Below, in pieces: positions 1 through 64,000 of a stretch of DNA of 64,000 nucleotides. Position numbers and translations under genes: made by a program. The DNA comes from Chloroflexota bacterium (GTDB lineage Bacteria; Chloroflexota; Anaerolineae; Anaerolineales; Anaerolineaceae), in NCBI GenBank assembly GCA_021372725.1, contig JAJFTV010000088.1:62001-126000 (forward strand). Reading direction: 5' to 3'. A model generated the notes under the pieces. It had not been told where the DNA came from. It saw only the letters and a program-made list of their open reading frames with translations, and searched no databases. The number at the start of each line of letters is the position of its first letter. The first letter of the stretch is position 1.

Positions 1-1
1 C

Positions 2-610
2 GTCGATCTGGAGCAGTACTCTCCCATCGGCGCAGGCAGTCCTCCGGACGATCATATCCGGCTGCTTCTGGTTGAGGCGCATGTGGGGGGCGGTTATGAA
101 CGAGGATTGGAAAACGCCATCCATCTGACAAGAGCCCTGGCTCTTTCAGGATATGACAATGTGGAGCTGGCAGTCGTTGGGGATGTACCGGAAACCTTAA
201 AGACCAGGTGGAATAATAATGGAGGAACTTCGATTAACTGGATGGGCGTACTTCCCCGTGACCGAATACCAGAAATTGACCGCTCTGCGCATTTGCTGTT
301 TTCATCTGATCTGAATGCAGCCTGCCCCAACTCGGTTATTGAGGCGCTCGCGTGCGGTTTGCCGGTAACCGGCTATGCGACAGGTTCTCTGCCGGAGCTT
401 GTGCAGGGAGATGCCGGCAGGGTGGCTCCCTACGGAAGCAATTACTGGAATCTGGAACCGCCCGTTGTTGACGGGCTTGTACAGGCTGTACAGGAAATTC
501 TGGGTGACCTCCCTCACTTTCGTGAAGCTGCCCGCCGCAAGGCAGAGGAAAATTTCTCAGCGGATAAAATGGTCGATGCATATTTGCGTGAATTGACAGG
601 TGAAGATTAA
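2..610 (+). CDS. Glycosyltransferase, GT4/GT1 family (5' end outside window)
   Basis: The reading frame is open from the window edge (first full codon at base 2), so the N-terminal Rossmann half is missing and about 202 residues are visible. What is seen is the C-terminal nucleotide-sugar-binding half of a GT-B enzyme. It has a hydrophobic strand (LLLVEA) followed by a Gly-rich turn, then a segment containing NSVIEALACGLPV, the usual E-x7-E type donor-binding region of GT4 enzymes, then GSLPELV and a C-terminal helix. The likely role is transfer of a sugar from a nucleotide donor to a lipid, glycan or small acceptor at the cytoplasmic membrane. The acceptor cannot be told. A GTG at 83 could be mistaken for a start, but the upstream codons continue the fold. 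The next gene is convergent. Confidence 0.8.
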   Translation, partial: VDLEQYSPIGAGSPPDDHIRLLLVEAHVGGGYERGLENAIHLTRALALSGYDNVELAVVGDVPETLKTRWNNNGGTSINWMGVLPRDRIPEIDRSAHLLFSSDLNAACPNSVIEALACGLPVTGYATGSLPELVQGDAGRVAPYGSNYWNLEPPVVDGLVQAVQEILGDLPHFREAARRKAEENFSADKMVDAYLRELTGED

Positions 611-658
611 CGCGCTACCATGCACCAGTTAATTTGCACAATGGGAAGCGGAAAATAT

Positions 659-1186
659 TCAGCTTTCGGGATCGAATGAGGTCAAGATTGCTTCTTTTCC
701 GCGTTGAATTTCCCATGGGTAAATAATATACGCGTCGGTGATGGCCGCATAATAATCCGGGCGCACCGATCCAAACAAACTGCGGTGGGGGTTAAAATGC
801 AGCACGCAGGTATAGGGTTTCGCTGAGGCTGCCGCCAGCCGATTTTTCACCGCTGTGATGGTTCTTCCCGAACCCCATACATCATCCACGATCAGGATGT
901 TTTGCGCCATCACTTTTTCAGCGGCAGGAAACTGGATGAATTTGGGCCATGCCAGCAAACGACTTTCCTTGTTTCTTTTTTCTTCAGTCTCGATCTCGGC
1001 CGGGAAATCGACGGAAGCTGTATAGATGGAATGGGTGTGCAAGTATTCTGCAAGCAGGCCGGCCGGTACAATGCCTCCGCGGGTGATCATGACGATCGCA
1101 TCAAAATCAATCTCAAATTGGGGAATGAGGTGATCAATTAGGTTATCAACATCAAGCCAGGTAAGCAGTTCTTGCCGAGTATGCAT
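659..1186 (-). CDS. Phosphoribosyltransferase domain protein
   Basis: This is a type I phosphoribosyltransferase fold of 175 residues. An N-terminal strand reads DAIVMITRGGIVPAGLLA, and the PRPP-binding signature ILIVDDVWGSGRTI has the two acidic residues and the Gly-rich loop that bind PRPP. Such proteins are usually annotated as hypoxanthine/xanthine-type or generic phosphoribosyltransferases. The substrate cannot be assigned from sequence. I chose ATG 1186 rather than the upstream ATG at 1225, because a TATAAT-like -10 lies inside that upstream stretch and GAGAAC precedes 1186. The gene is convergent with the glycosyltransferase and divergent from the MerR gene, with roughly 100 bp between starts. 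Confidence 0.75.
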   Translation of the reverse strand: MHTRQELLTWLDVDNLIDHLIPQFEIDFDAIVMITRGGIVPAGLLAEYLHTHSIYTASVDFPAEIETEEKRNKESRLLAWPKFIQFPAAEKVMAQNILIVDDVWGSGRTITAVKNRLAAASAKPYTCVLHFNPHRSLFGSVRPDYYAAITDAYIIYPWEIQRGKEAILTSFDPES

Positions 1187-1291
1187 CTTGTTCTCACTAT
1201 ATGGAGTGTTTAAATTATACATCACGCGGTGAGGTAAAATTCTCCTGTGGAATATCTCAATCTTTTAGTTCTTTGGTATTCAAGAGGGTGA

Positions 1292-2065
1292 ATGATGCAA
1301 AAGTTGACCATCGGGCAGGTTGCCAAACAGGTGAGCATGCATACCTCGGCAATCCGTTTTTATGAAGAAAAGGGGCTGCTCACGCCTGCCCTAAGAAATG
1401 AATCCGGGTATCGCCAGTACGATGCCAGGGTTGTGGAAGAGCTGCGTTTGATCCAGCGGGCACAGCAACTGGGATTTTCTCTTTCCGATATTCATACTTT
1501 GCTGCAGGGATGGCGTGAAGGGAATCTGGATCAGCAGTCGTTCATCGACACGGCGGAGGCCCGCTATCTGGTTCTGGAGCGCGAGATAACCGGATTGCTT
1601 GCCTTACAGCATGAACTCGGGCTGTTTTTACAGGATATATATGAAACCAGCCCCAAGACAGCTCCAGCGACGTTGTTAACAGAACTAATCGATCACATTT
1701 GTCTCAATCCACTCAACAGATCTGACCGGAAAGCGTTCGACCGCCTGTTGGAGAGGGTCGGCTGTCATTTGACATCCAAAAGCGCACGTGAATTGATGCA
1801 CAACCTTCGTCACGAACATATCCATGTCTGGAACGAAGGAGATGCCTATACCATCCTGGTTGTCAGTCAGGATCCAAAAATTGGCGAGATTTTACAGCAA
1901 TTTACGCAGATTGCTTCAGATTGTCAGGTAGATCAACATAACCACATGGTTTCCCGTCTCGCGCATGACAGCTCAGGTTATCTGCTTTCAATTCAGGGAG
2001 AACACGCCTTTATTATTGCACGCCTGTTCCTTGAAATGGATGGAAGCTCCAGTTCAAAGCCATAA
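1292..2065 (+). CDS. MerR-family transcriptional regulator, probable metal sensor
   Basis: The first ~75 residues form a MerR winged helix-turn-helix (LTIGQVAKQV, then IRFYEEKGLL and GYRQYD), followed by a dimerisation helix to about residue 115. The remaining ~140 residues are longer than in ZntR/CueR and lack their usual compact Cys loop. They instead carry C137, C158 and C211 and two His-rich stretches, HEHIH near 174-178 and DQHNH near 214-218, which could bind metal. RBS-like AGAGGG precedes ATG 1292; ATG 1295 is an alternative. It lies directly upstream of a P-type metal ATPase, and a MerR-type operator sits between the two genes, so it most likely activates that ATPase by untwisting the promoter. 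The ligand metal is inferred from the ATPase class (Zn, Cd or Pb). Confidence 0.82.
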   Translation: MMQKLTIGQVAKQVSMHTSAIRFYEEKGLLTPALRNESGYRQYDARVVEELRLIQRAQQLGFSLSDIHTLLQGWREGNLDQQSFIDTAEARYLVLEREITGLLALQHELGLFLQDIYETSPKTAPATLLTELIDHICLNPLNRSDRKAFDRLLERVGCHLTSKSARELMHNLRHEHIHVWNEGDAYTILVVSQDPKIGEILQQFTQIASDCQVDQHNHMVSRLAHDSSGYLLSIQGEHAFIIARLFLEMDGSSSSKP

Positions 2066-2115
2066 ATCCAAAACACCCTGTTCAAAATTAACTGTCAAAC
2101 AGGTTATTTTCCCTC

Positions 2116-2147
2116 TTGACCTTCAATACGAGTTGAAGGTTTACAAT
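2116..2147 (+). promoter_or_regulatory. MerR-type promoter/operator for the metal ATPase
   Basis: A -35 box TTGACC (2116-2121) and a -10 box TACAAT (2142-2147) are separated by 20 bp, longer than the usual 17. A perfect 8-bp inverted repeat, ACCTTCAA (2119-2126) and TTGAAGGT (2133-2140), fills the spacer. An over-long spacer holding a dyad is the hallmark of MerR-activated promoters, and ACCTT...AAGGT arms are like those of CueR/ZntR operators. It lies about 50 bp before ATG 2196. Confidence 0.85.
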
Positions 2148-2195
2148 GTTTTCAATGTGAACCTACAAAACGGCAGGCTCAAAGAGGAAACTGCA

Positions 2196-4490
2196 ATGGA
2201 AGAAAAGCCTTCGATCACGAATTCAGGGAAAGTCAGAAATTACAAAGTCAACGGTATGAATTGCTCTAGCTGTGCCCAAACGGTTGAAAAAGGGGTTGCC
2301 CTTCTAAACGGTGTCGAATCGGTGCAAGTTAGCTATGCAACCCAACAAATGAGAGTGACCGGAAAACCGGACGAGGAAGAGATCATCGCGCGGGTCAAGG
2401 AATTGGGATACGAAATCAACAGGGAAGAAAAAGAAAAAACCGCGACAAATCCAACCCCCAAACCACGTTTCTGGAATTATATAAAATCCCGAGACGATTT
2501 TCGATTTTTCCTGGGTGGCCTCGTTTTCATACTTCCGGGGTTGGTTTTGCAGGAATTTATGGGTCGGGAACACTGGCTGATCGATGTCTGTTCGATCCTT
2601 GCCCTGCTGTCAGCCGGCTTCCCTGTTTTTCGCAGCGCGTGGAAATCGGTCACACTCACCCGCGAGTTGAATATTAATGTTCTCATGACCATTGCAGGGG
2701 TTGGTGCTGTTCTGATTGGCGCATATACCGAAGCGGGTATGGTGATGGTGCTGTTTATGTTGGGTGAAATGATCGAGGGTTATACCGGCGAGAAATCACG
2801 CCATGCGATTCGCAGCCTGATGGAGCTGGTTCCCCAGGAAGCAGCAAAACTGACCCGTAATGGCGATCAGTATCAATCTGCACTGGTGCCGGTGAATGAT
2901 CTTGTACCCGGTGATTTGATCCTGGCAAAACCGGGTGAAAAAATTCCAATGGATGGCATTGTAAAAGAAGGTTCTTCCCATGTAAATCAGGCCAGCATTA
3001 CCGGCGAGAGCCGCCCGGTTGATAAAATGACAGGTTCGCAGGTGTTTGCAAGCAGCATCAACGGGGAAGGGGCGCTGGTGATTGAGATTACCCGCCTCGT
3101 GGAAGACAATACAATCAATCGAATGATCCGCATGGTTGAGGAAGCCCAGGAAAAGAGAGCACCTTCCCAGAGATTTGTGGATCAATTTGCCAGGGTCTAT
3201 ACACCCATCGTTGTTGCAACGGCTTTTTTAGTGGCGATCATTCCACCGCTGCTGTTTAACCAACCGTTTTTCAATCCTGATGCGAATACACATGGGTGGT
3301 TGTATCGCGGGTTGGCGCTGTTGGTAGTCGGGTGCCCATGTTCGCTGGTAATCAGCACGCCGGTCAGCATTATCAGCGCCATCAGCAATGCAGCCCGTCA
3401 GGGAATTCTGATCAAAGGCGGTATTTTTCTGGAGGAGCTGAATAAAATCAAGGTATTTGCTTTTGACAAAACAGGTACTTTGACAGAAGGAAAACCCGTT
3501 GTTGTTTCTTTCAGTTCTGTGAATTGTGTTGATCCGGAGGATCTGGCAGCTCTCAAGGATCAGCAAACACAGGTGAAGATGGGGCATCTGAAGCGCTGCC
3601 AGAGTTGTTCGGAGCTGTTGGCGGTGGCCGGCGCCGTAGAGGAGTATAGTGAACACCCGCTGGCAAAGGCCATCGTTTCTGCTGCAAACCAGACCGATCT
3701 GCAGGGCAGATATCAGGCTGCCGATGTGCAGGCTTTGGCCGGAAAAGGCATTCAAGGCAAGGTCAATGGCCAGGATATTCTGATTGGAAGCCACCGGTAT
3801 TTTGATGAAAATGGCTTTACTCACGATTCTTTCTGTGAACAGGCATCACAGGATGCCCGGCGTGGGTTGACACCCATCATGGTTGGCAGGGATGATGATT
3901 ATATCGGAACCATCACAGTTGGTGATACACTCCGGCCAAACAGCAAGAATGCCATGAAACGTCTCAAATATTCAGGTCTTCATTCCACCATTATGCTGAC
4001 CGGTGATGAGATTGAGGTGGCAAAAGCCATTGCTCCTGCTGTGGGGGTCGATACATACCAGGCTCAATTGCTGCCCCAGGAAAAAGTAGAGGCAGTACGC
4101 TCCCTGCAAGCAAAATACGGCAAGATTGCCATGGTCGGTGATGGGATCAATGATGCACCAGCCCTGGCTGCGGCGGATGTCGGCATCGCCATGGGCAGTG
4201 CCCAGGGAGGAACTGATCAGGCAATGGAGACTGCTGATATCACCTTGATGAGCGACAATTTGGGCAGGCTGGCTTTTCTGCTGAGGTTGAGCAAATCCAC
4301 CATGAATACCATTTATTTCAATGTTGCTTTTTCGATTCTGGTAAAGTTGGCCTTCTTTGTTTTAGTCATCATCGGTTATGGAACCATGTGGATGGCCGTT
4401 TTTGCAGATATGGGTGTCACATTGCTGGTTACCGCGAATGGTCTGCGGCTGTTGAAGAGACCGGTACCCCTGGATCAGGAAGCTGCCTGA
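2196..4490 (+). CDS. P1B-type ATPase, Zn2+/Cd2+/Pb2+ exporter (ZntA/CadA-like)
   Basis: This 764-residue ATP-driven heavy-metal efflux pump of the cytoplasmic membrane has an N-terminal HMA domain with GMNCSSC (residues 20-26). It also has the membrane CPC motif (380-382), the phosphorylation loop DKTGT (D424), the HP locus (H487) and GDGIND (648-653). The last membrane helix carries ADMG (D738) followed by TLLVTANGLRLL, the signature of the Zn/Cd/Pb subgroup rather than Cu pumps. The N domain has an unusual insert with CQSC at 468-471 shortly before the HP motif. ATG 2196 is chosen because AAAGAGGA precedes it and the MerR promoter lies just upstream. The frame is open back to 1965, but that extension would overlap the regulator gene and the operator. 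Confidence 0.9.
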   Translation: MEEKPSITNSGKVRNYKVNGMNCSSCAQTVEKGVALLNGVESVQVSYATQQMRVTGKPDEEEIIARVKELGYEINREEKEKTATNPTPKPRFWNYIKSRDDFRFFLGGLVFILPGLVLQEFMGREHWLIDVCSILALLSAGFPVFRSAWKSVTLTRELNINVLMTIAGVGAVLIGAYTEAGMVMVLFMLGEMIEGYTGEKSRHAIRSLMELVPQEAAKLTRNGDQYQSALVPVNDLVPGDLILAKPGEKIPMDGIVKEGSSHVNQASITGESRPVDKMTGSQVFASSINGEGALVIEITRLVEDNTINRMIRMVEEAQEKRAPSQRFVDQFARVYTPIVVATAFLVAIIPPLLFNQPFFNPDANTHGWLYRGLALLVVGCPCSLVISTPVSIISAISNAARQGILIKGGIFLEELNKIKVFAFDKTGTLTEGKPVVVSFSSVNCVDPEDLAALKDQQTQVKMGHLKRCQSCSELLAVAGAVEEYSEHPLAKAIVSAANQTDLQGRYQAADVQALAGKGIQGKVNGQDILIGSHRYFDENGFTHDSFCEQASQDARRGLTPIMVGRDDDYIGTITVGDTLRPNSKNAMKRLKYSGLHSTIMLTGDEIEVAKAIAPAVGVDTYQAQLLPQEKVEAVRSLQAKYGKIAMVGDGINDAPALAAADVGIAMGSAQGGTDQAMETADITLMSDNLGRLAFLLRLSKSTMNTIYFNVAFSILVKLAFFVLVIIGYGTMWMAVFADMGVTLLVTANGLRLLKRPVPLDQEAA

Positions 4491-4584
4491 GCCGGATTAC
4501 GATAGATAAGGTTGTTCTGTTTTACGAAAAGGGGCTGTGTGTGTACCTGTCAAATTCCGGGAATGGTTTACATCAGAGAGATTG

Positions 4585-4911
4585 TTAATCTTTCTGCCGG
4601 ATCACGGCCAAAGTTCCAATGATGATGATTAAGAGCAGCAGAATAGCTCCAAAGATTAAACCCATTGTATATTCAGAGTTCGGTTCGATTACTTCAGTTG
4701 GAGTTGCAGGGATGGGTGTAATCGATTGGGTGATCTCAGGGGTTGCAGAGGTTTGAAGAACCGGATTCACATTTTCATTTCCTTGTGAACCCATTGCAGA
4801 CAGGATAGCGAGCATGGACAAGACAAGGAAAATCGTTGTACGCATCGAAAAACGGGGCTGCGCCGCATTGGGATGAGTGGTGAAGGGATTGGATGAATCA
4901 GGCATAATCAT
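4585..4911 (-). CDS. Small bitopic membrane protein, uncharacterised
   Basis: This 108-residue protein has two hydrophobic segments, about residues 25-41 and 82-103, joined by a Thr/Pro-rich extracytoplasmic linker (SITPIPATPTEV). The C-terminus is short and basic. The ATG follows directly on the TAA stop of the upstream solute-binding protein gene (TAAATG), which implies translational coupling. I do not recognise the family. Its position as last gene behind a solute-binding lipoprotein suggests a membrane accessory of that protein, but this is inference. Confidence 0.6.
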   Translation of the reverse strand: MIMPDSSNPFTTHPNAAQPRFSMRTTIFLVLSMLAILSAMGSQGNENVNPVLQTSATPEITQSITPIPATPTEVIEPNSEYTMGLIFGAILLLLIIIIGTLAVIRQKD

Positions 4912-6225
4912 TTAATCTGTATTAATTTTTTCGGCTGCCAGGCGCGCAGCCTCGGAGGGTTGGGCCTGCTTGATGATCACATCGTATACGGCCTCGTTTA
5001 AGACAGGGCCAAGAAGATTTAGAATTTCATTCGAGGGCTGACTAACAGCCGAGATTGTCGCCTGACTTAGCAGTGCAGTGCGAACAGGATTATCCCCTTC
5101 TGACAGGCTGGACGGGCGGACAGGCAGATACCCTGTCGATGCAGTCCACTTTGTCTGAAAATCAACATCTGTCAAATGTTGCATGAGCTCAAGATCCAAT
5201 TCCATTCTTTCCGGAAAGGGGTCGGCCAGGGCCCATACCCATCCGGAAACGATGGTCACAGGTTCATTTTCCAACGGGGGTATGATTAACCCAAGTACAT
5301 CGGGCGATTCTTGTGAAAAATAATCAGACATCCAGCAAACAGCCTGGTCGGTGGATTTTTCATCGAATGCGATCCAAACCCGTTCGTCGTTTGAGTAATC
5401 CATGACGTTGGGAAGAATTGATCCTAATTCTACGGCTGCCGCATAAAATTCAAGGACTTTCTTCAAGGTTTCAGCATCCAGATATGGTTTATTCTGTTCA
5501 TCATATAAAGTTCCTCCTGCCGAAAGGTAGAGGTTAACGGTAAACAAGGCCTGTGGGTCCGCCGCAGGGAAAAGCAGTGGATGGTCGGCTGAAAGGAATG
5601 GTTCCCAATTTTCTGTCAATGGTTTGATATCGGTTGATCTGACGGCCAGTATCATCGCGTCAGCAGTAAATGGCAGCCCATAGTATTTATTTTGAAAAAG
5701 GGCCAGTTCCCGGGCATAATCGTACCAGTCATCCTCTTCCAACATGGATTGGAGATATGGCGGGGATTGTATCAGGGTGCGCATTGCTGCAATCTCAAGA
5801 TCATTATGCGGCATCAAAACTAATGAAGGGGCAACCCTGGGTGCGATGGCCAGGGTTTTCTCCAGCGATGACAGGATGCCTGCCGGTCCATTTGACTCTT
5901 TTACCCGCACATCAATTTCTACACCAGGGTGATCTTGTGTAAACGAATCGAGCTGCTGCTGCAAGAGTGACCCTGAATTGCTGCCGGATGGATTGAATTC
6001 TGGAGGAACCCAGATGATCACACGATCCATCAAAACAGATCGGGGCAATTCCGTTTCCGGCTGTTCGGCCATTTCAGCAGTGGGAGTTGTGGTAGCGATC
6101 TGAAATTTGGTGGGCGTGTGACTCGCCTGGATGTTTTGATCTACTGGCAGGAGGTTACAACCAGGAAAAAAAATGGATGCAAGTAGAATAAAGGCGAATG
6201 CGACGAATTTTTGTTTTTGCATCAT
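4912..6225 (-). CDS. Extracellular solute-binding lipoprotein (family 1-like)
   Basis: The 437-residue protein begins with a lipoprotein signal: basic start, hydrophobic stretch, then FFPGC, with the Cys near residue 23 as lipidation site. A Ser/Thr/Pro linker precedes a domain with the pattern of ABC sugar-type binding proteins: a hinge region with LPFTADAMILAVRST, and a tail where helices repeat as in family 1 binding proteins. It would sit on the outer face of the membrane and bind an unknown ligand. No permease or ATPase gene is adjacent, so the partner transporter is elsewhere or absent. The start overlaps the previous stop by one base (TAATG). Gene order ties it to the two small Thr/Pro-rich membrane proteins. 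Confidence 0.72.
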   Translation of the reverse strand: MMQKQKFVAFAFILLASIFFPGCNLLPVDQNIQASHTPTKFQIATTTPTAEMAEQPETELPRSVLMDRVIIWVPPEFNPSGSNSGSLLQQQLDSFTQDHPGVEIDVRVKESNGPAGILSSLEKTLAIAPRVAPSLVLMPHNDLEIAAMRTLIQSPPYLQSMLEEDDWYDYARELALFQNKYYGLPFTADAMILAVRSTDIKPLTENWEPFLSADHPLLFPAADPQALFTVNLYLSAGGTLYDEQNKPYLDAETLKKVLEFYAAAVELGSILPNVMDYSNDERVWIAFDEKSTDQAVCWMSDYFSQESPDVLGLIIPPLENEPVTIVSGWVWALADPFPERMELDLELMQHLTDVDFQTKWTASTGYLPVRPSSLSEGDNPVRTALLSQATISAVSQPSNEILNLLGPVLNEAVYDVIIKQAQPSEAARLAAEKINTD

Positions 6226-6683
6226 TATTTTTTTATGTAAACAGCAACCGGGGCTGCGGATAGATAGGAGACAATTTGAGTAGCCGTAGGTTCCGGTGTG
6301 GATGTGTCCGGCAAGGTTGGAGTCGATGTGTCGGTGGGTGTGAATGTGGCCGTGCCTGTATCCGTGACTGTGGGGGTGGGTGTGATGGTGGGTGTAAAGG
6401 TGGAGAAGGGCGTATAAGTGACAGAAGCCGTCCAGGTTGCAGTCAATGTTTTTGTAGGATTTGCCTGAAGTGTTGCTGTGGCGGGCTGTAAGGTCTCGGT
6501 TACAGGCATGGTCTGTGTCGCGGATACAGAGGGAGAGGGCGTAGAGGGTGTAGGTGTAATTGAACTGTCTCCCCGTGAACTATACAGCAAAATAATGCCA
6601 AAGCAATAGCATGGCAGTGTGAGGATTATGATTATTATGAACAGTGTTCTAATCCGTTGTTTTTGGTCAAGCCCGGAAAACAT
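6225..6683 (-). CDS. Membrane-anchored Thr/Pro-rich low-complexity protein
   Basis: It has 152 residues. Residues ~12-34 form one transmembrane anchor after a short basic N-terminus (QKQRIRT). The rest is almost entirely Thr, Pro, Ser and Ala in irregular TxTPT-type repeats, then a short C-terminus (SYLSAAPVAVYIKK). Such regions are common linkers or O-glycosylated stalks in secreted proteins of this phylum. No enzymatic domain is visible. It overlaps the solute-binding protein gene by one base and lies about 115 bp after the chelatase VWA gene, all in the same direction. A structural or scaffold role is only a guess. Confidence 0.55.
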   Translation of the reverse strand: MFSGLDQKQRIRTLFIIIIILTLPCYCFGIILLYSSRGDSSITPTPSTPSPSVSATQTMPVTETLQPATATLQANPTKTLTATWTASVTYTPFSTFTPTITPTPTVTDTGTATFTPTDTSTPTLPDTSTPEPTATQIVSYLSAAPVAVYIKK

Positions 6684-6798
6684 GCATTATTCCTTTAACC
6701 TTTGATTGATCATAACATCCTCATTCTGTGAAGGCAAGGTCATCTGCTCTGAGGGATCAGGCTGAATGCAGACAATATCCATTCGCCTATCAGAACGG

Positions 6799-7722
6799 CT
6801 ACTTTTTTTCATCCAGCATGGAATTTCTGGCGTGGCTGACAGCCTTGTACAGGTTTTCAGCCTTGAGTTCCGAGAGCGTATAACAGGGTGCCTTTAAGTG
6901 ATCTGCCAGTGATTGTGCCAGACCCTGATCGAAGGCGGCGTGTTCCATGTTAATGACCACGCTGCGAAAGTGATCTGCGGCGATCATTTCAGCAATCTGG
7001 TTTGCTTCCTCCTGGGGTGGAAGACGGCCGATGGATACATTTCCGGCGCCATCGGTAAGAACGATGAGAATGGGAACGACGTCCGGGTGAAGGTTTCGTT
7101 CCTGGAGCAGTACCTCATACGCAAGCTGTAGTCCGGCGGAAAGGGGAGTTTTTCCTCCTACCGGGATGTCTGAAAGGGCCCTTTCAGCCAGGATGACAGA
7201 GTTGGTTGGGGGGAGAATCAGGTGTGAACGATCTTTTTGGAAGACGACCAGACCAACCCTGTCCCGCCGTTGGTAAGCATCGGTTAGCAAGGAAAGGATT
7301 GCACCCTTGGTCGCTGACATTCTCTCCGCGACGGCCATCGACCAGGAAGCATCCACCAGAAACAGCACGAGGTTGGCCGAGCGACGTACCCGCACCTTAT
7401 TCATATAATCAGAACGGCGGATTGAAAAGGCTTTGCCATTGCGGGCTGCTTTTCTCATTCTCTGATAGGGAGCGGCAGCCCGAATGGTGGCATCAAAGGC
7501 AAGGTCATAAGGCTTTTCATCAGCAGGTCTGGCCTGGATGTAGCGGCCGCGTTTGTTATCGGAATGTGTTTGTGATCTCCGGCCTGAATTTCGGCGTGTC
7601 ATTTGATCCAGCGGAGTATCCAGCCGCCGCGGGCTGAATGTTTCGCCCGTACGAACAGTTTTTCCCCCGTCCCACCAATAGTTATCGTGGTCAGGAAACA
7701 CGTTTTTGGGTGATGGCTCCAT
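6799..7722 (-). CDS. VWA (ChlD-type) part of a ChlI/ChlD chelatase, -1 frame relative to the AAA+ part
   Basis: This encodes the integrin-like C-terminal half of a Mg/Co-chelatase subunit. The metal-ion-dependent adhesion site is complete: VDASWSM (the DxSxS triad), GGKTPLSAGL with the conserved Thr, and LTDGAGN with the conserved Asp. An RGRYIQARP segment ahead of the VWA is typical of ChlD proteins. ATG 7722 has no ribosome-binding site, and upstream the same frame encodes an acidic linker (EGEEEQES) joining without a stop to the A9 run at 7770-7778. The true product is therefore probably the C-terminal part of a 688-residue fusion made by a -1 shift from the upstream AAA+ frame. It should act with a large CobN/ChlH-type subunit, not seen here, to insert a divalent metal into a tetrapyrrole. 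Confidence 0.82.
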   Translation of the reverse strand: MEPSPKNVFPDHDNYWWDGGKTVRTGETFSPRRLDTPLDQMTRRNSGRRSQTHSDNKRGRYIQARPADEKPYDLAFDATIRAAAPYQRMRKAARNGKAFSIRRSDYMNKVRVRRSANLVLFLVDASWSMAVAERMSATKGAILSLLTDAYQRRDRVGLVVFQKDRSHLILPPTNSVILAERALSDIPVGGKTPLSAGLQLAYEVLLQERNLHPDVVPILIVLTDGAGNVSIGRLPPQEEANQIAEMIAADHFRSVVINMEHAAFDQGLAQSLADHLKAPCYTLSELKAENLYKAVSHARNSMLDEKK

Positions 7723-7763
7723 CTGGTCAGGGTTAAAGGATTCCTGTTCTTCTTCGCCCTCAA

Positions 7764-8864
7764 TTAATGTTTTTTTTTAGTTGTACCTTGCTCTGAAGGC
7801 TCAGGAACTTCCTCCTGCTGCTCGTTGGTTGTCGATTGACCTTTCAGTTGTTCGATCCGTTCCATTAACTGGTCCGGAGTGATTTCACCCTGATGGAACG
7901 GGCCGCGTCGAATACGGTGTGGCAGTGCGAGTTCGGCGGCCAGGGCAATATCACGGTCGTTGATGCGAGTGCGTTTTTCAAATGCAGCATGCGCTCGGGC
8001 GGCTTTGAGGATAACCAGATCAGACCGGTGACCTTCCACATTGAGTGAAGTCGTCAATGTGGCAATGGAAAGCAAATTGGCGGAAGTAAATTCAACCTTG
8101 TCAACCAGGTTGCGTGCTTTTTCTATTTGATCTGATAGTTCCGCTTCTCTGGCCATATAGGATTGTCGAAACGCAGTCGGGTCAGCTTCGAAGCTCAGGT
8201 TTCGCTCCATAATATCGATGCGTTCGCGAGCGCTGGGTATACCATGAATTTCCACCGATAATCCGAAACGATCCAGCAGTTGGGGACGCAAATCACCCTC
8301 TTCAGGGTTCATGGTACCCACCAGGATGAACCTTGCCGGGTGGGTAAAGGAAATACCTTCCCGCTCGATAATATTCATCCCCATCGCAGCAGAATCGAGG
8401 AGAACGTCGACAACGTGATCGTCGAGCAAATTTACTTCATCGATGTACAACAAACCCCGGTTGGCGGCGGCCAGAATCCCCGGTTCAAAGTGTCGTTCAC
8501 CAAGTTGAATTGCTTTTTCGATATCCAGTGTACCTACCACACGGTCCTCAGTAGCAGAGACAGGCAGGTCGATAAACGGCGTCAGACGGGTTGTGTAGGG
8601 AATGTTGTTGCCGGAATAGAATCGTTCCTGGCATTCAGTACACCAACCGGATGGGTTTTTTGGATCACAGCCAAAGCGGCAGTTTTCGATCACATTTACG
8701 TAGGGAAGTAGAGCGGCAAGCGCCCTGGCGGCAGTAGATTTTGCAGTACCACGCTCTCCCCGAATAAGTACGCCGCCTATCCGTGTATCGACAGCATTGA
8801 GGATTAAGGCACGCAGCATGCGTTCTTGTCCAACGATGGCAGTAAATGGGTAAATGACTGGCAT
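7764..8864 (-). CDS. AAA+ (ChlI-type) part of a ChlI/ChlD chelatase
   Basis: This AAA+ motor subunit of a Mg- or Co-chelatase has 366 residues in its own frame. It shows YPFTAIVGQE, a Walker A (GERGTAKST), a Cys-rich insert (CRFGCDP...WCTEC) that could hold zinc, a Walker B (LLYIDEVNLL), a sensor 1 region (FILVGTMNPEEG) and RPQLLDRFGL. The C-terminus becomes Gln/Glu-rich and ends at a stop just after three Lys codons in an A9 run. ATG 8864 (upstream GAAGGAA) fits the family start; a TTG at 8933 would add 23 non-conserved residues. The family is usually one polypeptide with a VWA domain, and here that domain lies in the -1 frame directly downstream. Confidence 0.85.
   Translation of the reverse strand: MPVIYPFTAIVGQERMLRALILNAVDTRIGGVLIRGERGTAKSTAARALAALLPYVNVIENCRFGCDPKNPSGWCTECQERFYSGNNIPYTTRLTPFIDLPVSATEDRVVGTLDIEKAIQLGERHFEPGILAAANRGLLYIDEVNLLDDHVVDVLLDSAAMGMNIIEREGISFTHPARFILVGTMNPEEGDLRPQLLDRFGLSVEIHGIPSARERIDIMERNLSFEADPTAFRQSYMAREAELSDQIEKARNLVDKVEFTSANLLSIATLTTSLNVEGHRSDLVILKAARAHAAFEKRTRINDRDIALAAELALPHRIRRGPFHQGEITPDQLMERIEQLKGQSTTNEQQEEVPEPSEQGTTKKKH
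7770..7778 (-). other. A9 slippery run: probable -1 programmed frameshift or slippage site
   Basis: On the coding (minus) strand ACT is followed by nine A residues and then CATTAA. Read in zero frame this gives Lys-Lys-Lys-His-stop. Stepping back one base gives Lys-Lys-Lys-Thr-Leu-Ile-Glu and continues without a stop into the VWA half, for 365 + 323 residues. AAGG occurs 8 nt before the run and AGGAGG about 31 nt before it, possible stimulators. Programmed frameshifting that yields two products is established for some chlD-type chelatase genes. A sequencing length error in the homopolymer is the main alternative. Confidence 0.7.
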
Positions 8865-9091
8865 AGATTGTATTATTTCCTTCAGCCTTATTTTATGCTC
8901 TGCAAGTTTACCATTTAAGACCCTGTTCGACAACCTGTTAACGAGAGTGTTGAAAAAATAGAAAAAATGTTGTTCAGGACTATGTCATTCATCCTGATTT
9001 ACGAATAAAAAGTTATCTTTCTAAAATCAATAAATGCACTGTTTATCCGGTAGTGTATAATGAACCCGTAAAATTATTTCGAGGTATCTGA

Positions 9092-9502
9092 ATGAAACGA
9101 AAATTTCGAATTCTGATTGCCAAACCTGGCCTGGATGGACATGATCGCGGTGCCAAAGTTGTCGCACGAGCCTTACGCGATGCGGGCATGGAAGTGATCT
9201 ATACCGGACTTCGCCAAACCCCTGAAATGATCGCCGCGGCTGCCTTGCAGGAAGATGTGGATATGATCGGTCTCTCCATACTTTCTGGCGCGCACATGTC
9301 ACTTGTACCCCGCGTGGTTGATCTGGTGAGAGCCAACGGCCAGGATAATGTGTTGATCTTTGCCGGCGGCATCATTCCCGAAAAAGATGTTGAAGAACTC
9401 AAAGCAGGCGGGATTTATGAGGTATATGGCCCGGGCACTTCAACGACCCAGCTCGTGGAAGAAATCAGCAAAGCCCTGGAAGCTAAAATCGTCGAGAACT
9501 GA
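9092..9502 (+). CDS. Methylmalonyl-CoA mutase-type B12-binding subunit
   Basis: This 136-residue stand-alone cobalamin-binding domain has the base-off motif DGHDRG, with H17 as lower axial ligand of cobalt, followed by SILSGAH and FAGGIIP, which cradle the nucleotide tail. It corresponds to the C-terminal domain of methylmalonyl-CoA mutase and to the small subunit of two-gene acyl-CoA mutases. The large catalytic subunit is not in the window. The meaB GTPase gene follows after 13 bp, strongly linking it to a mutase of the methylmalonyl-, ethylmalonyl- or isobutyryl-CoA class. A TATAAT box at 9056-9061 lies about 30 bp upstream of the start. Confidence 0.9.
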
Positions 9503-9515
9503 GTGAATTTATTTC

Positions 9516-10547
9516 ATGGATCTGGTTCAAAAAGTCCTGTCCGGCGACAAGCTGGCGCTTGCGCGATTAATCACCCAAATTGAAAACCAGACCGAAAGGG
9601 GTCTTGAAATGCTGGATGAGCTCTTTCCGTATACCGGAAGAGCTCATTTCATTGGCATAACAGGCTCGCCCGGAGCAGGCAAGTCATCACTGGTCAACCA
9701 ACTGGTGCAGCAGCTTCTCATCCGCCCTGATAAACCGGATGCCCGTATTGCGGTGATTGCTGTGGATCCAACCAGTCCTTTCAGCGGAGGAGCTGTGCTG
9801 GGAGATCGTGTCAGAATGCGCGATCTGATGACGAACCCAAGGATTTTCATCCGTTCGATGGCATCCCGGGGCGCTCTGGGGGGGTTGGCGCATACCACCA
9901 GCCTGGTTGCACAGGTATTGGATGCCGCCGGATTTGAAACCATTTTGATCGAAACGGTCGGCGCAGGCCAGACTGAAGTGGATATTGCAAGGCTGGCTCA
10001 CACGGTTATTGTGGTGGAGGCCCCCGGTATGGGCGATGATATTCAGGCGATCAAAGCCGGTATACTCGAAATCGCCGATATTCTTGTTGTCAACAAATCG
10101 GATCACTTCGGTGCAGAAAATACGGTTTCAGCACTGCGCGCCACATTGGAACTGGCTCGCCTGGGGGGGAAAGATGCACTGCATGATGGGCGTGTTTTGG
10201 CGAATGGGGCGCAAGAAACAGGGGAAATGGAAGATTCTGTCTGGAGGCCTCAGGTATTGCAGACCATCGCCACCCAATCATCGGGGATCGATATTCTCCT
10301 GGATGAAATAAACCGGCATCGTGCTTATCTAACCGCCCACCATTTACGAGAGCAAATGGATAACCAACGCATGATAACGGAATTCAATTGCTTGATGAAG
10401 GATCAATTATATAATTCCTGGCTCGACAAGACGCCTAAAAACCAGATCGATGCCATGCTGGGTGAGATCGAAAAGAGAAAAATATCACCGCACCGGGCTG
10501 TTAAACAAATGTTGGGAGATGTTTGCCCCTGTCATGATAAAAATTGA
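9516..10547 (+). CDS. meaB: MeaB-type GTPase, acyl-CoA mutase chaperone
   Basis: This 343-residue G3E-family P-loop GTPase protects and reactivates adenosylcobalamin-dependent acyl-CoA mutases by gating cofactor loading. It has a Walker A (GSPGAGKSS), VDPTSPFSGGAVLGDRVRM (the switch region typical of MeaB/ArgK), ETVGAGQTEVD, and the guanine-specificity NKSD. The C-terminal helical dimerisation arm is present. It is read 13 bp after the B12-binding subunit and belongs to the same transcript. The family was formerly named ArgK, but the neighbour settles the mutase role. Confidence 0.92.
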   Translation: MDLVQKVLSGDKLALARLITQIENQTERGLEMLDELFPYTGRAHFIGITGSPGAGKSSLVNQLVQQLLIRPDKPDARIAVIAVDPTSPFSGGAVLGDRVRMRDLMTNPRIFIRSMASRGALGGLAHTTSLVAQVLDAAGFETILIETVGAGQTEVDIARLAHTVIVVEAPGMGDDIQAIKAGILEIADILVVNKSDHFGAENTVSALRATLELARLGGKDALHDGRVLANGAQETGEMEDSVWRPQVLQTIATQSSGIDILLDEINRHRAYLTAHHLREQMDNQRMITEFNCLMKDQLYNSWLDKTPKNQIDAMLGEIEKRKISPHRAVKQMLGDVCPCHDKN

Positions 10548-10549
10548 AA

Positions 10550-10578
10550 TTGACAATAGACTTGTTTTTAGATATTCT
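10550..10578 (+). promoter_or_regulatory. Sigma-70-type promoter for prs
   Basis: A consensus -35 TTGACA (10550-10555) and a -10 TATTCT (10573-10578) are separated by 17 bp. They lie just after the meaB stop and about 50 bp before the prs start, so prs is probably transcribed independently of meaB. Confidence 0.7.
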
Positions 10579-10627
10579 GAAATAAGAAACGCCTGAAACG
10601 AAGGATGGAGCGAAAGGAATCTCGGAA

Positions 10628-11605
10628 ATGCATCGGCATGAATTAATGTACGGAGATATAAAGTTATACGCTGGCACGGCCAGTAAAACGCTCGCAGCGA
10701 GTATAGCCCGCTATCTTAATATCAAAGTGTGCGAGCATGAAGTGATTGATTTTCCAAACGATAATTTGTTCATTAAGCTGAACAGCAGTGTGCGTGGGCA
10801 GGATTGTTATGTAATCCAGTCTACAGGAACTCCTGTGCATCGCAATTTAATGGAAATGCTGATCACCCTTCAAACGCTGCGCCTTGATTCTGCCGCACGC
10901 GTTACGGCAGTGGTACCTTATTTATGTTATGCGCGTTCAGATAAAAAGGATCAGCCGCGTGTACCCATTACAGCCAGGTTGGTGGCCGATATGATCGAAG
11001 TGGCTGGTGCAGACCGCTATGTGACCATGGATTTGCACGCCGGGCAAATTCAGGGTTTCTTTTCCATCCCGGGCGACGTCCTGACTGCTTTTTACCTGAT
11101 CAACGACTACATCATGACACTCCGGGGTAAGATGGAGCGTCCGGTTATTGTTACGGCAGATTTGGGCTTTGCCAAAAAGGCCAGGAATTTTGCTGCACGC
11201 CTGGATACATCGATGGCTTTTGTGGAGAAGCGCCGGATTTCCAACGAATCAAAAGCTGAAGCCATGACCCTGATCGGGGAGGTGTCAGAACGGGATGTGA
11301 TCATCGTCGATGACGAAGTGGATACCGGTGGATCCATCGTCCATGCAGTGGAAATGGTGAAGGAACATGGCGCCAAGGATGTATACGTAGTATTTGTCCA
11401 CCCGGTGCTTTCCCTCAATGCGGCGGAAAGATTGGCTGCATTACCGGTTAAACAATTTATCACCACAGATACGATCCAAATCCCGCAGACAAAACTGGCC
11501 CATTTTGGGGATAGAATTAAAGTCTTGACGATTGCCAACCTGTTGGGTGAGGTCATCCTGCGTGCCAATCAGGGCCGCAGCGTGGGAGAAATGTTCAACG
11601 AATAA
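10628..11605 (+). CDS. prs: Ribose-phosphate pyrophosphokinase
   Basis: It makes PRPP from ribose 5-phosphate and ATP for nucleotide, His and Trp synthesis. The 325-residue protein shows the ATP-binding segment YARSDKKDQPR, VTMDLHAGQIQGFF with the catalytic His, and the PRPP-binding loop VIIVDDEVDTGGSI. AAGGA about 10 nt upstream supports ATG 10628; an in-frame ATG six codons later is an alternative. It has its own promoter and is followed after 50 bp by fpg. Length and motifs are normal for the family. Confidence 0.93.
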   Translation: MHRHELMYGDIKLYAGTASKTLAASIARYLNIKVCEHEVIDFPNDNLFIKLNSSVRGQDCYVIQSTGTPVHRNLMEMLITLQTLRLDSAARVTAVVPYLCYARSDKKDQPRVPITARLVADMIEVAGADRYVTMDLHAGQIQGFFSIPGDVLTAFYLINDYIMTLRGKMERPVIVTADLGFAKKARNFAARLDTSMAFVEKRRISNESKAEAMTLIGEVSERDVIIVDDEVDTGGSIVHAVEMVKEHGAKDVYVVFVHPVLSLNAAERLAALPVKQFITTDTIQIPQTKLAHFGDRIKVLTIANLLGEVILRANQGRSVGEMFNE

Positions 11606-11655
11606 AATCTCACCTGGCAAGCACTGTTTTAATGCCCTGAATTCAGGTTTGGACA

Positions 11656-12498
11656 ATGCCAGAATTACCAGAAGTTGAGACGATTGCCCGTTCACTCCGC
11701 CAGACAGGTCAGGGGGAGAAACCTGGAATTGTCGGCATGCACATCCATCAAGTAGAGGTGTACTGGAAGCGCACCATTCAGACTCCGTCCAGCGAAGAAT
11801 TAATCCACCGCATCCCTGGTCAGCGTGTTGAAGAGGTTGGCCGCCGGGGCAAATATTTGTTATTGAAACTGACCCGCGACCATTTAATCATTCATTTGCG
11901 CATGAGCGGCGATATACGGGTTGAACCGCTTACCGATGCATCCGGTCAGATCACTCCCCTACGAAAACATGATCGGGTGGCTATGGTGTTTGAGGAAAAA
12001 TACCGTTTTTCCTTTGAGGATCCCCGTAAATTTGGACGTGTATGGCTTGTGCGAGACCCTGTTGAGGTATTGGGCGGTTTGGGGCCGGAACCGTTCGACC
12101 CCCAATTGACGGATGAAATTTTCTTTCACCGTCTGCAATCCTCGCGGCGCCAGCTTAAACCACTATTACTGGATCAGACATTTATGGCAGGGCTGGGGAA
12201 TATCTACACCGACGAAGCACTGCACCGGGCGCATTTACACCCATTAAGCCTGTCAAATTCTTTACATGAAGATCAATCAGCACAGTTGTTGGCGGCCATT
12301 CGCAGTGTTCTTTTGACAGGGATTGAAACCAACGGAGCAAGCATCGATTGGGTTTACAAAGGCGGAAGTTTTCAAAATTCCTTTCAGGTTTATGGCCGTG
12401 AGAAAAAAGCCTGTTACACCTGTGGGCATGCCATTGAAAAAATTTCAGTGGGGCAGAGGGGAACTCATTTCTGTCCGGTTTGCCAGCCGCTCAAATAG
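11656..12498 (+). CDS. mutM: Formamidopyrimidine-DNA glycosylase (Fpg/MutM)
   Basis: This base-excision repair enzyme removes oxidised purines such as 8-oxoguanine and cleaves the abasic site. It begins MPELPEVE, where the Pro exposed after Met removal is the catalytic nucleophile and the next Glu assists. RLSGDI-like strands and GLGNIYTDEALHRA (helix-two-turn-helix) follow. The C-terminal zinc finger is intact: C-x2-C-x16-C-x2-C, ending FCPVCQ. At 280 residues its length is typical. It lies 50 bp after prs and is probably read from the same promoter. Confidence 0.93.
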   Translation: MPELPEVETIARSLRQTGQGEKPGIVGMHIHQVEVYWKRTIQTPSSEELIHRIPGQRVEEVGRRGKYLLLKLTRDHLIIHLRMSGDIRVEPLTDASGQITPLRKHDRVAMVFEEKYRFSFEDPRKFGRVWLVRDPVEVLGGLGPEPFDPQLTDEIFFHRLQSSRRQLKPLLLDQTFMAGLGNIYTDEALHRAHLHPLSLSNSLHEDQSAQLLAAIRSVLLTGIETNGASIDWVYKGGSFQNSFQVYGREKKACYTCGHAIEKISVGQRGTHFCPVCQPLK

Positions 12499-12599
12499 CT
12501 GCCTTTCAAAATTGATTTCATTTTTTGCTTTGTAAAAAAGTCATTTATTTGTAGAATAGTACTATAAAAGCTGCCTGAAGTGAAAAATAGGAGGCTGTC

Positions 12600-13331
12600 A
12601 TGGATCCGATATTCATTATCATAATTATTTTTGTTGGATTTTCAATTGGGGGGGTCACAGGTTATCTGGCAGGAAAAAAGAGCAAAAAGCCTGTTGAAAA
12701 GACATCGGTGAATTTATCCATGGGGCGTGGATTGGTAAAACCAGAATTCACACGGGAGGGATATCTTTCGTTACTCCGTCTGTTGAGGAAAGATGAAGAT
12801 GCAGGCCTGGCTACTGAAATCGACGGTGTGATATTTCCCGACCGGAAGTCCCTGCCGGAAGAAACGATCCAGCGGCTCGAAGGGATTGGGCGTGAATGGA
12901 TGGCATGGTTGGGAGTGAACGAGGGACAAACAGGGCAGTCGGCTCCGGCACCAGCAGCCCAGAACCAATCACTGATACCGCCGGTGAAAAATGTACAACA
13001 GGAAAAAAAATTCTCATCTCCATTAATCCAACCTGATGTGCTTGTGGATACTGGATCCAAAAGGATTGAGGCTGAGCAGAACATTAAATTGTGGAGGGCA
13101 AAAACCATTGCAGAGCAGATTGATGGTATATTGCAGGAAAAAATCCTGGATTCCGGGCTAACCGGCAAGGAAATCAGGATCTATGAAGACCTGAGCCATA
13201 GCGTTGTTTTCCAGATCGGCCTTAAAAACTATCAAAGCCTGGATCAAATTGAAGATCAGGAGGCGCTGCTTATGATTCGTTCCGCGGTCGCTGAATGGGA
13301 AAAGAGAACTGCAAATTTGCATCGCCGTTAA
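12600..13331 (+). CDS. Uncharacterised protein with one N-terminal membrane anchor
   Basis: The 243-residue protein starts with a very hydrophobic helix (residues 4-24, rich in Ile), then a Lys-rich stop-transfer (GKKSKK). A soluble, probably cytoplasmic part follows, with a Pro/Gln/Ala-rich linker around 115-145 and a C-terminal ~100 residues predicted to be mostly helical (IRIYEDLSHSVVFQIGLKNY). I do not recognise the family. AGGAGG precedes ATG 12600. A possible promoter TTGTAA-N16-TAGAAT is at 12530-12557. Flanking genes give no functional hint. Confidence 0.6.
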   Translation: MDPIFIIIIIFVGFSIGGVTGYLAGKKSKKPVEKTSVNLSMGRGLVKPEFTREGYLSLLRLLRKDEDAGLATEIDGVIFPDRKSLPEETIQRLEGIGREWMAWLGVNEGQTGQSAPAPAAQNQSLIPPVKNVQQEKKFSSPLIQPDVLVDTGSKRIEAEQNIKLWRAKTIAEQIDGILQEKILDSGLTGKEIRIYEDLSHSVVFQIGLKNYQSLDQIEDQEALLMIRSAVAEWEKRTANLHRR

Positions 13332-13477
13332 GATCAAGTTTGATGGTCACTGATTGAAATATATGCAAATCGTTTGTAATAAAATGAAATAAATTCTTTT
13401 CAACCATCAAGAATTTATAGCGGTTTATTAGAATCGCGGTACAATTAATAAATAATGATGATCAGGAGTTTGGATCG

Positions 13478-13867
13478 ATGGTAACCTCGGATGAACGCTT
13501 GCGGGTTCTAAGAATGGTTCAGGAAGGCAAAATCAGCGCCGAGGAAGGAATCAAGCTGATGGATGCCCTTGGCGAAAGCGGGCGTGAAAAAGTAAAGCCC
13601 GTTGCCGAGCAGAGGCCTGTCAAAAAAACAGCTCGTTGGTTCCGGGTGCGGGTTACCGATCAAATTACGGGGAAAATTAAGGTGGATATCCACCTGCCGA
13701 TCAATGTTGTCAAAGCAGGCTCCAAACTGGGAGCTCGCTTTTCGCCTGAAATGTCGGGCCTGGACATGGACCAGATCATGGAACACGTGGATGCCGGCAC
13801 AACCGGTCGTATTTTTGATCTGACGCATGATTCCGATCAGGAATTGGTGGAAGTTTTTATCGAGTAA
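13478..13867 (+). CDS. Small protein with SHOCT-like (YvlB/LiaX N-terminal-type) domain
   Basis: It has 129 residues. The first ~35 (ERLRVLRMVQEGKISAEEG) match the short helical module often called SHOCT-like and found at the N-terminus of YvlB/LiaX-type and DUF2089-related proteins. These are thought to be oligomerisation or regulatory tags, frequently linked to envelope stress. The remainder is a ~75-residue beta-rich segment (WFRVRVTD, KVDIHLPINVV) seen in related proteins of this phylum. No signal peptide or membrane segment. AGGAG lies about 10 nt before the start. It is monocistronic and convergent with the NifU-like gene. Confidence 0.6.
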   Translation: MVTSDERLRVLRMVQEGKISAEEGIKLMDALGESGREKVKPVAEQRPVKKTARWFRVRVTDQITGKIKVDIHLPINVVKAGSKLGARFSPEMSGLDMDQIMEHVDAGTTGRIFDLTHDSDQELVEVFIE

Positions 13868-13885
13868 TGAGCCGGAAAACAGGAA

Positions 13886-14137
13886 TTATTCCTCCGCGAT
13901 CACATCCTCGATGTTGGGAAAGAACTGCTTGAGAGTGCCTTCCACCCATCCATGCAAGGTATTTGTCTGAAGCGGGCATCCCAGGCAGGCGCCCCCTAAA
14001 CGTACTTTTACGTGTTTTCCATCATAAGAAACGAGCTGAACTGACCCACCATGAAAATGGCTGATGTATGAATCGAGTTGTTCTATCAGCCCGTTAATTT
14101 GTTCCTGCTCTGAATATTGCGTCCCCGGTTCTTTCAT
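13886..14137 (-). CDS. NifU C-terminal-domain (Nfu-like) iron-sulfur carrier
   Basis: This 83-residue small Nfu domain has the CLGCP motif (C-x2-C), which binds a labile [4Fe-4S] cluster between two subunits, and the following helix TNTLHGWVEGTLKQFFP, as in NifU C-terminal domains. The role is delivery of clusters to apo-proteins, relevant here because the genome encodes many ferredoxin-type enzymes. Its ATG overlaps the stop of the cNMP-domain gene (ATGA), so the two are translationally coupled. The frame is open upstream to 14275, but that region is coding in the other frame. Confidence 0.8.
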   Translation of the reverse strand: MKEPGTQYSEQEQINGLIEQLDSYISHFHGGSVQLVSYDGKHVKVRLGGACLGCPLQTNTLHGWVEGTLKQFFPNIEDVIAEE

Positions 14138-14628
14138 TTCTCCCACCCTTCTGTATGATCTGCCGTCTTGGACAATACAGAAAGAATCTGTTTTGGCGTT
14201 TGATTGAGGCGATCTGCGATAATGCTGGTTAACCTGTCTAAAAAAATTATACCAGCTTCGTCGTTTCGATTGCAAATTTCCAGCAAGTGTTCCTTGCTTA
14301 ATCCAAAGGCGGAGCCAGGCAGGAGGGCGAAGGCTTCAGAAGTGTAGGTTTCACGCCCGAGAGCCGCAGACCAACCGAATACCCATCCTGGAATGATACT
14401 CGAAATGGTCAGAGGTGGGCCGTCGTAAGGTTTGTAACGGATGGATACTTTTCCGGTAAGCAGAATAAAAAGGTTTTTTGCCTCATCGCCTTGATGAAAA
14501 ATAGTTTCACCGGCAATTATTTGTTTCAGTTCAAACATGGTACCAATCTGCTCGAGTTCTTCGGCAGGAATATCCCTAAAAATGGGCAGGTACCTGAATT
14601 TTGATACTTCACTCATGTTACTAATCAT
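14134..14628 (-). CDS. Cyclic-nucleotide-binding domain protein without DNA-binding domain
   Basis: The 164-residue protein is a single Crp/cNMP-type beta-roll: LPIFRDIPAEELEQIG, then IFHQGDEAKNLFILLTGKVSI, then a C-terminal helix. The classical phosphate-binding Arg-Ser/Thr pair (xGExAxxRxA) is replaced by WVFGWSAALGRETY, so cAMP binding is doubtful; another ligand or a purely structural role is possible. The helix-turn-helix of Crp/Fnr regulators is absent. It overlaps the NifU-like gene by 4 bp, which suggests a joint job, perhaps sensing tied to Fe-S supply. ATG 14616 is an alternative start; neither has a clear Shine-Dalgarno. Confidence 0.7.
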   Translation of the reverse strand: MISNMSEVSKFRYLPIFRDIPAEELEQIGTMFELKQIIAGETIFHQGDEAKNLFILLTGKVSIRYKPYDGPPLTISSIIPGWVFGWSAALGRETYTSEAFALLPGSAFGLSKEHLLEICNRNDEAGIIFLDRLTSIIADRLNQTPKQILSVLSKTADHTEGWEK

Positions 14629-14888
14629 ACAAATATACCCGAACGCAGGATAGTGAGATATTTCCTTCTTCAGTTGATTTTTATCAATGATTGTTTGGGT
14701 AAATCAGGGCATCATTCATGTCAAATATTCATTTTTAGGATGACTGTACGTGAAACACTCTTTGGTTATGTGAGATTGGTCGCTTTTGCCTGTAAAAAAT
14801 ATTCTTCCAGAATGAAGGTGTAACTTTTTTCAGCGGTTATCATCCAATAAAATGTCTGAAATATTCATCATAAGAAGAGGTAAAGAAA

Positions 14889-15287
14889 ATGGAAATTTTG
14901 GTTGATTTTCCGGGTGGTGAACGTGTGGATGCACATTTTGGTGGTTTGACTGTCAAAACAAACCAGGATGGCACAGACCCGTCACCGTTTGCGTTATTTC
15001 TTTCATCCATTGGTACCTGTGCCGGTATCTATGTGCTCGGTTTCTGTAAACAACGGGGATTACCGACCGAAGGTTTGCGGATTGTCGAGCGTGTCCATCA
15101 AAATTCATTAACCCACATGACAGATAAAATTGATCTGGAGATTCAGATACCCGAAAATTTCCCTCCACAATATTATGATGCACTCGTAAAAACAGCCAAT
15201 TTATGTGCCGTAAAGAAAACCCTTGAGAACCCCCCAAAGTTCAATACCTATACAAAAGTTGTCAATACCTCAGGAAACAAGGATTAG
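14889..15287 (+). CDS. OsmC-like peroxiredoxin-fold protein
   Basis: This 132-residue OsmC/Ohr-fold protein has the two conserved Cys regions present as SSIGTCAGIYVLGFC and TANLCAVKKTLENPP, positions that form the redox-active pair in thiol-dependent peroxide reduction. The exact substrate is not known for this subgroup. AAGAGGTAAAGAAA upstream gives a good ribosome-binding site. A strong terminator follows 22 bp after the stop, so the gene is the end of its transcript. The 260 bp upstream show no recognisable gene. Confidence 0.8.
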   Translation: MEILVDFPGGERVDAHFGGLTVKTNQDGTDPSPFALFLSSIGTCAGIYVLGFCKQRGLPTEGLRIVERVHQNSLTHMTDKIDLEIQIPENFPPQYYDALVKTANLCAVKKTLENPPKFNTYTKVVNTSGNKD

Positions 15288-15309
15288 GAAGTTAAAGCAT
15301 CATGATCAC

Positions 15310-15340
15310 GCCTCTGCGTCAATCAGAGGCTATTTTTATT
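15310..15340 (+). terminator. Rho-independent terminator after the OsmC-like gene
   Basis: A perfect 7-bp stem GCCTCTG (15310-15316) and CAGAGGC (15324-15330) with a 7-nt loop is followed by TATTTTTATT. Confidence 0.85.
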
Positions 15341-15445
15341 TCCGCTAAGGTATAATCATGAGAGTGTTTTCTAAAAATACATAAATCAATTCAGCAGGTT
15401 GGGGATCACCCTGACCTGGTTTATCTTTTATGCTGTGAGGATTTT

Positions 15446-16204
15446 ATGCGAAAGCCATTTGTTGCCGGAAACTGGAAAATGAACAAGACCGTCAAGGAAT
15501 CTCTTGCTCTGGTGAGGGATTTGCTGCCGGGAATGGAAGCGGTCACCGGAGTTGAAAAGGTGCTCTGTCCACCATTTCCCTCGCTCTTTGCGGTCTCCAC
15601 CCTCATTTCCGGGTTGGATATCGGGCTGGGCGCGCAAAATATGCATTGGGAAGCCTCGGGGGCATACACCGGAGAGGTCTCCGCGAATATGATCAAGGAA
15701 TTATGCCAATATGTCATTATCGGCCATTCTGAACGCAGACAATATTTCGCTGAAACCGATCAGACGGTAAATCGCAAAGTGAAAGCTGCACTGTCTGCGG
15801 AATTGATCCCCATTGTTTGTGTGGGGGAGACGCTGGAGCAAAAACAGGCCGGACAAACAGCCGGTGTTGTGATCCGCCAGGTACGGGATGGATTGCAGGG
15901 TTTGACCAGTGTGGAAGCCAGCCGTATTGTCATCGCTTACGAACCGGTATGGGCCATTGGCACCGGTCTGGCATCAGGCGGCCAGGATGCCAATGACGTG
16001 GTGAAGGATATGATCCGCCCGACCCTTGCTTCGTTGTTCGGCGAAAATATTGCCCAGGCTGTACGGGTATTGTATGGCGGCTCGGTGACCGGAAAGAATG
16101 CAGCCGAATTCTTCAACCAGTCGGATATCGACGGGGCATTGGTAGGTGGTGCAAGCCTTAAAGTGGATGATTTCCTGCAAATCATCAAGGCTGCTTTGAA
16201 ATGA
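15446..16204 (+). CDS. tpiA: Triosephosphate isomerase
   Basis: It interconverts dihydroxyacetone phosphate and glyceraldehyde 3-phosphate in glycolysis and gluconeogenesis. The 252-residue TIM barrel has all catalytic elements: GNWKMNK (Lys), IIGHSERR (His), AYEPVWAIGTG (Glu and the flexible lid), and the phosphate-binding YGGSV. A GTGAGGA sequence precedes ATG 15446. A TATAAT box at 15351-15356 lies just downstream of the preceding terminator and is a candidate -10. The gene stands alone rather than in a gap-pgk-tpi operon. Confidence 0.95.
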   Translation: MRKPFVAGNWKMNKTVKESLALVRDLLPGMEAVTGVEKVLCPPFPSLFAVSTLISGLDIGLGAQNMHWEASGAYTGEVSANMIKELCQYVIIGHSERRQYFAETDQTVNRKVKAALSAELIPIVCVGETLEQKQAGQTAGVVIRQVRDGLQGLTSVEASRIVIAYEPVWAIGTGLASGGQDANDVVKDMIRPTLASLFGENIAQAVRVLYGGSVTGKNAAEFFNQSDIDGALVGGASLKVDDFLQIIKAALK

Positions 16205-16258
16205 GTTTGCAGATTTTCCAGCTTCACATTTGAATAAATCAAATCATGAGGTGAATCA

Positions 16259-17239
16259 ATGATCGTTGTTGCAAGCACAAATGGGAATGTCGGAATCCGG
16301 GAATCCATGCGGGTGCTTAAGGCGGGAGGCTCTGCAATGGACGCTGTTGAAGCAGGGATCAGGCTGGTTGAGTCCAACCCCGAAGATCATTCTGTCGGGT
16401 TCAGCGGATACCCCAACATTTTGGGACAGGTCGAGCTGGACGCCAGCATCATGGACGGAAATACCCTATCCACCGGCGCGGTGGGTGCCATTAGAGGGTA
16501 TGAGCATCCCATATCCATTGCCCGCAAGTTGATGGAAAGCCTTCCGCATGTCATGCTGGTAAGCGAGGGAGCAGAACGTTTTGCAGCAGAAATGGGATTT
16601 GAAAAAACAGAACTGTTGGACGATTACGCCCGTACGGTTTGGAAGCAGGGTTTGGATAGCCTGCTGGCCCCGGGGGAATTTGAAAAACTTGATCAACTGA
16701 CATTGTGGAGATTGATTGAAGCTGCATCGGATCCGGAACGTGTCAACTCGGATTTGTATTTCGCAAACCGTAAACCCGAGAAGGATGCCGGCACGGTGAA
16801 TTTTATTGCCATGGATGGCAAAGGAGATATTTGCACGGGCGTCAGCACCAGCGGATGGGCGTGGAAATTTCCCGGCCGTCTTGGCGATTCTCCGGTAATT
16901 GGAGCGGGCAACTATGCCCATAATAAATACGGGGCAGCAGCCTGTACAGGGATGGGTGAAATGGCTGTCAGGGCAAGTACTGCCCGTTCGATTGTTCTGT
17001 ATATGAAAATGGGCAAGACCATTGAAGAAGCAGGTGAAATGGCCATGATGGATCTCGACGAGTTGGGTGGCCGATATTTGAGCAGGATGAACATTATTGC
17101 CCTTGATCGTTACGGGAAACCGGCTGCCTTTACAAACATGGAGGGCGCTTCCTATTTATATATGACAGATGAGATGGATGATCCTGTCGAAAAACCCAGA
17201 ATATTTATAGAAACGCATACTACCTGGAATGAGAACTAA
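16259..17239 (+). CDS. Isoaspartyl peptidase/L-asparaginase or glycosylasparaginase family
   Basis: This 326-residue Ntn-hydrolase is made as a precursor and autocleaved before a Thr. The nucleophile is very likely the Thr in DAGTVNFIAMD; the TGVSTSGWAWKFPGRLGDSP stretch and GAGNYA downstream form the substrate pocket, and CTGMGE follows as in the family. Members hydrolyse beta-aspartyl bonds in asparagine, isoaspartyl peptides or GlcNAc-asparagine; sequence alone does not separate these. No signal peptide is seen, so it should be cytoplasmic. GAGGTG precedes ATG 16259. The next gene, an amidohydrolase, starts 26 bp later, and the pair looks like a small catabolic operon. Confidence 0.85.
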   Translation: MIVVASTNGNVGIRESMRVLKAGGSAMDAVEAGIRLVESNPEDHSVGFSGYPNILGQVELDASIMDGNTLSTGAVGAIRGYEHPISIARKLMESLPHVMLVSEGAERFAAEMGFEKTELLDDYARTVWKQGLDSLLAPGEFEKLDQLTLWRLIEAASDPERVNSDLYFANRKPEKDAGTVNFIAMDGKGDICTGVSTSGWAWKFPGRLGDSPVIGAGNYAHNKYGAAACTGMGEMAVRASTARSIVLYMKMGKTIEEAGEMAMMDLDELGGRYLSRMNIIALDRYGKPAAFTNMEGASYLYMTDEMDDPVEKPRIFIETHTTWNEN

Positions 17240-17265
17240 ATCCATAACGAAACAGGAGCCAAAAG

Positions 17266-18480
17266 ATGATCGCAATTGTAAACGGAAAAGTGTTAACCAT
17301 CACACAGGGCAGCTTCGATCCGGGCACGGTATTAATCGAAGGCGGGCGTATCGTAGCGGTTGGTGAACATGTCGAGATCCCCGAAGATGCTGAAATCTTT
17401 GATGCCGCTGGCAGATGGGTTCTTCCCGGTTTTATTGACGCTCACTGCCACTCAGCAGTTTTTGCTGATGGTGTATCAGGGATAGAGAGTGATGGCAATG
17501 AAATGACAGATCCTATCACCCCTCACCTGCGGGCCATTGATGCGGTACACCCGGAAGATATGTCCTTTAAGGATATGGTCGAGGCCGGTGTCACAACCAT
17601 TAACACAGGCCCCGGCAGCGGAAATTTGATCGGCGGGCAGTGGGTATGTTTGAAGACAGCCCCCAAACCAACCGTTGAACAGATGGTGCTGCTCGAGCCG
17701 GCAGGGATGAAAATGGCGCTGGGTGAGAACCCTAAACGCGTGTACGGCAGCCAAAACAAGATGCCTTCCACTCGCATGGGCAATGCTGGTGTATTGCGTA
17801 GCGCTTTTGTGGAGACACAAAATTACCTGAATAAATGGGCGCACTATGAAAAAGAGCTGGCTGAATACCAATCAAAAATAGCAGCCGGTGAAAAGGACGT
17901 CAAAGAACCTGCAGCCCCGGAACGCAACCTGAAATGGGAAGCTTTGGGCAAGGTTCTCAAAGGTGAGCTGCGAGCCAGGCTGCATGCCCACCGGGCGGAT
18001 GATATGCTTACAGCAATCCGGATTGCAGAGGAATTTAAATTCAAGCTCACCATAGAACATGCCACCGAAGGATACAAAATTGCCGATGTTCTGGCTGCCA
18101 AGAATATCCCTGTGACGGTTGGGCCCATCCTGATGGATCGCCCGAAATATGAGATGCGCGGACTTGATCCACGCAACCCGGGCATTCTTGCCAAAGCCGG
18201 TGTAAAAGTGGCCATCCAGACCGATGGTGCTTCATCTGTAAAATACCTGGCCATGAATGCTGCCCTGGCAGTACGGGAGGGGATGCCCATTGATGAAGCC
18301 TTGAAAGCAATCACCATTAATGCTGCCGAGATTATCGGTGTGGAAAAACGTGTTGGCAGCCTGGAAGTGGGCAAGGATGCCGATGTTGTGGTTTACGATG
18401 AGCATCCATTCAGCTATATGTCCAAACCAGAACTCGTGCTGGTGGATGGCCAGGTTGTCTATCAGAAGCCAAAGGGGTAA
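17266..18480 (+). CDS. Amidohydrolase family protein (imidazolonepropionase-like)
   Basis: This 404-residue metal-dependent hydrolase of the amidohydrolase superfamily has an N-terminal beta domain, then GFIDAHCHSAVF (HxH metal ligands), LHAHRADD and IEHATEG (further His ligands), and QTDGASSVKYLA containing the conserved Asp. It ends with the usual tail VGSLEVGKDADVVVYDEHP. The closest general group is the imidazolonepropionase-related amidohydrolases or cyclic dipeptidases. The substrate is unknown. GGAG lies 7 nt upstream of ATG 17266. It follows the asparaginase by 26 bp and may act on its products, but that is inference. Confidence 0.82.
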   Translation: MIAIVNGKVLTITQGSFDPGTVLIEGGRIVAVGEHVEIPEDAEIFDAAGRWVLPGFIDAHCHSAVFADGVSGIESDGNEMTDPITPHLRAIDAVHPEDMSFKDMVEAGVTTINTGPGSGNLIGGQWVCLKTAPKPTVEQMVLLEPAGMKMALGENPKRVYGSQNKMPSTRMGNAGVLRSAFVETQNYLNKWAHYEKELAEYQSKIAAGEKDVKEPAAPERNLKWEALGKVLKGELRARLHAHRADDMLTAIRIAEEFKFKLTIEHATEGYKIADVLAAKNIPVTVGPILMDRPKYEMRGLDPRNPGILAKAGVKVAIQTDGASSVKYLAMNAALAVREGMPIDEALKAITINAAEIIGVEKRVGSLEVGKDADVVVYDEHPFSYMSKPELVLVDGQVVYQKPKG

Positions 18481-18520
18481 ATGCAATTCATGTGAGCCTG
18501 TCCGTATCACCTGCGGGGAT

Positions 18521-19246
18521 TTATTGCAGGTAATTACGAGCGGTTGACCAGATTTGATCAAACATGTCTTGTGTAAGGCGGCCTGTCTGGGTGTTTTGCC
18601 GGCTTGGATGATAGGAAGCCAGCAGCCAGGGCAGGCCATCTTTCAGTTCCACCAGTGCACCATGCGAAAACTTTACTGATTTTGGAATCGAATCGTTAAA
18701 AATGGTTGCAATCTGGTTAAAAGCGATCTGCCCGAGCGCCACAATGCCCTGAATGTGCGGCATCAATGCCATTTCTTTGAGTAAAAAAGGCCGGCAGTTC
18801 CTGATTTCTCCCGGTAGAGGACGGTTATCCGGCGGGGCACAACGGGCAACAGCCGTAATGAAAACACCTTGCAATGCCAGACCGTCGTGCATGTCGGTTG
18901 AGATGGGTTGATTGGCAAAACCTGTCCGGTGAAGAGCGGCATACAAAAATTCGCCGGACGCATCACCGGTAAACATTCTGCCTGTCCGGTTGGAACCATG
19001 CGCTCCGGGGGCCAGACCCACCACCAGCAGCCTGGCGCGCCGGTCGCCAAAGCCAGGCACGGGTCTTCCCCAATAATCACAATCATGATAGGCACGGCGT
19101 TTGGTCACAGCAACCGATTCGCGCCATTCCACCAGCCGCGGGCACAGCCGGCAGGTGGTGATTTGCCTGTTAAGCTCGGTCCAATCGGCCGTTTCCGTGC
19201 TGCCTGTTGGGTTGAGACCATCGGGGGTGATTATGTCTGAAGTCAT
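18521..19246 (-). CDS. Uracil-DNA glycosylase, family 5 (UdgB-like)
   Basis: This 241-residue base-excision repair enzyme removes uracil, and in this family also some other deaminated bases, from DNA. It shows CRLCPRLVEWRE at the N-terminus (Cys ligands of a [4Fe-4S] cluster), VGLAPGAHGSNRTGR (motif A of family 5, lacking the usual polar catalytic Asp/Asn), and ASYHPSRQN (motif B). Another Cys lies in TAVARCAPP. ATG 19246 is preceded by AGGAA at good spacing, so I prefer it over the TTG at 19276. It is convergent with the amidohydrolase gene. Confidence 0.87.
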   Translation of the reverse strand: MTSDIITPDGLNPTGSTETADWTELNRQITTCRLCPRLVEWRESVAVTKRRAYHDCDYWGRPVPGFGDRRARLLVVGLAPGAHGSNRTGRMFTGDASGEFLYAALHRTGFANQPISTDMHDGLALQGVFITAVARCAPPDNRPLPGEIRNCRPFLLKEMALMPHIQGIVALGQIAFNQIATIFNDSIPKSVKFSHGALVELKDGLPWLLASYHPSRQNTQTGRLTQDMFDQIWSTARNYLQ

Positions 19247-19443
19247 GGTATTCCTGTCTTTACAGTCTTTTTCCAATTATCACAGCAAATATACAAAGAA
19301 TACAGGGATAATATAAATTGAACTTGTTCAACTTCAGTTTTTTAAGCTGTCTTTGGCTCAAAAATTTCATAAAGTAAAAAGTAGTTTTCTCAATGGGCTG
19401 ATATTGACCAAGGGCATCCTTTATGGTTGGATTTTACCCGCCC

Positions 19444-19523
19444 CCGTGATTTTTGCGTCGTAATAGGGTATAAAAATCACGGAAATAATTTTATCGCCTC
19501 CTTCCGGGCCCGGAAGGGGGATG
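19444..19523. repeat. Intergenic palindromic repeat, CCTTCC/GGAAGG hairpin family
   Basis: The gap 19247-19555 holds no gene. It contains an inverted repeat CCGTGATTTTT (19444-19454) and AAAAATCACGG (19472-19482). A perfect palindrome CCTTCCGGGCCCGGAAGG (19500-19517) follows, flanked by TTATCGCC and GGGGATG. The TTATCGCC...GGGGGATG block recurs at 33330-33363 beside another palindrome, so it is a dispersed repeat, not a gene-specific element. It may also act as a transcription barrier between queA (ending 19556) and the udg start. Nothing else recognisable is in this gap. Confidence 0.7.
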
Positions 19524-19555
19524 AAGAAATGGAGGTTCCCACATCGAAAAAAACA

Positions 19556-20575
19556 CTAGAGAATCAGCATGGCATCGCCAAATGAGTAAAAGCGGTAGCT
19601 CATGTCCACAGCTTGCCGGTAGGCCGAGAGAACCCGTTCCCGTCCGGCAAAAGCGCTGACCAGCATGATCAGGGTGGAGTGGGGCAGGTGAAAATTGGTG
19701 ATCATCGCATCGACTGCTTTGAATGTATAGCCCGGGGTGATAAAAATGCTGGTTGGTCCCTGGTAAACCCCCACACGTTTGCCTGGAGCAGCATAAAGAG
19801 CGGCGGTTTCCAGTGTCCGCACGCTGGTGGTGCCCACCGCAATGATGCGCTTGCCGTTCCGCGAAGCGGTGTTGATCATCTCTACCGTGGAGGCTGGGAT
19901 GTCACACCATTCGGTGTGAATGTGGTGATCCTGTACCTCTTCCTCGGTCACCGGTGCAAAGGTATCCAGTCCCACGTGCAGGGTCACCCGGGCAAAGTGA
20001 TTGCCGTTCTTTTCCAGGCTTTCAATCAGCTCGGGGGTGAAATGCAGACCCGCGGTGGGCGCAGCCGCCGAACCGGGGATGTTGGCGTAAACCGTCTGAT
20101 AACGGTCGGGGTCATGCAGCGGTGTATGGATGTACGGTGGCAAGGGAATCTGCCCGACACGCGGGAGGAATGTCTCAATGGGTTCATCGAAGCGCACCTG
20201 GCGTAATGTACCGCTGTCGGGTGAGAGGATTTTCGCGGCGGGTCCGTCATCCACCACCAGGCGGCTGCCGGCGTGGATGTTCTTTCCACCTACCAGCGCT
20301 TCCCAGGTGAGGCCGTCAATCCGGCGCAGCAGCAGGATTTCAGCTTTCCCGCCGGTTGGTTTGTGAGCCGGTAAACGGGCCGGGATCACGCGCGTCTGGT
20401 TGACCACCAACACGTCGCCGGGCTGTATGAAATCGGATAATCTGGAAAAGATGGAATGTCTTAATTCATCCACACTGCGATCCAGCACCATCAATCGTGA
20501 GGCATGGCGCGGTTCCAACGGTGTCTGGGCAATTCGCTCAGGGGGCAGGTCGTAATCGAAGTCGCTGGTTTTCAC
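19556..20575 (-). CDS. queA: S-adenosylmethionine:tRNA ribosyltransferase-isomerase
   Basis: It transfers and isomerises the ribosyl part of SAM onto preQ1 in tRNA to make epoxyqueuosine at the wobble base of His, Asp, Asn and Tyr tRNAs. The 339-residue protein begins with [15 protein letters not shown], and shows [24 protein letters not shown] and TEWCDIP, all QueA signatures, and ends [13 protein letters not shown]. Its start overlaps the ruvB stop by 4 bp (ATGA), a common ruvB-queA arrangement. No other queuosine gene is in the window. Confidence 0.94.
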
Positions 20576-21600
20576 TTATCGAAAAGGCCGGGCTGGTTTT
20601 CCTGAACAAAGGGAATTTCGAGATGCTCATAAGCCAGGCGGGTGGCAATGCGGCCTTTGGCTGTACGCTCCAGAAAACCAAGCTGTAAAAGATAGGGTTC
20701 GACGACATCCATGATGGTGTCGGGTTCTTCGCTGATGGATCCGCCGATGGTGCTTAATCCGACCGGGCCGCCATTATATTTTTCGATGATGGTCAATAAA
20801 ACACGCCGGTCCACTTCATCCAGACCCAGTGAATCCACGCTCATCAGACGCAGCGATTCACTGGCATTTTCAAGGGTAATGATACCGTCACCGCGCACCT
20901 GAGCGTAATCACGTGCCCTGCGCAACAGGCGTAACGCCACCCGCGGGGTACCGCGGGCACGGCAAGCGATCTCGTTGATTCCTTTTTTCTCGACTGGAAC
21001 TTGCAGCAAGTCCGCCGCCCGCTGGACGATTTTTCTCATGGCTTCGATGTCGTAATAGTCCAGCCGGTAGACAGCTCCAAAACGGGCCCGCAAGGGTGAG
21101 CTGATCAGCGCCAGGCGTGTGGTGGCACCGATGACCGTGAAACGGGGCAGCTTTAGCCGGAGGGATCGGGCCGAAGGGCCCTTGCCGATGATGATATCGA
21201 GCGAGTAATCTTCCATGGCCGGGTAGAGCACCTCTTCGATGGCTTTCCCAAGACGGTGGATCTCATCGATGAAAAGAATATCGCCCGCGCGCAGATTGGT
21301 GAGGATGGCAGCCAGATCGCCGGCGCGTTCCACTGCCGGGCCGGATGTAACCTTGATATTGACATTCATTTCTGAAGCCAGTACATAAGCCAGCGTGGTT
21401 TTTCCCAGGCCAGGTGGCCCATAAAAGAGGACGTGATCCAGCGGCTCGTTACGCTGCTGGGCAGCCTGTATCAGAATGGAAAGGTTTTCGCAGACCTGGT
21501 CCTGCCCGATTACCTCCTTGAGGGTGTGCGGGCGAAGAGCCTGATCGAGTCGGTCATCGGTTTTGGCTTGCGGGGAAATGGGTCTGTCTTCCGGGTTCAT
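20572..21600 (-). CDS. ruvB: Holliday junction branch-migration ATPase RuvB
   Basis: This hexameric AAA+ motor drives Holliday junction branch migration with RuvA. In 342 residues it shows [14 protein letters not shown], Walker [11 protein letters not shown], Walker [11 protein letters not shown], sensor [39 protein letters not shown], and the winged-helix DNA-binding C-terminus with [15 protein letters not shown]. It is the first gene of a ruvB-queA operon. ruvA and ruvC are not nearby. Confidence 0.95.
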
Positions 21601-21628
21601 ATCGATACTGATTATACATCTTGCCGGG

Positions 21629-21661
21629 ATATTTTTGAACCGCTTTGCGGTTCAAAAATAT
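21629..21661. repeat. Perfect 15-bp inverted repeat between divergent ruvB and upp
   Basis: Arms of 15 bp (21629-21643 and 21647-21661) are separated by TTT. The core arms TTTTTGAACCG and CGGTTCAAAAA match a second palindrome at 33288-33314 (TTTTTGAGCCG and CGGCTCAAAAA) in sequence and in total core length (27 nt). It lies 29 bp upstream of the ruvB start and may affect promoters on either side. Confidence 0.75.
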
Positions 21662-21753
21662 AGCTTTGGAACATAACAACCTTTTCTGCTAAAATCAATA
21701 TTCGATACACTCATTGCATTTTTCAGGTGGAACCTGAACAGGAGAATAACGAG

Positions 21754-22395
21754 ATGCTTGCCCCATCCAACCCCATGCTGCATGTTTCGACTCACCCACT
21801 GGTGAGCCATAAAATCTCCCGCCTGCGTCGGGTGACAACGGATCCGAAAAAATTCAGGGAGCTGGTGCGTGAAATCAGTGCCTTGCTGGCTTACGAGGCG
21901 ACTCAGGATCTGCAGACCGCGCCGATGAAGGTGGAAACACCTCTTGGTATTGCCGACGCGGCGGAATTGAAAGAGATCATTGGTTTGGTGCCGATTTTAC
22001 GGGCGGGATTGGGGATGGTGGAAGGGATATGGGAATTAATGCCTTCGGCGGAAGTCTGGCATATCGGTCTGTATCGTGATGAAAAAACGCTCAAACCGGT
22101 GCAGTATTACAACAAATTGCCGGTACTGCCCACTGTAGGGGTGTGCCTGATTCTGGATCCCATGCTGGCAACCGGCGGTTCGGCGGTTGCGACGGTGGAT
22201 ATTCTCAAGAATTGGGGGGTAAAACGGATCAAGTTTATCGGTCTGATCGCCGCGCCGGAGGGAATTAAGAATCTCCAGGCTCACCACCCGGATATACCGA
22301 TCTACCTGGCTGCCGTGGACAAGGGTCTAAATGAGTATGGCTATATTGTTCCCGGTTTGGGGGACGCCGGCGACCGTCAGTTTGGTACAGCGTAA
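21754..22395 (+). CDS. upp: Uracil phosphoribosyltransferase
   Basis: This pyrimidine salvage enzyme joins uracil and PRPP to give UMP. The 213-residue protein has [12 protein letters not shown] at the N-terminus, the dimer-interface segment [13 protein letters not shown], the PRPP loop [13 protein letters not shown], and [17 protein letters not shown] at the C-terminus, the uracil-binding hood. ATG 21754 is chosen because GGAG lies 9 nt upstream. A GTG at 21727 would add nine residues without a ribosome-binding site. It is divergent from ruvB. Confidence 0.94.
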
Positions 22396-22397
22396 CA

Positions 22398-23384
22398 CTA
22401 TCCTCCAATTTCCTTCATTTTCCGCCTGGCAGGTGTCTCATCCTGATCGAGGTTGTGGCCGGCCGGCTTGAGCGCCACGGCCTGTTCGATCAACGGCAGG
22501 ACAGGTTCTCCATTGCGGACTGCCGGAAGCAGGGGGATTTCCTCATCGCTGAACAGGCAAGGCCGTAAATTACCATCCGCAGTCAGACGCATACGGTTGC
22601 AGGAACCGCAAAAGTGATCGCTGACCGGTGAAATGAATCCTACCGTCCCCAGAGCTCCTTTTAAGCGGTACTCGCGGGCCGGGCCGCTGCCATTCTTCCG
22701 AATAACCGGGGTGAGTTCCATGGGTTCCAGTCGGGTCTTTATCTCCGAAACAGGCATAAAGGCTTCTTTGGGGGCCGGAAAACCTTCCCCCCAGTGCATC
22801 TGGTTGCCGATCGGCATCAATTCGATGAAGCGCACCGACCACGGATGCTGGTGGGTCAGACGTGCCAGATCCACAAATTCATCATCGTTGATGCCCCGCA
22901 TGGCCACCACGTTGAGTTTGATGGGAGCGAGATGGCGCTTTTCGGCAGCTTCGATACCCCGCCAGACATTTTCCAGGCTACCATGACGGGTGATCTTTGC
23001 GAATTTTGCTTCCTGTATGGTATCCAGGCTGATATTGATCCGCTTCAATCCGGCGCCGGCCAGTTCCTCTGCCTGACCCTCCAGCAGCAAGGCGTTGGTG
23101 GTCAGGCTGATGTCATCGATACCGTCGATTTTTGTGATCATTTCAACCAGTTTGTAAAGATCCGGGCGGACCAACGGTTCGCCGCCGGTGATACGCACGG
23201 CCTTGACACCCAACCCGGCGAAAATGCGCACCAGCCCGGCGATTTCTTCATAACGCAGGATGGCCTGATGCGGGCGTTTTTCGATACCGGCTTCCGGCAT
23301 GCAGTACACGCAACGCAAATTGCACCGGTCGGTGACCGAGATGCGCAGGTAGGTGATGGTATGCCCGAAGGTATCTGTCAGCAT
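22398..23384 (-). CDS. moaA: GTP 3',8-cyclase MoaA
   Basis: This radical-SAM enzyme performs the first step of molybdopterin synthesis. The 328-residue protein has CNLRCVYCMPE (the three Cys of the SAM [4Fe-4S] cluster), RITGGEPLVRPDL, and the second cluster in CGSCNRMRL with a further Cys in LRPCLFSDEE. It ends Gly-Gly, the C-terminal double glycine known to matter in this family. ATG 23384 fits the conserved start (MLTDTFGHTITYLRISVTDRCN); the 39-codon upstream extension is not conserved. No other moa or moe gene is adjacent. It implies molybdo- or tungsto-enzymes in this organism. Confidence 0.93.
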   Translation of the reverse strand: MLTDTFGHTITYLRISVTDRCNLRCVYCMPEAGIEKRPHQAILRYEEIAGLVRIFAGLGVKAVRITGGEPLVRPDLYKLVEMITKIDGIDDISLTTNALLLEGQAEELAGAGLKRINISLDTIQEAKFAKITRHGSLENVWRGIEAAEKRHLAPIKLNVVAMRGINDDEFVDLARLTHQHPWSVRFIELMPIGNQMHWGEGFPAPKEAFMPVSEIKTRLEPMELTPVIRKNGSGPAREYRLKGALGTVGFISPVSDHFCGSCNRMRLTADGNLRPCLFSDEEIPLLPAVRNGEPVLPLIEQAVALKPAGHNLDQDETPARRKMKEIGG

Positions 23385-23622
23385 GATGTGGCCATTGATA
23401 TGAAGGATCGATTCGTCATATAGATTGTACCATGTGCAAAGGAAGGAGAAGTTTTTCAAGAATTGTAATAAAGAGATTTGGGATCGATTAATCTCACCCA
23501 TTCTGGTATGATTGGCCTGTTATTTCTGATGCGGTGAGAGACCCGGAGAATGTAGAGGATGTAGTGAGCAAAGAACTGACACAAGAAGAGACATTTATTT
23601 CGATTTTACAGAAGCCAGGATT

Positions 23623-24483
23623 ATGAAAGATTATTCAGATAAAAGCATCCTCGCCGTCATGGCTCATCCAGATGACGAGACTTTCGCGATTGGTGGCACT
23701 TTGGCACATTATACCAGCCACGGTGCCGTAGTAAACCTCATCTGCACTACACATGGCGAATCGGGTGATGTGAACCCGGAATACCTGGAAAACTATAGCT
23801 CGATTGCCGAATTAAGGGAAGCCGAGCTGAAATGTGCTGCCCAAACACTGGGCATACGGCAGGTGATTTTTCTGAACTACCGTGATTCGGGCATGCCGGA
23901 TACCCCTTCCAATCAGCATCCTGATGCGCTGATGAATGCCCCGCTGGAGCAGGTGGCCGAACAGATTGGTGTCTATATCCGTCAACTTCGACCGAATATT
24001 ATTATCACGCATGATCCGGTGGGGAATTATTTCCACCCGGATCATATTGCAACACACCGGGCGACGGAAAAAGCCTTCCATCTTGCCGCCGATCCATCTA
24101 TATCGCTGGATGGCGGCCTGCCGGCCTGCCAGCCTGATGGCTTGTATTTCTACACCATGGCTCGCAAGCGCATGAAATGGCTTTTATGGCTTATGCCGCT
24201 GCTGGGCATGGACCCCCGCAAGACTGGACGGAATAAGGACATCGACATGGAAAGGATTTTGAATACCGAATTTCCAATCCATGTCGAGATCAATTTCAAG
24301 CCTGAAGACCCGATCCGCGAAGAAGCTTCCCGCTGCCACGCCAGCCAGGGAGGTGGTCACCGCACCATGTCATTTTACGGCCGTTTACGGCGCAGGCTGG
24401 CGGCTTGCACCGATGCTTATATGCAGGCGTATCCCCAACCCCAAAACGGACGGGTACGCAGGGACTTTTTTGAGAAGGAATAA
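23623..24483 (+). CDS. PIG-L/LmbE-family zinc-dependent deacetylase
   Basis: In 286 residues it has the zinc-binding AHPDDE near the N-terminus (residues ~14-19) and HPDHIATHRA with the third ligand, the family hallmark. Members remove acetyl groups from N-acetylglucosaminyl lipids or thiols such as those in mycothiol and bacillithiol synthesis, or from other small glycosides. There is no signal peptide. The family covers many substrates and none can be chosen here. It is convergent with clpB, with 3 bp between stops. Confidence 0.85.
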   Translation: MKDYSDKSILAVMAHPDDETFAIGGTLAHYTSHGAVVNLICTTHGESGDVNPEYLENYSSIAELREAELKCAAQTLGIRQVIFLNYRDSGMPDTPSNQHPDALMNAPLEQVAEQIGVYIRQLRPNIIITHDPVGNYFHPDHIATHRATEKAFHLAADPSISLDGGLPACQPDGLYFYTMARKRMKWLLWLMPLLGMDPRKTGRNKDIDMERILNTEFPIHVEINFKPEDPIREEASRCHASQGGGHRTMSFYGRLRRRLAACTDAYMQAYPQPQNGRVRRDFFEKE

Positions 24484-24486
24484 CCC

Positions 24487-27072
24487 TTAGATAACCTCAG
24501 CTTCCACCAGGGGAATAAACTCCAGCCCGTCCCTGCCGCGTTCCACACGAATCGTATCTCCGGTATGAAACTCGCCGGAAAGGATTTTCATTGCCAGCGG
24601 GTCCTGCAATTCGCGCTGGATGGCCCGCTTCAGCGGCCGGGCGCCAAAATCCGGATCATACCCCACATCCGCCAGGTAAAGTTTGGCTTCGGGTGACACG
24701 TCGAGCGTATACCCTTGCCCTGCCAGCAAGCGGGTGAGGTGCTGGAGCTGGATTTCCACAATTTTTGCCAGGTGCTCCCGCCCAAGCGGGTGGAAAACCA
24801 CGATCTCGTCAATCCGGTTAAGAAATTCAGGCCTGAAGTGTGCCTGCAATATCTGGGTGATCTGGTCACGGCTGACCCCTCCGGCCTGTTTGAACCACAG
24901 TTCACTGCCCAGGTTGCTGGTCATGATGATCACGCAATTGCGGAAGTCAACTGTGCGGCCTTGACCATCGGTCAGGCGTCCGTCATCCAGCAGTTGAAGC
25001 AAGACATTAAATACCTCGCTGTGCGCCTTCTCGATTTCGTCAAACAACACCACGCTGTAAGGGCGTCGTCGAACGGCCTCGGTTAGCTGACCCCCCTCTT
25101 CATAGCCTACATATCCGGGGGGAGCCCCAACCAGCCGGGAAACAGTATGCTTTTCCTGGTATTCGCTCATATCGATGCGGATCATGGCGCGCTCGTCGTC
25201 GAAAAGGAATTCTGCCAGGCTGCGGGCGAGCTCCGTCTTGCCCACTCCGGTGGGGCCCAGGAAGATAAACGAGCCAATCGGGCGGTTTGGATCTTGCAGA
25301 CCGGCGCGCGAACGCCGTACGGCATTGGAAATGGCCTGGATCGCTTCATCCTGCCCCACCACGCGTTGGTGCAGACGATCTTCCATGTGCACCAGCTTTT
25401 CGATCTCGCCTTCCAGCAGCCTTGTGACAGGGATGTGTGTCCAGCGGGAGATCACCTCGGCAATCTCCTGGGCGTCCACCTCTTCCTTTAGGAGCGGTTG
25501 TTTTGACTGGATAGCCCTGAGCTGTTCATCCGCCTTGGCAAGCCGTGCCTGCAGTTGCGGCAGCTCACCGTATTTCAGGCGGGAGGCCTCGGCCAGATCC
25601 TGATGACGTTCAGCCTGTTCCATCTTCAGATTGATGCCCTCGATTTGTTCTTTCAACGAACGCAGTTCAGAGATGGCCAATTTTTCGCTTTGCCAGCGCG
25701 AGTTGAGTTCCGCAGCCTGGCTGCGCAGTGTTTTGATTTCTTCTTCCAGTTTGCCCAGCCGTTCCTGCGAGCCTTTGTCTTTTTCTTTTTGCAGAGCCTG
25801 CCGCTCCATCTCAAGCTGCATCACCTGACGATCCACGGTATCCAGTTCCTGGGGCTTTGAATCGATCTCGGTGCGTTGCCGTGCTGCGGCTTCATCGATG
25901 AGGTCGATGGCTTTGTCCGGCAGGTGGCGGTCAGTGATGTAGCGGTTCGACAACGTCGCAGCAGCAATGACAGCGGCATCGGTGATGCGCACACCGTGAT
26001 GGACTTCATAACGCTGTTTCAGCCCGCGCAGGATGCTGATGGTATCTTCCACCGATGGTTCCTCGATTAGAACGGGTTGGAAACGGCGTTCCAATGCGGC
26101 ATCCTTTTCGATGTATTTGCGATACTCGTCGATGGTGGTGGCTCCGATCATGTGCAGTTCGCCGCGTGCCAGCATGGGCTTGAGCATGTTGCCGGCGTCC
26201 ATGGCACCTTCCGCTGCCCCTGCACCCACTACCGTATGCATTTCATCCACAAACAGGATGATTTCGCCATCCGATTCGGTGATTTCCTTTAATACGGCCT
26301 TGAGTCGCTCTTCAAATTCGCCGCGGTATTTGGCCCCGGCAATGAGAGCGCCCATATCCAACTGCACCAGGCGTTTGTGTTTCAATCCTTCCGGCACATC
26401 ACCGTTCACAATACGCTGTGCCAGCCCTTCGGCAACGGCCGTTTTACCGACACCCGGATCGCCGATCAGGGCAGGGTTGTTCTTGGTACGCCGCGAAAGA
26501 ATCTGGATGATGCGCCGGATTTCCTCATCGCGGCCGATCACCGGATCGATTTTCCCCCGCCGGGCAAAATCCGTCAAATCACGCCCGTATTTCTCGAGCG
26601 CCTGATAGGTTTCTTCCGGGTTTTCAGATGTCACACGCTGTGATCCACGTACGCTGGCCAGAGCTTTTAGAATGGCATCTTTGGTCAGCCCGTAACCGGA
26701 CAAACGTTTTCGTTCGACACTTTCGGTCAGCCCCAGCAAAATGTGTTCCGTGGAAACATAGTCGTCCTGCATGCCTTTGGCATAGCGTTCTGCAGCATCC
26801 AATACATCGGAGGCGGGTCGTGAAAGGCTGATCTGGGTATTTGCGCCGTACACTTTTGGCTGTTTTTCAAGGTCTGTCCGAACTTCATTCTGGATTGCCT
26901 GAGTACTGCCGGCGATACGGGTCACCAGAGCCGGGATAATACTGTCAGACTGCTGGAGCAGCGCCAACAGTAAATGAGCCGGCTCAATCGTCTGGTGGTT
27001 CAATTCGGCGACAATTTTTTGTGAAGCCAGGACGGCTTCCTGGGCTTTTTTTGTATATTTTTCCAGATCCAT
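24487..27072 (-). CDS. clpB: Disaggregase ATPase ClpB
   Basis: This 861-residue Hsp100 chaperone works with DnaK to rescue aggregated proteins. Domains in order: N-terminal Clp repeat ([18 protein letters not shown]), first AAA+ (Walker [24 protein letters not shown]), the coiled-coil middle domain at about 405-525, rich in Glu/Gln/Arg, which separates ClpB from ClpA/C, and second AAA+ ([21 protein letters not shown]). GGGAG lies 8 nt before the start. No CIRCE element is seen upstream. A short dyad GGTGTA-N6-TACACC lies at 27159-27176. Confidence 0.96.
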
Positions 27073-27158
27073 GTGTCTTCTCCCTTATGGCAGGAAATAA
27101 GATTGGCCTGGGTTTACCCCGTCATCTGTATATTCCTGTTCATACAATTCAATATTTT

Positions 27159-27176
27159 GGTGTAAATTCATACACC
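27159..27176. promoter_or_regulatory. Short inverted repeat upstream of clpB, possible operator
   Basis: GGTGTA (27159-27164) and TACACC (27171-27176) are perfect 6-bp arms with a 6-bp spacer. They lie about 90 bp upstream of the clpB start, in the 176-bp gap between clpB and the M20 hydrolase gene. It matches no operator I know, and arms this short can arise by chance. Confidence 0.25.
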
Positions 27177-27248
27177 TGTTGGATGATAATCTGCTTTTGT
27201 AGGAATCAGATCAGAGTATTCTTATATTTTTATTATCAATACCAACAG

Positions 27249-28406
27249 TCACTTCCCCAGTTCGCTGGCCAGTCCCCAGTATCCTTCAGCACCTTGCAGC
27301 AATTCGGCGATTTCGATATGCTCGTTCCGGCAGTGGGCCAGCATGCCAGACGAAGGGCCAAAGATCATGGTTGGAATGCCTGCCACACCGGCGCTGTAGC
27401 TGCCGTTAGTACAGAATTTCGCTGTGCCATAAACGGGTTCAATCCCTGCCTTGCGCAAGCCGAGTTTTGCTTTCTCCATCCAGGTTGAATGGCCATCCAT
27501 CACCCAGGCCGGGTGAAAGTCGATTTCATCCATTTCCAGCCCGGTGTAGGTAGGGAGTTTGATCTGCTGATAGGCTGCGTTCCAATCCGGAAGATCTTTC
27601 AAGCCGTTGTGGATTTGTTCCATCACGCTGTCCTGTGTCTCATGCTGCACCAGGCGGCGGTCATAATGCATGAAGAATTCAACCGGGATGGTGGACCGGC
27701 TGGGGTATGGGCGGGAAATCCCGTCGATCAGTACCATGATGGCATCTCCCAGGATGTCATCTTTGGGCAACGGCATTTCCTCAAGCCGCTGCATCACCCG
27801 GCAGGCCTTGAGGATGGCGTTTTCGCCCAGGTTTGGCACGCTGGAGTGGGCGGGCACGCCGCGCACATCCAGGGTGATCCCGGCCCGTCCTTTCTGTCCG
27901 ATACCCAGGCAGGCGCCATTGGGCTCACAGATGACCACGAAATCAGGTCTTGTCAATTCGATCACTTTAGCCAGGGCTGCCCCTTCGTGCTTTTCTTCGT
28001 TCACGCTGGTGGACATGATGACGGTACCATGAATTTCTGAGCGGGGTACAATGCCCAACGTGACCACGGCGGCAGCCAACGGGCCCTTCATATCCGAGGC
28101 ACCCCGGCCCCATATTTTCCCATCCCGGATAACCCCTGAAAATGGATCGACAGACCACAATTCAGGGTCCTGTACTTCGACAACATCCATGTGGGCATCA
28201 AAAAGAATTCGAGGCCCTGCATGGAGACCTTTACGGGTTGCTGTCACACTGCCGTATGGGTCGATGCTCACCTGGTCGTAATCCAGCGCGCGCATCTTTG
28301 CAGAGATGGCCTCGGCCACCGATTTTTCCTGGCCGGACAGGCTGTTGATGCGGATGATTTCCTGGGCAAACGTGACTATCCTGTCTTGCTGCGCTTTGGA
28401 CAACAT
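27249..28406 (-). CDS. M20 metallohydrolase, YgeY-like (selenium-metabolism-linked type)
   Basis: This 385-residue di-zinc amidohydrolase/peptidase of clan MH has the metal ligands in FDAHMDVVEV, GRGASDMKGPLA, NEEKHEGAAL and CEPNG. The overall pattern (GQKGRAGITLDVRG, SYSAGVAGIPTMIFGPSSG) fits the YgeY subgroup, which elsewhere often sits in clusters for selenium-dependent purine or amino-acid catabolism. The substrate is unknown, possibly an N-acyl or carbamoyl amino acid. A tRNA-Sec lies in the same window but 22 kb away. It is divergent from a DMT transporter that might carry its substrate or product. Confidence 0.82.
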   Translation of the reverse strand: MLSKAQQDRIVTFAQEIIRINSLSGQEKSVAEAISAKMRALDYDQVSIDPYGSVTATRKGLHAGPRILFDAHMDVVEVQDPELWSVDPFSGVIRDGKIWGRGASDMKGPLAAAVVTLGIVPRSEIHGTVIMSTSVNEEKHEGAALAKVIELTRPDFVVICEPNGACLGIGQKGRAGITLDVRGVPAHSSVPNLGENAILKACRVMQRLEEMPLPKDDILGDAIMVLIDGISRPYPSRSTIPVEFFMHYDRRLVQHETQDSVMEQIHNGLKDLPDWNAAYQQIKLPTYTGLEMDEIDFHPAWVMDGHSTWMEKAKLGLRKAGIEPVYGTAKFCTNGSYSAGVAGIPTMIFGPSSGMLAHCRNEHIEIAELLQGAEGYWGLASELGK

Positions 28407-28492
28407 GGCAACACCTCATACGAATTTTTATCGGACACTCAGGATTTTACCACTGTGCCAATCTAAACTGAGAGCTGGACACAGGCACAGCG

Positions 28493-28519
28493 TTGATATT
28501 CTAGAAAGGGCATTATAAT
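28493..28519 (+). promoter_or_regulatory. Candidate promoter for the DMT transporter
   Basis: TTGATA (28493-28498) and TATAAT (28514-28519) are separated by 15 bp, slightly short. Transcription from it would begin near 28526, only about 13 nt before the first ATG (28539), which favours the second ATG at 28557. Confidence 0.45.
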
Positions 28520-28556
28520 CGATGGGTATTTTGGTTGTATGGAGCTGAAAAACAAC

Positions 28557-29495
28557 ATGTCGAAACCAGAATCGGGAAGTAAACAGCAGTCCATCACAAG
28601 CGTGGGCACGATTGCAATCATGTTGATCGTTGACAGTACATTTTTTATTTTTGCCAGGCTGCTGCAACAATATCTACCTGCCCAGCAATCGACATTTTAC
28701 ATGATGGGCACCGGCACCTTGATGGTTGTCATTTATGCCGCCATTAAAAAAAGGCTCCGGTTTCGGATTCTGTATGAAAATCTGGGATTTTTCATGTTGA
28801 TCGGTTTTCTGGTCGCCCTCTCGACCAACCTGAACTATGAAGCAATGGCATTCATCGACCCGGGTACCGCATCTTTGTTGAACCAGTCCACCATCGTTTT
28901 TGGCTTGTTCTGGGGACTGGTATGGCTGCACGAAAAATTGAACCGCCGAGAGGGAATTGGCGCCTTGATTGCCATTGTGGGGGTCATCATCATCACCTTC
29001 CAGAAAGGTGATTATTTACGCCTTGGATCTTTATTGGTTCTGATATCCAGTCTGAGCTATTCATTCCATTCTGCCGTGGTTAAAAAATACGGTGATCGTT
29101 TCGACTTTCTCGAATTCTTTGCTTTCAGGTTGATATGCAATTGTTTTTTCCTGTTTCTAATGGTGATCTTTACGACCGGTTTGTCTTTGCCTCCGGCGCC
29201 GGTATGGCCGTTGTTACTTTTTGCCGCCGCTGTGGAAGTTTGCATCAGCCGGCCTTTGTATTACCTGGTTCTGCGTAAATATCCTTTCAGCATCCTTTCC
29301 ATTTTGCTGACCTTAAGCCCCATCCTGACAGTCGTCTGGTCGCTTATTCTTTTTGAAACCATTCCCACCTGGATCCAGTTGATCGGCGGGTTGGGAATTA
29401 TCGCAGGCGTTTTGGTCATGGCAGGTTTTCCGGTGCGGTTGCGAAAGCCGGTTCAAGAAGAGAAACCTGTTCCAGAGGAAATCGCCCGGGTTTGA
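28557..29495 (+). CDS. DMT-superfamily (EamA-type) membrane transporter
   Basis: The 312-residue protein has ten predicted membrane helices in two five-helix repeats, the EamA architecture of small-metabolite exporters. Helix 4 carries AFIDPGTASLLNQSTIVFGLFWG and the second repeat begins near GSLLVLISSLSYSFHSAVVKKYG. The cargo is unknown; amino acids or nucleosides are typical. ATG 28557 has GGAG 12 nt upstream and suits the promoter position; ATG 28539 would add six residues. The C-terminus is charged and cytoplasmic. It is divergent from the M20 hydrolase. Confidence 0.8.
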   Translation: MSKPESGSKQQSITSVGTIAIMLIVDSTFFIFARLLQQYLPAQQSTFYMMGTGTLMVVIYAAIKKRLRFRILYENLGFFMLIGFLVALSTNLNYEAMAFIDPGTASLLNQSTIVFGLFWGLVWLHEKLNRREGIGALIAIVGVIIITFQKGDYLRLGSLLVLISSLSYSFHSAVVKKYGDRFDFLEFFAFRLICNCFFLFLMVIFTTGLSLPPAPVWPLLLFAAAVEVCISRPLYYLVLRKYPFSILSILLTLSPILTVVWSLILFETIPTWIQLIGGLGIIAGVLVMAGFPVRLRKPVQEEKPVPEEIARV

Positions 29496-29624
29496 TAGTA
29501 CCAGAAAATTATCAGGCGCTGGTGATTATCAACGAATGTCGATTTTTACCCTTTTGTTGAATTCGGAATTAATATATAATATTATTGTCATTAAAAACAG
29601 AAAAGAGAAATAAATTGTGTAAAT

Positions 29625-30137
29625 ATGGTAAATACAATTGATGATCTTGATAAACAAATCGCCGATTTGCTGGCTGAGGATGGCAGGATGAGCAGCACTC
29701 AAATTGCCAGAACAATCGGGCACATCACCGAGCGGACAGTGCGCTACCGAATTGAACGCCTGTTGAAAATGGGTGTCATCGAGATATGCGCTGTGCCCAT
29801 TCCTTCTCATTTGGGTTACTCCGTCAATGCGGATGTATTTGTTGAGGTGGAACCGGGAAAATCGGTGACTGTTGCAAAACAAATCGCACAGTATGAAAAT
29901 GTCCCCTATGTAGCCTGTTCCACCGGAACCAATGACCTGAGTGTGCAGGTGGTCGCCAGGGACAATGCCGAACTCTTCAGTTTTGTAAACGGAGTTCTTG
30001 GGCAAATCGAAGGTGTCCGCAAGACGGTTACATCGGTCGTTCCGATCGTCATCAAAGATGTCTATCGCTGGCGGATTCCTTCCTCTCTGGTGGATGCGGC
30101 TGAAAAACATCATGAAAATGGAGGCCTTGAAGACTAA
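29625..30137 (+). CDS. Lrp/AsnC-family transcriptional regulator
   Basis: The 170-residue protein has an N-terminal helix-turn-helix (LDKQIADLLAEDGRMSSTQ, then ITERTVRYRIERLLKMGVI) and a C-terminal RAM-type ligand-binding domain (VNADVFVEVEPG, YVACSTGTNDLSVQVVARD). Such regulators respond to amino acids or related amines and control nearby catabolic genes. An aminotransferase gene starts 2 bp after its stop and an amidohydrolase follows, so it most likely governs that operon, including itself. Confidence 0.87.
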   Translation: MVNTIDDLDKQIADLLAEDGRMSSTQIARTIGHITERTVRYRIERLLKMGVIEICAVPIPSHLGYSVNADVFVEVEPGKSVTVAKQIAQYENVPYVACSTGTNDLSVQVVARDNAELFSFVNGVLGQIEGVRKTVTSVVPIVIKDVYRWRIPSSLVDAAEKHHENGGLED

Positions 30138-30138
30138 C

Positions 30139-31539
30139 ATGACCCAACAACATCAACAAGACAACATCCTTGCTGCCCAACAATACGCCGAAAAATGGCT
30201 GGGGATCATCCAACAGGAAAAAGTCGATCCAGAATTAGGCAAGCAGATTATCGAAGAATCCAGGGTGAATTTTGCCGAACATTTCAACCGCGGCTGGCTG
30301 GCTTACCGAAAGTCGGTGACTGAAGCCGGCGATTGGGCTGCCACGGAATGGACCGGTTCGGGAGCCATCTTTGAGGACGTTCTCGGCCGCAAGTATATCG
30401 ACTGCTTGGGCGGTTACGGCCTGATGGATCTCGGCTGGGGGCATCCGGAGGTTGTGGAGGCTGTGATGGCCCAACTGCGCCGAACCCCCATGCCTTCCCA
30501 GGAATTGATCGATCCGTTGCGAGGTGCACTGGCCAGATTGCTGGCAATGATCACCCCCGGCGATATCCAGTACAGCTTTTTTGCAGCCAGCGGGACAGAA
30601 GCCATCGAGGGAGCCGTCAAACTGGCCAAAATGTATACGAAAAAACCGGCTATGATCTCGGCGGTAAAAGGTTTTCATGGCAAGACGATGGGATCGCTGA
30701 GCCTGATGGGCAAAGCGGATTACCGCCAGCCACCGGGCATTTTGTATGGCGGACCGGTCTATCATGTACCCTATGGCGATGCTCATGCGGTGGAACAACA
30801 ACTGGATATTTGCGACACCGTAGGGATTGGCGTTGCTGCGGTGGTGATGGAGCCTATCCAGGGCGAGGCAGGGGCGATTGTTCCTCCGGATGATTTCTGG
30901 CCGCGCATCCGTGAAGCCACACGCAAGCACAATGTCTTGTTGATCGCCGATGAAGTGCAAACCGGCATGGGTCGGACTGGCAAGCTGTGGGGTGTGCAGC
31001 ATTGGGATGTTGAACCGGATATCATTGCCGCTGCCAAATCATTGGGCGGCGGGGTGATGCCCATTTCTGCCTTCATGTCGACCGAGAAGATTTGGAGTGT
31101 GATGATGGATCCCAATCCGTTCATCCATACCACCACCACGGGTGGCAACCCGCTGGCGTGCAGCGCAGCGATTGCTGCCATCCGTGTCACCCTGCGGGAA
31201 CGCTTGTGGGAACAGGCAGCCCAAAAGGGAGAATATTTAATACCCAAGTTAAAAGAACTGGCTGGCCGTTATCCTGAGATCTTTAATAGCATCACCGGGA
31301 AGGGTTTATTGATCGGCATGCACTTCAACAGCCCTGAAATCGGCTACCAGGTGGCAGCCGGATTGTTCAGGCGCGGCGTACTGGTGGCCGGAACACTCAC
31401 CAGCGCTCATACCATCCGCATAGAACCTCCCCTGGTGATCGAATATGAGACGCTCGATGAAGTACTCAACCGCCTGGAAGATACGCTGGCTGAAGTCCAA
31501 AAAAGCATCTCTGCGCCTGTTGCGGAGATGGCTGGATGA
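30139..31539 (+). CDS. patA: Class III aminotransferase, putrescine aminotransferase-like
   Basis: This 466-residue PLP enzyme has LGGYGLMDLGWGHPEVV, SGTEAIEGAVKLAK (phosphate binding), GFHGKTMGSLS, MEPIQGEAG, DEVQTGMGRTGKLWG with the PLP-Asp, and AKSLGGGVMP with the Schiff-base Lys. The C-terminal VLVAGTLTSAHTIRIEPP closely resembles E. coli putrescine aminotransferase (YgjG/PatA), so putrescine or another diamine is the best guess; acetylornithine or other omega-amino acids are possible. ATG 30139 lies 2 bp after the regulator stop with GGAGG just upstream. The frame is open back to 29998, inside the regulator. It overlaps the next gene by 4 bp. Confidence 0.82.
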   Translation: MTQQHQQDNILAAQQYAEKWLGIIQQEKVDPELGKQIIEESRVNFAEHFNRGWLAYRKSVTEAGDWAATEWTGSGAIFEDVLGRKYIDCLGGYGLMDLGWGHPEVVEAVMAQLRRTPMPSQELIDPLRGALARLLAMITPGDIQYSFFAASGTEAIEGAVKLAKMYTKKPAMISAVKGFHGKTMGSLSLMGKADYRQPPGILYGGPVYHVPYGDAHAVEQQLDICDTVGIGVAAVVMEPIQGEAGAIVPPDDFWPRIREATRKHNVLLIADEVQTGMGRTGKLWGVQHWDVEPDIIAAAKSLGGGVMPISAFMSTEKIWSVMMDPNPFIHTTTTGGNPLACSAAIAAIRVTLRERLWEQAAQKGEYLIPKLKELAGRYPEIFNSITGKGLLIGMHFNSPEIGYQVAAGLFRRGVLVAGTLTSAHTIRIEPPLVIEYETLDEVLNRLEDTLAEVQKSISAPVAEMAG

Positions 31540-33164
31540 TGCTGCAAAGCCAACCGCCGGCGGATATTCTGCTGAAGAACGGGGTTGTCTTCACGGCTGA
31601 CGACCGTCACCCGTGGGCGGAGGCTGTTGCGGTGAGGGGCAACCGGTTTCTGGCGGTTGGAAAGAACGCTGATATTCTTCCGCTGGCCGGAGAACATACG
31701 AAAACGTTTGATCTCCAGGGACGGACGGTCATTCCCGGTTTCAATGATGCTCATACCCATTACATCGGGGCGGCCATCGAGGAAGCCAGTACCTTTAGCA
31801 TGTTTGGTGTGACCACCCAGGCACAGGCAGGCGATATCATCACCCGCTTTGCGACGCAAAATCCCGATCTGGAATGGCTGCACGGCAACCGGCTGGATTT
31901 GGGACGCTTTGAAAATGGATGTTTCCCGGACCGCCTCATGCTTGACCGGTTTGAAAACACACGCCCGGTGGCTATTTCGGATATCGACGGGCATTCCTGC
32001 TGGGTCAACACGCGTGCCTTGCAGGTGCTGGGATTTGGCGTAAATACACCGGATCCGCCGGGCGGGCGTATCGTGCGGGAAGAAAACGGTTTCCCCAGCG
32101 GTATGTTGTTTGAAGCTGCGGCAGAACAAATTCCCAATCCCATACTTCCGTCGGGATTGGATTTTCAACAGGTGATGATCCAGGCCGGAGAGCGGCTCAA
32201 CCGCCTGGGTATTACCAGCCTGTCCAATAACGGCATTTCGCTTGAACATCTGGAAACTCTGGCTGGAATGGCGGAAGCAGGAGAGTTGAAATTTCGCATC
32301 AGCGAGTGGCCGGCCCTGTCGCTTGATCTTGGGCTGGCAAGCCAGTTACGGAAACGGTTTGCCGGGAATGAAAAAATCCAGGTGACGGGTTTGAAAGTCT
32401 TTATGGACGGTGTGCTCAGCTCGCGCACCGCCTGGCTGCTCGAACCATATTCGGATGCACCGGAGGACACTGGCTTCCCCATGCAGCCGATCATCGAAAT
32501 AGAAAAAATGGTGCTTCAGGCTGACAAAGCCGGTTTTCAGGTGATCACCCATGCCATTGGCGACCGGGGTGTGCGTGAAATCCTGAATATTTACCAGCAT
32601 GCCTTGCAGAAAAACGGCCGGCGCGACAGCCGTCACCGCGTGGAACATATCGAAATGGCTCACCCACAAGACCAGCCCCGATTCGGGGAACTAGGCGTGA
32701 TTGCCTGCATGCAGCCGCTGCATGCCACAGCTTGCATCGATGATTATACGCTGGCGCGGATCGGAGAACCACGCGGCGGGTATTCGTATCCATGGCGAGG
32801 TGTGCTGGACGGCGGTGCTCACCTGTGTTTCGGAACCGACTGGCCGGCCATCGACATGCAGCAGCCCAACCCGCTCGAGAATATCTTCGGAGCGGTCACG
32901 CGCTTGCACCCGGGAATTTCCAGCATGGCCCCATGGCATCCTGAACAACAGGTATCGCTGGAACAAGCCCTCCGCAGTTATACGGCAGAGAGTGCCTATG
33001 CGGAATTTATGGAGGGCCAGAAGGGTTCCATAACACCGGGAAAATTGGCGGATGTGTGCGTGCTGGACAGGAATATTTTTTCCGTACCGCCGGCAGCGTT
33101 GCTTGAAACAAAAGTGTTATTGACGATTATGGATGGGGAAATCGTCTATCAGGATCTGGAATAG
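31536..33164 (+). CDS. Amidohydrolase, YtcJ-like family 3
   Basis: This 542-residue metal-dependent amidohydrolase shows the family pattern: GRTVIPGFNDAHTHYI (HxH ligands), ISDIDGHSCWVNTRAL, KVFMDGVLSSRTAWL, HAIGDRGV, HRVEHIE, and CFGTDWPAIDMQ, ending with GSITPGKLADVCVLD. The substrate is unknown; YtcJ-type proteins often act on amides or cyclic ureas. The start overlaps the aminotransferase stop (ATGATG), showing coupling. With the Lrp regulator and the aminotransferase this is a three-gene amine or amino-acid catabolic operon. Confidence 0.85.
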   Translation: MMLQSQPPADILLKNGVVFTADDRHPWAEAVAVRGNRFLAVGKNADILPLAGEHTKTFDLQGRTVIPGFNDAHTHYIGAAIEEASTFSMFGVTTQAQAGDIITRFATQNPDLEWLHGNRLDLGRFENGCFPDRLMLDRFENTRPVAISDIDGHSCWVNTRALQVLGFGVNTPDPPGGRIVREENGFPSGMLFEAAAEQIPNPILPSGLDFQQVMIQAGERLNRLGITSLSNNGISLEHLETLAGMAEAGELKFRISEWPALSLDLGLASQLRKRFAGNEKIQVTGLKVFMDGVLSSRTAWLLEPYSDAPEDTGFPMQPIIEIEKMVLQADKAGFQVITHAIGDRGVREILNIYQHALQKNGRRDSRHRVEHIEMAHPQDQPRFGELGVIACMQPLHATACIDDYTLARIGEPRGGYSYPWRGVLDGGAHLCFGTDWPAIDMQQPNPLENIFGAVTRLHPGISSMAPWHPEQQVSLEQALRSYTAESAYAEFMEGQKGSITPGKLADVCVLDRNIFSVPPAALLETKVLLTIMDGEIVYQDLE

Positions 33165-33276
33165 AGTCTTTGCTCATGCGAGAATGGCGGGAAATTGATG
33201 GGCTAGTGATTATTTGGAATTTGTGAAAACCTACCCTTGGGCTATACACGCCCCTCTCTGGGGTGGGGGTTTTCTA

Positions 33277-33363
33277 TTTCCATGGGGTTTTTGAGCCGAA
33301 TTTCGGCTCAAAAACCCCATGGAAAAGTATTATCGCCCCCTTCCCGAGCCGGGAAGGGGGATG
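33277..33363. repeat. Compound palindromic repeat between convergent genes
   Basis: Two hairpins occupy the gap 33165-33384. First is a perfect 24-bp inverted repeat (33277-33300 and 33302-33325) around a single T; its 27-nt core matches the palindrome at 21632-21658. Second is CCCCCTTCCCG and CGGGAAGGGGG, 11-bp arms with a 3-nt loop, within the TTATCGCC...GGGGGATG block (33330-33363) shared with 19491-19523. Lying between converging transcripts it could also serve as a bidirectional transcription stop, although there is no T run. No gene is seen here. Confidence 0.8.
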
Positions 33364-33384
33364 GGGGGTTAGGTGAATAAAAAC

Positions 33385-34986
33385 CTACTGCGGCCGCGTA
33401 TATTTCGGCAGCAGGATGGGCGATTGCAACGCTCCATCGATACCGGCCGCATCCAGCTCCTTATTCCAGGCTTCCACGTGTGCAAGGTTCGGGCTGCCCA
33501 GAGTCACCGAGTCAATATACCCCGCTGCTTCGGTGCCGGCACGTCTCCCAAAAACCGTCACATCCAGCAGGCTGTTACCCATCAAACGGTTGCGGCCGTG
33601 AATACCCCCGGCCGCTTCTCCGGCAACGAACAAGCCGGGGATATTGGTATGACAGTGGGCATCGATAGCCACACCGCCGTTTTGATAATGCAATGTTGGA
33701 TAAACCAGGATCGGCAGCTTGACCATATCGATATCAAAGCGCCGGTACTGCCGCACCATGGCCGGCAGTGCCTTTTCGATGGTACCAGGACCCTGGATGA
33801 TATCGATCATCGGCGTATCCAGCCAAACGCACGGCTGGCCTGTGTTTGTGGTGACACCCATCTTGTGGTCCGCACATTCTCTGATGAATGACGCAGCCTC
33901 CACATCGCGCGGCTCCAGCGGATAAACAAACTGATCGCCCTTGATATTGACCGGCTGGGCTCCCAGCCCGCGCACTTTTTCGGTGACGAGCTGCCCAAGG
34001 ATTTGCTCGGGGTAGGCAGCACCGGTAGGGTGATACTGCATGGTGTCCAGGAAATCCACCCTTGCGCCGGCGCGGTACGCCATCACCAGGCCGTCGCCGG
34101 TGGCGCCATAGTGATTGGTGGTGGGGAAGCCCTGGTAATGCAGACGTCCGCTGCCGCCGGTGGAAATGATAACGGCTTTGGCTTTTGCATAGAACAGGTG
34201 CTCGGTTTCCAGGTTTTTCAGGATGGCACCGCAGGCCTGGCCTTTTTCATCCAACACCACTTCAACGGCAACACAGAATTCGATGAGCGTGACATCCTCC
34301 CGGTTGCGGACTTCATCCCTGAGAGTGCGCATGATTTCTGCACCGGAATAATCACGTGCCGAGTGCATCCGCTTGCGGCTGGTTCCACCGCCGTGCTCCT
34401 GCATCATCGAGTGATCGGGGTTTTTATCGAACATCATCCCCAGGTTCTCCAGCCACTGGATCACAAGGGGCGCATCGAGTACCAATGCTTCAACCAGATC
34501 TGGGTAGTTGGTGAAATGCCCTCCGCCGATCACGTCCAGGTAATGGATGGCCGGTGAATCCTCCGCGCGGTCTGCCGCCTGGATACCCCCCTGTGCCATC
34601 ATCGTGTTGGCATCGCCGAAACGCAGTTTTGTCACCAGCGTTACCTTGGCTCCGCCGTCGGTAGCCATGATGGCTGCACTGGCACCCGCCCCGCCTCCAC
34701 CGATGATTAAGATATCCGTTTCCAGCTCAGGCTGGCTGAGATCGAAACCGGATTGGATGAGCGGACGGCCTTCCATTACATCGGCCAGTTCCAGCGGCAT
34801 GCGCATACCCTTGTTGGGACCCACGCGGATCGGGCGCATGGTGGCTTGAATATAATCCGGGTGAAAGGCTTGCAGAACAGCGTCGCGCTCTTCCATCGAC
34901 ATGGAGGGGTAAGTCTCGCTTAACCGTCTTGGGCGGGTTGCCTCGACGATTTTGATCAGATCCATGAGTTCGGGTGTATAGGTCAT
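33385..34986 (-). CDS. Fumarate reductase/succinate dehydrogenase-type flavoprotein (TfrA-like, soluble)
   Basis: This 533-residue FAD flavoprotein belongs to the FrdA/SdhA/AspO group. FAD binding is by IIGGGGAGASAAI (from residue 94) and AQGGIQAA. The His that binds FAD covalently in SdhA/FrdA is Asn here (ANT, N127), so FAD should be non-covalent, as in aspartate oxidase and thiol:fumarate reductase. Catalytic residues for fumarate/succinate are present: YHPTG (H319), EKVRG (R339), HYQNGG (H433) and HGRNRLMGNSL (R466). About 85 residues precede the FAD domain, an extension not usual in FrdA. It follows the iron-sulfur subunit by 11 bp with GAGGA upstream. No membrane anchor gene is present. 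Last gene of the Hdr operon. Confidence 0.85.
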   Translation of the reverse strand: MTYTPELMDLIKIVEATRPRRLSETYPSMSMEERDAVLQAFHPDYIQATMRPIRVGPNKGMRMPLELADVMEGRPLIQSGFDLSQPELETDILIIGGGGAGASAAIMATDGGAKVTLVTKLRFGDANTMMAQGGIQAADRAEDSPAIHYLDVIGGGHFTNYPDLVEALVLDAPLVIQWLENLGMMFDKNPDHSMMQEHGGGTSRKRMHSARDYSGAEIMRTLRDEVRNREDVTLIEFCVAVEVVLDEKGQACGAILKNLETEHLFYAKAKAVIISTGGSGRLHYQGFPTTNHYGATGDGLVMAYRAGARVDFLDTMQYHPTGAAYPEQILGQLVTEKVRGLGAQPVNIKGDQFVYPLEPRDVEAASFIRECADHKMGVTTNTGQPCVWLDTPMIDIIQGPGTIEKALPAMVRQYRRFDIDMVKLPILVYPTLHYQNGGVAIDAHCHTNIPGLFVAGEAAGGIHGRNRLMGNSLLDVTVFGRRAGTEAAGYIDSVTLGSPNLAHVEAWNKELDAAGIDGALQSPILLPKYTRPQ

Positions 34987-34997
34987 GTTATTCCTCG

Positions 34998-35681
34998 CTA
35001 CTTCTCAATGACACGTTCTTTGTAAAGCGCTTTCAAACCGGCCATATCGAGGGCTTTCAGCGCCTTGAGTTCTTCGTCATATTTATGTTCATGCAATTCC
35101 TGCACACGTTTTTCGAGGTGCTCCGAGCGGGGAGCCAGATAGCGGCCGTACAAGCGCCGGCACATAATGGCGATATTATATTGGGGCTCCTCGGCCGGGC
35201 AGCGGGCTGCGCATAGACCGCACATGATGCAGTCGAACGACATATTGGCCACCTTTTCAATATCACCGCGCATGGCAGCAGCCATGTACCCTTTTACATC
35301 CAGTTCCTGCGGGCAGGCCTTGGTGCAGGTTCCGCAGCCCAGGCAGCGCAAGGTCTCGGGGTAGGTCATGAAAATGGTGGCCGGTTCTGCCTTGATGGCC
35401 TTAATGTCATAAGGGGCTCGTTTTGCCGGGAAGAAGGGGATCTGTCCCAGGTACATATCGGGTCTGACCACCGTCTGGCAGGCCAGCCCAAAATATAATT
35501 TGGGATCATCCTTGATACGATAGACGGTTGCGCAGGCTCCACAAAAACCACCCCGGCAGCCAACCCCGCGTATCAGGGTATATCCCGCCCATTCCATGGC
35601 TTTCATGATGGTCAGGCTGGCGGGTACATCATAGCGCTTGCCCATGATAAAAACTGGAACCATTTCTGTTTGTTCAGCCAT
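34998..35681 (-). CDS. Fumarate reductase/succinate dehydrogenase-type iron-sulfur subunit
   Basis: This 227-residue electron-transfer subunit has an N-terminal plant-type ferredoxin with C42, C47, C50 and C68 (GCRGGFCGAC) for [2Fe-2S]. Two cluster motifs follow, CLGCGTCTKACP (113-124) and CIMCGLCAARCP (151-162). It resembles SdhB/FrdB and the N-terminal half of TfrB, whose CCG part is here represented by separate HdrB proteins. Start 35681 has a perfect GGAGG 8 nt upstream; the frame is open to 35723. It should pass electrons between the flavoprotein and the Hdr proteins. Confidence 0.85.
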   Translation of the reverse strand: MAEQTEMVPVFIMGKRYDVPASLTIMKAMEWAGYTLIRGVGCRGGFCGACATVYRIKDDPKLYFGLACQTVVRPDMYLGQIPFFPAKRAPYDIKAIKAEPATIFMTYPETLRCLGCGTCTKACPQELDVKGYMAAAMRGDIEKVANMSFDCIMCGLCAARCPAEEPQYNIAIMCRRLYGRYLAPRSEHLEKRVQELHEHKYDEELKALKALDMAGLKALYKERVIEK

Positions 35682-35771
35682 TCTTTTTCCTCCAAAATCC
35701 GGTTGATAGCTTACCCCGGTCATTGTTGCGTTGGGTGTCCTTACCCTATTCCTTCGCCACGATTCTTTGCA

Positions 35772-36881
35772 TTAATTTTCACCCACTTCGTTCCATTCAT
35801 CCGCCTTGAAGGTGATCAGCGGCAGGGGCTCATCCAGGCTGCGGCCGGGCAAATAATCGAATGTGGTCTGTACTCTCTGTCCAATCGTGCGGAATACCTG
35901 GCCCACCGGCAGCTCTGCCGGGCAGGCTTCGGTGCACATCCCGCAGCCCACACAGGACAGAACCATGTGGTTCATACGGGTCAGGTGAAAGAGCATGGTA
36001 TCGGCTGGCATCCGAAAGGCGCCTTTTTGCTTTACCCAGGTCACGTACTGCATGGGTTCGTGGTCGAAGACTTCGCTCTTGAAGACACACGTTTTGCAGT
36101 AGCAAATGGGACAGACATTCATGCAGTTGTGACAGCGTATGCAGGCAGCAAATATTTTGGTGAGATTTTCTGACCCATCCATCTGGGTGCGAAGCTCTTC
36201 AAAAACCATGTCACGGTTCCGTGAGCGGTTTTCAATCAGCTTGTCCAGGATGGCTGCCCTCTCTCCCGGTTCGACCGGCTGCAAGCCCAATTGCCCGGCT
36301 AATTCGTCTTTCACCGAGAGGCGGACATCATTTTGCAGGTCGCTGCCGATCATTTCGATGACGATATCCGCCTGGTCATAGACAGGCTGTTCGCAAATCT
36401 GGCAGGCAATGCGTTGCTCGATCATCGGCTGCGGAGAGGTCAAAACTGTTGTCTGGTAGAGGGTCTTCCAGATTTCCCGATTATTGGTAGCTGATTTCTC
36501 TAAAAATTCGGGGACCGCATACGTTCCGGCGCAGTCGAGTGAGATGGTTACCAAATCGGCCAGGCTGGCCTGCTGCAGTTTGGCCAGTTCCACCAGGGCA
36601 CGCATCTCGCATGATCTCAGAACAACGCCGATCTTGGGGCGCGGCTCGCGGATGCTGAGTTTTCCAACCTGCGTGGCGCTGTTCATCGACATGACCGAGG
36701 CGAGAACATCCGCATATTCCAGCATGTCGGGGCTGCTCACCAGGGCGGGCGTGACGGTGCCGGAAGGGGTGCGCATGGGCAGGTACAGCAGTTCCACCAG
36801 GCCGGTTTCCAGAAGGGACGCCAGGAAATCTTGCAGGGTTTTTCGGACATTGCCATTTTCGACGGTCAGCTTCGTTTTCAT
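35772..36881 (-). CDS. FrhB/FdhB-like iron-sulfur protein
   Basis: It has 369 residues. The N-terminal half resembles the beta subunit of F420-hydrogenase or formate dehydrogenase, including IGVVLRSCEMRALVELAKL followed by ISLDCAGTY. C160 and C163 follow, then CIRCHNCMNVCPICYCKTC (247-265) and CVGCGMCTEACP (310-321), giving at least two [4Fe-4S] clusters. In Hdr clusters such proteins act as a flavin or Fe-S entry module. No hydrogenase or formate dehydrogenase catalytic gene is nearby, so the electron partner is uncertain. ATG 36881 has GGGAG 8 nt upstream; the frame opens at 36905 inside mvhD. Confidence 0.75.
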   Translation of the reverse strand: MKTKLTVENGNVRKTLQDFLASLLETGLVELLYLPMRTPSGTVTPALVSSPDMLEYADVLASVMSMNSATQVGKLSIREPRPKIGVVLRSCEMRALVELAKLQQASLADLVTISLDCAGTYAVPEFLEKSATNNREIWKTLYQTTVLTSPQPMIEQRIACQICEQPVYDQADIVIEMIGSDLQNDVRLSVKDELAGQLGLQPVEPGERAAILDKLIENRSRNRDMVFEELRTQMDGSENLTKIFAACIRCHNCMNVCPICYCKTCVFKSEVFDHEPMQYVTWVKQKGAFRMPADTMLFHLTRMNHMVLSCVGCGMCTEACPAELPVGQVFRTIGQRVQTTFDYLPGRSLDEPLPLITFKADEWNEVGEN

Positions 36882-36892
36882 TCCGTTTCTCC

Positions 36893-37321
36893 CTAAACCG
36901 CCCAATCCGTTTTGAGGGGATTGGGCCCTTTCTTACGCATCTCTTCGGTCATTTCCCTGATTGTCTCCGCAAAGCGTTGTCCCTCGCTGGCGCTGATCCA
37001 GCGCAGCCAGATGCGGTCTTCGTCAAAACCGGCGCTTTTGAGGATTTCTTTTAATGCCACCACCCGGCGTCTTTCCTTGTAATTGCCCTCCTGGTAGTGA
37101 CAATCACCGGGGTGGCAGCCGCCGATCAGAATGCCATCTGCACCGGAGAGATCAGCCTTCAGCAGGTAAATGGGATCCACTGCCCCGCTGCACATCAACC
37201 GAATAATCCGGACGTTCGGCGGGTACTGCAAGCGGCTGGTACCGGCCAGATCGGCACCCGTATAGGTGCACCAGTTGCATAAAAAAGCGATGATTTTGGG
37301 CTCGAAAGGTTGATCAGTCAT
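36893..37321 (-). CDS. mvhD: MvhD-like [2Fe-2S] electron-transfer subunit
   Basis: This 142-residue homologue of the delta subunit of methyl-viologen-reducing hydrogenase bridges an electron donor to HdrA. Conserved motifs are CNWCTYTGADLAG, RIIRLMCSG, and GGCHPGDCHYQEGNY, whose Cys bind [2Fe-2S]. In other organisms MvhD can also connect formate dehydrogenase or FlxAB modules to Hdr, so hydrogenase need not be involved. It sits between the HdrA-GltD-HdrA fusion and the FrhB-like gene, spaced 11-29 bp, within one operon. Confidence 0.9.
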   Translation of the reverse strand: MTDQPFEPKIIAFLCNWCTYTGADLAGTSRLQYPPNVRIIRLMCSGAVDPIYLLKADLSGADGILIGGCHPGDCHYQEGNYKERRRVVALKEILKSAGFDEDRIWLRWISASEGQRFAETIREMTEEMRKKGPNPLKTDWAV

Positions 37322-37350
37322 AATATTCTCTACACGTTTCCATGAATTTA

Positions 37351-40300
37351 TCAGGTATGGATTTCTGCCAGGGCGGCATCCAGCATGGACGCGACCTGCA
37401 AAAATTCAAATCCTCTCTGTTGTGAAGCCTTGTTGGGACAGGCAGCCACACAGGCGCCGCAGCCCTGGCAGAGAACCTCCACCACTTCGGCAGTTTTTGC
37501 ACCGGGTTCCAGCCGGCGCGCATTGTAAGGGCAAACCTCCACGCAGATGCCGCAGGCGGAGCACAACCGCGGGTTTACCTGGGCGATGATGGGTGTGGCG
37601 GTGAGTTCCTTTTTTGCCAGCAGTGTGACCGCCCGGATGGAAGCTGCCTGCGCCTGGGCCATGGTTTCGTCCAGAGAGCGCGGTGAGTGAGCCAGACCGC
37701 ATAAGAAGATGCCGTCAGCAGCAAAATCCACCGGGCGAAGCTTGACGTGCGCTTCCAGGAAAAAGCCTTCTGCTGTGAGGGGGAGTTTGAGGAGTTGGCT
37801 CAATTTACTATTATCCGGTTCGGCCTCAATCCCGGCGCTCAGGATGACACTGCTGCATGGCAGGGTCACTTCTTCGGCATCCGGCTGTACCATTACCTTT
37901 ACCTGCAATGCACCATTTGATGCACTCACCTGCGGCGGTTGATCTGCGTCATATTCCAGGAAAAGCACTCCGGCATCACGAGCTTCGCGGTACTGCTTTT
38001 CGCGAAAACCGTAGGTGCGGATATCGCGATACAGAATGGTGACGGGCGTACCCGGGCTGCGTTTCTTGATTTCCAGGGCATTCTTGACCGCCTGGGAACA
38101 GCAAATCCGCGAGCAGTACGGGTGCTCGTCATTGCGCGATCCCACACACTGGATCATTACCACCGATCCTGCGTCGTTGCTGACAGGGATGATCTGATCG
38201 AATTTCTCTTCCAGTTCATGCTGGGTCATCACGCCCGGTAAACGGCCATATTCGTACGTGGTAGGCTGAATCTCGCGCCCACCGGTGGCTACTACAATCA
38301 CGCCATGCTGGATTTCGATGGTCTCGCCATTCGCGGAGCGGATTTGGCTGGTGTACTGCCCCACGTAACCGCTGACTTCGGAAACTTCGCTTTCCATCAT
38401 CACGGTGATGAGCGGCTGCCGGCTGATTTTGTCGATGGTGTCTTCAAGCAGCTTTTGGGGATTACTGCCTTTCAGGCCGGTTTTGATGTGCCGCAAATGA
38501 CCGCCCAGGCTGGCTGTCCTTTCCACCAGGTAAACCGGAAAGCCCTGTTCTGCGATGGACAGGGCAGAAGTCATGCCTGCCAGTCCGCCGCCGATCACCA
38601 GGGCACAATGCTCGATGTTTAAAGTTCCACGTTTTAATGGATGCAGCCGGCGGGCTTTGGCAACTGCCATGGAGACAAGCTGCTTGGCCTTTTGGGTGGC
38701 AATGGCCGGGTTGCTGCGGTGCACCCACGAATCCTGTTCACGGATGTTGGCCAGCTCGAACAGATGCGGGTTTAAACCCGCCTGGCGGATGGTATCCTGA
38801 AAGAGGGGTTCGTGCGTGCGCGGGGTGCAACTGGCCACCACCACGCGGTTGAGGTTCAGCGATTTGACAACCTCGGTAATTTTCTCCTGGGTATCCTGCG
38901 AGCAGGTATACAGGTTTCTCTCGGCATGCACCACACCGGGCAGGTCTTTGACGTACTCAACCACGTTGGGCACGTCCACAATGCCGCCGATGTTGATGCC
39001 GCAGTGACAAACGAATACACCCACGCGCGGCTCTTCTTCGCTCACATCGCGTTCTGGCGGGTAGACCATTTCGCGGGTCAGTGTGCCGCGCGCTGCGGTC
39101 AGCGTGCCAGAGGCTTTGGATGCGGCGCAGGAAGCCTCGATGACGGTTTCGGGAATATCCTTGGGTTCTGCAAAAGCCCCGGCCACATAGATCCCTTTCC
39201 GGGAGCTTTCGCCAGGCTGATACAGTTCCGCTTCGGCAAAGCCGTATTCATTCAGGTCAATACCGATTCGCTCCGCCATCTCTCGTGTAGCGGACGTGGG
39301 TTTGAGCCCCACAGAGAGCACAACCAGCTCGAATTCTTCTTCGTGCGGCACGGGTTTGCCATCTTTTTCAAAGGTGGCATAACTCAGGCGCAGATTTTTA
39401 CTGCCGGGCACTTCTTTGACCGCAGAAACCATGCTGCGCATATAACGGACACCCTGTTCTTTCTCTGCCCGTTCGATATAGGCATCGAAGCCTTTACCAA
39501 AGGCACGGATGTCCATGTAGAAGATGGTGGGTTCGATCGAGGAGTCATGTTCCCGGGCGATGAGGGCTTCCTTGGTGGCGTACATGCAACATACTGAGGA
39601 ACAATAACCCTGGTCGCAGCTAATGTCACGCGAACCCACACATTGGATCCAGGCCACCTTGTGCGGATGGGCGCCGTTGGACGGGCGCTGCACAATACCT
39701 GAAAACGGGCCGGAAGCGCTCAGCATGCGCTCAAATTCAATGCTGGTCACCACGTTGGGATAACGCCCGTATCCGTATTCAGGGCGGATGTTCGCGTTGA
39801 CGGGCTCCAACCCGGGGGTCAGGATGACCGCTCCCACGTCCAGGTTGATGATTTCTTCCACCTGGTTATGGTCGATTGCCTTGGCCTGGCAGGCGTAGAC
39901 GCACTGCAGGCATTCCGAACAGATACCGCAGCTCAGACAGCGTGCGGCCTCCAGTTTGGCCTGTTCTTCGGTAAAACCTTGATAGACTTCGGCAAAATCG
40001 GTTTTGCGTTGGGCAGCCGGGCGGGATGACATTTCAACCCGATCCACTTTTGCCACGCTTTCCGCAGCCATCTTGTGCAGGATTTCATGCTGCTCCAGCT
40101 TGACGGCCGGCGGAGCAGGCTGGGTGATCTGGATGGGTTTGCCGGCCAGGTACTGGTCGATGGATCTGGCTGCCTTGTGACCGGCGGCGATGCCGTCGAC
40201 AATGAAGGACGTGCCCGTGACCGCATCGCCGCCGGCAAAAATACCCGGCTGGCTGGTTTCCAGCGTATCCGGGTTGACGCGGATAAAGCGGCCGCGAACG

Positions 40301-41907
40301 GTTTCGATTTGGTTGTTGAGCAAGCTTAATTCGGGAAACTGGCCGGTGGCAAACAACACTACATCGGCCGGGATGATCTCTTCCGTATCAGGAAATTCCG
40401 TGAAATCCGGGCGGCCTTCCACAAAGCCGCGGAAATCGACCGTCACACAGCGCACGCCGGTGATTTGACCGTCCTGGTTGGTGATCTCCTTGAAGGTGCG
40501 CGAGGGATAAACCTGGATGCCTTCTTCCTCGGCGTCCCGCACTTCCCAATCATGGGCGGGCATTTTCTCGCGGCTCTCCAGACAGGACATGCCCACCCAC
40601 GAAGCTCCCAGCCGTATGGCCGTCATGGCGGTGTCGATGGCCACGTTCCCGCCGCCCAGCACCAGCACGCGTTTATTTTTTACCAATTCAGCGGTTTCAT
40701 CGAGGGCCGGCTTATCAGCCATGTCTTTCTGCCATTGCAGGCTGACATTGCGCAAAAAGGTGATACCGGACAACACGGCGGGCAGATCAGCGCCCGGAAT
40801 GGGCAGCTTGGCGCCCTTGTGTGCGCCGATGGCGGTAAAAACGGCATCGAAGCCCTGATCGAACAGGGCGGGGATGTCATTGACCGGTGAATTCAATCGA
40901 AGCTCAACCCCCTCAGCCAGGATTTCGTCGATTTCAGCCTGGACAAGTTCATACGGCTGCCGATAGGAGGGTACCCCCACCCGCATCATACCTCCGGCGA
41001 CCGGAAGCGCCTCAAAAACGGTTACAGCATGCCCCTGGCGAACCAGGTCGAGCGCGCAGGTCAACCCTGCCGGCCCGGATCCGATGACCGCCACGCGTTT
41101 TCCACTTTCAGGCGGCTGCACCCGGTTGACCGGTTTTAGCTCGTCGGGGTGTGACTGGGCCCAATCGGCGACAAACCGTTTGAGCGCCATGATATTGACG
41201 GGGTTGTCACCTTCACCGCGCGAGCAGGCATCCTCGCAGCGGTGATTGCAAACCCGCCCGCAAACCGACGGGAAGGGATTGTCCTCCCGGATGGTGCGGT
41301 AGGCATCGGCGAAGCGGCCTTCGCGGATCAGTGCGACATAACCCTGCGCACGCTGGTGAATGGGGCAGGCATCGCGGCAGGGAGCCATACCCAGTTTCTC
41401 AATGGCATACGTATTGGGAATAGCCTGCGGATACAGTTTGTAGATGGCTTTTCGCTCCGACAGCTCTTCGTTGAATTGATCCGGCCGGGTGATCGGGCAG
41501 GCTGCCGAACAATCACCGCAACTGGTACAGGATTCCTTGATCACATAACGGGGATGCTTGAGAATTTTGGCGGTGAAATTACCCGCTTCTCCGTTCACCT
41601 CGAGCAGCTCGGAGGTGGTGAGTATTTCGATGTTCAGATGCCGCCCCACCTCGACGAGTTTGGGAGACATGATGCACATGGCGCAGTCGTTGGTGGGGAA
41701 GGTCTTGTCCAACTGTGCCATGACGCCGCCGATGGCAGGGGCGCTGTCGAGCAGGTAAACCTTGATGCCGGCTTCTGCCAGATCGAGTGAGGCCTGCATG
41801 CCTCCAATCCCGGCTCCCACCACCAGGGCTGCCCCGACCGGTTTTCGGCTGTTATTCTGACCACAGTTCTGACCACTGGTCAGAATCAATTCCACGTGTT
41901 CGTTCAT
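37351..41907 (-). CDS. Giant HdrA-GltD-HdrA fusion flavoprotein
   Basis: This is a 1518-residue multi-flavin, multi-Fe-S oxidoreductase. In order: HdrA FAD domain (VVGAGIGGMQASLDLAEAG at 29-47; DCAMCIMSPKLVEVG at 74-88); ferredoxin motif CTSCGDCSAACP (127-138); a complete GltD/NfnB-like module (CRDACPIHQ at 177, CGRVCNHRCEDAC at 216-228, FAD site VAVIGSGPAGLTCALDL at 272, NAD(P)H site LVLGGGNVAIDTAM at 415); the rest of the first HdrA (CLSCGICSECLQCVYAC at 657-673, QCVGSRD, YCSSVCCMYATKEA); then a second full HdrA from ~960 (VFVCHCGINIGG; FAD site VIGGGLAGMTSALS; two C-terminal [4Fe-4S] motifs, CSACGICVEVCP and CQGCGACVAACP). It should let NAD(P)H exchange electrons with Hdr flavin and ferredoxin. 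GGAG lies 5 nt before the start, 10 bp after hdrB. Confidence 0.88.
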   Translation of the reverse strand: MNEHVELILTSGQNCGQNNSRKPVGAALVVGAGIGGMQASLDLAEAGIKVYLLDSAPAIGGVMAQLDKTFPTNDCAMCIMSPKLVEVGRHLNIEILTTSELLEVNGEAGNFTAKILKHPRYVIKESCTSCGDCSAACPITRPDQFNEELSERKAIYKLYPQAIPNTYAIEKLGMAPCRDACPIHQRAQGYVALIREGRFADAYRTIREDNPFPSVCGRVCNHRCEDACSRGEGDNPVNIMALKRFVADWAQSHPDELKPVNRVQPPESGKRVAVIGSGPAGLTCALDLVRQGHAVTVFEALPVAGGMMRVGVPSYRQPYELVQAEIDEILAEGVELRLNSPVNDIPALFDQGFDAVFTAIGAHKGAKLPIPGADLPAVLSGITFLRNVSLQWQKDMADKPALDETAELVKNKRVLVLGGGNVAIDTAMTAIRLGASWVGMSCLESREKMPAHDWEVRDAEEEGIQVYPSRTFKEITNQDGQITGVRCVTVDFRGFVEGRPDFTEFPDTEEIIPADVVLFATGQFPELSLLNNQIETVRGRFIRVNPDTLETSQPGIFAGGDAVTGTSFIVDGIAAGHKAARSIDQYLAGKPIQITQPAPPAVKLEQHEILHKMAAESVAKVDRVEMSSRPAAQRKTDFAEVYQGFTEEQAKLEAARCLSCGICSECLQCVYACQAKAIDHNQVEEIINLDVGAVILTPGLEPVNANIRPEYGYGRYPNVVTSIEFERMLSASGPFSGIVQRPSNGAHPHKVAWIQCVGSRDISCDQGYCSSVCCMYATKEALIAREHDSSIEPTIFYMDIRAFGKGFDAYIERAEKEQGVRYMRSMVSAVKEVPGSKNLRLSYATFEKDGKPVPHEEEFELVVLSVGLKPTSATREMAERIGIDLNEYGFAEAELYQPGESSRKGIYVAGAFAEPKDIPETVIEASCAASKASGTLTAARGTLTREMVYPPERDVSEEEPRVGVFVCHCGINIGGIVDVPNVVEYVKDLPGVVHAERNLYTCSQDTQEKITEVVKSLNLNRVVVASCTPRTHEPLFQDTIRQAGLNPHLFELANIREQDSWVHRSNPAIATQKAKQLVSMAVAKARRLHPLKRGTLNIEHCALVIGGGLAGMTSALSIAEQGFPVYLVERTASLGGHLRHIKTGLKGSNPQKLLEDTIDKISRQPLITVMMESEVSEVSGYVGQYTSQIRSANGETIEIQHGVIVVATGGREIQPTTYEYGRLPGVMTQHELEEKFDQIIPVSNDAGSVVMIQCVGSRNDEHPYCSRICCSQAVKNALEIKKRSPGTPVTILYRDIRTYGFREKQYREARDAGVLFLEYDADQPPQVSASNGALQVKVMVQPDAEEVTLPCSSVILSAGIEAEPDNSKLSQLLKLPLTAEGFFLEAHVKLRPVDFAADGIFLCGLAHSPRSLDETMAQAQAASIRAVTLLAKKELTATPIIAQVNPRLCSACGICVEVCPYNARRLEPGAKTAEVVEVLCQGCGACVAACPNKASQQRGFEFLQVASMLDAALAEIHT

Positions 41908-41917
41908 GCATCTCCGA

Positions 41918-42769
41918 TCATTGCAGTAATTCCAATCGGTTGAGAAGCTGCACCGGATCGATCAGGTGCAGCTTCCACCAGGCTTTCGATTCGGGCAGGC
42001 CAAAAGCCAACCCCATCAATTCGGTGAAATAGAAGATGGGAAAAGGCTCTTTGGATTGACGCATTTCAAGGTTGAGCTGGCACAACGGGCAACTGGTGAC
42101 AATGGCGTCCGCACCGGCTTCACGGGCAAAATCCACCAGGCGTTGAACCATGCGCGCCGCCACTTTAGGTTTGGTAAAAGACAGGCCTCCCCCGCAGCAG
42201 TCTGTGGCATACGACCAGGATACCGGTTCGGCACCCAGGACGGAGAGAATTTGCCTCATAAAGACCGGATTATCCGGATTTTCAAACCGGGTGATTTCCG
42301 ATGGGCGCACCAGCAGACAGCCGTAGTAATCGACCACCTTTAGCCCGTTGAGCGGATTTTTCACCTGCTGCTTTACCCGCTCCAGGCCGATTTGCTGTAT
42401 GATGACTTCCAGCGGTGTGCGGATTTCAACCGAATCTTCGAAGGTGAACCCGGCGGCTTCTTCCACCATCTGGCGCTGTTCAGGTTGAAAGCGCAGGGCA
42501 TGTTGAGTGGTTTTATGCCGGTTGTAACAGGCTGCACAGGGCATCACCACATCGCGTGCTTGCCGTTGTGCAATGGCAATGTTGCGCCCCGGCAGAGCCA
42601 GCGATAAATCCTGGTTCAGGCTGTGCGCCGAGGATGCACTGCAACAATTCCAGTCGGGTAAATCGTACAGGGGAACGCTGAGTGTTTGAAATACGGCCCG
42701 TACCGACTGATCAAATTCCTTTGCGGTCGAGTGCAGGCTGCAGCCAGGGTAATAGGAAAATTCCATCAT
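41918..42769 (-). CDS. hdrB: HdrB-like CCG-domain subunit (copy 1)
   Basis: The 283-residue homologue of heterodisulfide reductase subunit B has two complete CCG motifs, each expected to bind an unusual non-cubane [4Fe-4S] cluster: YYPGC, WNCCSAS, PCAACYN; and YYGCLL, TDCCGGG, SCPLCQLN. These are the sites that cleave heterodisulfide in methanogens. The bacterial substrate is unknown and may be a disulfide, a persulfide or only an electron relay. It follows hdrC by 7 bp and precedes the fused HdrA by 10 bp. Confidence 0.9.
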   Translation of the reverse strand: MMEFSYYPGCSLHSTAKEFDQSVRAVFQTLSVPLYDLPDWNCCSASSAHSLNQDLSLALPGRNIAIAQRQARDVVMPCAACYNRHKTTQHALRFQPEQRQMVEEAAGFTFEDSVEIRTPLEVIIQQIGLERVKQQVKNPLNGLKVVDYYGCLLVRPSEITRFENPDNPVFMRQILSVLGAEPVSWSYATDCCGGGLSFTKPKVAARMVQRLVDFAREAGADAIVTSCPLCQLNLEMRQSKEPFPIFYFTELMGLAFGLPESKAWWKLHLIDPVQLLNRLELLQ

Positions 42770-42776
42770 AAAGTTC

Positions 42777-43337
42777 TCACGGGGTATTTTTATCTATGCC
42801 TGAGGAATCGGTACCGCTCGTATGCACATAAATGTGCCTGATCTCATCCCGATTCTTGACCGGTTTTGGCAACAGCGGGGCTTTGCCTTTCAGGAGCATT
42901 TTCAGGATGGTTTTTACATCGGTGGTCAGTTTCATGGTTCGCAGGGTGAGAATTCCTACCAGCGATGCTTCGTGCATACGGCCCATAAGGCGTGTCAAGC
43001 CCAGGAAAAGGGTGTGGAATTTGACCGCATCGGGTTCACCCACGCGGGCATGTTCCCGGTATGCCATTTGCCGCAGGGCATCCATGATACGGGCGATGTC
43101 AATTTCATTCGGGCAGCGTGTACCGCAGGTTTCGCAGGATGCACACACCCATATATCCGAACTGGACAGCAGGCGTTCTTTTTGGCCAAGCTGTACCATG
43201 CGCAGAACACGGTCAGGGCCGTACTGCATCTCGGCCGTTACCGGGCAGCCTGAGGTGCATTTGTGACAGTGATAACAAAGTTGTACGTTTTGCTCACTTA
43301 GGGTATTGATCTGTTGGACGAATTCTGCTGCGAGCAT
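42777..43337 (-). CDS. hdrC: HdrC-like iron-sulfur subunit (copy 1)
   Basis: It has 186 residues. Two [4Fe-4S] motifs, CYHCHKCTSGCP (21-32) and CASCETCGTRCP, are followed by IDIARIMDALRQMAYRE, matching HdrC, the wire between HdrA and HdrB. The C-terminal ~90 residues beyond the standard fold are longer than usual and contain a Met/Leu/Lys-rich helical part and a polar tail. It starts 2 bp after the HdrA stop, so translation is coupled. Confidence 0.88.
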   Translation of the reverse strand: MLAAEFVQQINTLSEQNVQLCYHCHKCTSGCPVTAEMQYGPDRVLRMVQLGQKERLLSSSDIWVCASCETCGTRCPNEIDIARIMDALRQMAYREHARVGEPDAVKFHTLFLGLTRLMGRMHEASLVGILTLRTMKLTTDVKTILKMLLKGKAPLLPKPVKNRDEIRHIYVHTSGTDSSGIDKNTP

Positions 43338-43339
43338 CT

Positions 43340-45046
43340 TTACACCACCTCATCCAGCATGGCCAGTATCTGGTTGGGCCGCCAGTTGTGCACCTGGCTG
43401 GCCTTGTTGGGGCAGGCAGTCACGCAGGCTCCGCAACTTTGGCACAGTGAGGCATTCACAGTTGCATAATTCCAGACCGGGTGGATCTGGCGCGCCTCAT
43501 ACGGGCAGGCTTTTACGCAGGCACCGCAAGCCGAGCACAGCTCCTGGATCACCGTGGCAACCAGCGGTGAAAGCGTCATCTCTTCATTAGAGAACATCTG
43601 CAATACCTTGGCGGCGGCTCCACTGGCCTGGGCAGAGGTTTCAGGGATATCCTTGGGCCCCTGGGCGGTCCCGGCCAGAAAGATGCCGGCGGTAAGCGTT
43701 TCCACCGGGCGCAACTTGATGTGGGCTTCGTTATAAAAGCCGTAGGCATCGCTGCTGATATGCAGGCGCTGCCCCAGGTCAATGGCTCCCTCGGCAGGAT
43801 ACATGGGTGTGGCAAGCACCACCAGGTCGGCTGCCACTTCCACCGCCCGATCAGTTAGTGTATCGGCTCCCCAGACGATCACCTTGTTTCCATCCTCGAA
43901 GACCTTGCTGACCTTGCCGCGCAGATACAGCACCTGGTGATCTGTCATGGCACGCTGGACGTATTCATCGTAGCCTTTTCCGGCCGAGCGGATGTCGATA
44001 TAAAAGACATACGCCTGCCCATAAGGAACCAGTTCCCTGTACATCATGGCTTGTTTGGCTACGTACATGCAGCATACCTTGGAGCAGTAGCTCACGCCGT
44101 GTTCGCGGTCGCGCGAGCCGGCACATTGCACAAATACAATCTCCTGCGGAATTTTCCCATCCGACGGACGGCGAACATTGTTGTCGCGCAGCATGGTTTC
44201 AAAAGCCAGACCGTCGATCACGTCAGGAATCTCACCGCTGCCATACTCGGGCAGCAGGGATGGATCGTAAGGATGCCAGCCGGTGGCCACCACCACGGCA
44301 CCCACATCGATTTTTTCGATTTTCGGGTTATCTTCTTCTGTTAAAACATCCAGCGTGATTTGAAAGTTGCCGATGTACCCGGCGGATTCTCTGACCTGTG
44401 TGCGGGTTAAAACGCGGATTTGCGGGTGTTGCTGAACCCGCTCCACCATTTTTTGCAGCAAATCCGGTGCCGCCCTGAAATTCAGATAGGAACCGGATAA
44501 TTTTGCCATATTGCCACCCAGCACGGATTGCTTTTCGATGAGTGTGACCGGAAAACCTGCATCGGCAATATCCAGCGCGGCCTGCATCCCGGCAATTCCA
44601 CCGCCAATGACCAGCGCGCTGCGGTTGACGCTGAATTTCAGCTCGCTCAGTTCCTCATTTTTACTGACCTTTTCAATGATCGAGCGAGTGATAGCGATGG
44701 CTTTGGCTGTGGCGGCTTCGGGTTCGTCTTGATGTACCCACGAGCACTGCTCACGGATGTTGGCGCTTTCGAACCGGAAGGGGTTCATGCCCACACTTGC
44801 AACAGCCCGTCGGAAGGTGGTCTCATGCATGGCCGGTGAACAGGCGGCCACCACCACGCCATCCAGGTTGTAAGCCTTGATACTGTCCTTGATCAACTGC
44901 TGGCCGGGATCGGAGCACATGTATTTGTAGTCGGTGGCAAATACCACCTGGTCATGCAACTCAACTTCTCTGGCTACGGCTGCCACATCCACTACCCCGG
45001 CGATGTTATGACCACAATGACAGACAAAAACGCCGATTCTGCTCAT
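43340..45046 (-). CDS. hdrA: HdrA flavoprotein
   Basis: This 568-residue HdrA has a standard layout: N-terminal domain VFVCHCGHNIAGVVDV with TDYKYMCSDPGQ and VVAACSPAMHE (1-110), FAD domain from ~143 (VIGGGIAGMQAALDIADAG), FVQCAGSRD and YCSKVCCMYVAKQA, and two C-terminal [4Fe-4S] motifs CSACGACVKACP and CQSCGACVTACP. HdrA carries the bifurcating FAD in known Hdr complexes. The N-terminal half of the inserted ferredoxin segment (LDCAxC) is reduced here to a short SYLNFRAAPD loop. It overlaps the preceding HdrA-like gene by 4 bp. Confidence 0.9.
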   Translation of the reverse strand: MSRIGVFVCHCGHNIAGVVDVAAVAREVELHDQVVFATDYKYMCSDPGQQLIKDSIKAYNLDGVVVAACSPAMHETTFRRAVASVGMNPFRFESANIREQCSWVHQDEPEAATAKAIAITRSIIEKVSKNEELSELKFSVNRSALVIGGGIAGMQAALDIADAGFPVTLIEKQSVLGGNMAKLSGSYLNFRAAPDLLQKMVERVQQHPQIRVLTRTQVRESAGYIGNFQITLDVLTEEDNPKIEKIDVGAVVVATGWHPYDPSLLPEYGSGEIPDVIDGLAFETMLRDNNVRRPSDGKIPQEIVFVQCAGSRDREHGVSYCSKVCCMYVAKQAMMYRELVPYGQAYVFYIDIRSAGKGYDEYVQRAMTDHQVLYLRGKVSKVFEDGNKVIVWGADTLTDRAVEVAADLVVLATPMYPAEGAIDLGQRLHISSDAYGFYNEAHIKLRPVETLTAGIFLAGTAQGPKDIPETSAQASGAAAKVLQMFSNEEMTLSPLVATVIQELCSACGACVKACPYEARQIHPVWNYATVNASLCQSCGACVTACPNKASQVHNWRPNQILAMLDEVV

Positions 45047-46443
45047 AATGTTTCCATCACTTTTTCTTTTGCCGTACTGCTGTGTACGTCTGATTGAAAC
45101 AAAGCCAAAACTTTGGCAGCGGCTCCGCTGGCCTGGGCGACGGTTTCGGGAATGTCTTTGGGGCCCAATGCTGCCCCGGCAAAGAACACCCTGGCCTGAC
45201 TGCTGCCCATTGGGTTGAATTCCTCATTATCGGCAGTGAAGAAGCCATTTTCGTCGCTGTCAAGAGCCAGCAAGCGGGCGACATCAGCGCTACTGGCGCG
45301 CGGTATCACCGCAGTAGCCAGCACCACCAGGTCGGCATCAATCTCGATGGTACGGCGGGTGAGCGTGTCAACGCCCCTTACCCGTACTTTGTCACCTTCC
45401 TGGTAAATCTTGCCCACTTTTCCGCGCAGATAGGCAACCTGATCCTGTTCCTGGGCGCGGTTGAGAAATTCCTCATAGCCTTTTCCTCCGGCGCGCACAT
45501 CGATGTAAAAAACGTAGGCCTGACCATCATGCACACGATGCCTGTAAAGAATGGCCTGCTTGGCAGTGTACATGCAGCAAATCTTGGAGCAGTAGGGCAT
45601 GCCGCGCTCGGGGTCGCGTGAACCGCTGCATTGCACGAAGACCACCTCTTTGGGTTCCCTGCCGTCCGATGGGCGGCGGATCTTTCCGGCAGTCGGGCCG
45701 CTGGCGGCCAGCATACGCTCGAATGCCAGTGCATCGATCACATCGGGGATGCGCCCTCCGCCGTATTCCGGTAGACGTTGCATGGGGAACAGGTCGAAAC
45801 CGGTGGCAGCGATGACTGCCCCGACGGTCTCTTCGAAGATCTCATCCTGCTGTTCCCAATCAATGGCTCCGGTGGGGCAGAATTTTACGCATGCTCCGCA
45901 TTTGGGTTTGGCCGGATTTCCGTTTTTATCCAAGGCGGGTATTCGGCCGGCTTCCATGTCCCATTTGGATTGGAGATAGCGGCAGTTGGCCGCATCGATG
46001 ACCGGTTTGTTGGGCACGGCCTGCGGCGAGAGAGTATAGACCACCTTGCGGGGGCCGATGCCGCGCTCGAAATCCGATTCCACCTTGAACGGGCATTTTT
46101 CCTGGCACACGCCACAGCCGGTACAAAGATCCCAATTGATGTATGCAGCTTTGCGCCGGATGCGGGCGGTGAACTGGCCGTTTTCCGGTGATTTTTGAAT
46201 GGATTCCAGCTCGCTGTAGGTGTAAAGCTGAATATTTTGGTGATGACCCGCCTCCACCGTACGGGGCGTGAGGATGCACTGCGAGCAGTCGAGGGTGGGG
46301 AAAGTTTCCGAAAGCTGGGCCATGTGCCCGCCGATGGACGGTTCTTTTTCCACCAACACCACCTCAAAACCGCTGTTGGCAATATCCAGGGCGGCCTGGA
46401 TGCCGGCAATGCCCGCACCGATGATCAGCACACGCTGGTTCAT
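45043..46443 (-). CDS. Short HdrA-like flavoprotein with internal ferredoxin
   Basis: The 466-residue HdrA homologue lacks both the N-terminal CHCG domain and the C-terminal double ferredoxin. It starts directly with the FAD site (LIIGAGIAGIQAALDIANSG), keeps LDCSQCILTPRTVEAG, and contains two internal cluster motifs, CTGCGVCQEKCP and CGACVKFCPTGAI, with a further Cys (ANCRYLQ) between. FVQCSGSRD and YCSKICCMYTAKQA follow. It appears complementary to the next gene, which has exactly the parts it lacks, so the two may form one split HdrA unit. It overlaps genes on both sides by 4 bp. Confidence 0.87.
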   Translation of the reverse strand: MNQRVLIIGAGIAGIQAALDIANSGFEVVLVEKEPSIGGHMAQLSETFPTLDCSQCILTPRTVEAGHHQNIQLYTYSELESIQKSPENGQFTARIRRKAAYINWDLCTGCGVCQEKCPFKVESDFERGIGPRKVVYTLSPQAVPNKPVIDAANCRYLQSKWDMEAGRIPALDKNGNPAKPKCGACVKFCPTGAIDWEQQDEIFEETVGAVIAATGFDLFPMQRLPEYGGGRIPDVIDALAFERMLAASGPTAGKIRRPSDGREPKEVVFVQCSGSRDPERGMPYCSKICCMYTAKQAILYRHRVHDGQAYVFYIDVRAGGKGYEEFLNRAQEQDQVAYLRGKVGKIYQEGDKVRVRGVDTLTRRTIEIDADLVVLATAVIPRASSADVARLLALDSDENGFFTADNEEFNPMGSSQARVFFAGAALGPKDIPETVAQASGAAAKVLALFQSDVHSSTAKEKVMETL

Positions 46444-47312
46444 GATGGGATTACCTCAAATTGCCGGAGTAGCGGGGCGGGATCCACGTAGTGCTTGTCT
46501 ATTCCCCAATCTTCCACCGGTAAGCCCAGGGCGGCTGCCATAAGCTGTGTGAAGTAGATAATCGGCATCTCTTTCCCAGTCCTGCCGGCGCCTTCGATCC
46601 TCTGCGGGTAATCCAGGTTGAATTGGCACAATGGGCAGGCCGTTACGATGGCTTGTGCGTCGTGTTTGCGGGCAGATTGAACGATATCCCCGGCCATCAC
46701 TTTGGGTACCTCGGGTTTGGACATCATCAGATACGAGCCGCAGCACTCATCGCGATACGGGAAATCGACCACATCGCAACCGAGGGCTTTCAACAAGTCG
46801 TGCAAGATATGGGGATCATCCGGGTTGTCCAGGTTGATCTCGGCATACGGCCGAAGCAGCAGGCAGCCATAATAAGGGGCAACTCTTAATCCTTTGAGGG
46901 GATTTGTCACTCTTTTAGCCAGTTCTTCCCAGCCCAGGTCATCGCGCAGGAGCTCCAGAAAATGGCTGACCCTTGTTTTGCCTTCATAGGTTTCTTCGGT
47001 AAAATAATTGATGCGGTCCAGCATTTCCGGGTTTCTTTCCAGAAAATACTGTGACCGGCGCAGCACGTGAAAACAGACTGCGCAGAGGGTGGTCACATGT
47101 CCGCCGGCCTTCTGCGCCTGGGTGAGCAGACGGGTGGGGGCAATGAAGGCCATGGAATTTTCGGTTGCCAGCGGAAAGGTTGCTCCGCAGCATTGCCATT
47201 CGGCAAGTTCTTCCAGATGCATGCCCAATGCCTCCGCAGCGGCCCTGCCGGAACGGTCAAATCCTGCACCTTTTGTGGAAAGCGTGCAACCCGGAAAATA
47301 AGGTATGCTCAT
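46440..47312 (-). CDS. hdrB: HdrB-like CCG-domain subunit (copy 2)
   Basis: The 290-residue second HdrB is clearly distinct from copy 1. Both CCG motifs are intact: YFPGC, WQCCGAT, LCAVCFH; and YYGCLL, DECCGSY, ACPLCQFN. It pairs with the HdrC encoded 13 bp upstream and overlaps the short HdrA-like gene by 4 bp. GAGG lies upstream of ATG 47312. Having two different complete HdrBC pairs in one operon suggests two catalytic branches. Confidence 0.9.
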   Translation of the reverse strand: MSIPYFPGCTLSTKGAGFDRSGRAAAEALGMHLEELAEWQCCGATFPLATENSMAFIAPTRLLTQAQKAGGHVTTLCAVCFHVLRRSQYFLERNPEMLDRINYFTEETYEGKTRVSHFLELLRDDLGWEELAKRVTNPLKGLRVAPYYGCLLLRPYAEINLDNPDDPHILHDLLKALGCDVVDFPYRDECCGSYLMMSKPEVPKVMAGDIVQSARKHDAQAIVTACPLCQFNLDYPQRIEGAGRTGKEMPIIYFTQLMAAALGLPVEDWGIDKHYVDPAPLLRQFEVIPS

Positions 47313-47325
47313 GGGAAGAACCTCG

Positions 47326-47730
47326 CTATGTTGTGAATTTTCTTAACCCGCCAACGATGGCAATTTGGGGGAGTTCAGACAGAAGTTCTTCGGACAATAA
47401 ACCGGCTTCAATCTGGTTACCATTTTTCTGCATCCGAATCAGCCGCAGCGCTTCCATCACGCGTGGCAAATCGATCCCTTTCGGGCAGCGGGAGACACAG
47501 TTCATGCAGGCTGCACAGGTCCAGATCGTTTGCGATGCAAGAACGTCTTCAATGCCCAACTGTGCCAGGCGGATCACCTGGTTGGGAAGCAGATCCATGC
47601 TGGACGCTGCCGGACAGCCGGCGCTGCATTTTCCGCATTGGTTGCACGATAACAGCGTTTCACCGCTGATGGTTTCCACCTGGCGCACAAAATCGCCGCG
47701 CAAATTATGAATGGATATTCGAGTTCTCAT
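47326..47730 (-). CDS. hdrC: HdrC-like iron-sulfur subunit (copy 2)
   Basis: The 134-residue protein has two [4Fe-4S] motifs, CNQCGKCSAGCP and CAACMNCVSRCP, with IDLPRVMEALRLIRM after the second, as in HdrC. It is the minimal size, without the tail of copy 1. It follows the CBS-domain gene by 42 bp and precedes hdrB copy 2 by 13 bp. A weak AAGG precedes the start. Confidence 0.87.
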   Translation of the reverse strand: MRTRISIHNLRGDFVRQVETISGETLLSCNQCGKCSAGCPAASSMDLLPNQVIRLAQLGIEDVLASQTIWTCAACMNCVSRCPKGIDLPRVMEALRLIRMQKNGNQIEAGLLSEELLSELPQIAIVGGLRKFTT

Positions 47731-47772
47731 GGGGAAAGTTTACCTTTGTAAAATCATGGATGGAAAAGCCTG

Positions 47773-48216
47773 TCAACCAATAATATTCTTCCAGGCGAAA
47801 TATTTAAGGTTCTCAATCAATCCATCCTGCTGTCGAATCAGTTCATGCAGGATGTCCCCTACCGTAATCATCCCGACCAATTCATCATTTTCGACAACCG
47901 GAATGTGACGAATATTCTTGGCAGTGATGAGCGACATGCATTCCGCACAGGTCTGTTCCGGATCGACGAAGAACACAGGATGCACCATTATTTTACGGAC
48001 CGGTTCATGTGTTCCGGCCAGCCCGGTGGCAGCCACATAATTCACATAATCTCTTTCGGAAAACATCCCCCGGATATGCCCTTCTTCCATCACCGGAATA
48101 GCGCCAATCTGTTTTTCTGCCATCAAAAGCAGCGCTTCCTTGATCGTAGCGTCGACGTCAATCGTCCAGACCTGACTGCCTTTCTCTTTCAGGAGGTCTT
48201 TTACTTTGATAGCCAT
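47773..48216 (-). CDS. Two-CBS-domain protein at the head of the Hdr operon
   Basis: The 147-residue protein consists of a tandem CBS pair (Bateman module): VWTIDVDATIKEALLLMAEKQ with GAIPVMEEGHIRGMFSERDY, and FFVDPEQTCAECMSLITAKN with RHIPVVENDELVGMITVGDI. Such modules bind adenine nucleotides (AMP, ATP, NAD or similar) and gate partner proteins. It has a strong AAGGAG site and a consensus promoter 93 bp upstream, and is the first gene of the operon, 42 bp before hdrC. It may sense the energy state for the Hdr complex; this is inference. Confidence 0.85.
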   Translation of the reverse strand: MAIKVKDLLKEKGSQVWTIDVDATIKEALLLMAEKQIGAIPVMEEGHIRGMFSERDYVNYVAATGLAGTHEPVRKIMVHPVFFVDPEQTCAECMSLITAKNIRHIPVVENDELVGMITVGDILHELIRQQDGLIENLKYFAWKNIIG

Positions 48217-48308
48217 GACTATCTCCTTCGTGCGGTGAATATTGGCGTCCAGAACAGGATTAAAATGAAAAATAAATCAGGAATATTATAAATATTAATC
48301 TGACTTAA

Positions 48309-48337
48309 ATTATCGTGTTATTAATGACATTTGTCAA
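48309..48337 (-). promoter_or_regulatory. Sigma-70-type promoter of the CBS-Hdr operon
   Basis: On the minus strand a perfect -35 TTGACA (48337-48332) and -10 GATAAT (48314-48309) are separated by 17 bp. The -35 overlaps a short dyad, TGACA-AA-TGTCA, and related TGACA words occur further upstream, which could be an operator. It lies 93 bp before the CBS gene and after the fumarase genes, so the ~15-kb Hdr operon has its own start. Confidence 0.72.
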
Positions 48338-48412
48338 GCGCAAGAGTCGCATGTCATGGCAACAAAAGAAGTAAGTCACATAAAATTTTGAAGAATGTCA
48401 CAGACAAGGTTT

Positions 48413-49030
48413 TCAGGAAATCAGCTTTTCCAGTACGGCCTTTGAACTGGCTTCAACTTTTTCGTGCAGGCTCTCTCCATGTGCATCCATTGTAACAACC
48501 ACCGGAAAATCCTTGACATCGATCACCCACATGGCCTCCGGGACGCCAAAATCCAGCTTGTAAACGCCCAGTACCTTTTGTACTGTAAGGGCAATGAGCG
48601 AAGCGGCTCCTCCAATGGCGTGAAAATAGATGCCCGGCACCGATTGGCAGGCTGCCAGTGTTTTTGGCCCCATGCCCCCTTTTCCGATGACCCCCTTCAG
48701 GTTGAAATGTTCCATGACCTCACCCTGGTAGGGCTCTTCGCGGATGCTGGTGGTGGGACCGGCAGCCATAAACTTGTACTCTTTGGTGGCCAGCCCGGCC
48801 ACGACCGGGCCGCAGTGATAGATGAGCCCTCCATCCAGGATGGGTTTCAGGGCTTCGTAAACATCCAGGTCATCACCGGCTGGTTGGCGTGTTTTGCGGA
48901 TGAATGTGTCACTCATCCATTTGTGGACGGTATCACGTCCGGTGATCATGATTCCGCTCAGATTTACGGAATCGCCGACTTTCAAGCTTCGAACAGCATC
49001 ATCGCTAATCGGGATGGTAATTTCTCTCAT
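48413..49030 (-). CDS. Class I fumarate hydratase, beta subunit
   Basis: The 205-residue C-terminal-type subunit of the oxygen-sensitive [4Fe-4S] fumarase, or of the related L-tartrate dehydratase, shows LKVGDSVNLSGIMITGRD, YHCGPV, AGPTTSIREEPY, VIGKGGMGPKTLAAC, and VMDAHGESLHEK. With the alpha subunit it interconverts fumarate and malate. The two genes are 17 bp apart. Placement just before the Hdr operon, which ends in a fumarate reductase-type enzyme, supports fumarate over tartrate. Confidence 0.9.
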   Translation of the reverse strand: MREITIPISDDAVRSLKVGDSVNLSGIMITGRDTVHKWMSDTFIRKTRQPAGDDLDVYEALKPILDGGLIYHCGPVVAGLATKEYKFMAAGPTTSIREEPYQGEVMEHFNLKGVIGKGGMGPKTLAACQSVPGIYFHAIGGAASLIALTVQKVLGVYKLDFGVPEAMWVIDVKDFPVVVTMDAHGESLHEKVEASSKAVLEKLIS

Positions 49031-49047
49031 CTTGGTTTGGTCTCCAT

Positions 49048-49923
49048 TTATTCATAAATGATTTCATCGGGTTGGATAACCATTCTTCGCCGGCGGTAAG
49101 CCCAGCACATGTAAGAAATGGTTACAAAGAAGCTGGCGGGTAAACGGTGCAGTGTATTGATTTTTGTATCCAGAACAGTCGTTTTACCGCCAAAACCCAT
49201 CGGGCCAATGCCCAGTTGGTTTGCCTCGCGCGTGATCCTTTTTTCCAGCGCATCCAGTTGTGGATCCGGGTTGGTGTCGCCCAGTTTGCGCAGCAGTACT
49301 TCCTTGCTGGCCAGGTATCCGCTGCCGCGGTCGCCGCCGATGGTGACGCCCAGCACACCCGGGGCACAGCCCTGGCCCTGTGCCTTGTAGACGGCATCCA
49401 GAACCACCTTTCGAACACCCTCCAGGTCGCGTCCGGCATTCAAGCGTGTGTCCGGCAGTGAGTATTGCGCGCCGACATTTTCGCATCCTCCGCCTTTGAG
49501 GATGATATCAATGACCAGATCATCGCCGTCAATTTCCTCAAAATGGATGGTGGGGAAGTGGTCATCCCCGATATTATTCCCGCTGTTCTTGCCGGTCACC
49601 GAGTGAACAGCATTGGGGCGCAGATAGCTGCGTGCTGTAGCTTCAGCAACCGCCTTGGTGATCTGAAGTTTTAGTTGTTTGGTGCTCCAACCCGGTGGAT
49701 AATGCACATAGAATATGGGTGTGCCGGTATCCTGGCAAATGGGTGTGGAATTTTTGCGTGCAATGTCGACATTCTCTGCAATGGTTGCAAACACTCCCCG
49801 GGCGGCTGATCCTTCTTCTTCAACTGCATGAGCATTTTCCAGTGCCGTGGCGATGTCCGGAGAAAGCTCACAGGATACCTTGCGAATCAATTCAACGAGC
49901 GGTTCTGTTAGTTCTTTTGTCAT
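49048..49923 (-). CDS. Class I fumarate hydratase, alpha subunit
   Basis: This 291-residue Fe-S subunit has cluster and substrate residues in PICQDTGTPIFYV, GGGCENVGAQYSLPD and GCAPGVLGVTIGGDRGSGY (three Cys ligands), plus RPNAVHSVTGKNSGNN. ATG 49923 has AAAGGG 8 nt upstream and matches the family start; the frame opens at 49971. It is first of the fumAB-type pair. A TATAAA sequence about 30 bp upstream may be its -10. Confidence 0.9.
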   Translation of the reverse strand: MTKELTEPLVELIRKVSCELSPDIATALENAHAVEEEGSAARGVFATIAENVDIARKNSTPICQDTGTPIFYVHYPPGWSTKQLKLQITKAVAEATARSYLRPNAVHSVTGKNSGNNIGDDHFPTIHFEEIDGDDLVIDIILKGGGCENVGAQYSLPDTRLNAGRDLEGVRKVVLDAVYKAQGQGCAPGVLGVTIGGDRGSGYLASKEVLLRKLGDTNPDPQLDALEKRITREANQLGIGPMGFGGKTTVLDTKINTLHRLPASFFVTISYMCWAYRRRRMVIQPDEIIYE

Positions 49924-50174
49924 TTCTTTACCCTTTTGAAAGTTTATATGCCGACAGAAACGGGCATACACGGTTGAGTAATTGTGTCACAGCTTCCATG
50001 TAAATTTGTTTTCAGAAAAACTTTATATTTACAGGAACAGACCAACTTTTTTATCATACATCAATCCAATCCAATTCGCAACCAAACGGGCGATACCTGT
50101 TTCCTGCCCAAAAAGGGTGGGGTGGCAACAGAAGTGGTTCGAAAAATACCATTTTTTGAATCCCAGTTTTTTGT

Positions 50175-50203
50175 TTGACCATTTCTCAATTATTGAGTAT
50201 CCT
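50175..50203 (+). promoter_or_regulatory. Promoter of the selenocysteine tRNA
   Basis: TTGACC (50175-50180) and TATCCT (50198-50203) are separated by 17 bp, with the tRNA 5' end at 50210, exactly where transcription should begin. Confidence 0.7.
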
Positions 50204-50209
50204 TAGTGT

Positions 50210-50303
50210 GGGAGTGGATAGGTCCCGGTGGGCTTCCCGGTCTTCAAAATCGGTGGCGGGCTGTCATGCAGGCCGCGGTGGGTTCGACCCCCATCCATTC
50301 CCG
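50210..50303 (+). tRNA. selC: tRNA-Sec (anticodon UCA)
   Basis: This 94-nt selenocysteine tRNA has an 8-bp acceptor stem (GGGAGTGG with CCATTCCC, one G-U), a 6-bp D stem with a 4-nt loop, an anticodon stem CCGGT/ATCGG with loop CTTCAAA and anticodon TCA (50244-50246), a long variable arm (GCGGGCTG/CAGGCCGC, one mismatch), and a T arm GTGGG-TTCGACC-CCCAT. The discriminator is G, as in other Sec tRNAs. CCA is not encoded. The 8-bp acceptor and 6-bp D stem separate it from a suppressor or Ser tRNA. It means UGA is read as selenocysteine in some mRNAs here. selA, selB and selD are not in the window. Confidence 0.95.
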
Positions 50304-50425
50304 CCTGTCAGCCAATCTGTCAAGGCAATATTTTCCAGTCAGGTTCTTATATTTTCTTCACAATTATCACGAGAAAAAGCGTTATGATCAACAATGCAAT
50401 TGTATGAAATGTCTGGAGATAAACC

Positions 50426-51697
50426 GTGGAATCAAATGAAACCAGCGATAATTTTGGCACTTTCCAATCGTCACAAAATGGCAATACCGCTAAACCGGCT
50501 CTTATTTCATCTGAGCGGGATGAAATCATTACGCGTGCGGTCGGGCGCGTACTAAAAATTACCTCGGTGACATGGGGCGGACAGAAGCAGAAATATGTAG
50601 CCCGTTTTGTTGGCCGGTTGTATTCGGAAGATACCCCGGCTGCTTATGACAAACTGGCCGCAGACTTGAAACCGCTGGAGATTACACCCCTCTTCCGCTG
50701 GGAGGGCAGCGACCATGCGGTCATTTTAATGCCCGGCGTGATAAAAGCCAAACAAAGCCAGTCGTGGGTGAACCTGGTCTTGTTCATCCTCACCCTGCTG
50801 AGCGTTTTAGTGACGGGCGGCTTGTACGGCTCGGGAGAAGAGCTTCCCACCGGATTTTGGCCGCTGGTTCTTGCCTTTATCCAGCGCGGATGGCCGTTCG
50901 CAGTCAGCCTGATTGCCATCCTCGGGGCACATGAGTTTGGCCATTACCTGGCAGGCCGTAAACATGGCCTGAACGTATCTCTGCCGTATTTCATCCCCAT
51001 GCCATTCACCTCGTTTGGCACAATGGGAGCTTTTATCAACATGCGGGAAATCCCGCGCAACCGCCGGGTGCTGCTGGATGTGGGGATAACCGGTCCCCTG
51101 GCGGGCCTGGTGGTTGCCATACCGGTGCTGCTATTGGGATTGAGTCTTTCCGAGGTTAGCGTCCTTCCCGTCGCAGCCCAGCCGAATGCTCAGCTTCAAA
51201 TGGAAGGCAACTCGATAATTTATTTGCTGGCTAAATATATAACCTTTGGAAAGCTGCTGCCACAACCGGCAAATCTGAACGGAGCCTCCGAGCTGCTCTA
51301 CTGGGTGAAATATTTCTTTACCGGGCAGCCATTTCCTTACGGTGGTGTGGATGTGATGCTGCATCCGGTTGCCTGGGCAGGCTGGGCCGGTTTGTTGGTA
51401 ACCGGTTTGAACCTGATACCGGTCGGTCAACTGGATGGGGGTCACGTGATCAACGTGCTGCTGGGGCCAAAATGGTCGAAGCGAATTTACCCCATCATCA
51501 TGGTGGCCATGTTTGGAATGGGTTTCTTCTGGAACGGCTGGTGGCTGTGGGGCGCTATCCTGCTGCTGCTCGGCCGGATGGTTGCCGAACCACTGGATAT
51601 GATCACCCCGCTGGATAACAAGCGCAAGGCGCTGGCAATTCTTGGTTTGGTGGTTTTTGTGTTGACGATTACGCCGGTACCGTTGATCCTTATATAA
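50426..51697 (+). CDS. Site-2-protease family membrane metalloprotease (M50)
   Basis: The 423-residue protein has an N-terminal ~95-residue soluble domain, then multiple membrane helices. Zinc ligands are HEFGH (169-173) and, in a later helix, the Asp of QLDGGH (D337). Such proteases cut membrane-spanning regulators or signal remnants. FIPMPFTSFGTMGAF and GITGPLAGLVVAIPVLL are typical of the group related to plant EGY and bacterial homologues. The start is GTG with GGAG about 9 nt upstream. It lies ~120 bp after tRNA-Sec and stands alone. Confidence 0.88.
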   Translation: MESNETSDNFGTFQSSQNGNTAKPALISSERDEIITRAVGRVLKITSVTWGGQKQKYVARFVGRLYSEDTPAAYDKLAADLKPLEITPLFRWEGSDHAVILMPGVIKAKQSQSWVNLVLFILTLLSVLVTGGLYGSGEELPTGFWPLVLAFIQRGWPFAVSLIAILGAHEFGHYLAGRKHGLNVSLPYFIPMPFTSFGTMGAFINMREIPRNRRVLLDVGITGPLAGLVVAIPVLLLGLSLSEVSVLPVAAQPNAQLQMEGNSIIYLLAKYITFGKLLPQPANLNGASELLYWVKYFFTGQPFPYGGVDVMLHPVAWAGWAGLLVTGLNLIPVGQLDGGHVINVLLGPKWSKRIYPIIMVAMFGMGFFWNGWWLWGAILLLLGRMVAEPLDMITPLDNKRKALAILGLVVFVLTITPVPLILI

Positions 51698-51945
51698 ACC
51701 TCAAAAACTATTTTGAAAGCACGGGAACAAAAGCTTTTATGAGTTCATCTTATCGATGAATGGTTTTGGCATTTATTTACACTGAAAATTTTGGACAATC
51801 TGGACGCAGATAGCCCCCTCCGGCATGTCTCGGCCATCGGATGTACAGGCAGGAATTTTTATGATCGGAGCGGTGAGCGATTATTACGATCCGAAAATAT
51901 GTATAATCAGATTGTGGCTTTCGATAGGGCTGCATAGAGGGTAAT

Positions 51946-54900
51946 ATGAAAACAAAAAACATCAGGCTTGTGATGGGGTTGGTTTCAATTTTAATGGTCA
52001 TCAGCATGGCCTGCCAGTTGCCATTTATGACTCAAGAAACAGTTGTGCCGACACAATCTCTGACTGATGAAACACCGGCTGCTCCCGCCGAATCTGAACT
52101 TCAGCAGACTGCCGGGGATTTGCCGCCGGAAATTGTGGAGGCGGATCCCCTTCCGGGCAGCACGATCAGTACACAACCGCGGTTTGTTCTTGTTTTCAAC
52201 CAGCCGATGGATCAGGCCTCGGTGGAAAGCGGCCTGGCGATTGCTCCCGCCGTGTCCTTTATAGCTAATTGGCTCGATGATCGTTCCCTGGAGTTGTCGC
52301 TGGATGAACCCCTGCCGCTGGACAGCACCGTTTCAATCTCCTTTTCCGATTCCACCCAGAGCGCTGGCGGAATACCGTCAGCGAATACCATTGTGTTGGA
52401 TTACCAGACACCCGGTCCCTTGCTGCTCAGTGATGCTTTTCCGGAACCGGGTCAGACGGCCGTCAACCCGCGCGGGGTGATCATGGCTGCCTTTAACCAG
52501 CCGGTGGTGGAATTGGGATCGACATCGGAGCTGGCCGCTTTTGAACTGGAACCGGCCTCAGAGGGATACGGCGAATGGTTGAATACCAGCACCTACGTTT
52601 TTTATCCACAGCCGGGTCTGGCGGGCGGTATCGAATATACCCTGAAACTCAACCGGGATTTGACCAGCCGGCAGGGAGCTGCATTGGAGCTTTCAGAAGC
52701 CCAATCTGCTGAATGGGCTTTTCAGACATCCCCGCCGCGTCTGCTGACCGTGGAACCTGTGGAGGAGAATACCATAAACATCGATGCGTCCTTCGTGCTC
52801 ACATTCAACCAACCGATGGATACCGTGTCGGTGGAAAACCATTTCTCACTTGAAGATACCTTCGGCGAATCGGTTGCCGGTGGTCTTGAATGGAGCGATG
52901 ACTCTTCTGTTTTGACATTTACACCCCATGAATTGCTGAAAAGAGATACGGTCTATCGCCTGAAGGTGAGCGCCGAAGCAGCCGGGTTGGGCGGCACTCA
53001 ATTGGGTGAAAAAGAAGCCCGCCAGTACCAAACGGTGGACAATCTGGCAGTGCAGGAAGTACTTCCCTCACTGGATACACCACTGGAAATCTACAGCGGA
53101 TATTCCAGCTTGCAGATCCAATTCAACGCACCCATTGCCGAAGCGGATTATGTCGATCTGGTAAGTTTTGAGCCGGCCCTTATGGATCCTTATTACTCCA
53201 TGACAGGCCCGGATACCCTGATTTTGGGAGGTTATTTCAATGGCAGTTCCACTTACCGGTTGACATTGTCCGCTGAAATTTCCGACAAATGGGGACGGAG
53301 CCTGGGGCAGGATTTCCGGCTGACCTTTTCCACTGCTCCCGCTCAACCTCAATTGACGATACCGCTTTTGCAGTATGGGTTCCAGAACCTTTTTGTCACC
53401 TCACACGATGATGCCCTGCTTGCGCAGGTGGTGAATATTCCTGCCGTGGATGTCGTTTCAGAAGAGACTACTCTGGAGCATTTCATTGAACTTGTCTCGG
53501 GTTCAAAAGGGCTTACAGATGTCAGTTTTTCCGGCCGTGCCGATTCCTGGCGGCAGAATCTGGAAATACCGGCGGATAGGTCACAATCGGTGGAAATCTT
53601 TCTCAGCGAGAACGGTGATCCGTTGAAACCGGGTTTGTATCAATATCGAATCAGCGCTCCGCAACTGGGTTACTCGCCTTTGCCATTTTTACTGGTGGTC
53701 AGTGACCTGAGCATCATGGTGAAACGCAGCGATAATCAGGTTTTTGCCTGGGTGGTTGATTTGAACAGTGAACAACCCGTCAGGGATATTGCCCTGGATC
53801 TGTATTCCGGCGACATGAATGTCCTCGCCAATTGCGTAACCGACGTGGCTGGACAATGCACATTCGATTTGATGCAAGGGCTGGATTCCCTGGAATCTGT
53901 GATGGTAATACATGGCCAGCCCGGAGATGCAGATTTCAGCCTGGGTTCCGACTCCTGGCGGTTGGGAGTGAATGGCAGCGAATTTGGTTTTTACAATTAC
54001 CAGAACCCGGATCTCATGGCTTATCTGTACACAGACAGACCCATCTACAAACCGGGGCAGACGGTATATTTTCGGGTGATCGCCCGTCATGAGGACAACG
54101 CCCGTTACTCGCTGCCCGATTTGGGAGAAATCCATCTGGAGGTATACGGAAAGTATCAGGAGGAAACGGGCGAGGTTCCGCTGCTTGAAACTGTCCCTGT
54201 CACTCTTTCCGATTACGGCAGCGGATGGGGTTCATTTATCCTTCCCGTGGATGCCGGAGCGGGATATTACTCCTTGCATATTACCGAACTCGAGGACACT
54301 TACCTGGGTTTTCAGGTTGCCGATTATCGAAAACCGGAGATCGATTTGCAGGTTCAATTTGCCAAAAGTGAAGCCTTGCAGGGTGACGATCTGCTGGCGA
54401 ATGTTTCGGCGTCTTATTATTTTGGAGCACACGCGGCCAACGTACCCCTGCATTGGGTCTTGTATGCCGCAGTCGATTATTTTGACCTGCCTTATGGGTA
54501 TCAAACCGGAAATCAGGCTTTCAACTGGCAATATGACAGTTGGCAGTATATGATTAATGCCGGACTTGGGACGTATGTCATCGAGGGCAGCAGTCAAACC
54601 GGTGAGAACGGAAGCGTGCAGATTGAAATTCCCTTTGAGGATATTAAAACTGTAATATCACCGGAGGGTTTGCAGCGCCTGACCCTCGAGGTGACCATCC
54701 AGGCTGAAAGTGAACTGCCGGTCAGCGCGCAGGACAGCCTGCTGGTTCACCCGGAAACATTTTATATCGGTGTCAGAGCGGAGCAATGGAGCGGTATAGC
54801 CGGATCCCCGCTGGGGTTTGCCATCCAGACGGCGGATTTGCAGAAAAATGCAGTTGCTGAAATTGAACTAACAGCCAGCCTGAAAAAGATACGCTGGATT

Positions 54901-57882
54901 ACTCAAAGGAATAAAATCAGCGGGTATATTGATTCCATTCCTGAATATACAATAGTTTCCAGTGTGGATCTTGTGACCGACGCGAATGGACAGTCCCGTG
55001 TGGAAATGACCCCGGAAGAACCGGGAACCTATCTTTTGGAGGTAACCGGTGGGAAGGCCTCCACCCAGGTGATGGTGTGGGTGGGTGGAACCGGCAGCGT
55101 TTCCTGGCCGAACCTGACGGATCAGGAACTGCCTGTTACATTGGATCAAGAAAGTTACCAGGTGGGCGATACGGCGAATTTGTTTATCCCCAATCCTTTT
55201 TCCAAGGCTCTGGCTTTGATCACCGTTGAACGGGATGATGTGATGCGTTCGTATGGGATGGAGATCGATGATTCTCAATTGGAATTTGCTCTGGACATTG
55301 AGGAGGACTATGCACCGAATGTCTACGTGAGCATCACCTTGATCCATTCAGGCGGAGAAACCGGTTACGACTTCCGGCAGGGGTATGTGGTTATCCCGGT
55401 GGAACCGCAGAAGTTAAGTCTGCAAGTGGATTTGCAAGCCACCCCGGCCATCGCAGAGCCGGGCGGCAGTGTGGTGCTGGCTCTCACCGCCAGTGACTGG
55501 CAGGGAAACCCGGTGCAGGGCGAATTTTCGCTGAACCTGGTGGATAAAGCCGTGCTGGCTCTGGCCGAGCCCAATGCCGAAGACATCCTGACGGCGTTTT
55601 ATGATATCCAGCCTTTGAGAGTGCAGAGCAGTCTTTCACTGGCCGGCTATGCAGCCAGGCAGGTTGCCGTAGCCGCTGGCGGATTGGGCGGAGGCGGGGA
55701 ATCACAGATTAATCCATATTTACGGCAGGATTTTCAAGACACCGCCTACTGGAATGGCAGCCTGGTGACGGATTCCAACGGCCGGGCCGAGGCAGTGGTA
55801 ACCCTGCCCGATAATGTGACTACCTGGGTTGCTGTTGCCCGTGGATTGACCAGGGAAACACTGGTGGGGGAAGCACAATTGGAAATCACCGTCAGCAGAC
55901 CACTGCTGATCAGCCCGATCACACCGCGCTTTGTGGTGGCGGGCGACCGGATGCAAATGGCAGCCCTGGTTCACAACAATACGGCTGAAAGCCTGGTGGT
56001 GGATGTATCACTGCAAGCCGGCGGCTTTACACTGGATGTGGATGCTGATGCGATGCAGCAGGTGGAGATTCCGTCCGGAGATTCACAACGCGTGGCATGG
56101 TGGGGAACTGTTCAGAATGTGGAAAATGTGGATCTGACATTCAGTGCGGCGTCAGGGGTATATCAAGACGCTGCCATACCGGAGGAGGGAAGCATTCCTG
56201 TTCTGCATTACAGCTCACCCCAGACCTTTGCCACCAGCGGCGTTCTCACCAAGGCGGGTGAGATTCTCGAAACGGTCAGTCTGCCGCACACCTGGCAGCC
56301 TACCGGCGGGAATTTGACCGTCGAGCTTGCGCCATCCCTGGCGGCATCCATCCTGGCTGATATGAAAGCCCTGGATGACTATGACACGATTTTTACTGAA
56401 ACGATTGTCTCCCGGCTGCTGCCTGATCTGGAAATGTTGAGCGCCGTCAGAACATTCGCACTGGATGACCTTGACCTGGTTGCAGATTTGACGGTTGAGA
56501 TCCAGGATGCCCTGGCGAAGCTGCCTGATTTGCAGGGAGCAGATGGCGGGTGGGGCTGGATGAAAAATGAAAAAAGTGACGCGTATCTCAGCAGCTATGT
56601 GCTGATTGGATTGAATCGGGCAGTAGAAGAAGGTTTCAGTATTGACCCTGGTATGATCCAAAAGACACAGGATTATCTGACCGGTATTTTGGAGCAACCG
56701 GACAATCAAACCGTGCAGTGGCAGCTCGACCGGTTGGTATTTCAAAATTATGCGCTGCTTTATTCAGGAGTAAAAGGTTTGGACAGCCGACAGTTCGTCG
56801 ATTTCCGTGATCAATTGAACCCCTGGGCCAAAGCCCTGCTCGCGCTAAGCCTGTCCATGCAATATCCGAATGATGAGAATCTGCCCGGGCTGGTGAACGA
56901 AATCGAATCACTGGCTGTACAGACGGCAACCGGCGTCCACTGGGCCGAGGCTTATGCAAGCCGCGAGAACCTTGGTTCCACCTTATATAACGGCTCTGTG
57001 GTCATTTATACGCTGGCGAAACTCGATCCGGCATCCAGTTTGCTGCCAGGCGCTGTCCGATACCTGGCTGCTCACCGAAAAGCCGGTGGGGGTTGGAATA
57101 CCAGCTACGAAAGCGCGTGGTCTTTGCGGGCACTGATCGAGGTGATGAAAGGAACCGGAGAATTACAGGCCAACTTCGACTTTTCGGCGGCCGTTAATGA
57201 AACGCAAATCATCACCGGTCAGGCACAGGGAATCAACCAACGTACTACTGTCACCGGAGCCATTCCGGTTTCCGATTTGCTGCCGGATATGCCCAATGCG
57301 CTGCGGATTCAAAAAGGCGAAGGGGAAGGAAAACTCTACTATCGAGCCTATTTGCAGGTTGAGCGGCCGGTGGAGGACATCCAGGCGGTTGAGAAGGGAA
57401 TCTCCATCGAGCGGTCTTACTCATTATGGGGAGATGATTGTACATCCGAAAGCTGTACGCTGATTCAACAATACAGCCTGGCTGGGACAGACGTACCGGT
57501 ACTGGCACATGTGACGGTGACCGTGCCGGAGGAGATGTATTATGTGGTGGTGGAAGATTGGTTACCGGCCGGTGCTGAAATTGTCGATACGAGCCTGCTG
57601 ATATCACAGCAGGGCAGCGGATTCTCAGCGGATACGCTTATGTCGCCCCTCGATGCAGACGTCAGCAACTGGGGAAGCTGGTATTTCGGCCAGCCTGAGA
57701 TGCATGCGGATCATGTACGCTGGGTGGCAGCCTGGTTGCCGGCCGGAACCTACGAATTGACTTATCGTTTCACTCCTTATCTGGCAGGCCAGTTCCGCAT
57801 CCTGCCGGCCAGGGCTTGGCAGTATTATTTCCCCGAGGTGGAGGGCAGCAGTGCAGGAGAGATTTTCACCATCAACGAGTAA
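51946..57882 (+). CDS. Alpha-2-macroglobulin-like lipoprotein lacking the thioester
   Basis: The 1978-residue exported protein has a signal peptide with a weak lipobox (ISMAC, C23). Three Ig-like modules with repeated FNQP follow (~65-370), then the macroglobulin array, including YLYTDRPIYKPGQTVYFRVI and PDNVTTWVAVARGLT, and the alpha-alpha toroid domain (LGSTLYNGSVVIYTLAKL). In bacterial alpha-2-macroglobulins the bait-trapping thioester is C-x-E-Q; the aligned site here reads IFTET (1482-1486), so Cys and Gln are lost. It is thus like thioester-free bacterial forms (YfaS type). It would guard the cell surface against proteases by a non-covalent trap or serve as a scaffold. No pbpC neighbour. 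A TATAAT box lies at 51902-51907. Confidence 0.88.
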   Translation: MKTKNIRLVMGLVSILMVISMACQLPFMTQETVVPTQSLTDETPAAPAESELQQTAGDLPPEIVEADPLPGSTISTQPRFVLVFNQPMDQASVESGLAIAPAVSFIANWLDDRSLELSLDEPLPLDSTVSISFSDSTQSAGGIPSANTIVLDYQTPGPLLLSDAFPEPGQTAVNPRGVIMAAFNQPVVELGSTSELAAFELEPASEGYGEWLNTSTYVFYPQPGLAGGIEYTLKLNRDLTSRQGAALELSEAQSAEWAFQTSPPRLLTVEPVEENTINIDASFVLTFNQPMDTVSVENHFSLEDTFGESVAGGLEWSDDSSVLTFTPHELLKRDTVYRLKVSAEAAGLGGTQLGEKEARQYQTVDNLAVQEVLPSLDTPLEIYSGYSSLQIQFNAPIAEADYVDLVSFEPALMDPYYSMTGPDTLILGGYFNGSSTYRLTLSAEISDKWGRSLGQDFRLTFSTAPAQPQLTIPLLQYGFQNLFVTSHDDALLAQVVNIPAVDVVSEETTLEHFIELVSGSKGLTDVSFSGRADSWRQNLEIPADRSQSVEIFLSENGDPLKPGLYQYRISAPQLGYSPLPFLLVVSDLSIMVKRSDNQVFAWVVDLNSEQPVRDIALDLYSGDMNVLANCVTDVAGQCTFDLMQGLDSLESVMVIHGQPGDADFSLGSDSWRLGVNGSEFGFYNYQNPDLMAYLYTDRPIYKPGQTVYFRVIARHEDNARYSLPDLGEIHLEVYGKYQEETGEVPLLETVPVTLSDYGSGWGSFILPVDAGAGYYSLHITELEDTYLGFQVADYRKPEIDLQVQFAKSEALQGDDLLANVSASYYFGAHAANVPLHWVLYAAVDYFDLPYGYQTGNQAFNWQYDSWQYMINAGLGTYVIEGSSQTGENGSVQIEIPFEDIKTVISPEGLQRLTLEVTIQAESELPVSAQDSLLVHPETFYIGVRAEQWSGIAGSPLGFAIQTADLQKNAVAEIELTASLKKIRWITQRNKISGYIDSIPEYTIVSSVDLVTDANGQSRVEMTPEEPGTYLLEVTGGKASTQVMVWVGGTGSVSWPNLTDQELPVTLDQESYQVGDTANLFIPNPFSKALALITVERDDVMRSYGMEIDDSQLEFALDIEEDYAPNVYVSITLIHSGGETGYDFRQGYVVIPVEPQKLSLQVDLQATPAIAEPGGSVVLALTASDWQGNPVQGEFSLNLVDKAVLALAEPNAEDILTAFYDIQPLRVQSSLSLAGYAARQVAVAAGGLGGGGESQINPYLRQDFQDTAYWNGSLVTDSNGRAEAVVTLPDNVTTWVAVARGLTRETLVGEAQLEITVSRPLLISPITPRFVVAGDRMQMAALVHNNTAESLVVDVSLQAGGFTLDVDADAMQQVEIPSGDSQRVAWWGTVQNVENVDLTFSAASGVYQDAAIPEEGSIPVLHYSSPQTFATSGVLTKAGEILETVSLPHTWQPTGGNLTVELAPSLAASILADMKALDDYDTIFTETIVSRLLPDLEMLSAVRTFALDDLDLVADLTVEIQDALAKLPDLQGADGGWGWMKNEKSDAYLSSYVLIGLNRAVEEGFSIDPGMIQKTQDYLTGILEQPDNQTVQWQLDRLVFQNYALLYSGVKGLDSRQFVDFRDQLNPWAKALLALSLSMQYPNDENLPGLVNEIESLAVQTATGVHWAEAYASRENLGSTLYNGSVVIYTLAKLDPASSLLPGAVRYLAAHRKAGGGWNTSYESAWSLRALIEVMKGTGELQANFDFSAAVNETQIITGQAQGINQRTTVTGAIPVSDLLPDMPNALRIQKGEGEGKLYYRAYLQVERPVEDIQAVEKGISIERSYSLWGDDCTSESCTLIQQYSLAGTDVPVLAHVTVTVPEEMYYVVVEDWLPAGAEIVDTSLLISQQGSGFSADTLMSPLDADVSNWGSWYFGQPEMHADHVRWVAAWLPAGTYELTYRFTPYLAGQFRILPARAWQYYFPEVEGSSAGEIFTINE

Positions 57883-58003
57883 AACTGGCTGTGCTGACCA
57901 GGCCTGATAAAAAAAAGGGAGGCTGACTTGAAAAGTCTGCATGAACAGAAAAATCAGTAACCCGCTTATATCATTACAAGTATGGAGAAAATACCAACCG
58001 AAA

Positions 58004-58295
58004 TTGTCATGCTGAGTTATCCCAACATGTCAAGACGCGCTTCTATCGGGAAGAAACTTGGGACATTAGTGCAATCGAAACCACATCCAAACAAACAAGA
58101 CCGATATTTGATATGCACATATCCCGCCCGCAGTGTCATCCTGATGGGTCGAATGACCCAGAAGGAACCGCCCAAGGGCCCATCTTCGCATCATTCTTTA
58201 TCTGCACCGATATACGTCCATATACTGTTTCCACATTGAGTTAATTGTGACGCTGACGCTTGGTCGGATGCTTCGCTATCGCTTCAGCATGACAA
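58004..58295. mobile_element. MITE-like element with 12-bp terminal inverted repeats
   Basis: In the 825-bp gene-free gap 57883-58707, TTGTCATGCTGA (58004-58015) and TCAGCATGACAA (58284-58295) are exact inverted repeats bounding 292 bp. The interior has no convincing gene: an 85-codon frame at 57982-58239 has neither a ribosome-binding site nor protein-like composition. This is consistent with a non-autonomous element or its remnant; the transposase source is unknown. Similar ends are common in intergenic repeats of this phylum, in my recollection. Confidence 0.6.
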
Positions 58296-58417
58296 CGAGA
58301 AGGATGTTTTGATTATTGGCTTACCTGAAAGACAGACTTTCAAATCTCCTCTACCTTTCATCCTCGGCGGTGCACGTAGTTCATGATGTCTGTCTTAAAA
58401 GTCAAATACAATCTTAA

Positions 58418-58605
58418 GAGGGTGTTGAAAAAGTTTCCAAAGTTTTGGGTCCACTAAACCCCAGAGAAAGGGATTTTCACCCCCTTCCCGTTTTGGGAAG
58501 GGGGCCGGGGGGATGGGTGTAATATCCGTGAAATTGGCAACGACCTCGTTTTATGCAGGTTATGCAATACCACCATCTAAATGAAAGGACTTTTTCAACA
58601 CCCTC
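58418..58605. mobile_element. MITE-like element with 17-bp terminal inverted repeats
   Basis: GAGGGTGTTGAAAAAGT (58418-58434) and ACTTTTTCAACACCCTC (58589-58605) are perfect inverted repeats enclosing 188 bp. The flanks ATCTTAA and ATCTAAA agree at six of seven positions and may be a target-site duplication. Inside is a hairpin CCCCCTTCCC (58480-58489) and GGGAAGGGGG (58495-58504), the same arms as in the 33.3-kb repeat. No coding potential. The remaining ~120 bp between the two elements (58296-58417) shows nothing recognisable. Confidence 0.7.
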
Positions 58606-58646
58606 ATCTAAAGCAGGATGGTTGATGAAAATGGATCAGCAATGGA

Positions 58647-58683
58647 AATATAAAAAGGAGCTGCCTGTTTTGGAGACAGCTCC
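58647..58683 (-). terminator. Rho-independent terminator of alr
   Basis: On the minus strand GGAGCTG (58683-58677) and CAGCTCC (58663-58657) form a 7-bp stem with a 13-nt loop, followed by TTTTTATATTT. It lies about 25 bp after the alr stop. Confidence 0.88.
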
Positions 58684-58707
58684 TCAATGTCTTGTGTTTT
58701 GAATGCC

Positions 58708-59829
58708 CTACCTGGAAACCTGGTCTCTCACGTACACGCGCGGAACGCGGAAATTGATATTGGTGGTTGCGTCCACTTCAATTGTCTTCCAGGTTTTGCA
58801 GATGTCTTCCACAAAAATGGATTCATTGCCCTGGGTTCCAATCAGGACCACTTCAGTCCCAACCGGATATGCTTTTGGCATCAGGATCATCATCTGATCC
58901 ATGCACTCTGAACCAACTACCGGGACGCGTTTTCCATCGATCAGGACGTGGTTACCCATCTTTCGCCTGTAGCCGTCGCCGTAGCCCACCGGCAGGGTGC
59001 CGATGTAGCCGTCTTTTTCCAATATATAGGTCTGTCCATATCCGATTCCCTCGCCTTTGGTGACCAACTTGCACGCTGAGAGAAGGGCTTTCCAGACAAA
59101 GGACTGGCGCATCACGGCCGGAAAAGGTTCATTATCCCGAAAGGCCAACCCAACCACGGCTGAACCGGAACGTACCAGGTTGAAATATCCATCAGGTTCA
59201 TAATAGGAGCCGGCTGAGTTGCACAGGTGTATCCATTTGGGAAGCAGGTTAGCCTGGGTCATTAAATCGACAGCCTGTTTAAAGCGTTTGGTTTGCAGCG
59301 GGGTAAAGGGATCGCCGGGTGTGGTGGCATTGGCATAATGGCTGAACATGCCATCGATATGGATACCGCCCAACTCGTTGGCACGCCGCGCCAGGGCAAC
59401 AGCTTCTTCGGGAAGCACACCCAGACGGTTCATACCGGTATTAATTTTCTGGTGGACCAGAACAGGTTTTCCGGCAGCTTTGCCGCGCTGGGAATACATT
59501 TCTGCGGTTTCAAAGCTGTACATATTCAACGTCACGTGGTTCGCAATGGCTTCATCGACTTCAGAGGGAGTAACCATCCCCAATACAAGGAGGGGTGAGG
59601 TGATACCGGCATTCCGAAGTACGCGGGCTTCGCCATAACGGGCAACTGCCAGCCAGGATGCACCGGCATGAAGGGCTGCCTTGCCAACCTCAACTGAGCC
59701 ATGCCCGTAAGCATCGGCCTTTACTACGGCCATTAATGGCTGCCGGGTGCTTGTCAGCAGGTATCGGACGTTGTGTTCGATTGCATCGAGGTTGATTTCA
59801 ATCCAGTTCGCGTAAGGTCCCATTTCCAT
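58708..59829 (-). CDS. alr: Alanine racemase
   Basis: This PLP enzyme makes D-alanine for peptidoglycan. The 373-residue protein has WIEINLDAIEHNVR at the N-terminus, the PLP-lysine motif AVVKADAYGHG, INTGMNRLG, IHLCNSAGSY, YGDGYRRKM, and GSECMDQMMI near the C-terminus. It is normal in length. ATG 59829 has GAGGTAA upstream; ATG 59823 is possible. It is monocistronic with a strong terminator. Confidence 0.95.
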   Translation of the reverse strand: MEMGPYANWIEINLDAIEHNVRYLLTSTRQPLMAVVKADAYGHGSVEVGKAALHAGASWLAVARYGEARVLRNAGITSPLLVLGMVTPSEVDEAIANHVTLNMYSFETAEMYSQRGKAAGKPVLVHQKINTGMNRLGVLPEEAVALARRANELGGIHIDGMFSHYANATTPGDPFTPLQTKRFKQAVDLMTQANLLPKWIHLCNSAGSYYEPDGYFNLVRSGSAVVGLAFRDNEPFPAVMRQSFVWKALLSACKLVTKGEGIGYGQTYILEKDGYIGTLPVGYGDGYRRKMGNHVLIDGKRVPVVGSECMDQMMILMPKAYPVGTEVVLIGTQGNESIFVEDICKTWKTIEVDATTNINFRVPRVYVRDQVSR

Positions 59830-60015
59830 TTATTTACCTCTATCATTAATTCATTCCAGAATTTTGTAGTTGCTGCCTTCGAGAAAGGCCATATTAGCCC
59901 AAAATTATAATCCAGAATAGGGGTACTTTGACCGTGCAACCATTCATGCATTCATGATAATATTCATCATGACTTTTATTCATCCTGTTTCTCACAATAC
60001 ATGAATTGATTGACA

Positions 60016-60756
60016 ATGCAGCAATTTGATGTTTTCACCCTCTTTCCGGAAATGTTGCAGCCTTATCTCTCGGTCAGCATTCTTCAGCGCGCCATCGAAA
60101 ATGGCCTGTTGCAGGTTGATTTGCATAATATTCGTGATTGGGCGGTCGACAAGCATCATGTGACCGATGATGCTCCCTATGCAGGCGGTGGCGGAATGGT
60201 GATGAAACCGGAACCCATTTTTGCGGCGGTGGAAAGTGTGCTGGGTACCCCGCCGGGTTGTCCTGTGATTTTACTCACCCCGCAAGGGCGGCCTTTTAAC
60301 CAGCGTGTGGCGGCTGAATTATCGAAATATGAACACCTGGCTTTGATATGCGGTCGATATGAAGGTGTCGACGAACGGGTACGTGAGCACCTGGTGAACG
60401 ATGAGATTTCCATTGGAGATTTTGTCGTCACAGGGGGCGAGCTTCCGGCCTTGATCTTGATCGATGCGCTGACACGTTTGATCCCCGGTGCATTGGGTGA
60501 CCCGGATGCCTGGCAGGATGATTCGCATGCCAGCGGGCTGCTGGAGTATCCACACTATACCCGCCCGGCTGAATTTCGCGGCTGGAAGGTGCCGGATATC
60601 CTTCTCTCGGGCAATCATGCCGAAATTTCTCACTGGCGCAGACAGCAGGCACTGTTGCGTACCTGGCAGCGCAGGCGTGAGATGCTGGAGAAAGTGGAGC
60701 TTTCCAAAGAAGACAAACAATTTCTTGAAAGTTTACAGGATGAACAAAATTTATAA
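60016..60756 (+). CDS. trmD: tRNA (guanine-N1-)-methyltransferase
   Basis: It methylates G37 next to the anticodon to prevent frameshifting. This 246-residue SPOUT enzyme has [45 protein letters not shown] (the knot SAM site), [13 protein letters not shown], and [23 protein letters not shown] 60016 is preferred over the TTG at 60010. The usual neighbours rpsP, rimM and rplS are absent. After the stop (60757-60914) there is only GC-rich intergenic sequence with an imperfect hairpin. Confidence 0.95.
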
Positions 60757-60914
60757 GGGGAAGTAAATGCCTTCGAGCTTTTTGCAAGCTGGCGCTTTGT
60801 CAAACGTGAAATTGGGGGCCCATCCTACTGCCCCCGCCCAGCAGGGACGGGGATAAAGGGGTGGGGTAGATTTGTCCTGTTTGCAACGATATAATCAAAC
60901 TAAAGGATTCAGTC

Positions 60915-61883
60915 ATGCCCAAAAACACAAAGACTTCCTCATTCGGTGTTTCCAAAAGGGAGGGGCACGATTCATCCAGTTTCTATCAACGCAAAATCTA
61001 TTTGGCTCAGCAGGATCATCAAAAAGAGGTAAGCGGAGAAGATCCTGGTAAATCTGAGGGATTCAGGAAAGAAGTAGAGAAAAACAGCCCGGATCAAATC
61101 AACACAGACGAATCAGCGGCCAATGAGGGGCCTGAAAATATCGAACTGGAAGAATGGATCGATAAAATTCATCTTTGTAGTTCTGAAAATATGCCAATAC
61201 CATCAGATTCAGTGGCTCTCGCTTTCACTTCACCTCCTTACAACGTGGGTAAAGATTATGACGACGACATGTCTCTGAACGAGTACTTTGGACTTATCCA
61301 AAGAGTTGCCAGGGAAGTTTATCGGGTACTCATCCCTGGCGGAAGATACATTGTAAACATTGCAAACCTGGGTCGTAAGCCATATATTCCCATGAATGCA
61401 TACTTTTACGGAATTCATGAAGAGGTTGGTTTCCTGCCAATGGGAGAAATTATTTGGCAAAAGGCGAAAGGTGCAAACGGGAATTGTGCCTGGGGAAGTT
61501 GGCAGAGCGTAAAATCACCCCGCTTGCGGGATATTCATGAATATTTATTGGTGTTCGCAAAACTGGGTTATTCAAGGGAAGAAAAAGGGGATTCCGATAT
61601 CTCTAAAGAAGAGTTTATGGAGTCAACCCTCTCAATTTGGCAAATCCCAGCCGAATCAGCCAAAAAAGTGGGCCATCCAGCACCTTTTCCTGTTGATCTG
61701 GCAAAAAGGGTCATTAAGCTCTACTCGTACGTTAATGATGTGGTACTCGATCCATTTGTCGGTTCAGGGACTACATGTGTTGCAGCCAAAAAGTTAAACA
61801 GACATTATGTGGGATTTGATATTTCGCCGGATTATGTTACCATGTCCGAGAGGCGACTCAATGAAGTTGATCAAAGCAAATGA
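60915..61883 (+). CDS. Orphan DNA methyltransferase (N4-cytosine or N6-adenine)
   Basis: The 322-residue protein has catalytic motif IV TSPPY (105-109) before the SAM-binding motif [10 protein letters not shown] (279-287), i.e. the beta-type permuted order, with RHYVGFDIS following. SPPY fits N4-cytosine methylases best, but N6-adenine is possible. The first ~85 residues are charged, rich in Lys/Glu/Ser and without the usual fold, which is unusual. No restriction gene is adjacent, so it is an orphan methylase, perhaps regulatory. Base composition is a little more A-rich than neighbours, hinting at transfer. Confidence 0.85.
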
Positions 61884-61929
61884 ATAAATTTGTTTGATCC
61901 CATCGTATTTTTGCGAGCAGGATTCATAA

Positions 61930-62838
61930 ATGAGCACAATTGAGATTACAAATATATCCAAGACCTTTGGCAGTACCAGGGCAGTCGATGATATTTCCTT
62001 TAAGGTTGAACCGGGGGAGATTTTTGGTTTATTAGGCCCCAATGGAGCGGGAAAAACGACCACCATCCGAATGATCCTGGACTTGTTCAAACCCGATTCA
62101 GGTGAAATTAAGATCCTGGGTGGGCCCATGAATGAGGAAAAGAAAAACCGGATCGGTTACCTGCCCGAAGAACGCGGGCTTTATCAGGATATTACGCTTG
62201 AAAAGTGCATCCTTTACCTGGCTTCCTTGAAAGGATTAATCGGCGAGGAAGCAGTCAGGCGAATGAATGGTTACCTGATCCAATTCGATCTCAGCGAGAA
62301 TCGAAAGATGAAGGTCAAAGAGCTGAGCAAGGGTATGCAGCAAAAAGCTCAGTTGATCGTCACGCTGATCCATCAACCGGATCTGATCATCATCGACGAG
62401 CCGTTCAGCGCGCTGGATCCGGTGAACACCCAGATGGTGAAAGATTTGCTAAAGGAACAGCGTGATAAAAATCGGACCATTGTAATGTGCACGCACCAGA
62501 TGCATCAGGTGGAAGCCTTGTGTGACAGGATTTTGCTGATCAACGAGGGTCATTCCGTGCTGTATGGGGGCTTGAACGAAATCCGCAGAAATTATGCGCG
62601 TCATGAAGTCAATATTCGTACCCTTGAACCGATTGGGGGTTCCATACCCGGGGTTGAGAAAATCGAGGCCAACAACGGCGGTACCCGATTGCTGCTAAAA
62701 GACGGCGTTTTACCACAGGATTTACTGCGAACATTGCTGAACCAGGGGTTGACGCTGGAACAGTTTGAAATCTCCTTGCCTACCCTGGATGAAATTTTTA
62801 TCGAGGTGGTAAAAGAGAAGGAAAAGAGCGATGCGTAA
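61930..62838 (+). CDS. ABC transporter ATP-binding protein (ABC-2 export type)
   Basis: The 302-residue ATPase has Walker A GPNGAGKTT, Q-loop region YLPEERGLYQD, signature LSKGM, Walker B LIIIDEPFSALDP, and a C-terminal ~75-residue extension common in ABC-2 exporters of the NatA/CcmA type. It should energise the membrane subunit encoded next, whose start overlaps its stop by 8 bp. The cargo is unknown (Na+, drug or lipid are typical for the group). Confidence 0.9.
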   Translation: MSTIEITNISKTFGSTRAVDDISFKVEPGEIFGLLGPNGAGKTTTIRMILDLFKPDSGEIKILGGPMNEEKKNRIGYLPEERGLYQDITLEKCILYLASLKGLIGEEAVRRMNGYLIQFDLSENRKMKVKELSKGMQQKAQLIVTLIHQPDLIIIDEPFSALDPVNTQMVKDLLKEQRDKNRTIVMCTHQMHQVEALCDRILLINEGHSVLYGGLNEIRRNYARHEVNIRTLEPIGGSIPGVEKIEANNGGTRLLLKDGVLPQDLLRTLLNQGLTLEQFEISLPTLDEIFIEVVKEKEKSDA

Positions 62839-64000
62839 AATATGGCGCGTGGCCGTGCACGATTATTTACGGCATGTCCTGCGAAAACGTTTCATCTTTT
62901 CCCTGTTGAGCCTCCCGTTGATGTTTCTGGCTATCGCGGTTGTGGCAGGTATCAGTGTGTTGACGCAGGTGGATACAAAACCGGCCGGTTATGTGGACCT
63001 GCCCGGGGTGACTCGCATGGCTGCTGCTTCCAATCCCGAAGATGAAGGGTTTTTCACCAGGGCTGAACTGGTGGAATACGAGAGTGAAGAAGAAGCCCGG
63101 CAGAAACTGGAAGAGGGCGCCATCACGGCTTACTATGTCATCGAGTCTGACTATCTTCAAACCGGTGATGTTCAACTGGTTGCTTTTGATACTCCAGGCG
63201 AAAATACTCAAACTGCTTTTCGGAATTTGCTACGGCGGAGTCTGCTCGGAAATACGGATGCAATAATTGTGCAGCGGATTCTCAACGGAAGTGACGTGGT
63301 CATCCGGTCAACAGGCGATGAGCGGGAAACGGATTCTCAGAACTGGTTCAACCTGATTTTGCCCATTTTTACGGGAGTTGTCTTCCTTGTTGTCATCAAT
63401 ACGAGCGGCGGATACCTGTTGCAGGCGGTTGTGGAAGAAAAAGAAAACCGGACGATGGAAATTGTGGTCACCTCATTATCGGCCGAAGAGTTAATGGCAG
63501 GCAAGATTATCGGCAACTTGAGTGCAGGTTTGACACAAATGGCAGCCTGGGGTTTTCTGCCTCTCCTGGCCTTTCTGTTTCTGAAAGACCGTATCCCTTT
63601 TCTGCAAACGGCGAGGATCGATCCACAGTTTGGCTGGCTTTCGATCGTCACGATGGTGCTGGCCTTTGTGATGATCGCAGCTTTGATGGCGATGGTGGGC
63701 TCCACGGCAACGGAGGCGCGCGAAGCCCAGCAGGTGGCTGGTATGTTTACGCTTCCACTTGCCATGCCATACTGGGTTACCACTCAATTCATGATGAACC
63801 CCGACGGGTTGCTTCCAACCATCCTGAGTATTTTTCCCCTCACATCACCCCTCTCTTTACCGATGCGGGCTGCCTTTACCCAGATTCCTGAATGGCAGGT
63901 GGGATTGTCATTGCTTCTGCTTTTTGTCAGCGCCATTGGTGCCATGTGGCTGGCGGGTCGGGCTTTCAGACTGGGGATGCTGCGCTATGGCAAACGTCTG
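62831..64000 (+). CDS. ABC-2 type permease, NatB-like (3' end outside window)
   Basis: The frame opens at ATG 62831 and runs uninterrupted to the window end (390 codons visible). It shows an N-terminal membrane helix (FIFSLLSLPLMFLAIAVVAG), a large extracytoplasmic domain (~50-175), and at least four further helices beginning LILPIFTGVVFLVVI. VVEEKENRTMEIVVTSL is the conserved cytoplasmic loop of ABC-2/NatB permeases. It overlaps the ATPase gene by 8 bp and forms an exporter with it. Confidence 0.88.
   Translation, partial: MRKIWRVAVHDYLRHVLRKRFIFSLLSLPLMFLAIAVVAGISVLTQVDTKPAGYVDLPGVTRMAAASNPEDEGFFTRAELVEYESEEEARQKLEEGAITAYYVIESDYLQTGDVQLVAFDTPGENTQTAFRNLLRRSLLGNTDAIIVQRILNGSDVVIRSTGDERETDSQNWFNLILPIFTGVVFLVVINTSGGYLLQAVVEEKENRTMEIVVTSLSAEELMAGKIIGNLSAGLTQMAAWGFLPLLAFLFLKDRIPFLQTARIDPQFGWLSIVTMVLAFVMIAALMAMVGSTATEAREAQQVAGMFTLPLAMPYWVTTQFMMNPDGLLPTILSIFPLTSPLSLPMRAAFTQIPEWQVGLSLLLLFVSAIGAMWLAGRAFRLGMLRYGKRL

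Follow-up and report, generated by a model that had tools for sequence, protein, structure and literature searches.

The window, a stretch of 64,000 nucleotides from a metagenome-assembled genome (MAG) of the Anaerolineaceae, contains a single tRNA gene, reported by ARAGORN as tRNA-SeC(tca) at 50210–50305 on the plus strand. The gene proper, selC, spans 50210–50303 (+), including the discriminator base G73 at 50303, and these limits come from ARAGORN, Rfam, and the alignment and covariation of relatives. Its anticodon, UCA (50244–50246, +), lies within the loop CUUCAAA (50242–50248), according to ARAGORN and direct reading of the loop. Upstream on the same strand are a −35 element, TTGACC (50175–50180; −35 to −30 relative to the mature G1), and a −10 element, TATCCT (50198–50203; −12 to −7), with a spacer of 17 nt. 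The last base of the −10 element is at −7, leaving six bases before G1, and the predicted transcription start is at 50210. The 3’ flank, CCT (50304–50306, +), does not template CCA. Downstream is a gene for an M50 (site-2-protease-type) peptidase (50426–51697, +; Pfam PF02163), a conserved neighbor of tRNA-Sec. Two fumarase subunit genes (PF05681 and PF05683; 48413–49971) are divergent from the tRNA gene, and Hdr/MvhD genes are densely clustered on the minus strand (36893–47730), with Cys throughout and no Sec. The cluster encodes, among others, an HdrA-like protein of 1518 aa, part of which is a GltD-like NAD(P)H oxidoreductase.

The sequence at 50210–50303 is a genuine tRNA-Sec gene. The Rfam covariance model RF01852 matches 50210–50302 over its full length (1–91) with 68.3 bits, above the gathering score of 47 (E 7.8e-12). 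Direct reading gives an acceptor stem of 8 bp (GGGAGUGG/CCAUUCCC), a D stem of 6 bp (AGGUCC/GGGCUU) with a 4-nt loop, anticodon and T stems of 5 bp each, a long variable arm of 4+3 bp, and a G as discriminator. In an alignment of 25 relatives, the 31 pairs remain intact in 99.6% of cells, and ten pairs show compensatory changes on both sides – no shuffled alignment scored as high, and sliding the partners destroyed the signal. G73 is found in all 75 of the non-redundant loci described below. The first-pass annotation had called the gene from its 8-bp acceptor stem, 6-bp D stem, long variable arm, UCA anticodon and G discriminator, and ARAGORN, the covariance model and the covariation all agree with it. 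The 8/5 acceptor and T stems, 6-bp D stem, long variable arm, UCA and G73, which together with a score above gathering identify selC, are shared with bacterial selC (RF01852) such as that of E. coli.

A tRNA-Sec gene has a function only with the proteins that use it, and the same annotation had reasoned that a genome without selA, selB and selD would make this one a relic. Profile searches of the MAG (3.55 Mb in 200 contigs, 92% complete, 7.2% contaminated) found all three: a full-length selA on contig C128 (561 bits, cut-off 268), a full-length selB on contig C170 (367 bits, cut-off 242), and selD on contig C159 (353 bits), so that objection fails. A single TGA lies in the selD frame, where the catalytic Cys is expected (LSNCAGUAAKLNAE). 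There is no sel operon; the three genes and the tRNA gene are scattered on four separate contigs. A nonfunctional relic tRNA, for which this lack of linkage would be the only argument, is scarcely conceivable and was rejected, as selA, selB, selD and UGA-containing selenoprotein genes are present in the MAG, the tRNA structure is under covariation, and the promoter is conserved. By established biology, SerRS would charge the tRNA with Ser, SelA would turn Ser into Sec using selenophosphate supplied by the selenoprotein SelD, and SelB would bring the Sec-tRNA to UGA codons that are followed by a SECIS hairpin.

The four separate contigs and the 7.2% contamination also leave room for the sel genes, or the contig of the tRNA, to be contaminants of the MAG, in which case the window’s organism may lack the Sec trait. 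This is very improbable: the tRNA-Sec gene stands in the gene order with the M50 peptidase gene that is conserved in the family, and the MAG’s own selA ranks with the highest-scoring ones of the family, where all 26 tested genomes with a strong tRNA-Sec match have selA.

At least six UGA-containing selenoprotein genes are present in the MAG – fdhA, selD and four genes of the AhpC-TSA family – as had been predicted from the tRNA, including the guess of a formate dehydrogenase. The FdhA-type molybdopterin oxidoreductase reads NNVDHCARLUHSSTVVG through one TGA, and 18 nt after this UGA is a hairpin with the loop GGUCU. In E. coli fdhF, too, a GGUCU loop stands 18 nt after the UGA. Four of the seven AhpC-TSA family genes (L199, L200, L201 and L202) have one TGA in the active site, within TPIUTDQ, FTFVUPTE, GFMUPFC and GFAUPHC, where U takes the peroxidatic position or belongs to a UxxC motif. 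The protein with TPIUTDQ is fused to a glutaredoxin-like domain or tail, and the two UxxC paralogues have a common hairpin, GGCGCAGUUGCGCC, 26 nt after the UGA. The search for in-frame UGA with SECIS elements was thus positive for UGA in six genes and less uniform for SECIS: a hairpin follows the UGA at all six sites, and it was significant relative to synonymous resampling at two (selD and one UxxC peroxiredoxin) but not at the other four. No UGA was found in the three copies of FlpD/MvhD in the MAG, and the CMD/AhpD family had one sub-threshold match there, also without UGA. The remark in the first-pass annotation that the Hdr proteins use Cys is borne out by the FlpD/MvhD genes and by the window’s HdrA-like proteins, which have Cys in their YCSxxCC motifs. 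FdhA, SelD, Prx and Prx-like proteins are all listed among bacterial selenoprotein families (PMC1794560), so that the six selenoproteins here fall within known selenoproteomes. They differ from these in that four of the six belong to the AhpC-TSA family, while FlpD and the HdrA motifs of the window are Cys-only.

The trait is widespread in the class. A raw tally of RF01852 matches (394 of 396 class genomes) was discarded – the E-values were bimodal, the weak group fits cross-matches to other long-arm tRNAs, and control bacteria without selA also give weak matches. With the count restricted to matches of E ≤ 1e-10, tRNA-Sec is present in ca. 295 of the 396 genomes from the class and in 50 of the 61 from the family. 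Selenocysteine use in Chloroflexota had been described as patchy, which understates the trait in this class. Of the 11 family genomes without a strong match, five have no selA and six have it, five of the latter being incomplete (64–90%). The sixth, G414, 99% complete, gives no tRNA-Sec match at E 1e-10 despite its selA; it may have a divergent tRNA-Sec or an assembly gap.

In 65 of 80 Anaerolineae relatives (L054–L133), tRNA-Sec lies at most 400 nt upstream of the M50 gene on the same strand, and the closest relatives of the window’s M50 peptidase include those of Ornatilinea, Leptolinea and other Anaerolineaceae. There is no clear terminator between the two genes in the window, so a joint tRNA-mRNA transcript covering 50210–51697 is possible. 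A run of T after the tRNA gene was considered as a terminator and rejected, because it is found at only 16 of the 65 loci.

The promoter proposed in the first-pass annotation, TTGACC-N17-TATCCT, is where it was said to be. Taken alone it is weak evidence, a single 9/12 match to the consensus in an intergenic region with four promoter-like sites (0.8 expected). It is its conservation among relatives that takes it far beyond chance. The comparison used 75 non-redundant tRNA-Sec upstream regions from the Anaerolineales (60 nt, less than 80% identical, the window included), drawn from the M50-linked and family loci and aligned at the mature 5’ end. Mean pairwise identity was 0.48 at −36 to −29, where a TTGMCA/TTTACA block is conserved, and 0.56 at −15 to −7. 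The remaining segments, −60 to −37, −28 to −19 and −6 to −2, were at chance (0.27–0.29). The −10 box is TATCCT, TATGCT or TATTCT at 69 of the 75 loci, and the base at −1 is a pyrimidine at 74 of them, which with G at +1 makes the usual YR start context. The fifth position of the −10 box is C at those same 69 loci (TATSCT or TATTCT); other tRNAs here mostly have TATAAT-like boxes. Two loci at which synteny with the M50 gene is broken (L063 and L074) retain the promoter, as do two with a tRNA-Pro gene immediately upstream (L084 and L095). In Ornatilinea apprima (L057), where ca. 1.9 kb separates the tRNA gene from the M50 gene, no promoter occupies the conserved place.

The best-scoring sigma-70-type promoter stops short of G1 by 6 nt at 22 loci and by 7 nt at 47. 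Scores of at least 8 at these two distances occur at 64 of the 75 loci; elsewhere, across 215 positions, the rate is 0.36% per position. Under sigma-70 geometry, a gap of this size predicts a start either on G1 itself or on the base preceding it. A −10 box conserved at this distance in 69 of 75 loci, placing +1 at the mature 5’ end, is the pattern of a leaderless gene; from it, transcription is predicted to start, probably, at G1 or within about 1 nt of it, giving a tRNA-Sec without a 5’ leader. The earlier suggestion that the gene has its own promoter is borne out, and the promoter’s position implies something further, a leaderless start. RNA polymerase would begin on the mature 5’ G or at most about one nucleotide from it, and RNase P would not be needed for 5’ maturation or would trim at most a nucleotide. 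At the other end, the 3’ trailer would be cut behind G73, and nucleotidyltransferase would then add CCA. The main promoter could instead be further upstream, with the −10-like box incidental. One such site, TTTACA-N18-TATCAT at 50028–50057, scores 10/12, but over the 215 positions compared in the relatives only the gap of 6–7 nt is enriched, which makes a more distant promoter decidedly unlikely.

Other tRNAs of the lineage provide a control. In two Anaerolineaceae genomes, the gap between −10 box and mature 5’ end of non-Sec tRNAs has a median of about 12 nt and is usually 8–14 nt, and only one of 72 is at 6–7 nt. In the window’s own genome, the 37 non-Sec tRNAs with a clear promoter include one with a gap of 7, one with a gap of 2 and none with a gap of 6. 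In genome G435, none of 35 non-Sec tRNAs is at 6–7 nt, and a gap of 6 is unique to tRNA-Sec. Within the same class, outside the lineage, tRNA-Sec gaps are scattered from 6 to 31 nt, and three of the 25 loci with a clear promoter are at 6–7 nt. The only comparison from another phylum is E. coli selC, which has a leader and its best −10 box 31 nt upstream, as opposed to 6 nt in the window. The leaders of the other tRNAs are also short, and tRNA-Sec is the end of a gap range rather than a wholly different class.

These numbers permit a more conventional account, in which tRNA-Sec is ordinary, has a leader of 1–3 nt removed by RNase P, and has a promoter at the short end of the lineage’s generally short leaders. 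The usual gaps of 8–14 nt in the two genomes correspond to leaders of about 1–7 nt, a 7-nt gap permits a start at −1, and the conserved −1 pyrimidine suits RNase P and could reflect its preference rather than a start site. The gap of tRNA-Sec, however, has been kept at 6–7 nt in 69 of 75 loci while the upstream DNA diverged and other tRNAs vary, and a pyrimidine at −1 followed by G at +1 favors a start at +1. We regard the short leader as unlikely. The reading preferred here, to which we assign a probability of about 0.8, is a functional Anaerolineaceae selC, served by SelA, SelB and SelD and by UGA-containing genes, whose transcription is predicted to begin no more than about 1 nt from G1.

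The 3’ end has its own peculiarity. After G73, the 75 loci read CCT (52), CT (12) or T (11), and none templates CCA. The first base that departs from CCA is T in all 75, and in other tRNAs of the window’s own genome it is T (19) or A (10). E. coli selC, unlike the window’s gene, templates CCA. Published surveys report templating for 89–93% of bacterial tRNA-Sec genes, and one of them proposes that it makes up for the poor handling of the 8-bp acceptor stem by RNase P (PMC5143459, PMC5330540). A leaderless start would remove the need for such compensation. A tie between the untemplated CCA and leaderlessness was considered and found unsupported. Because class members with leaders also do not template CCA, and only 4 of 33 other tRNAs in the window’s own genome do, the missing CCA is a habit of the lineage, not proof of leaderlessness.

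Parallels to a leaderless start come from outside the bacteria. In eukaryotes, an upstream promoter starts tRNA[Ser]Sec at nucleotide one, unlike other tRNAs, which carry leaders (review PMC8744743). The eukaryotic gene (Trsp) and the prediction made here thus have in common an upstream promoter, a start at the first nucleotide, a trailer that is cut and a CCA that is added. They differ in that Trsp has RNA polymerase III, a 9/4 fold and PSTK/SepSecS, while the Anaerolineaceae gene has a sigma-70-type promoter and SelA, with initiation at +1 only predicted. In Nanoarchaeum equitans, tRNAs are transcribed without leaders, and RNase P is missing and not needed (PMC10941002). There, leaderlessness compensates for a missing enzyme; here it would apply to tRNA-Sec only, and the other tRNAs keep leaders. 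In the open-access literature searched, we found no report of a leaderless bacterial tRNA or of a bacterial tRNA-Sec starting at +1, which does not prove that none exists.

A broader proposal can be made for the order, and we consider it somewhat better than an even bet. Anaerolineales tRNA-Sec, nearly alone among tRNAs, would start at its mature first nucleotide by means of a dedicated, deviant −10 box (TATSCT, not TATAAT) and would bypass RNase P, convergently with eukaryotes, perhaps because RNase P acts poorly on its 8-bp acceptor stem and its CCA is untemplated.

With Sec decoding operating in this lineage, genes split by UGA, such as selD, fdhA and those for peroxiredoxins, are likely to be misread in annotations. 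A working selC is in itself ordinary, and the noteworthy part is the conserved, apparently leaderless promoter. It would offer a clean test of an idea already put forward, namely that processing of tRNA-Sec by RNase P is costly on account of the unusual acceptor stem. Two escapes from that costly step may then be proposed – a templated CCA, as in most bacteria, and a start at the mature end, as in eukaryotes and, if the prediction is true, in the Anaerolineales.
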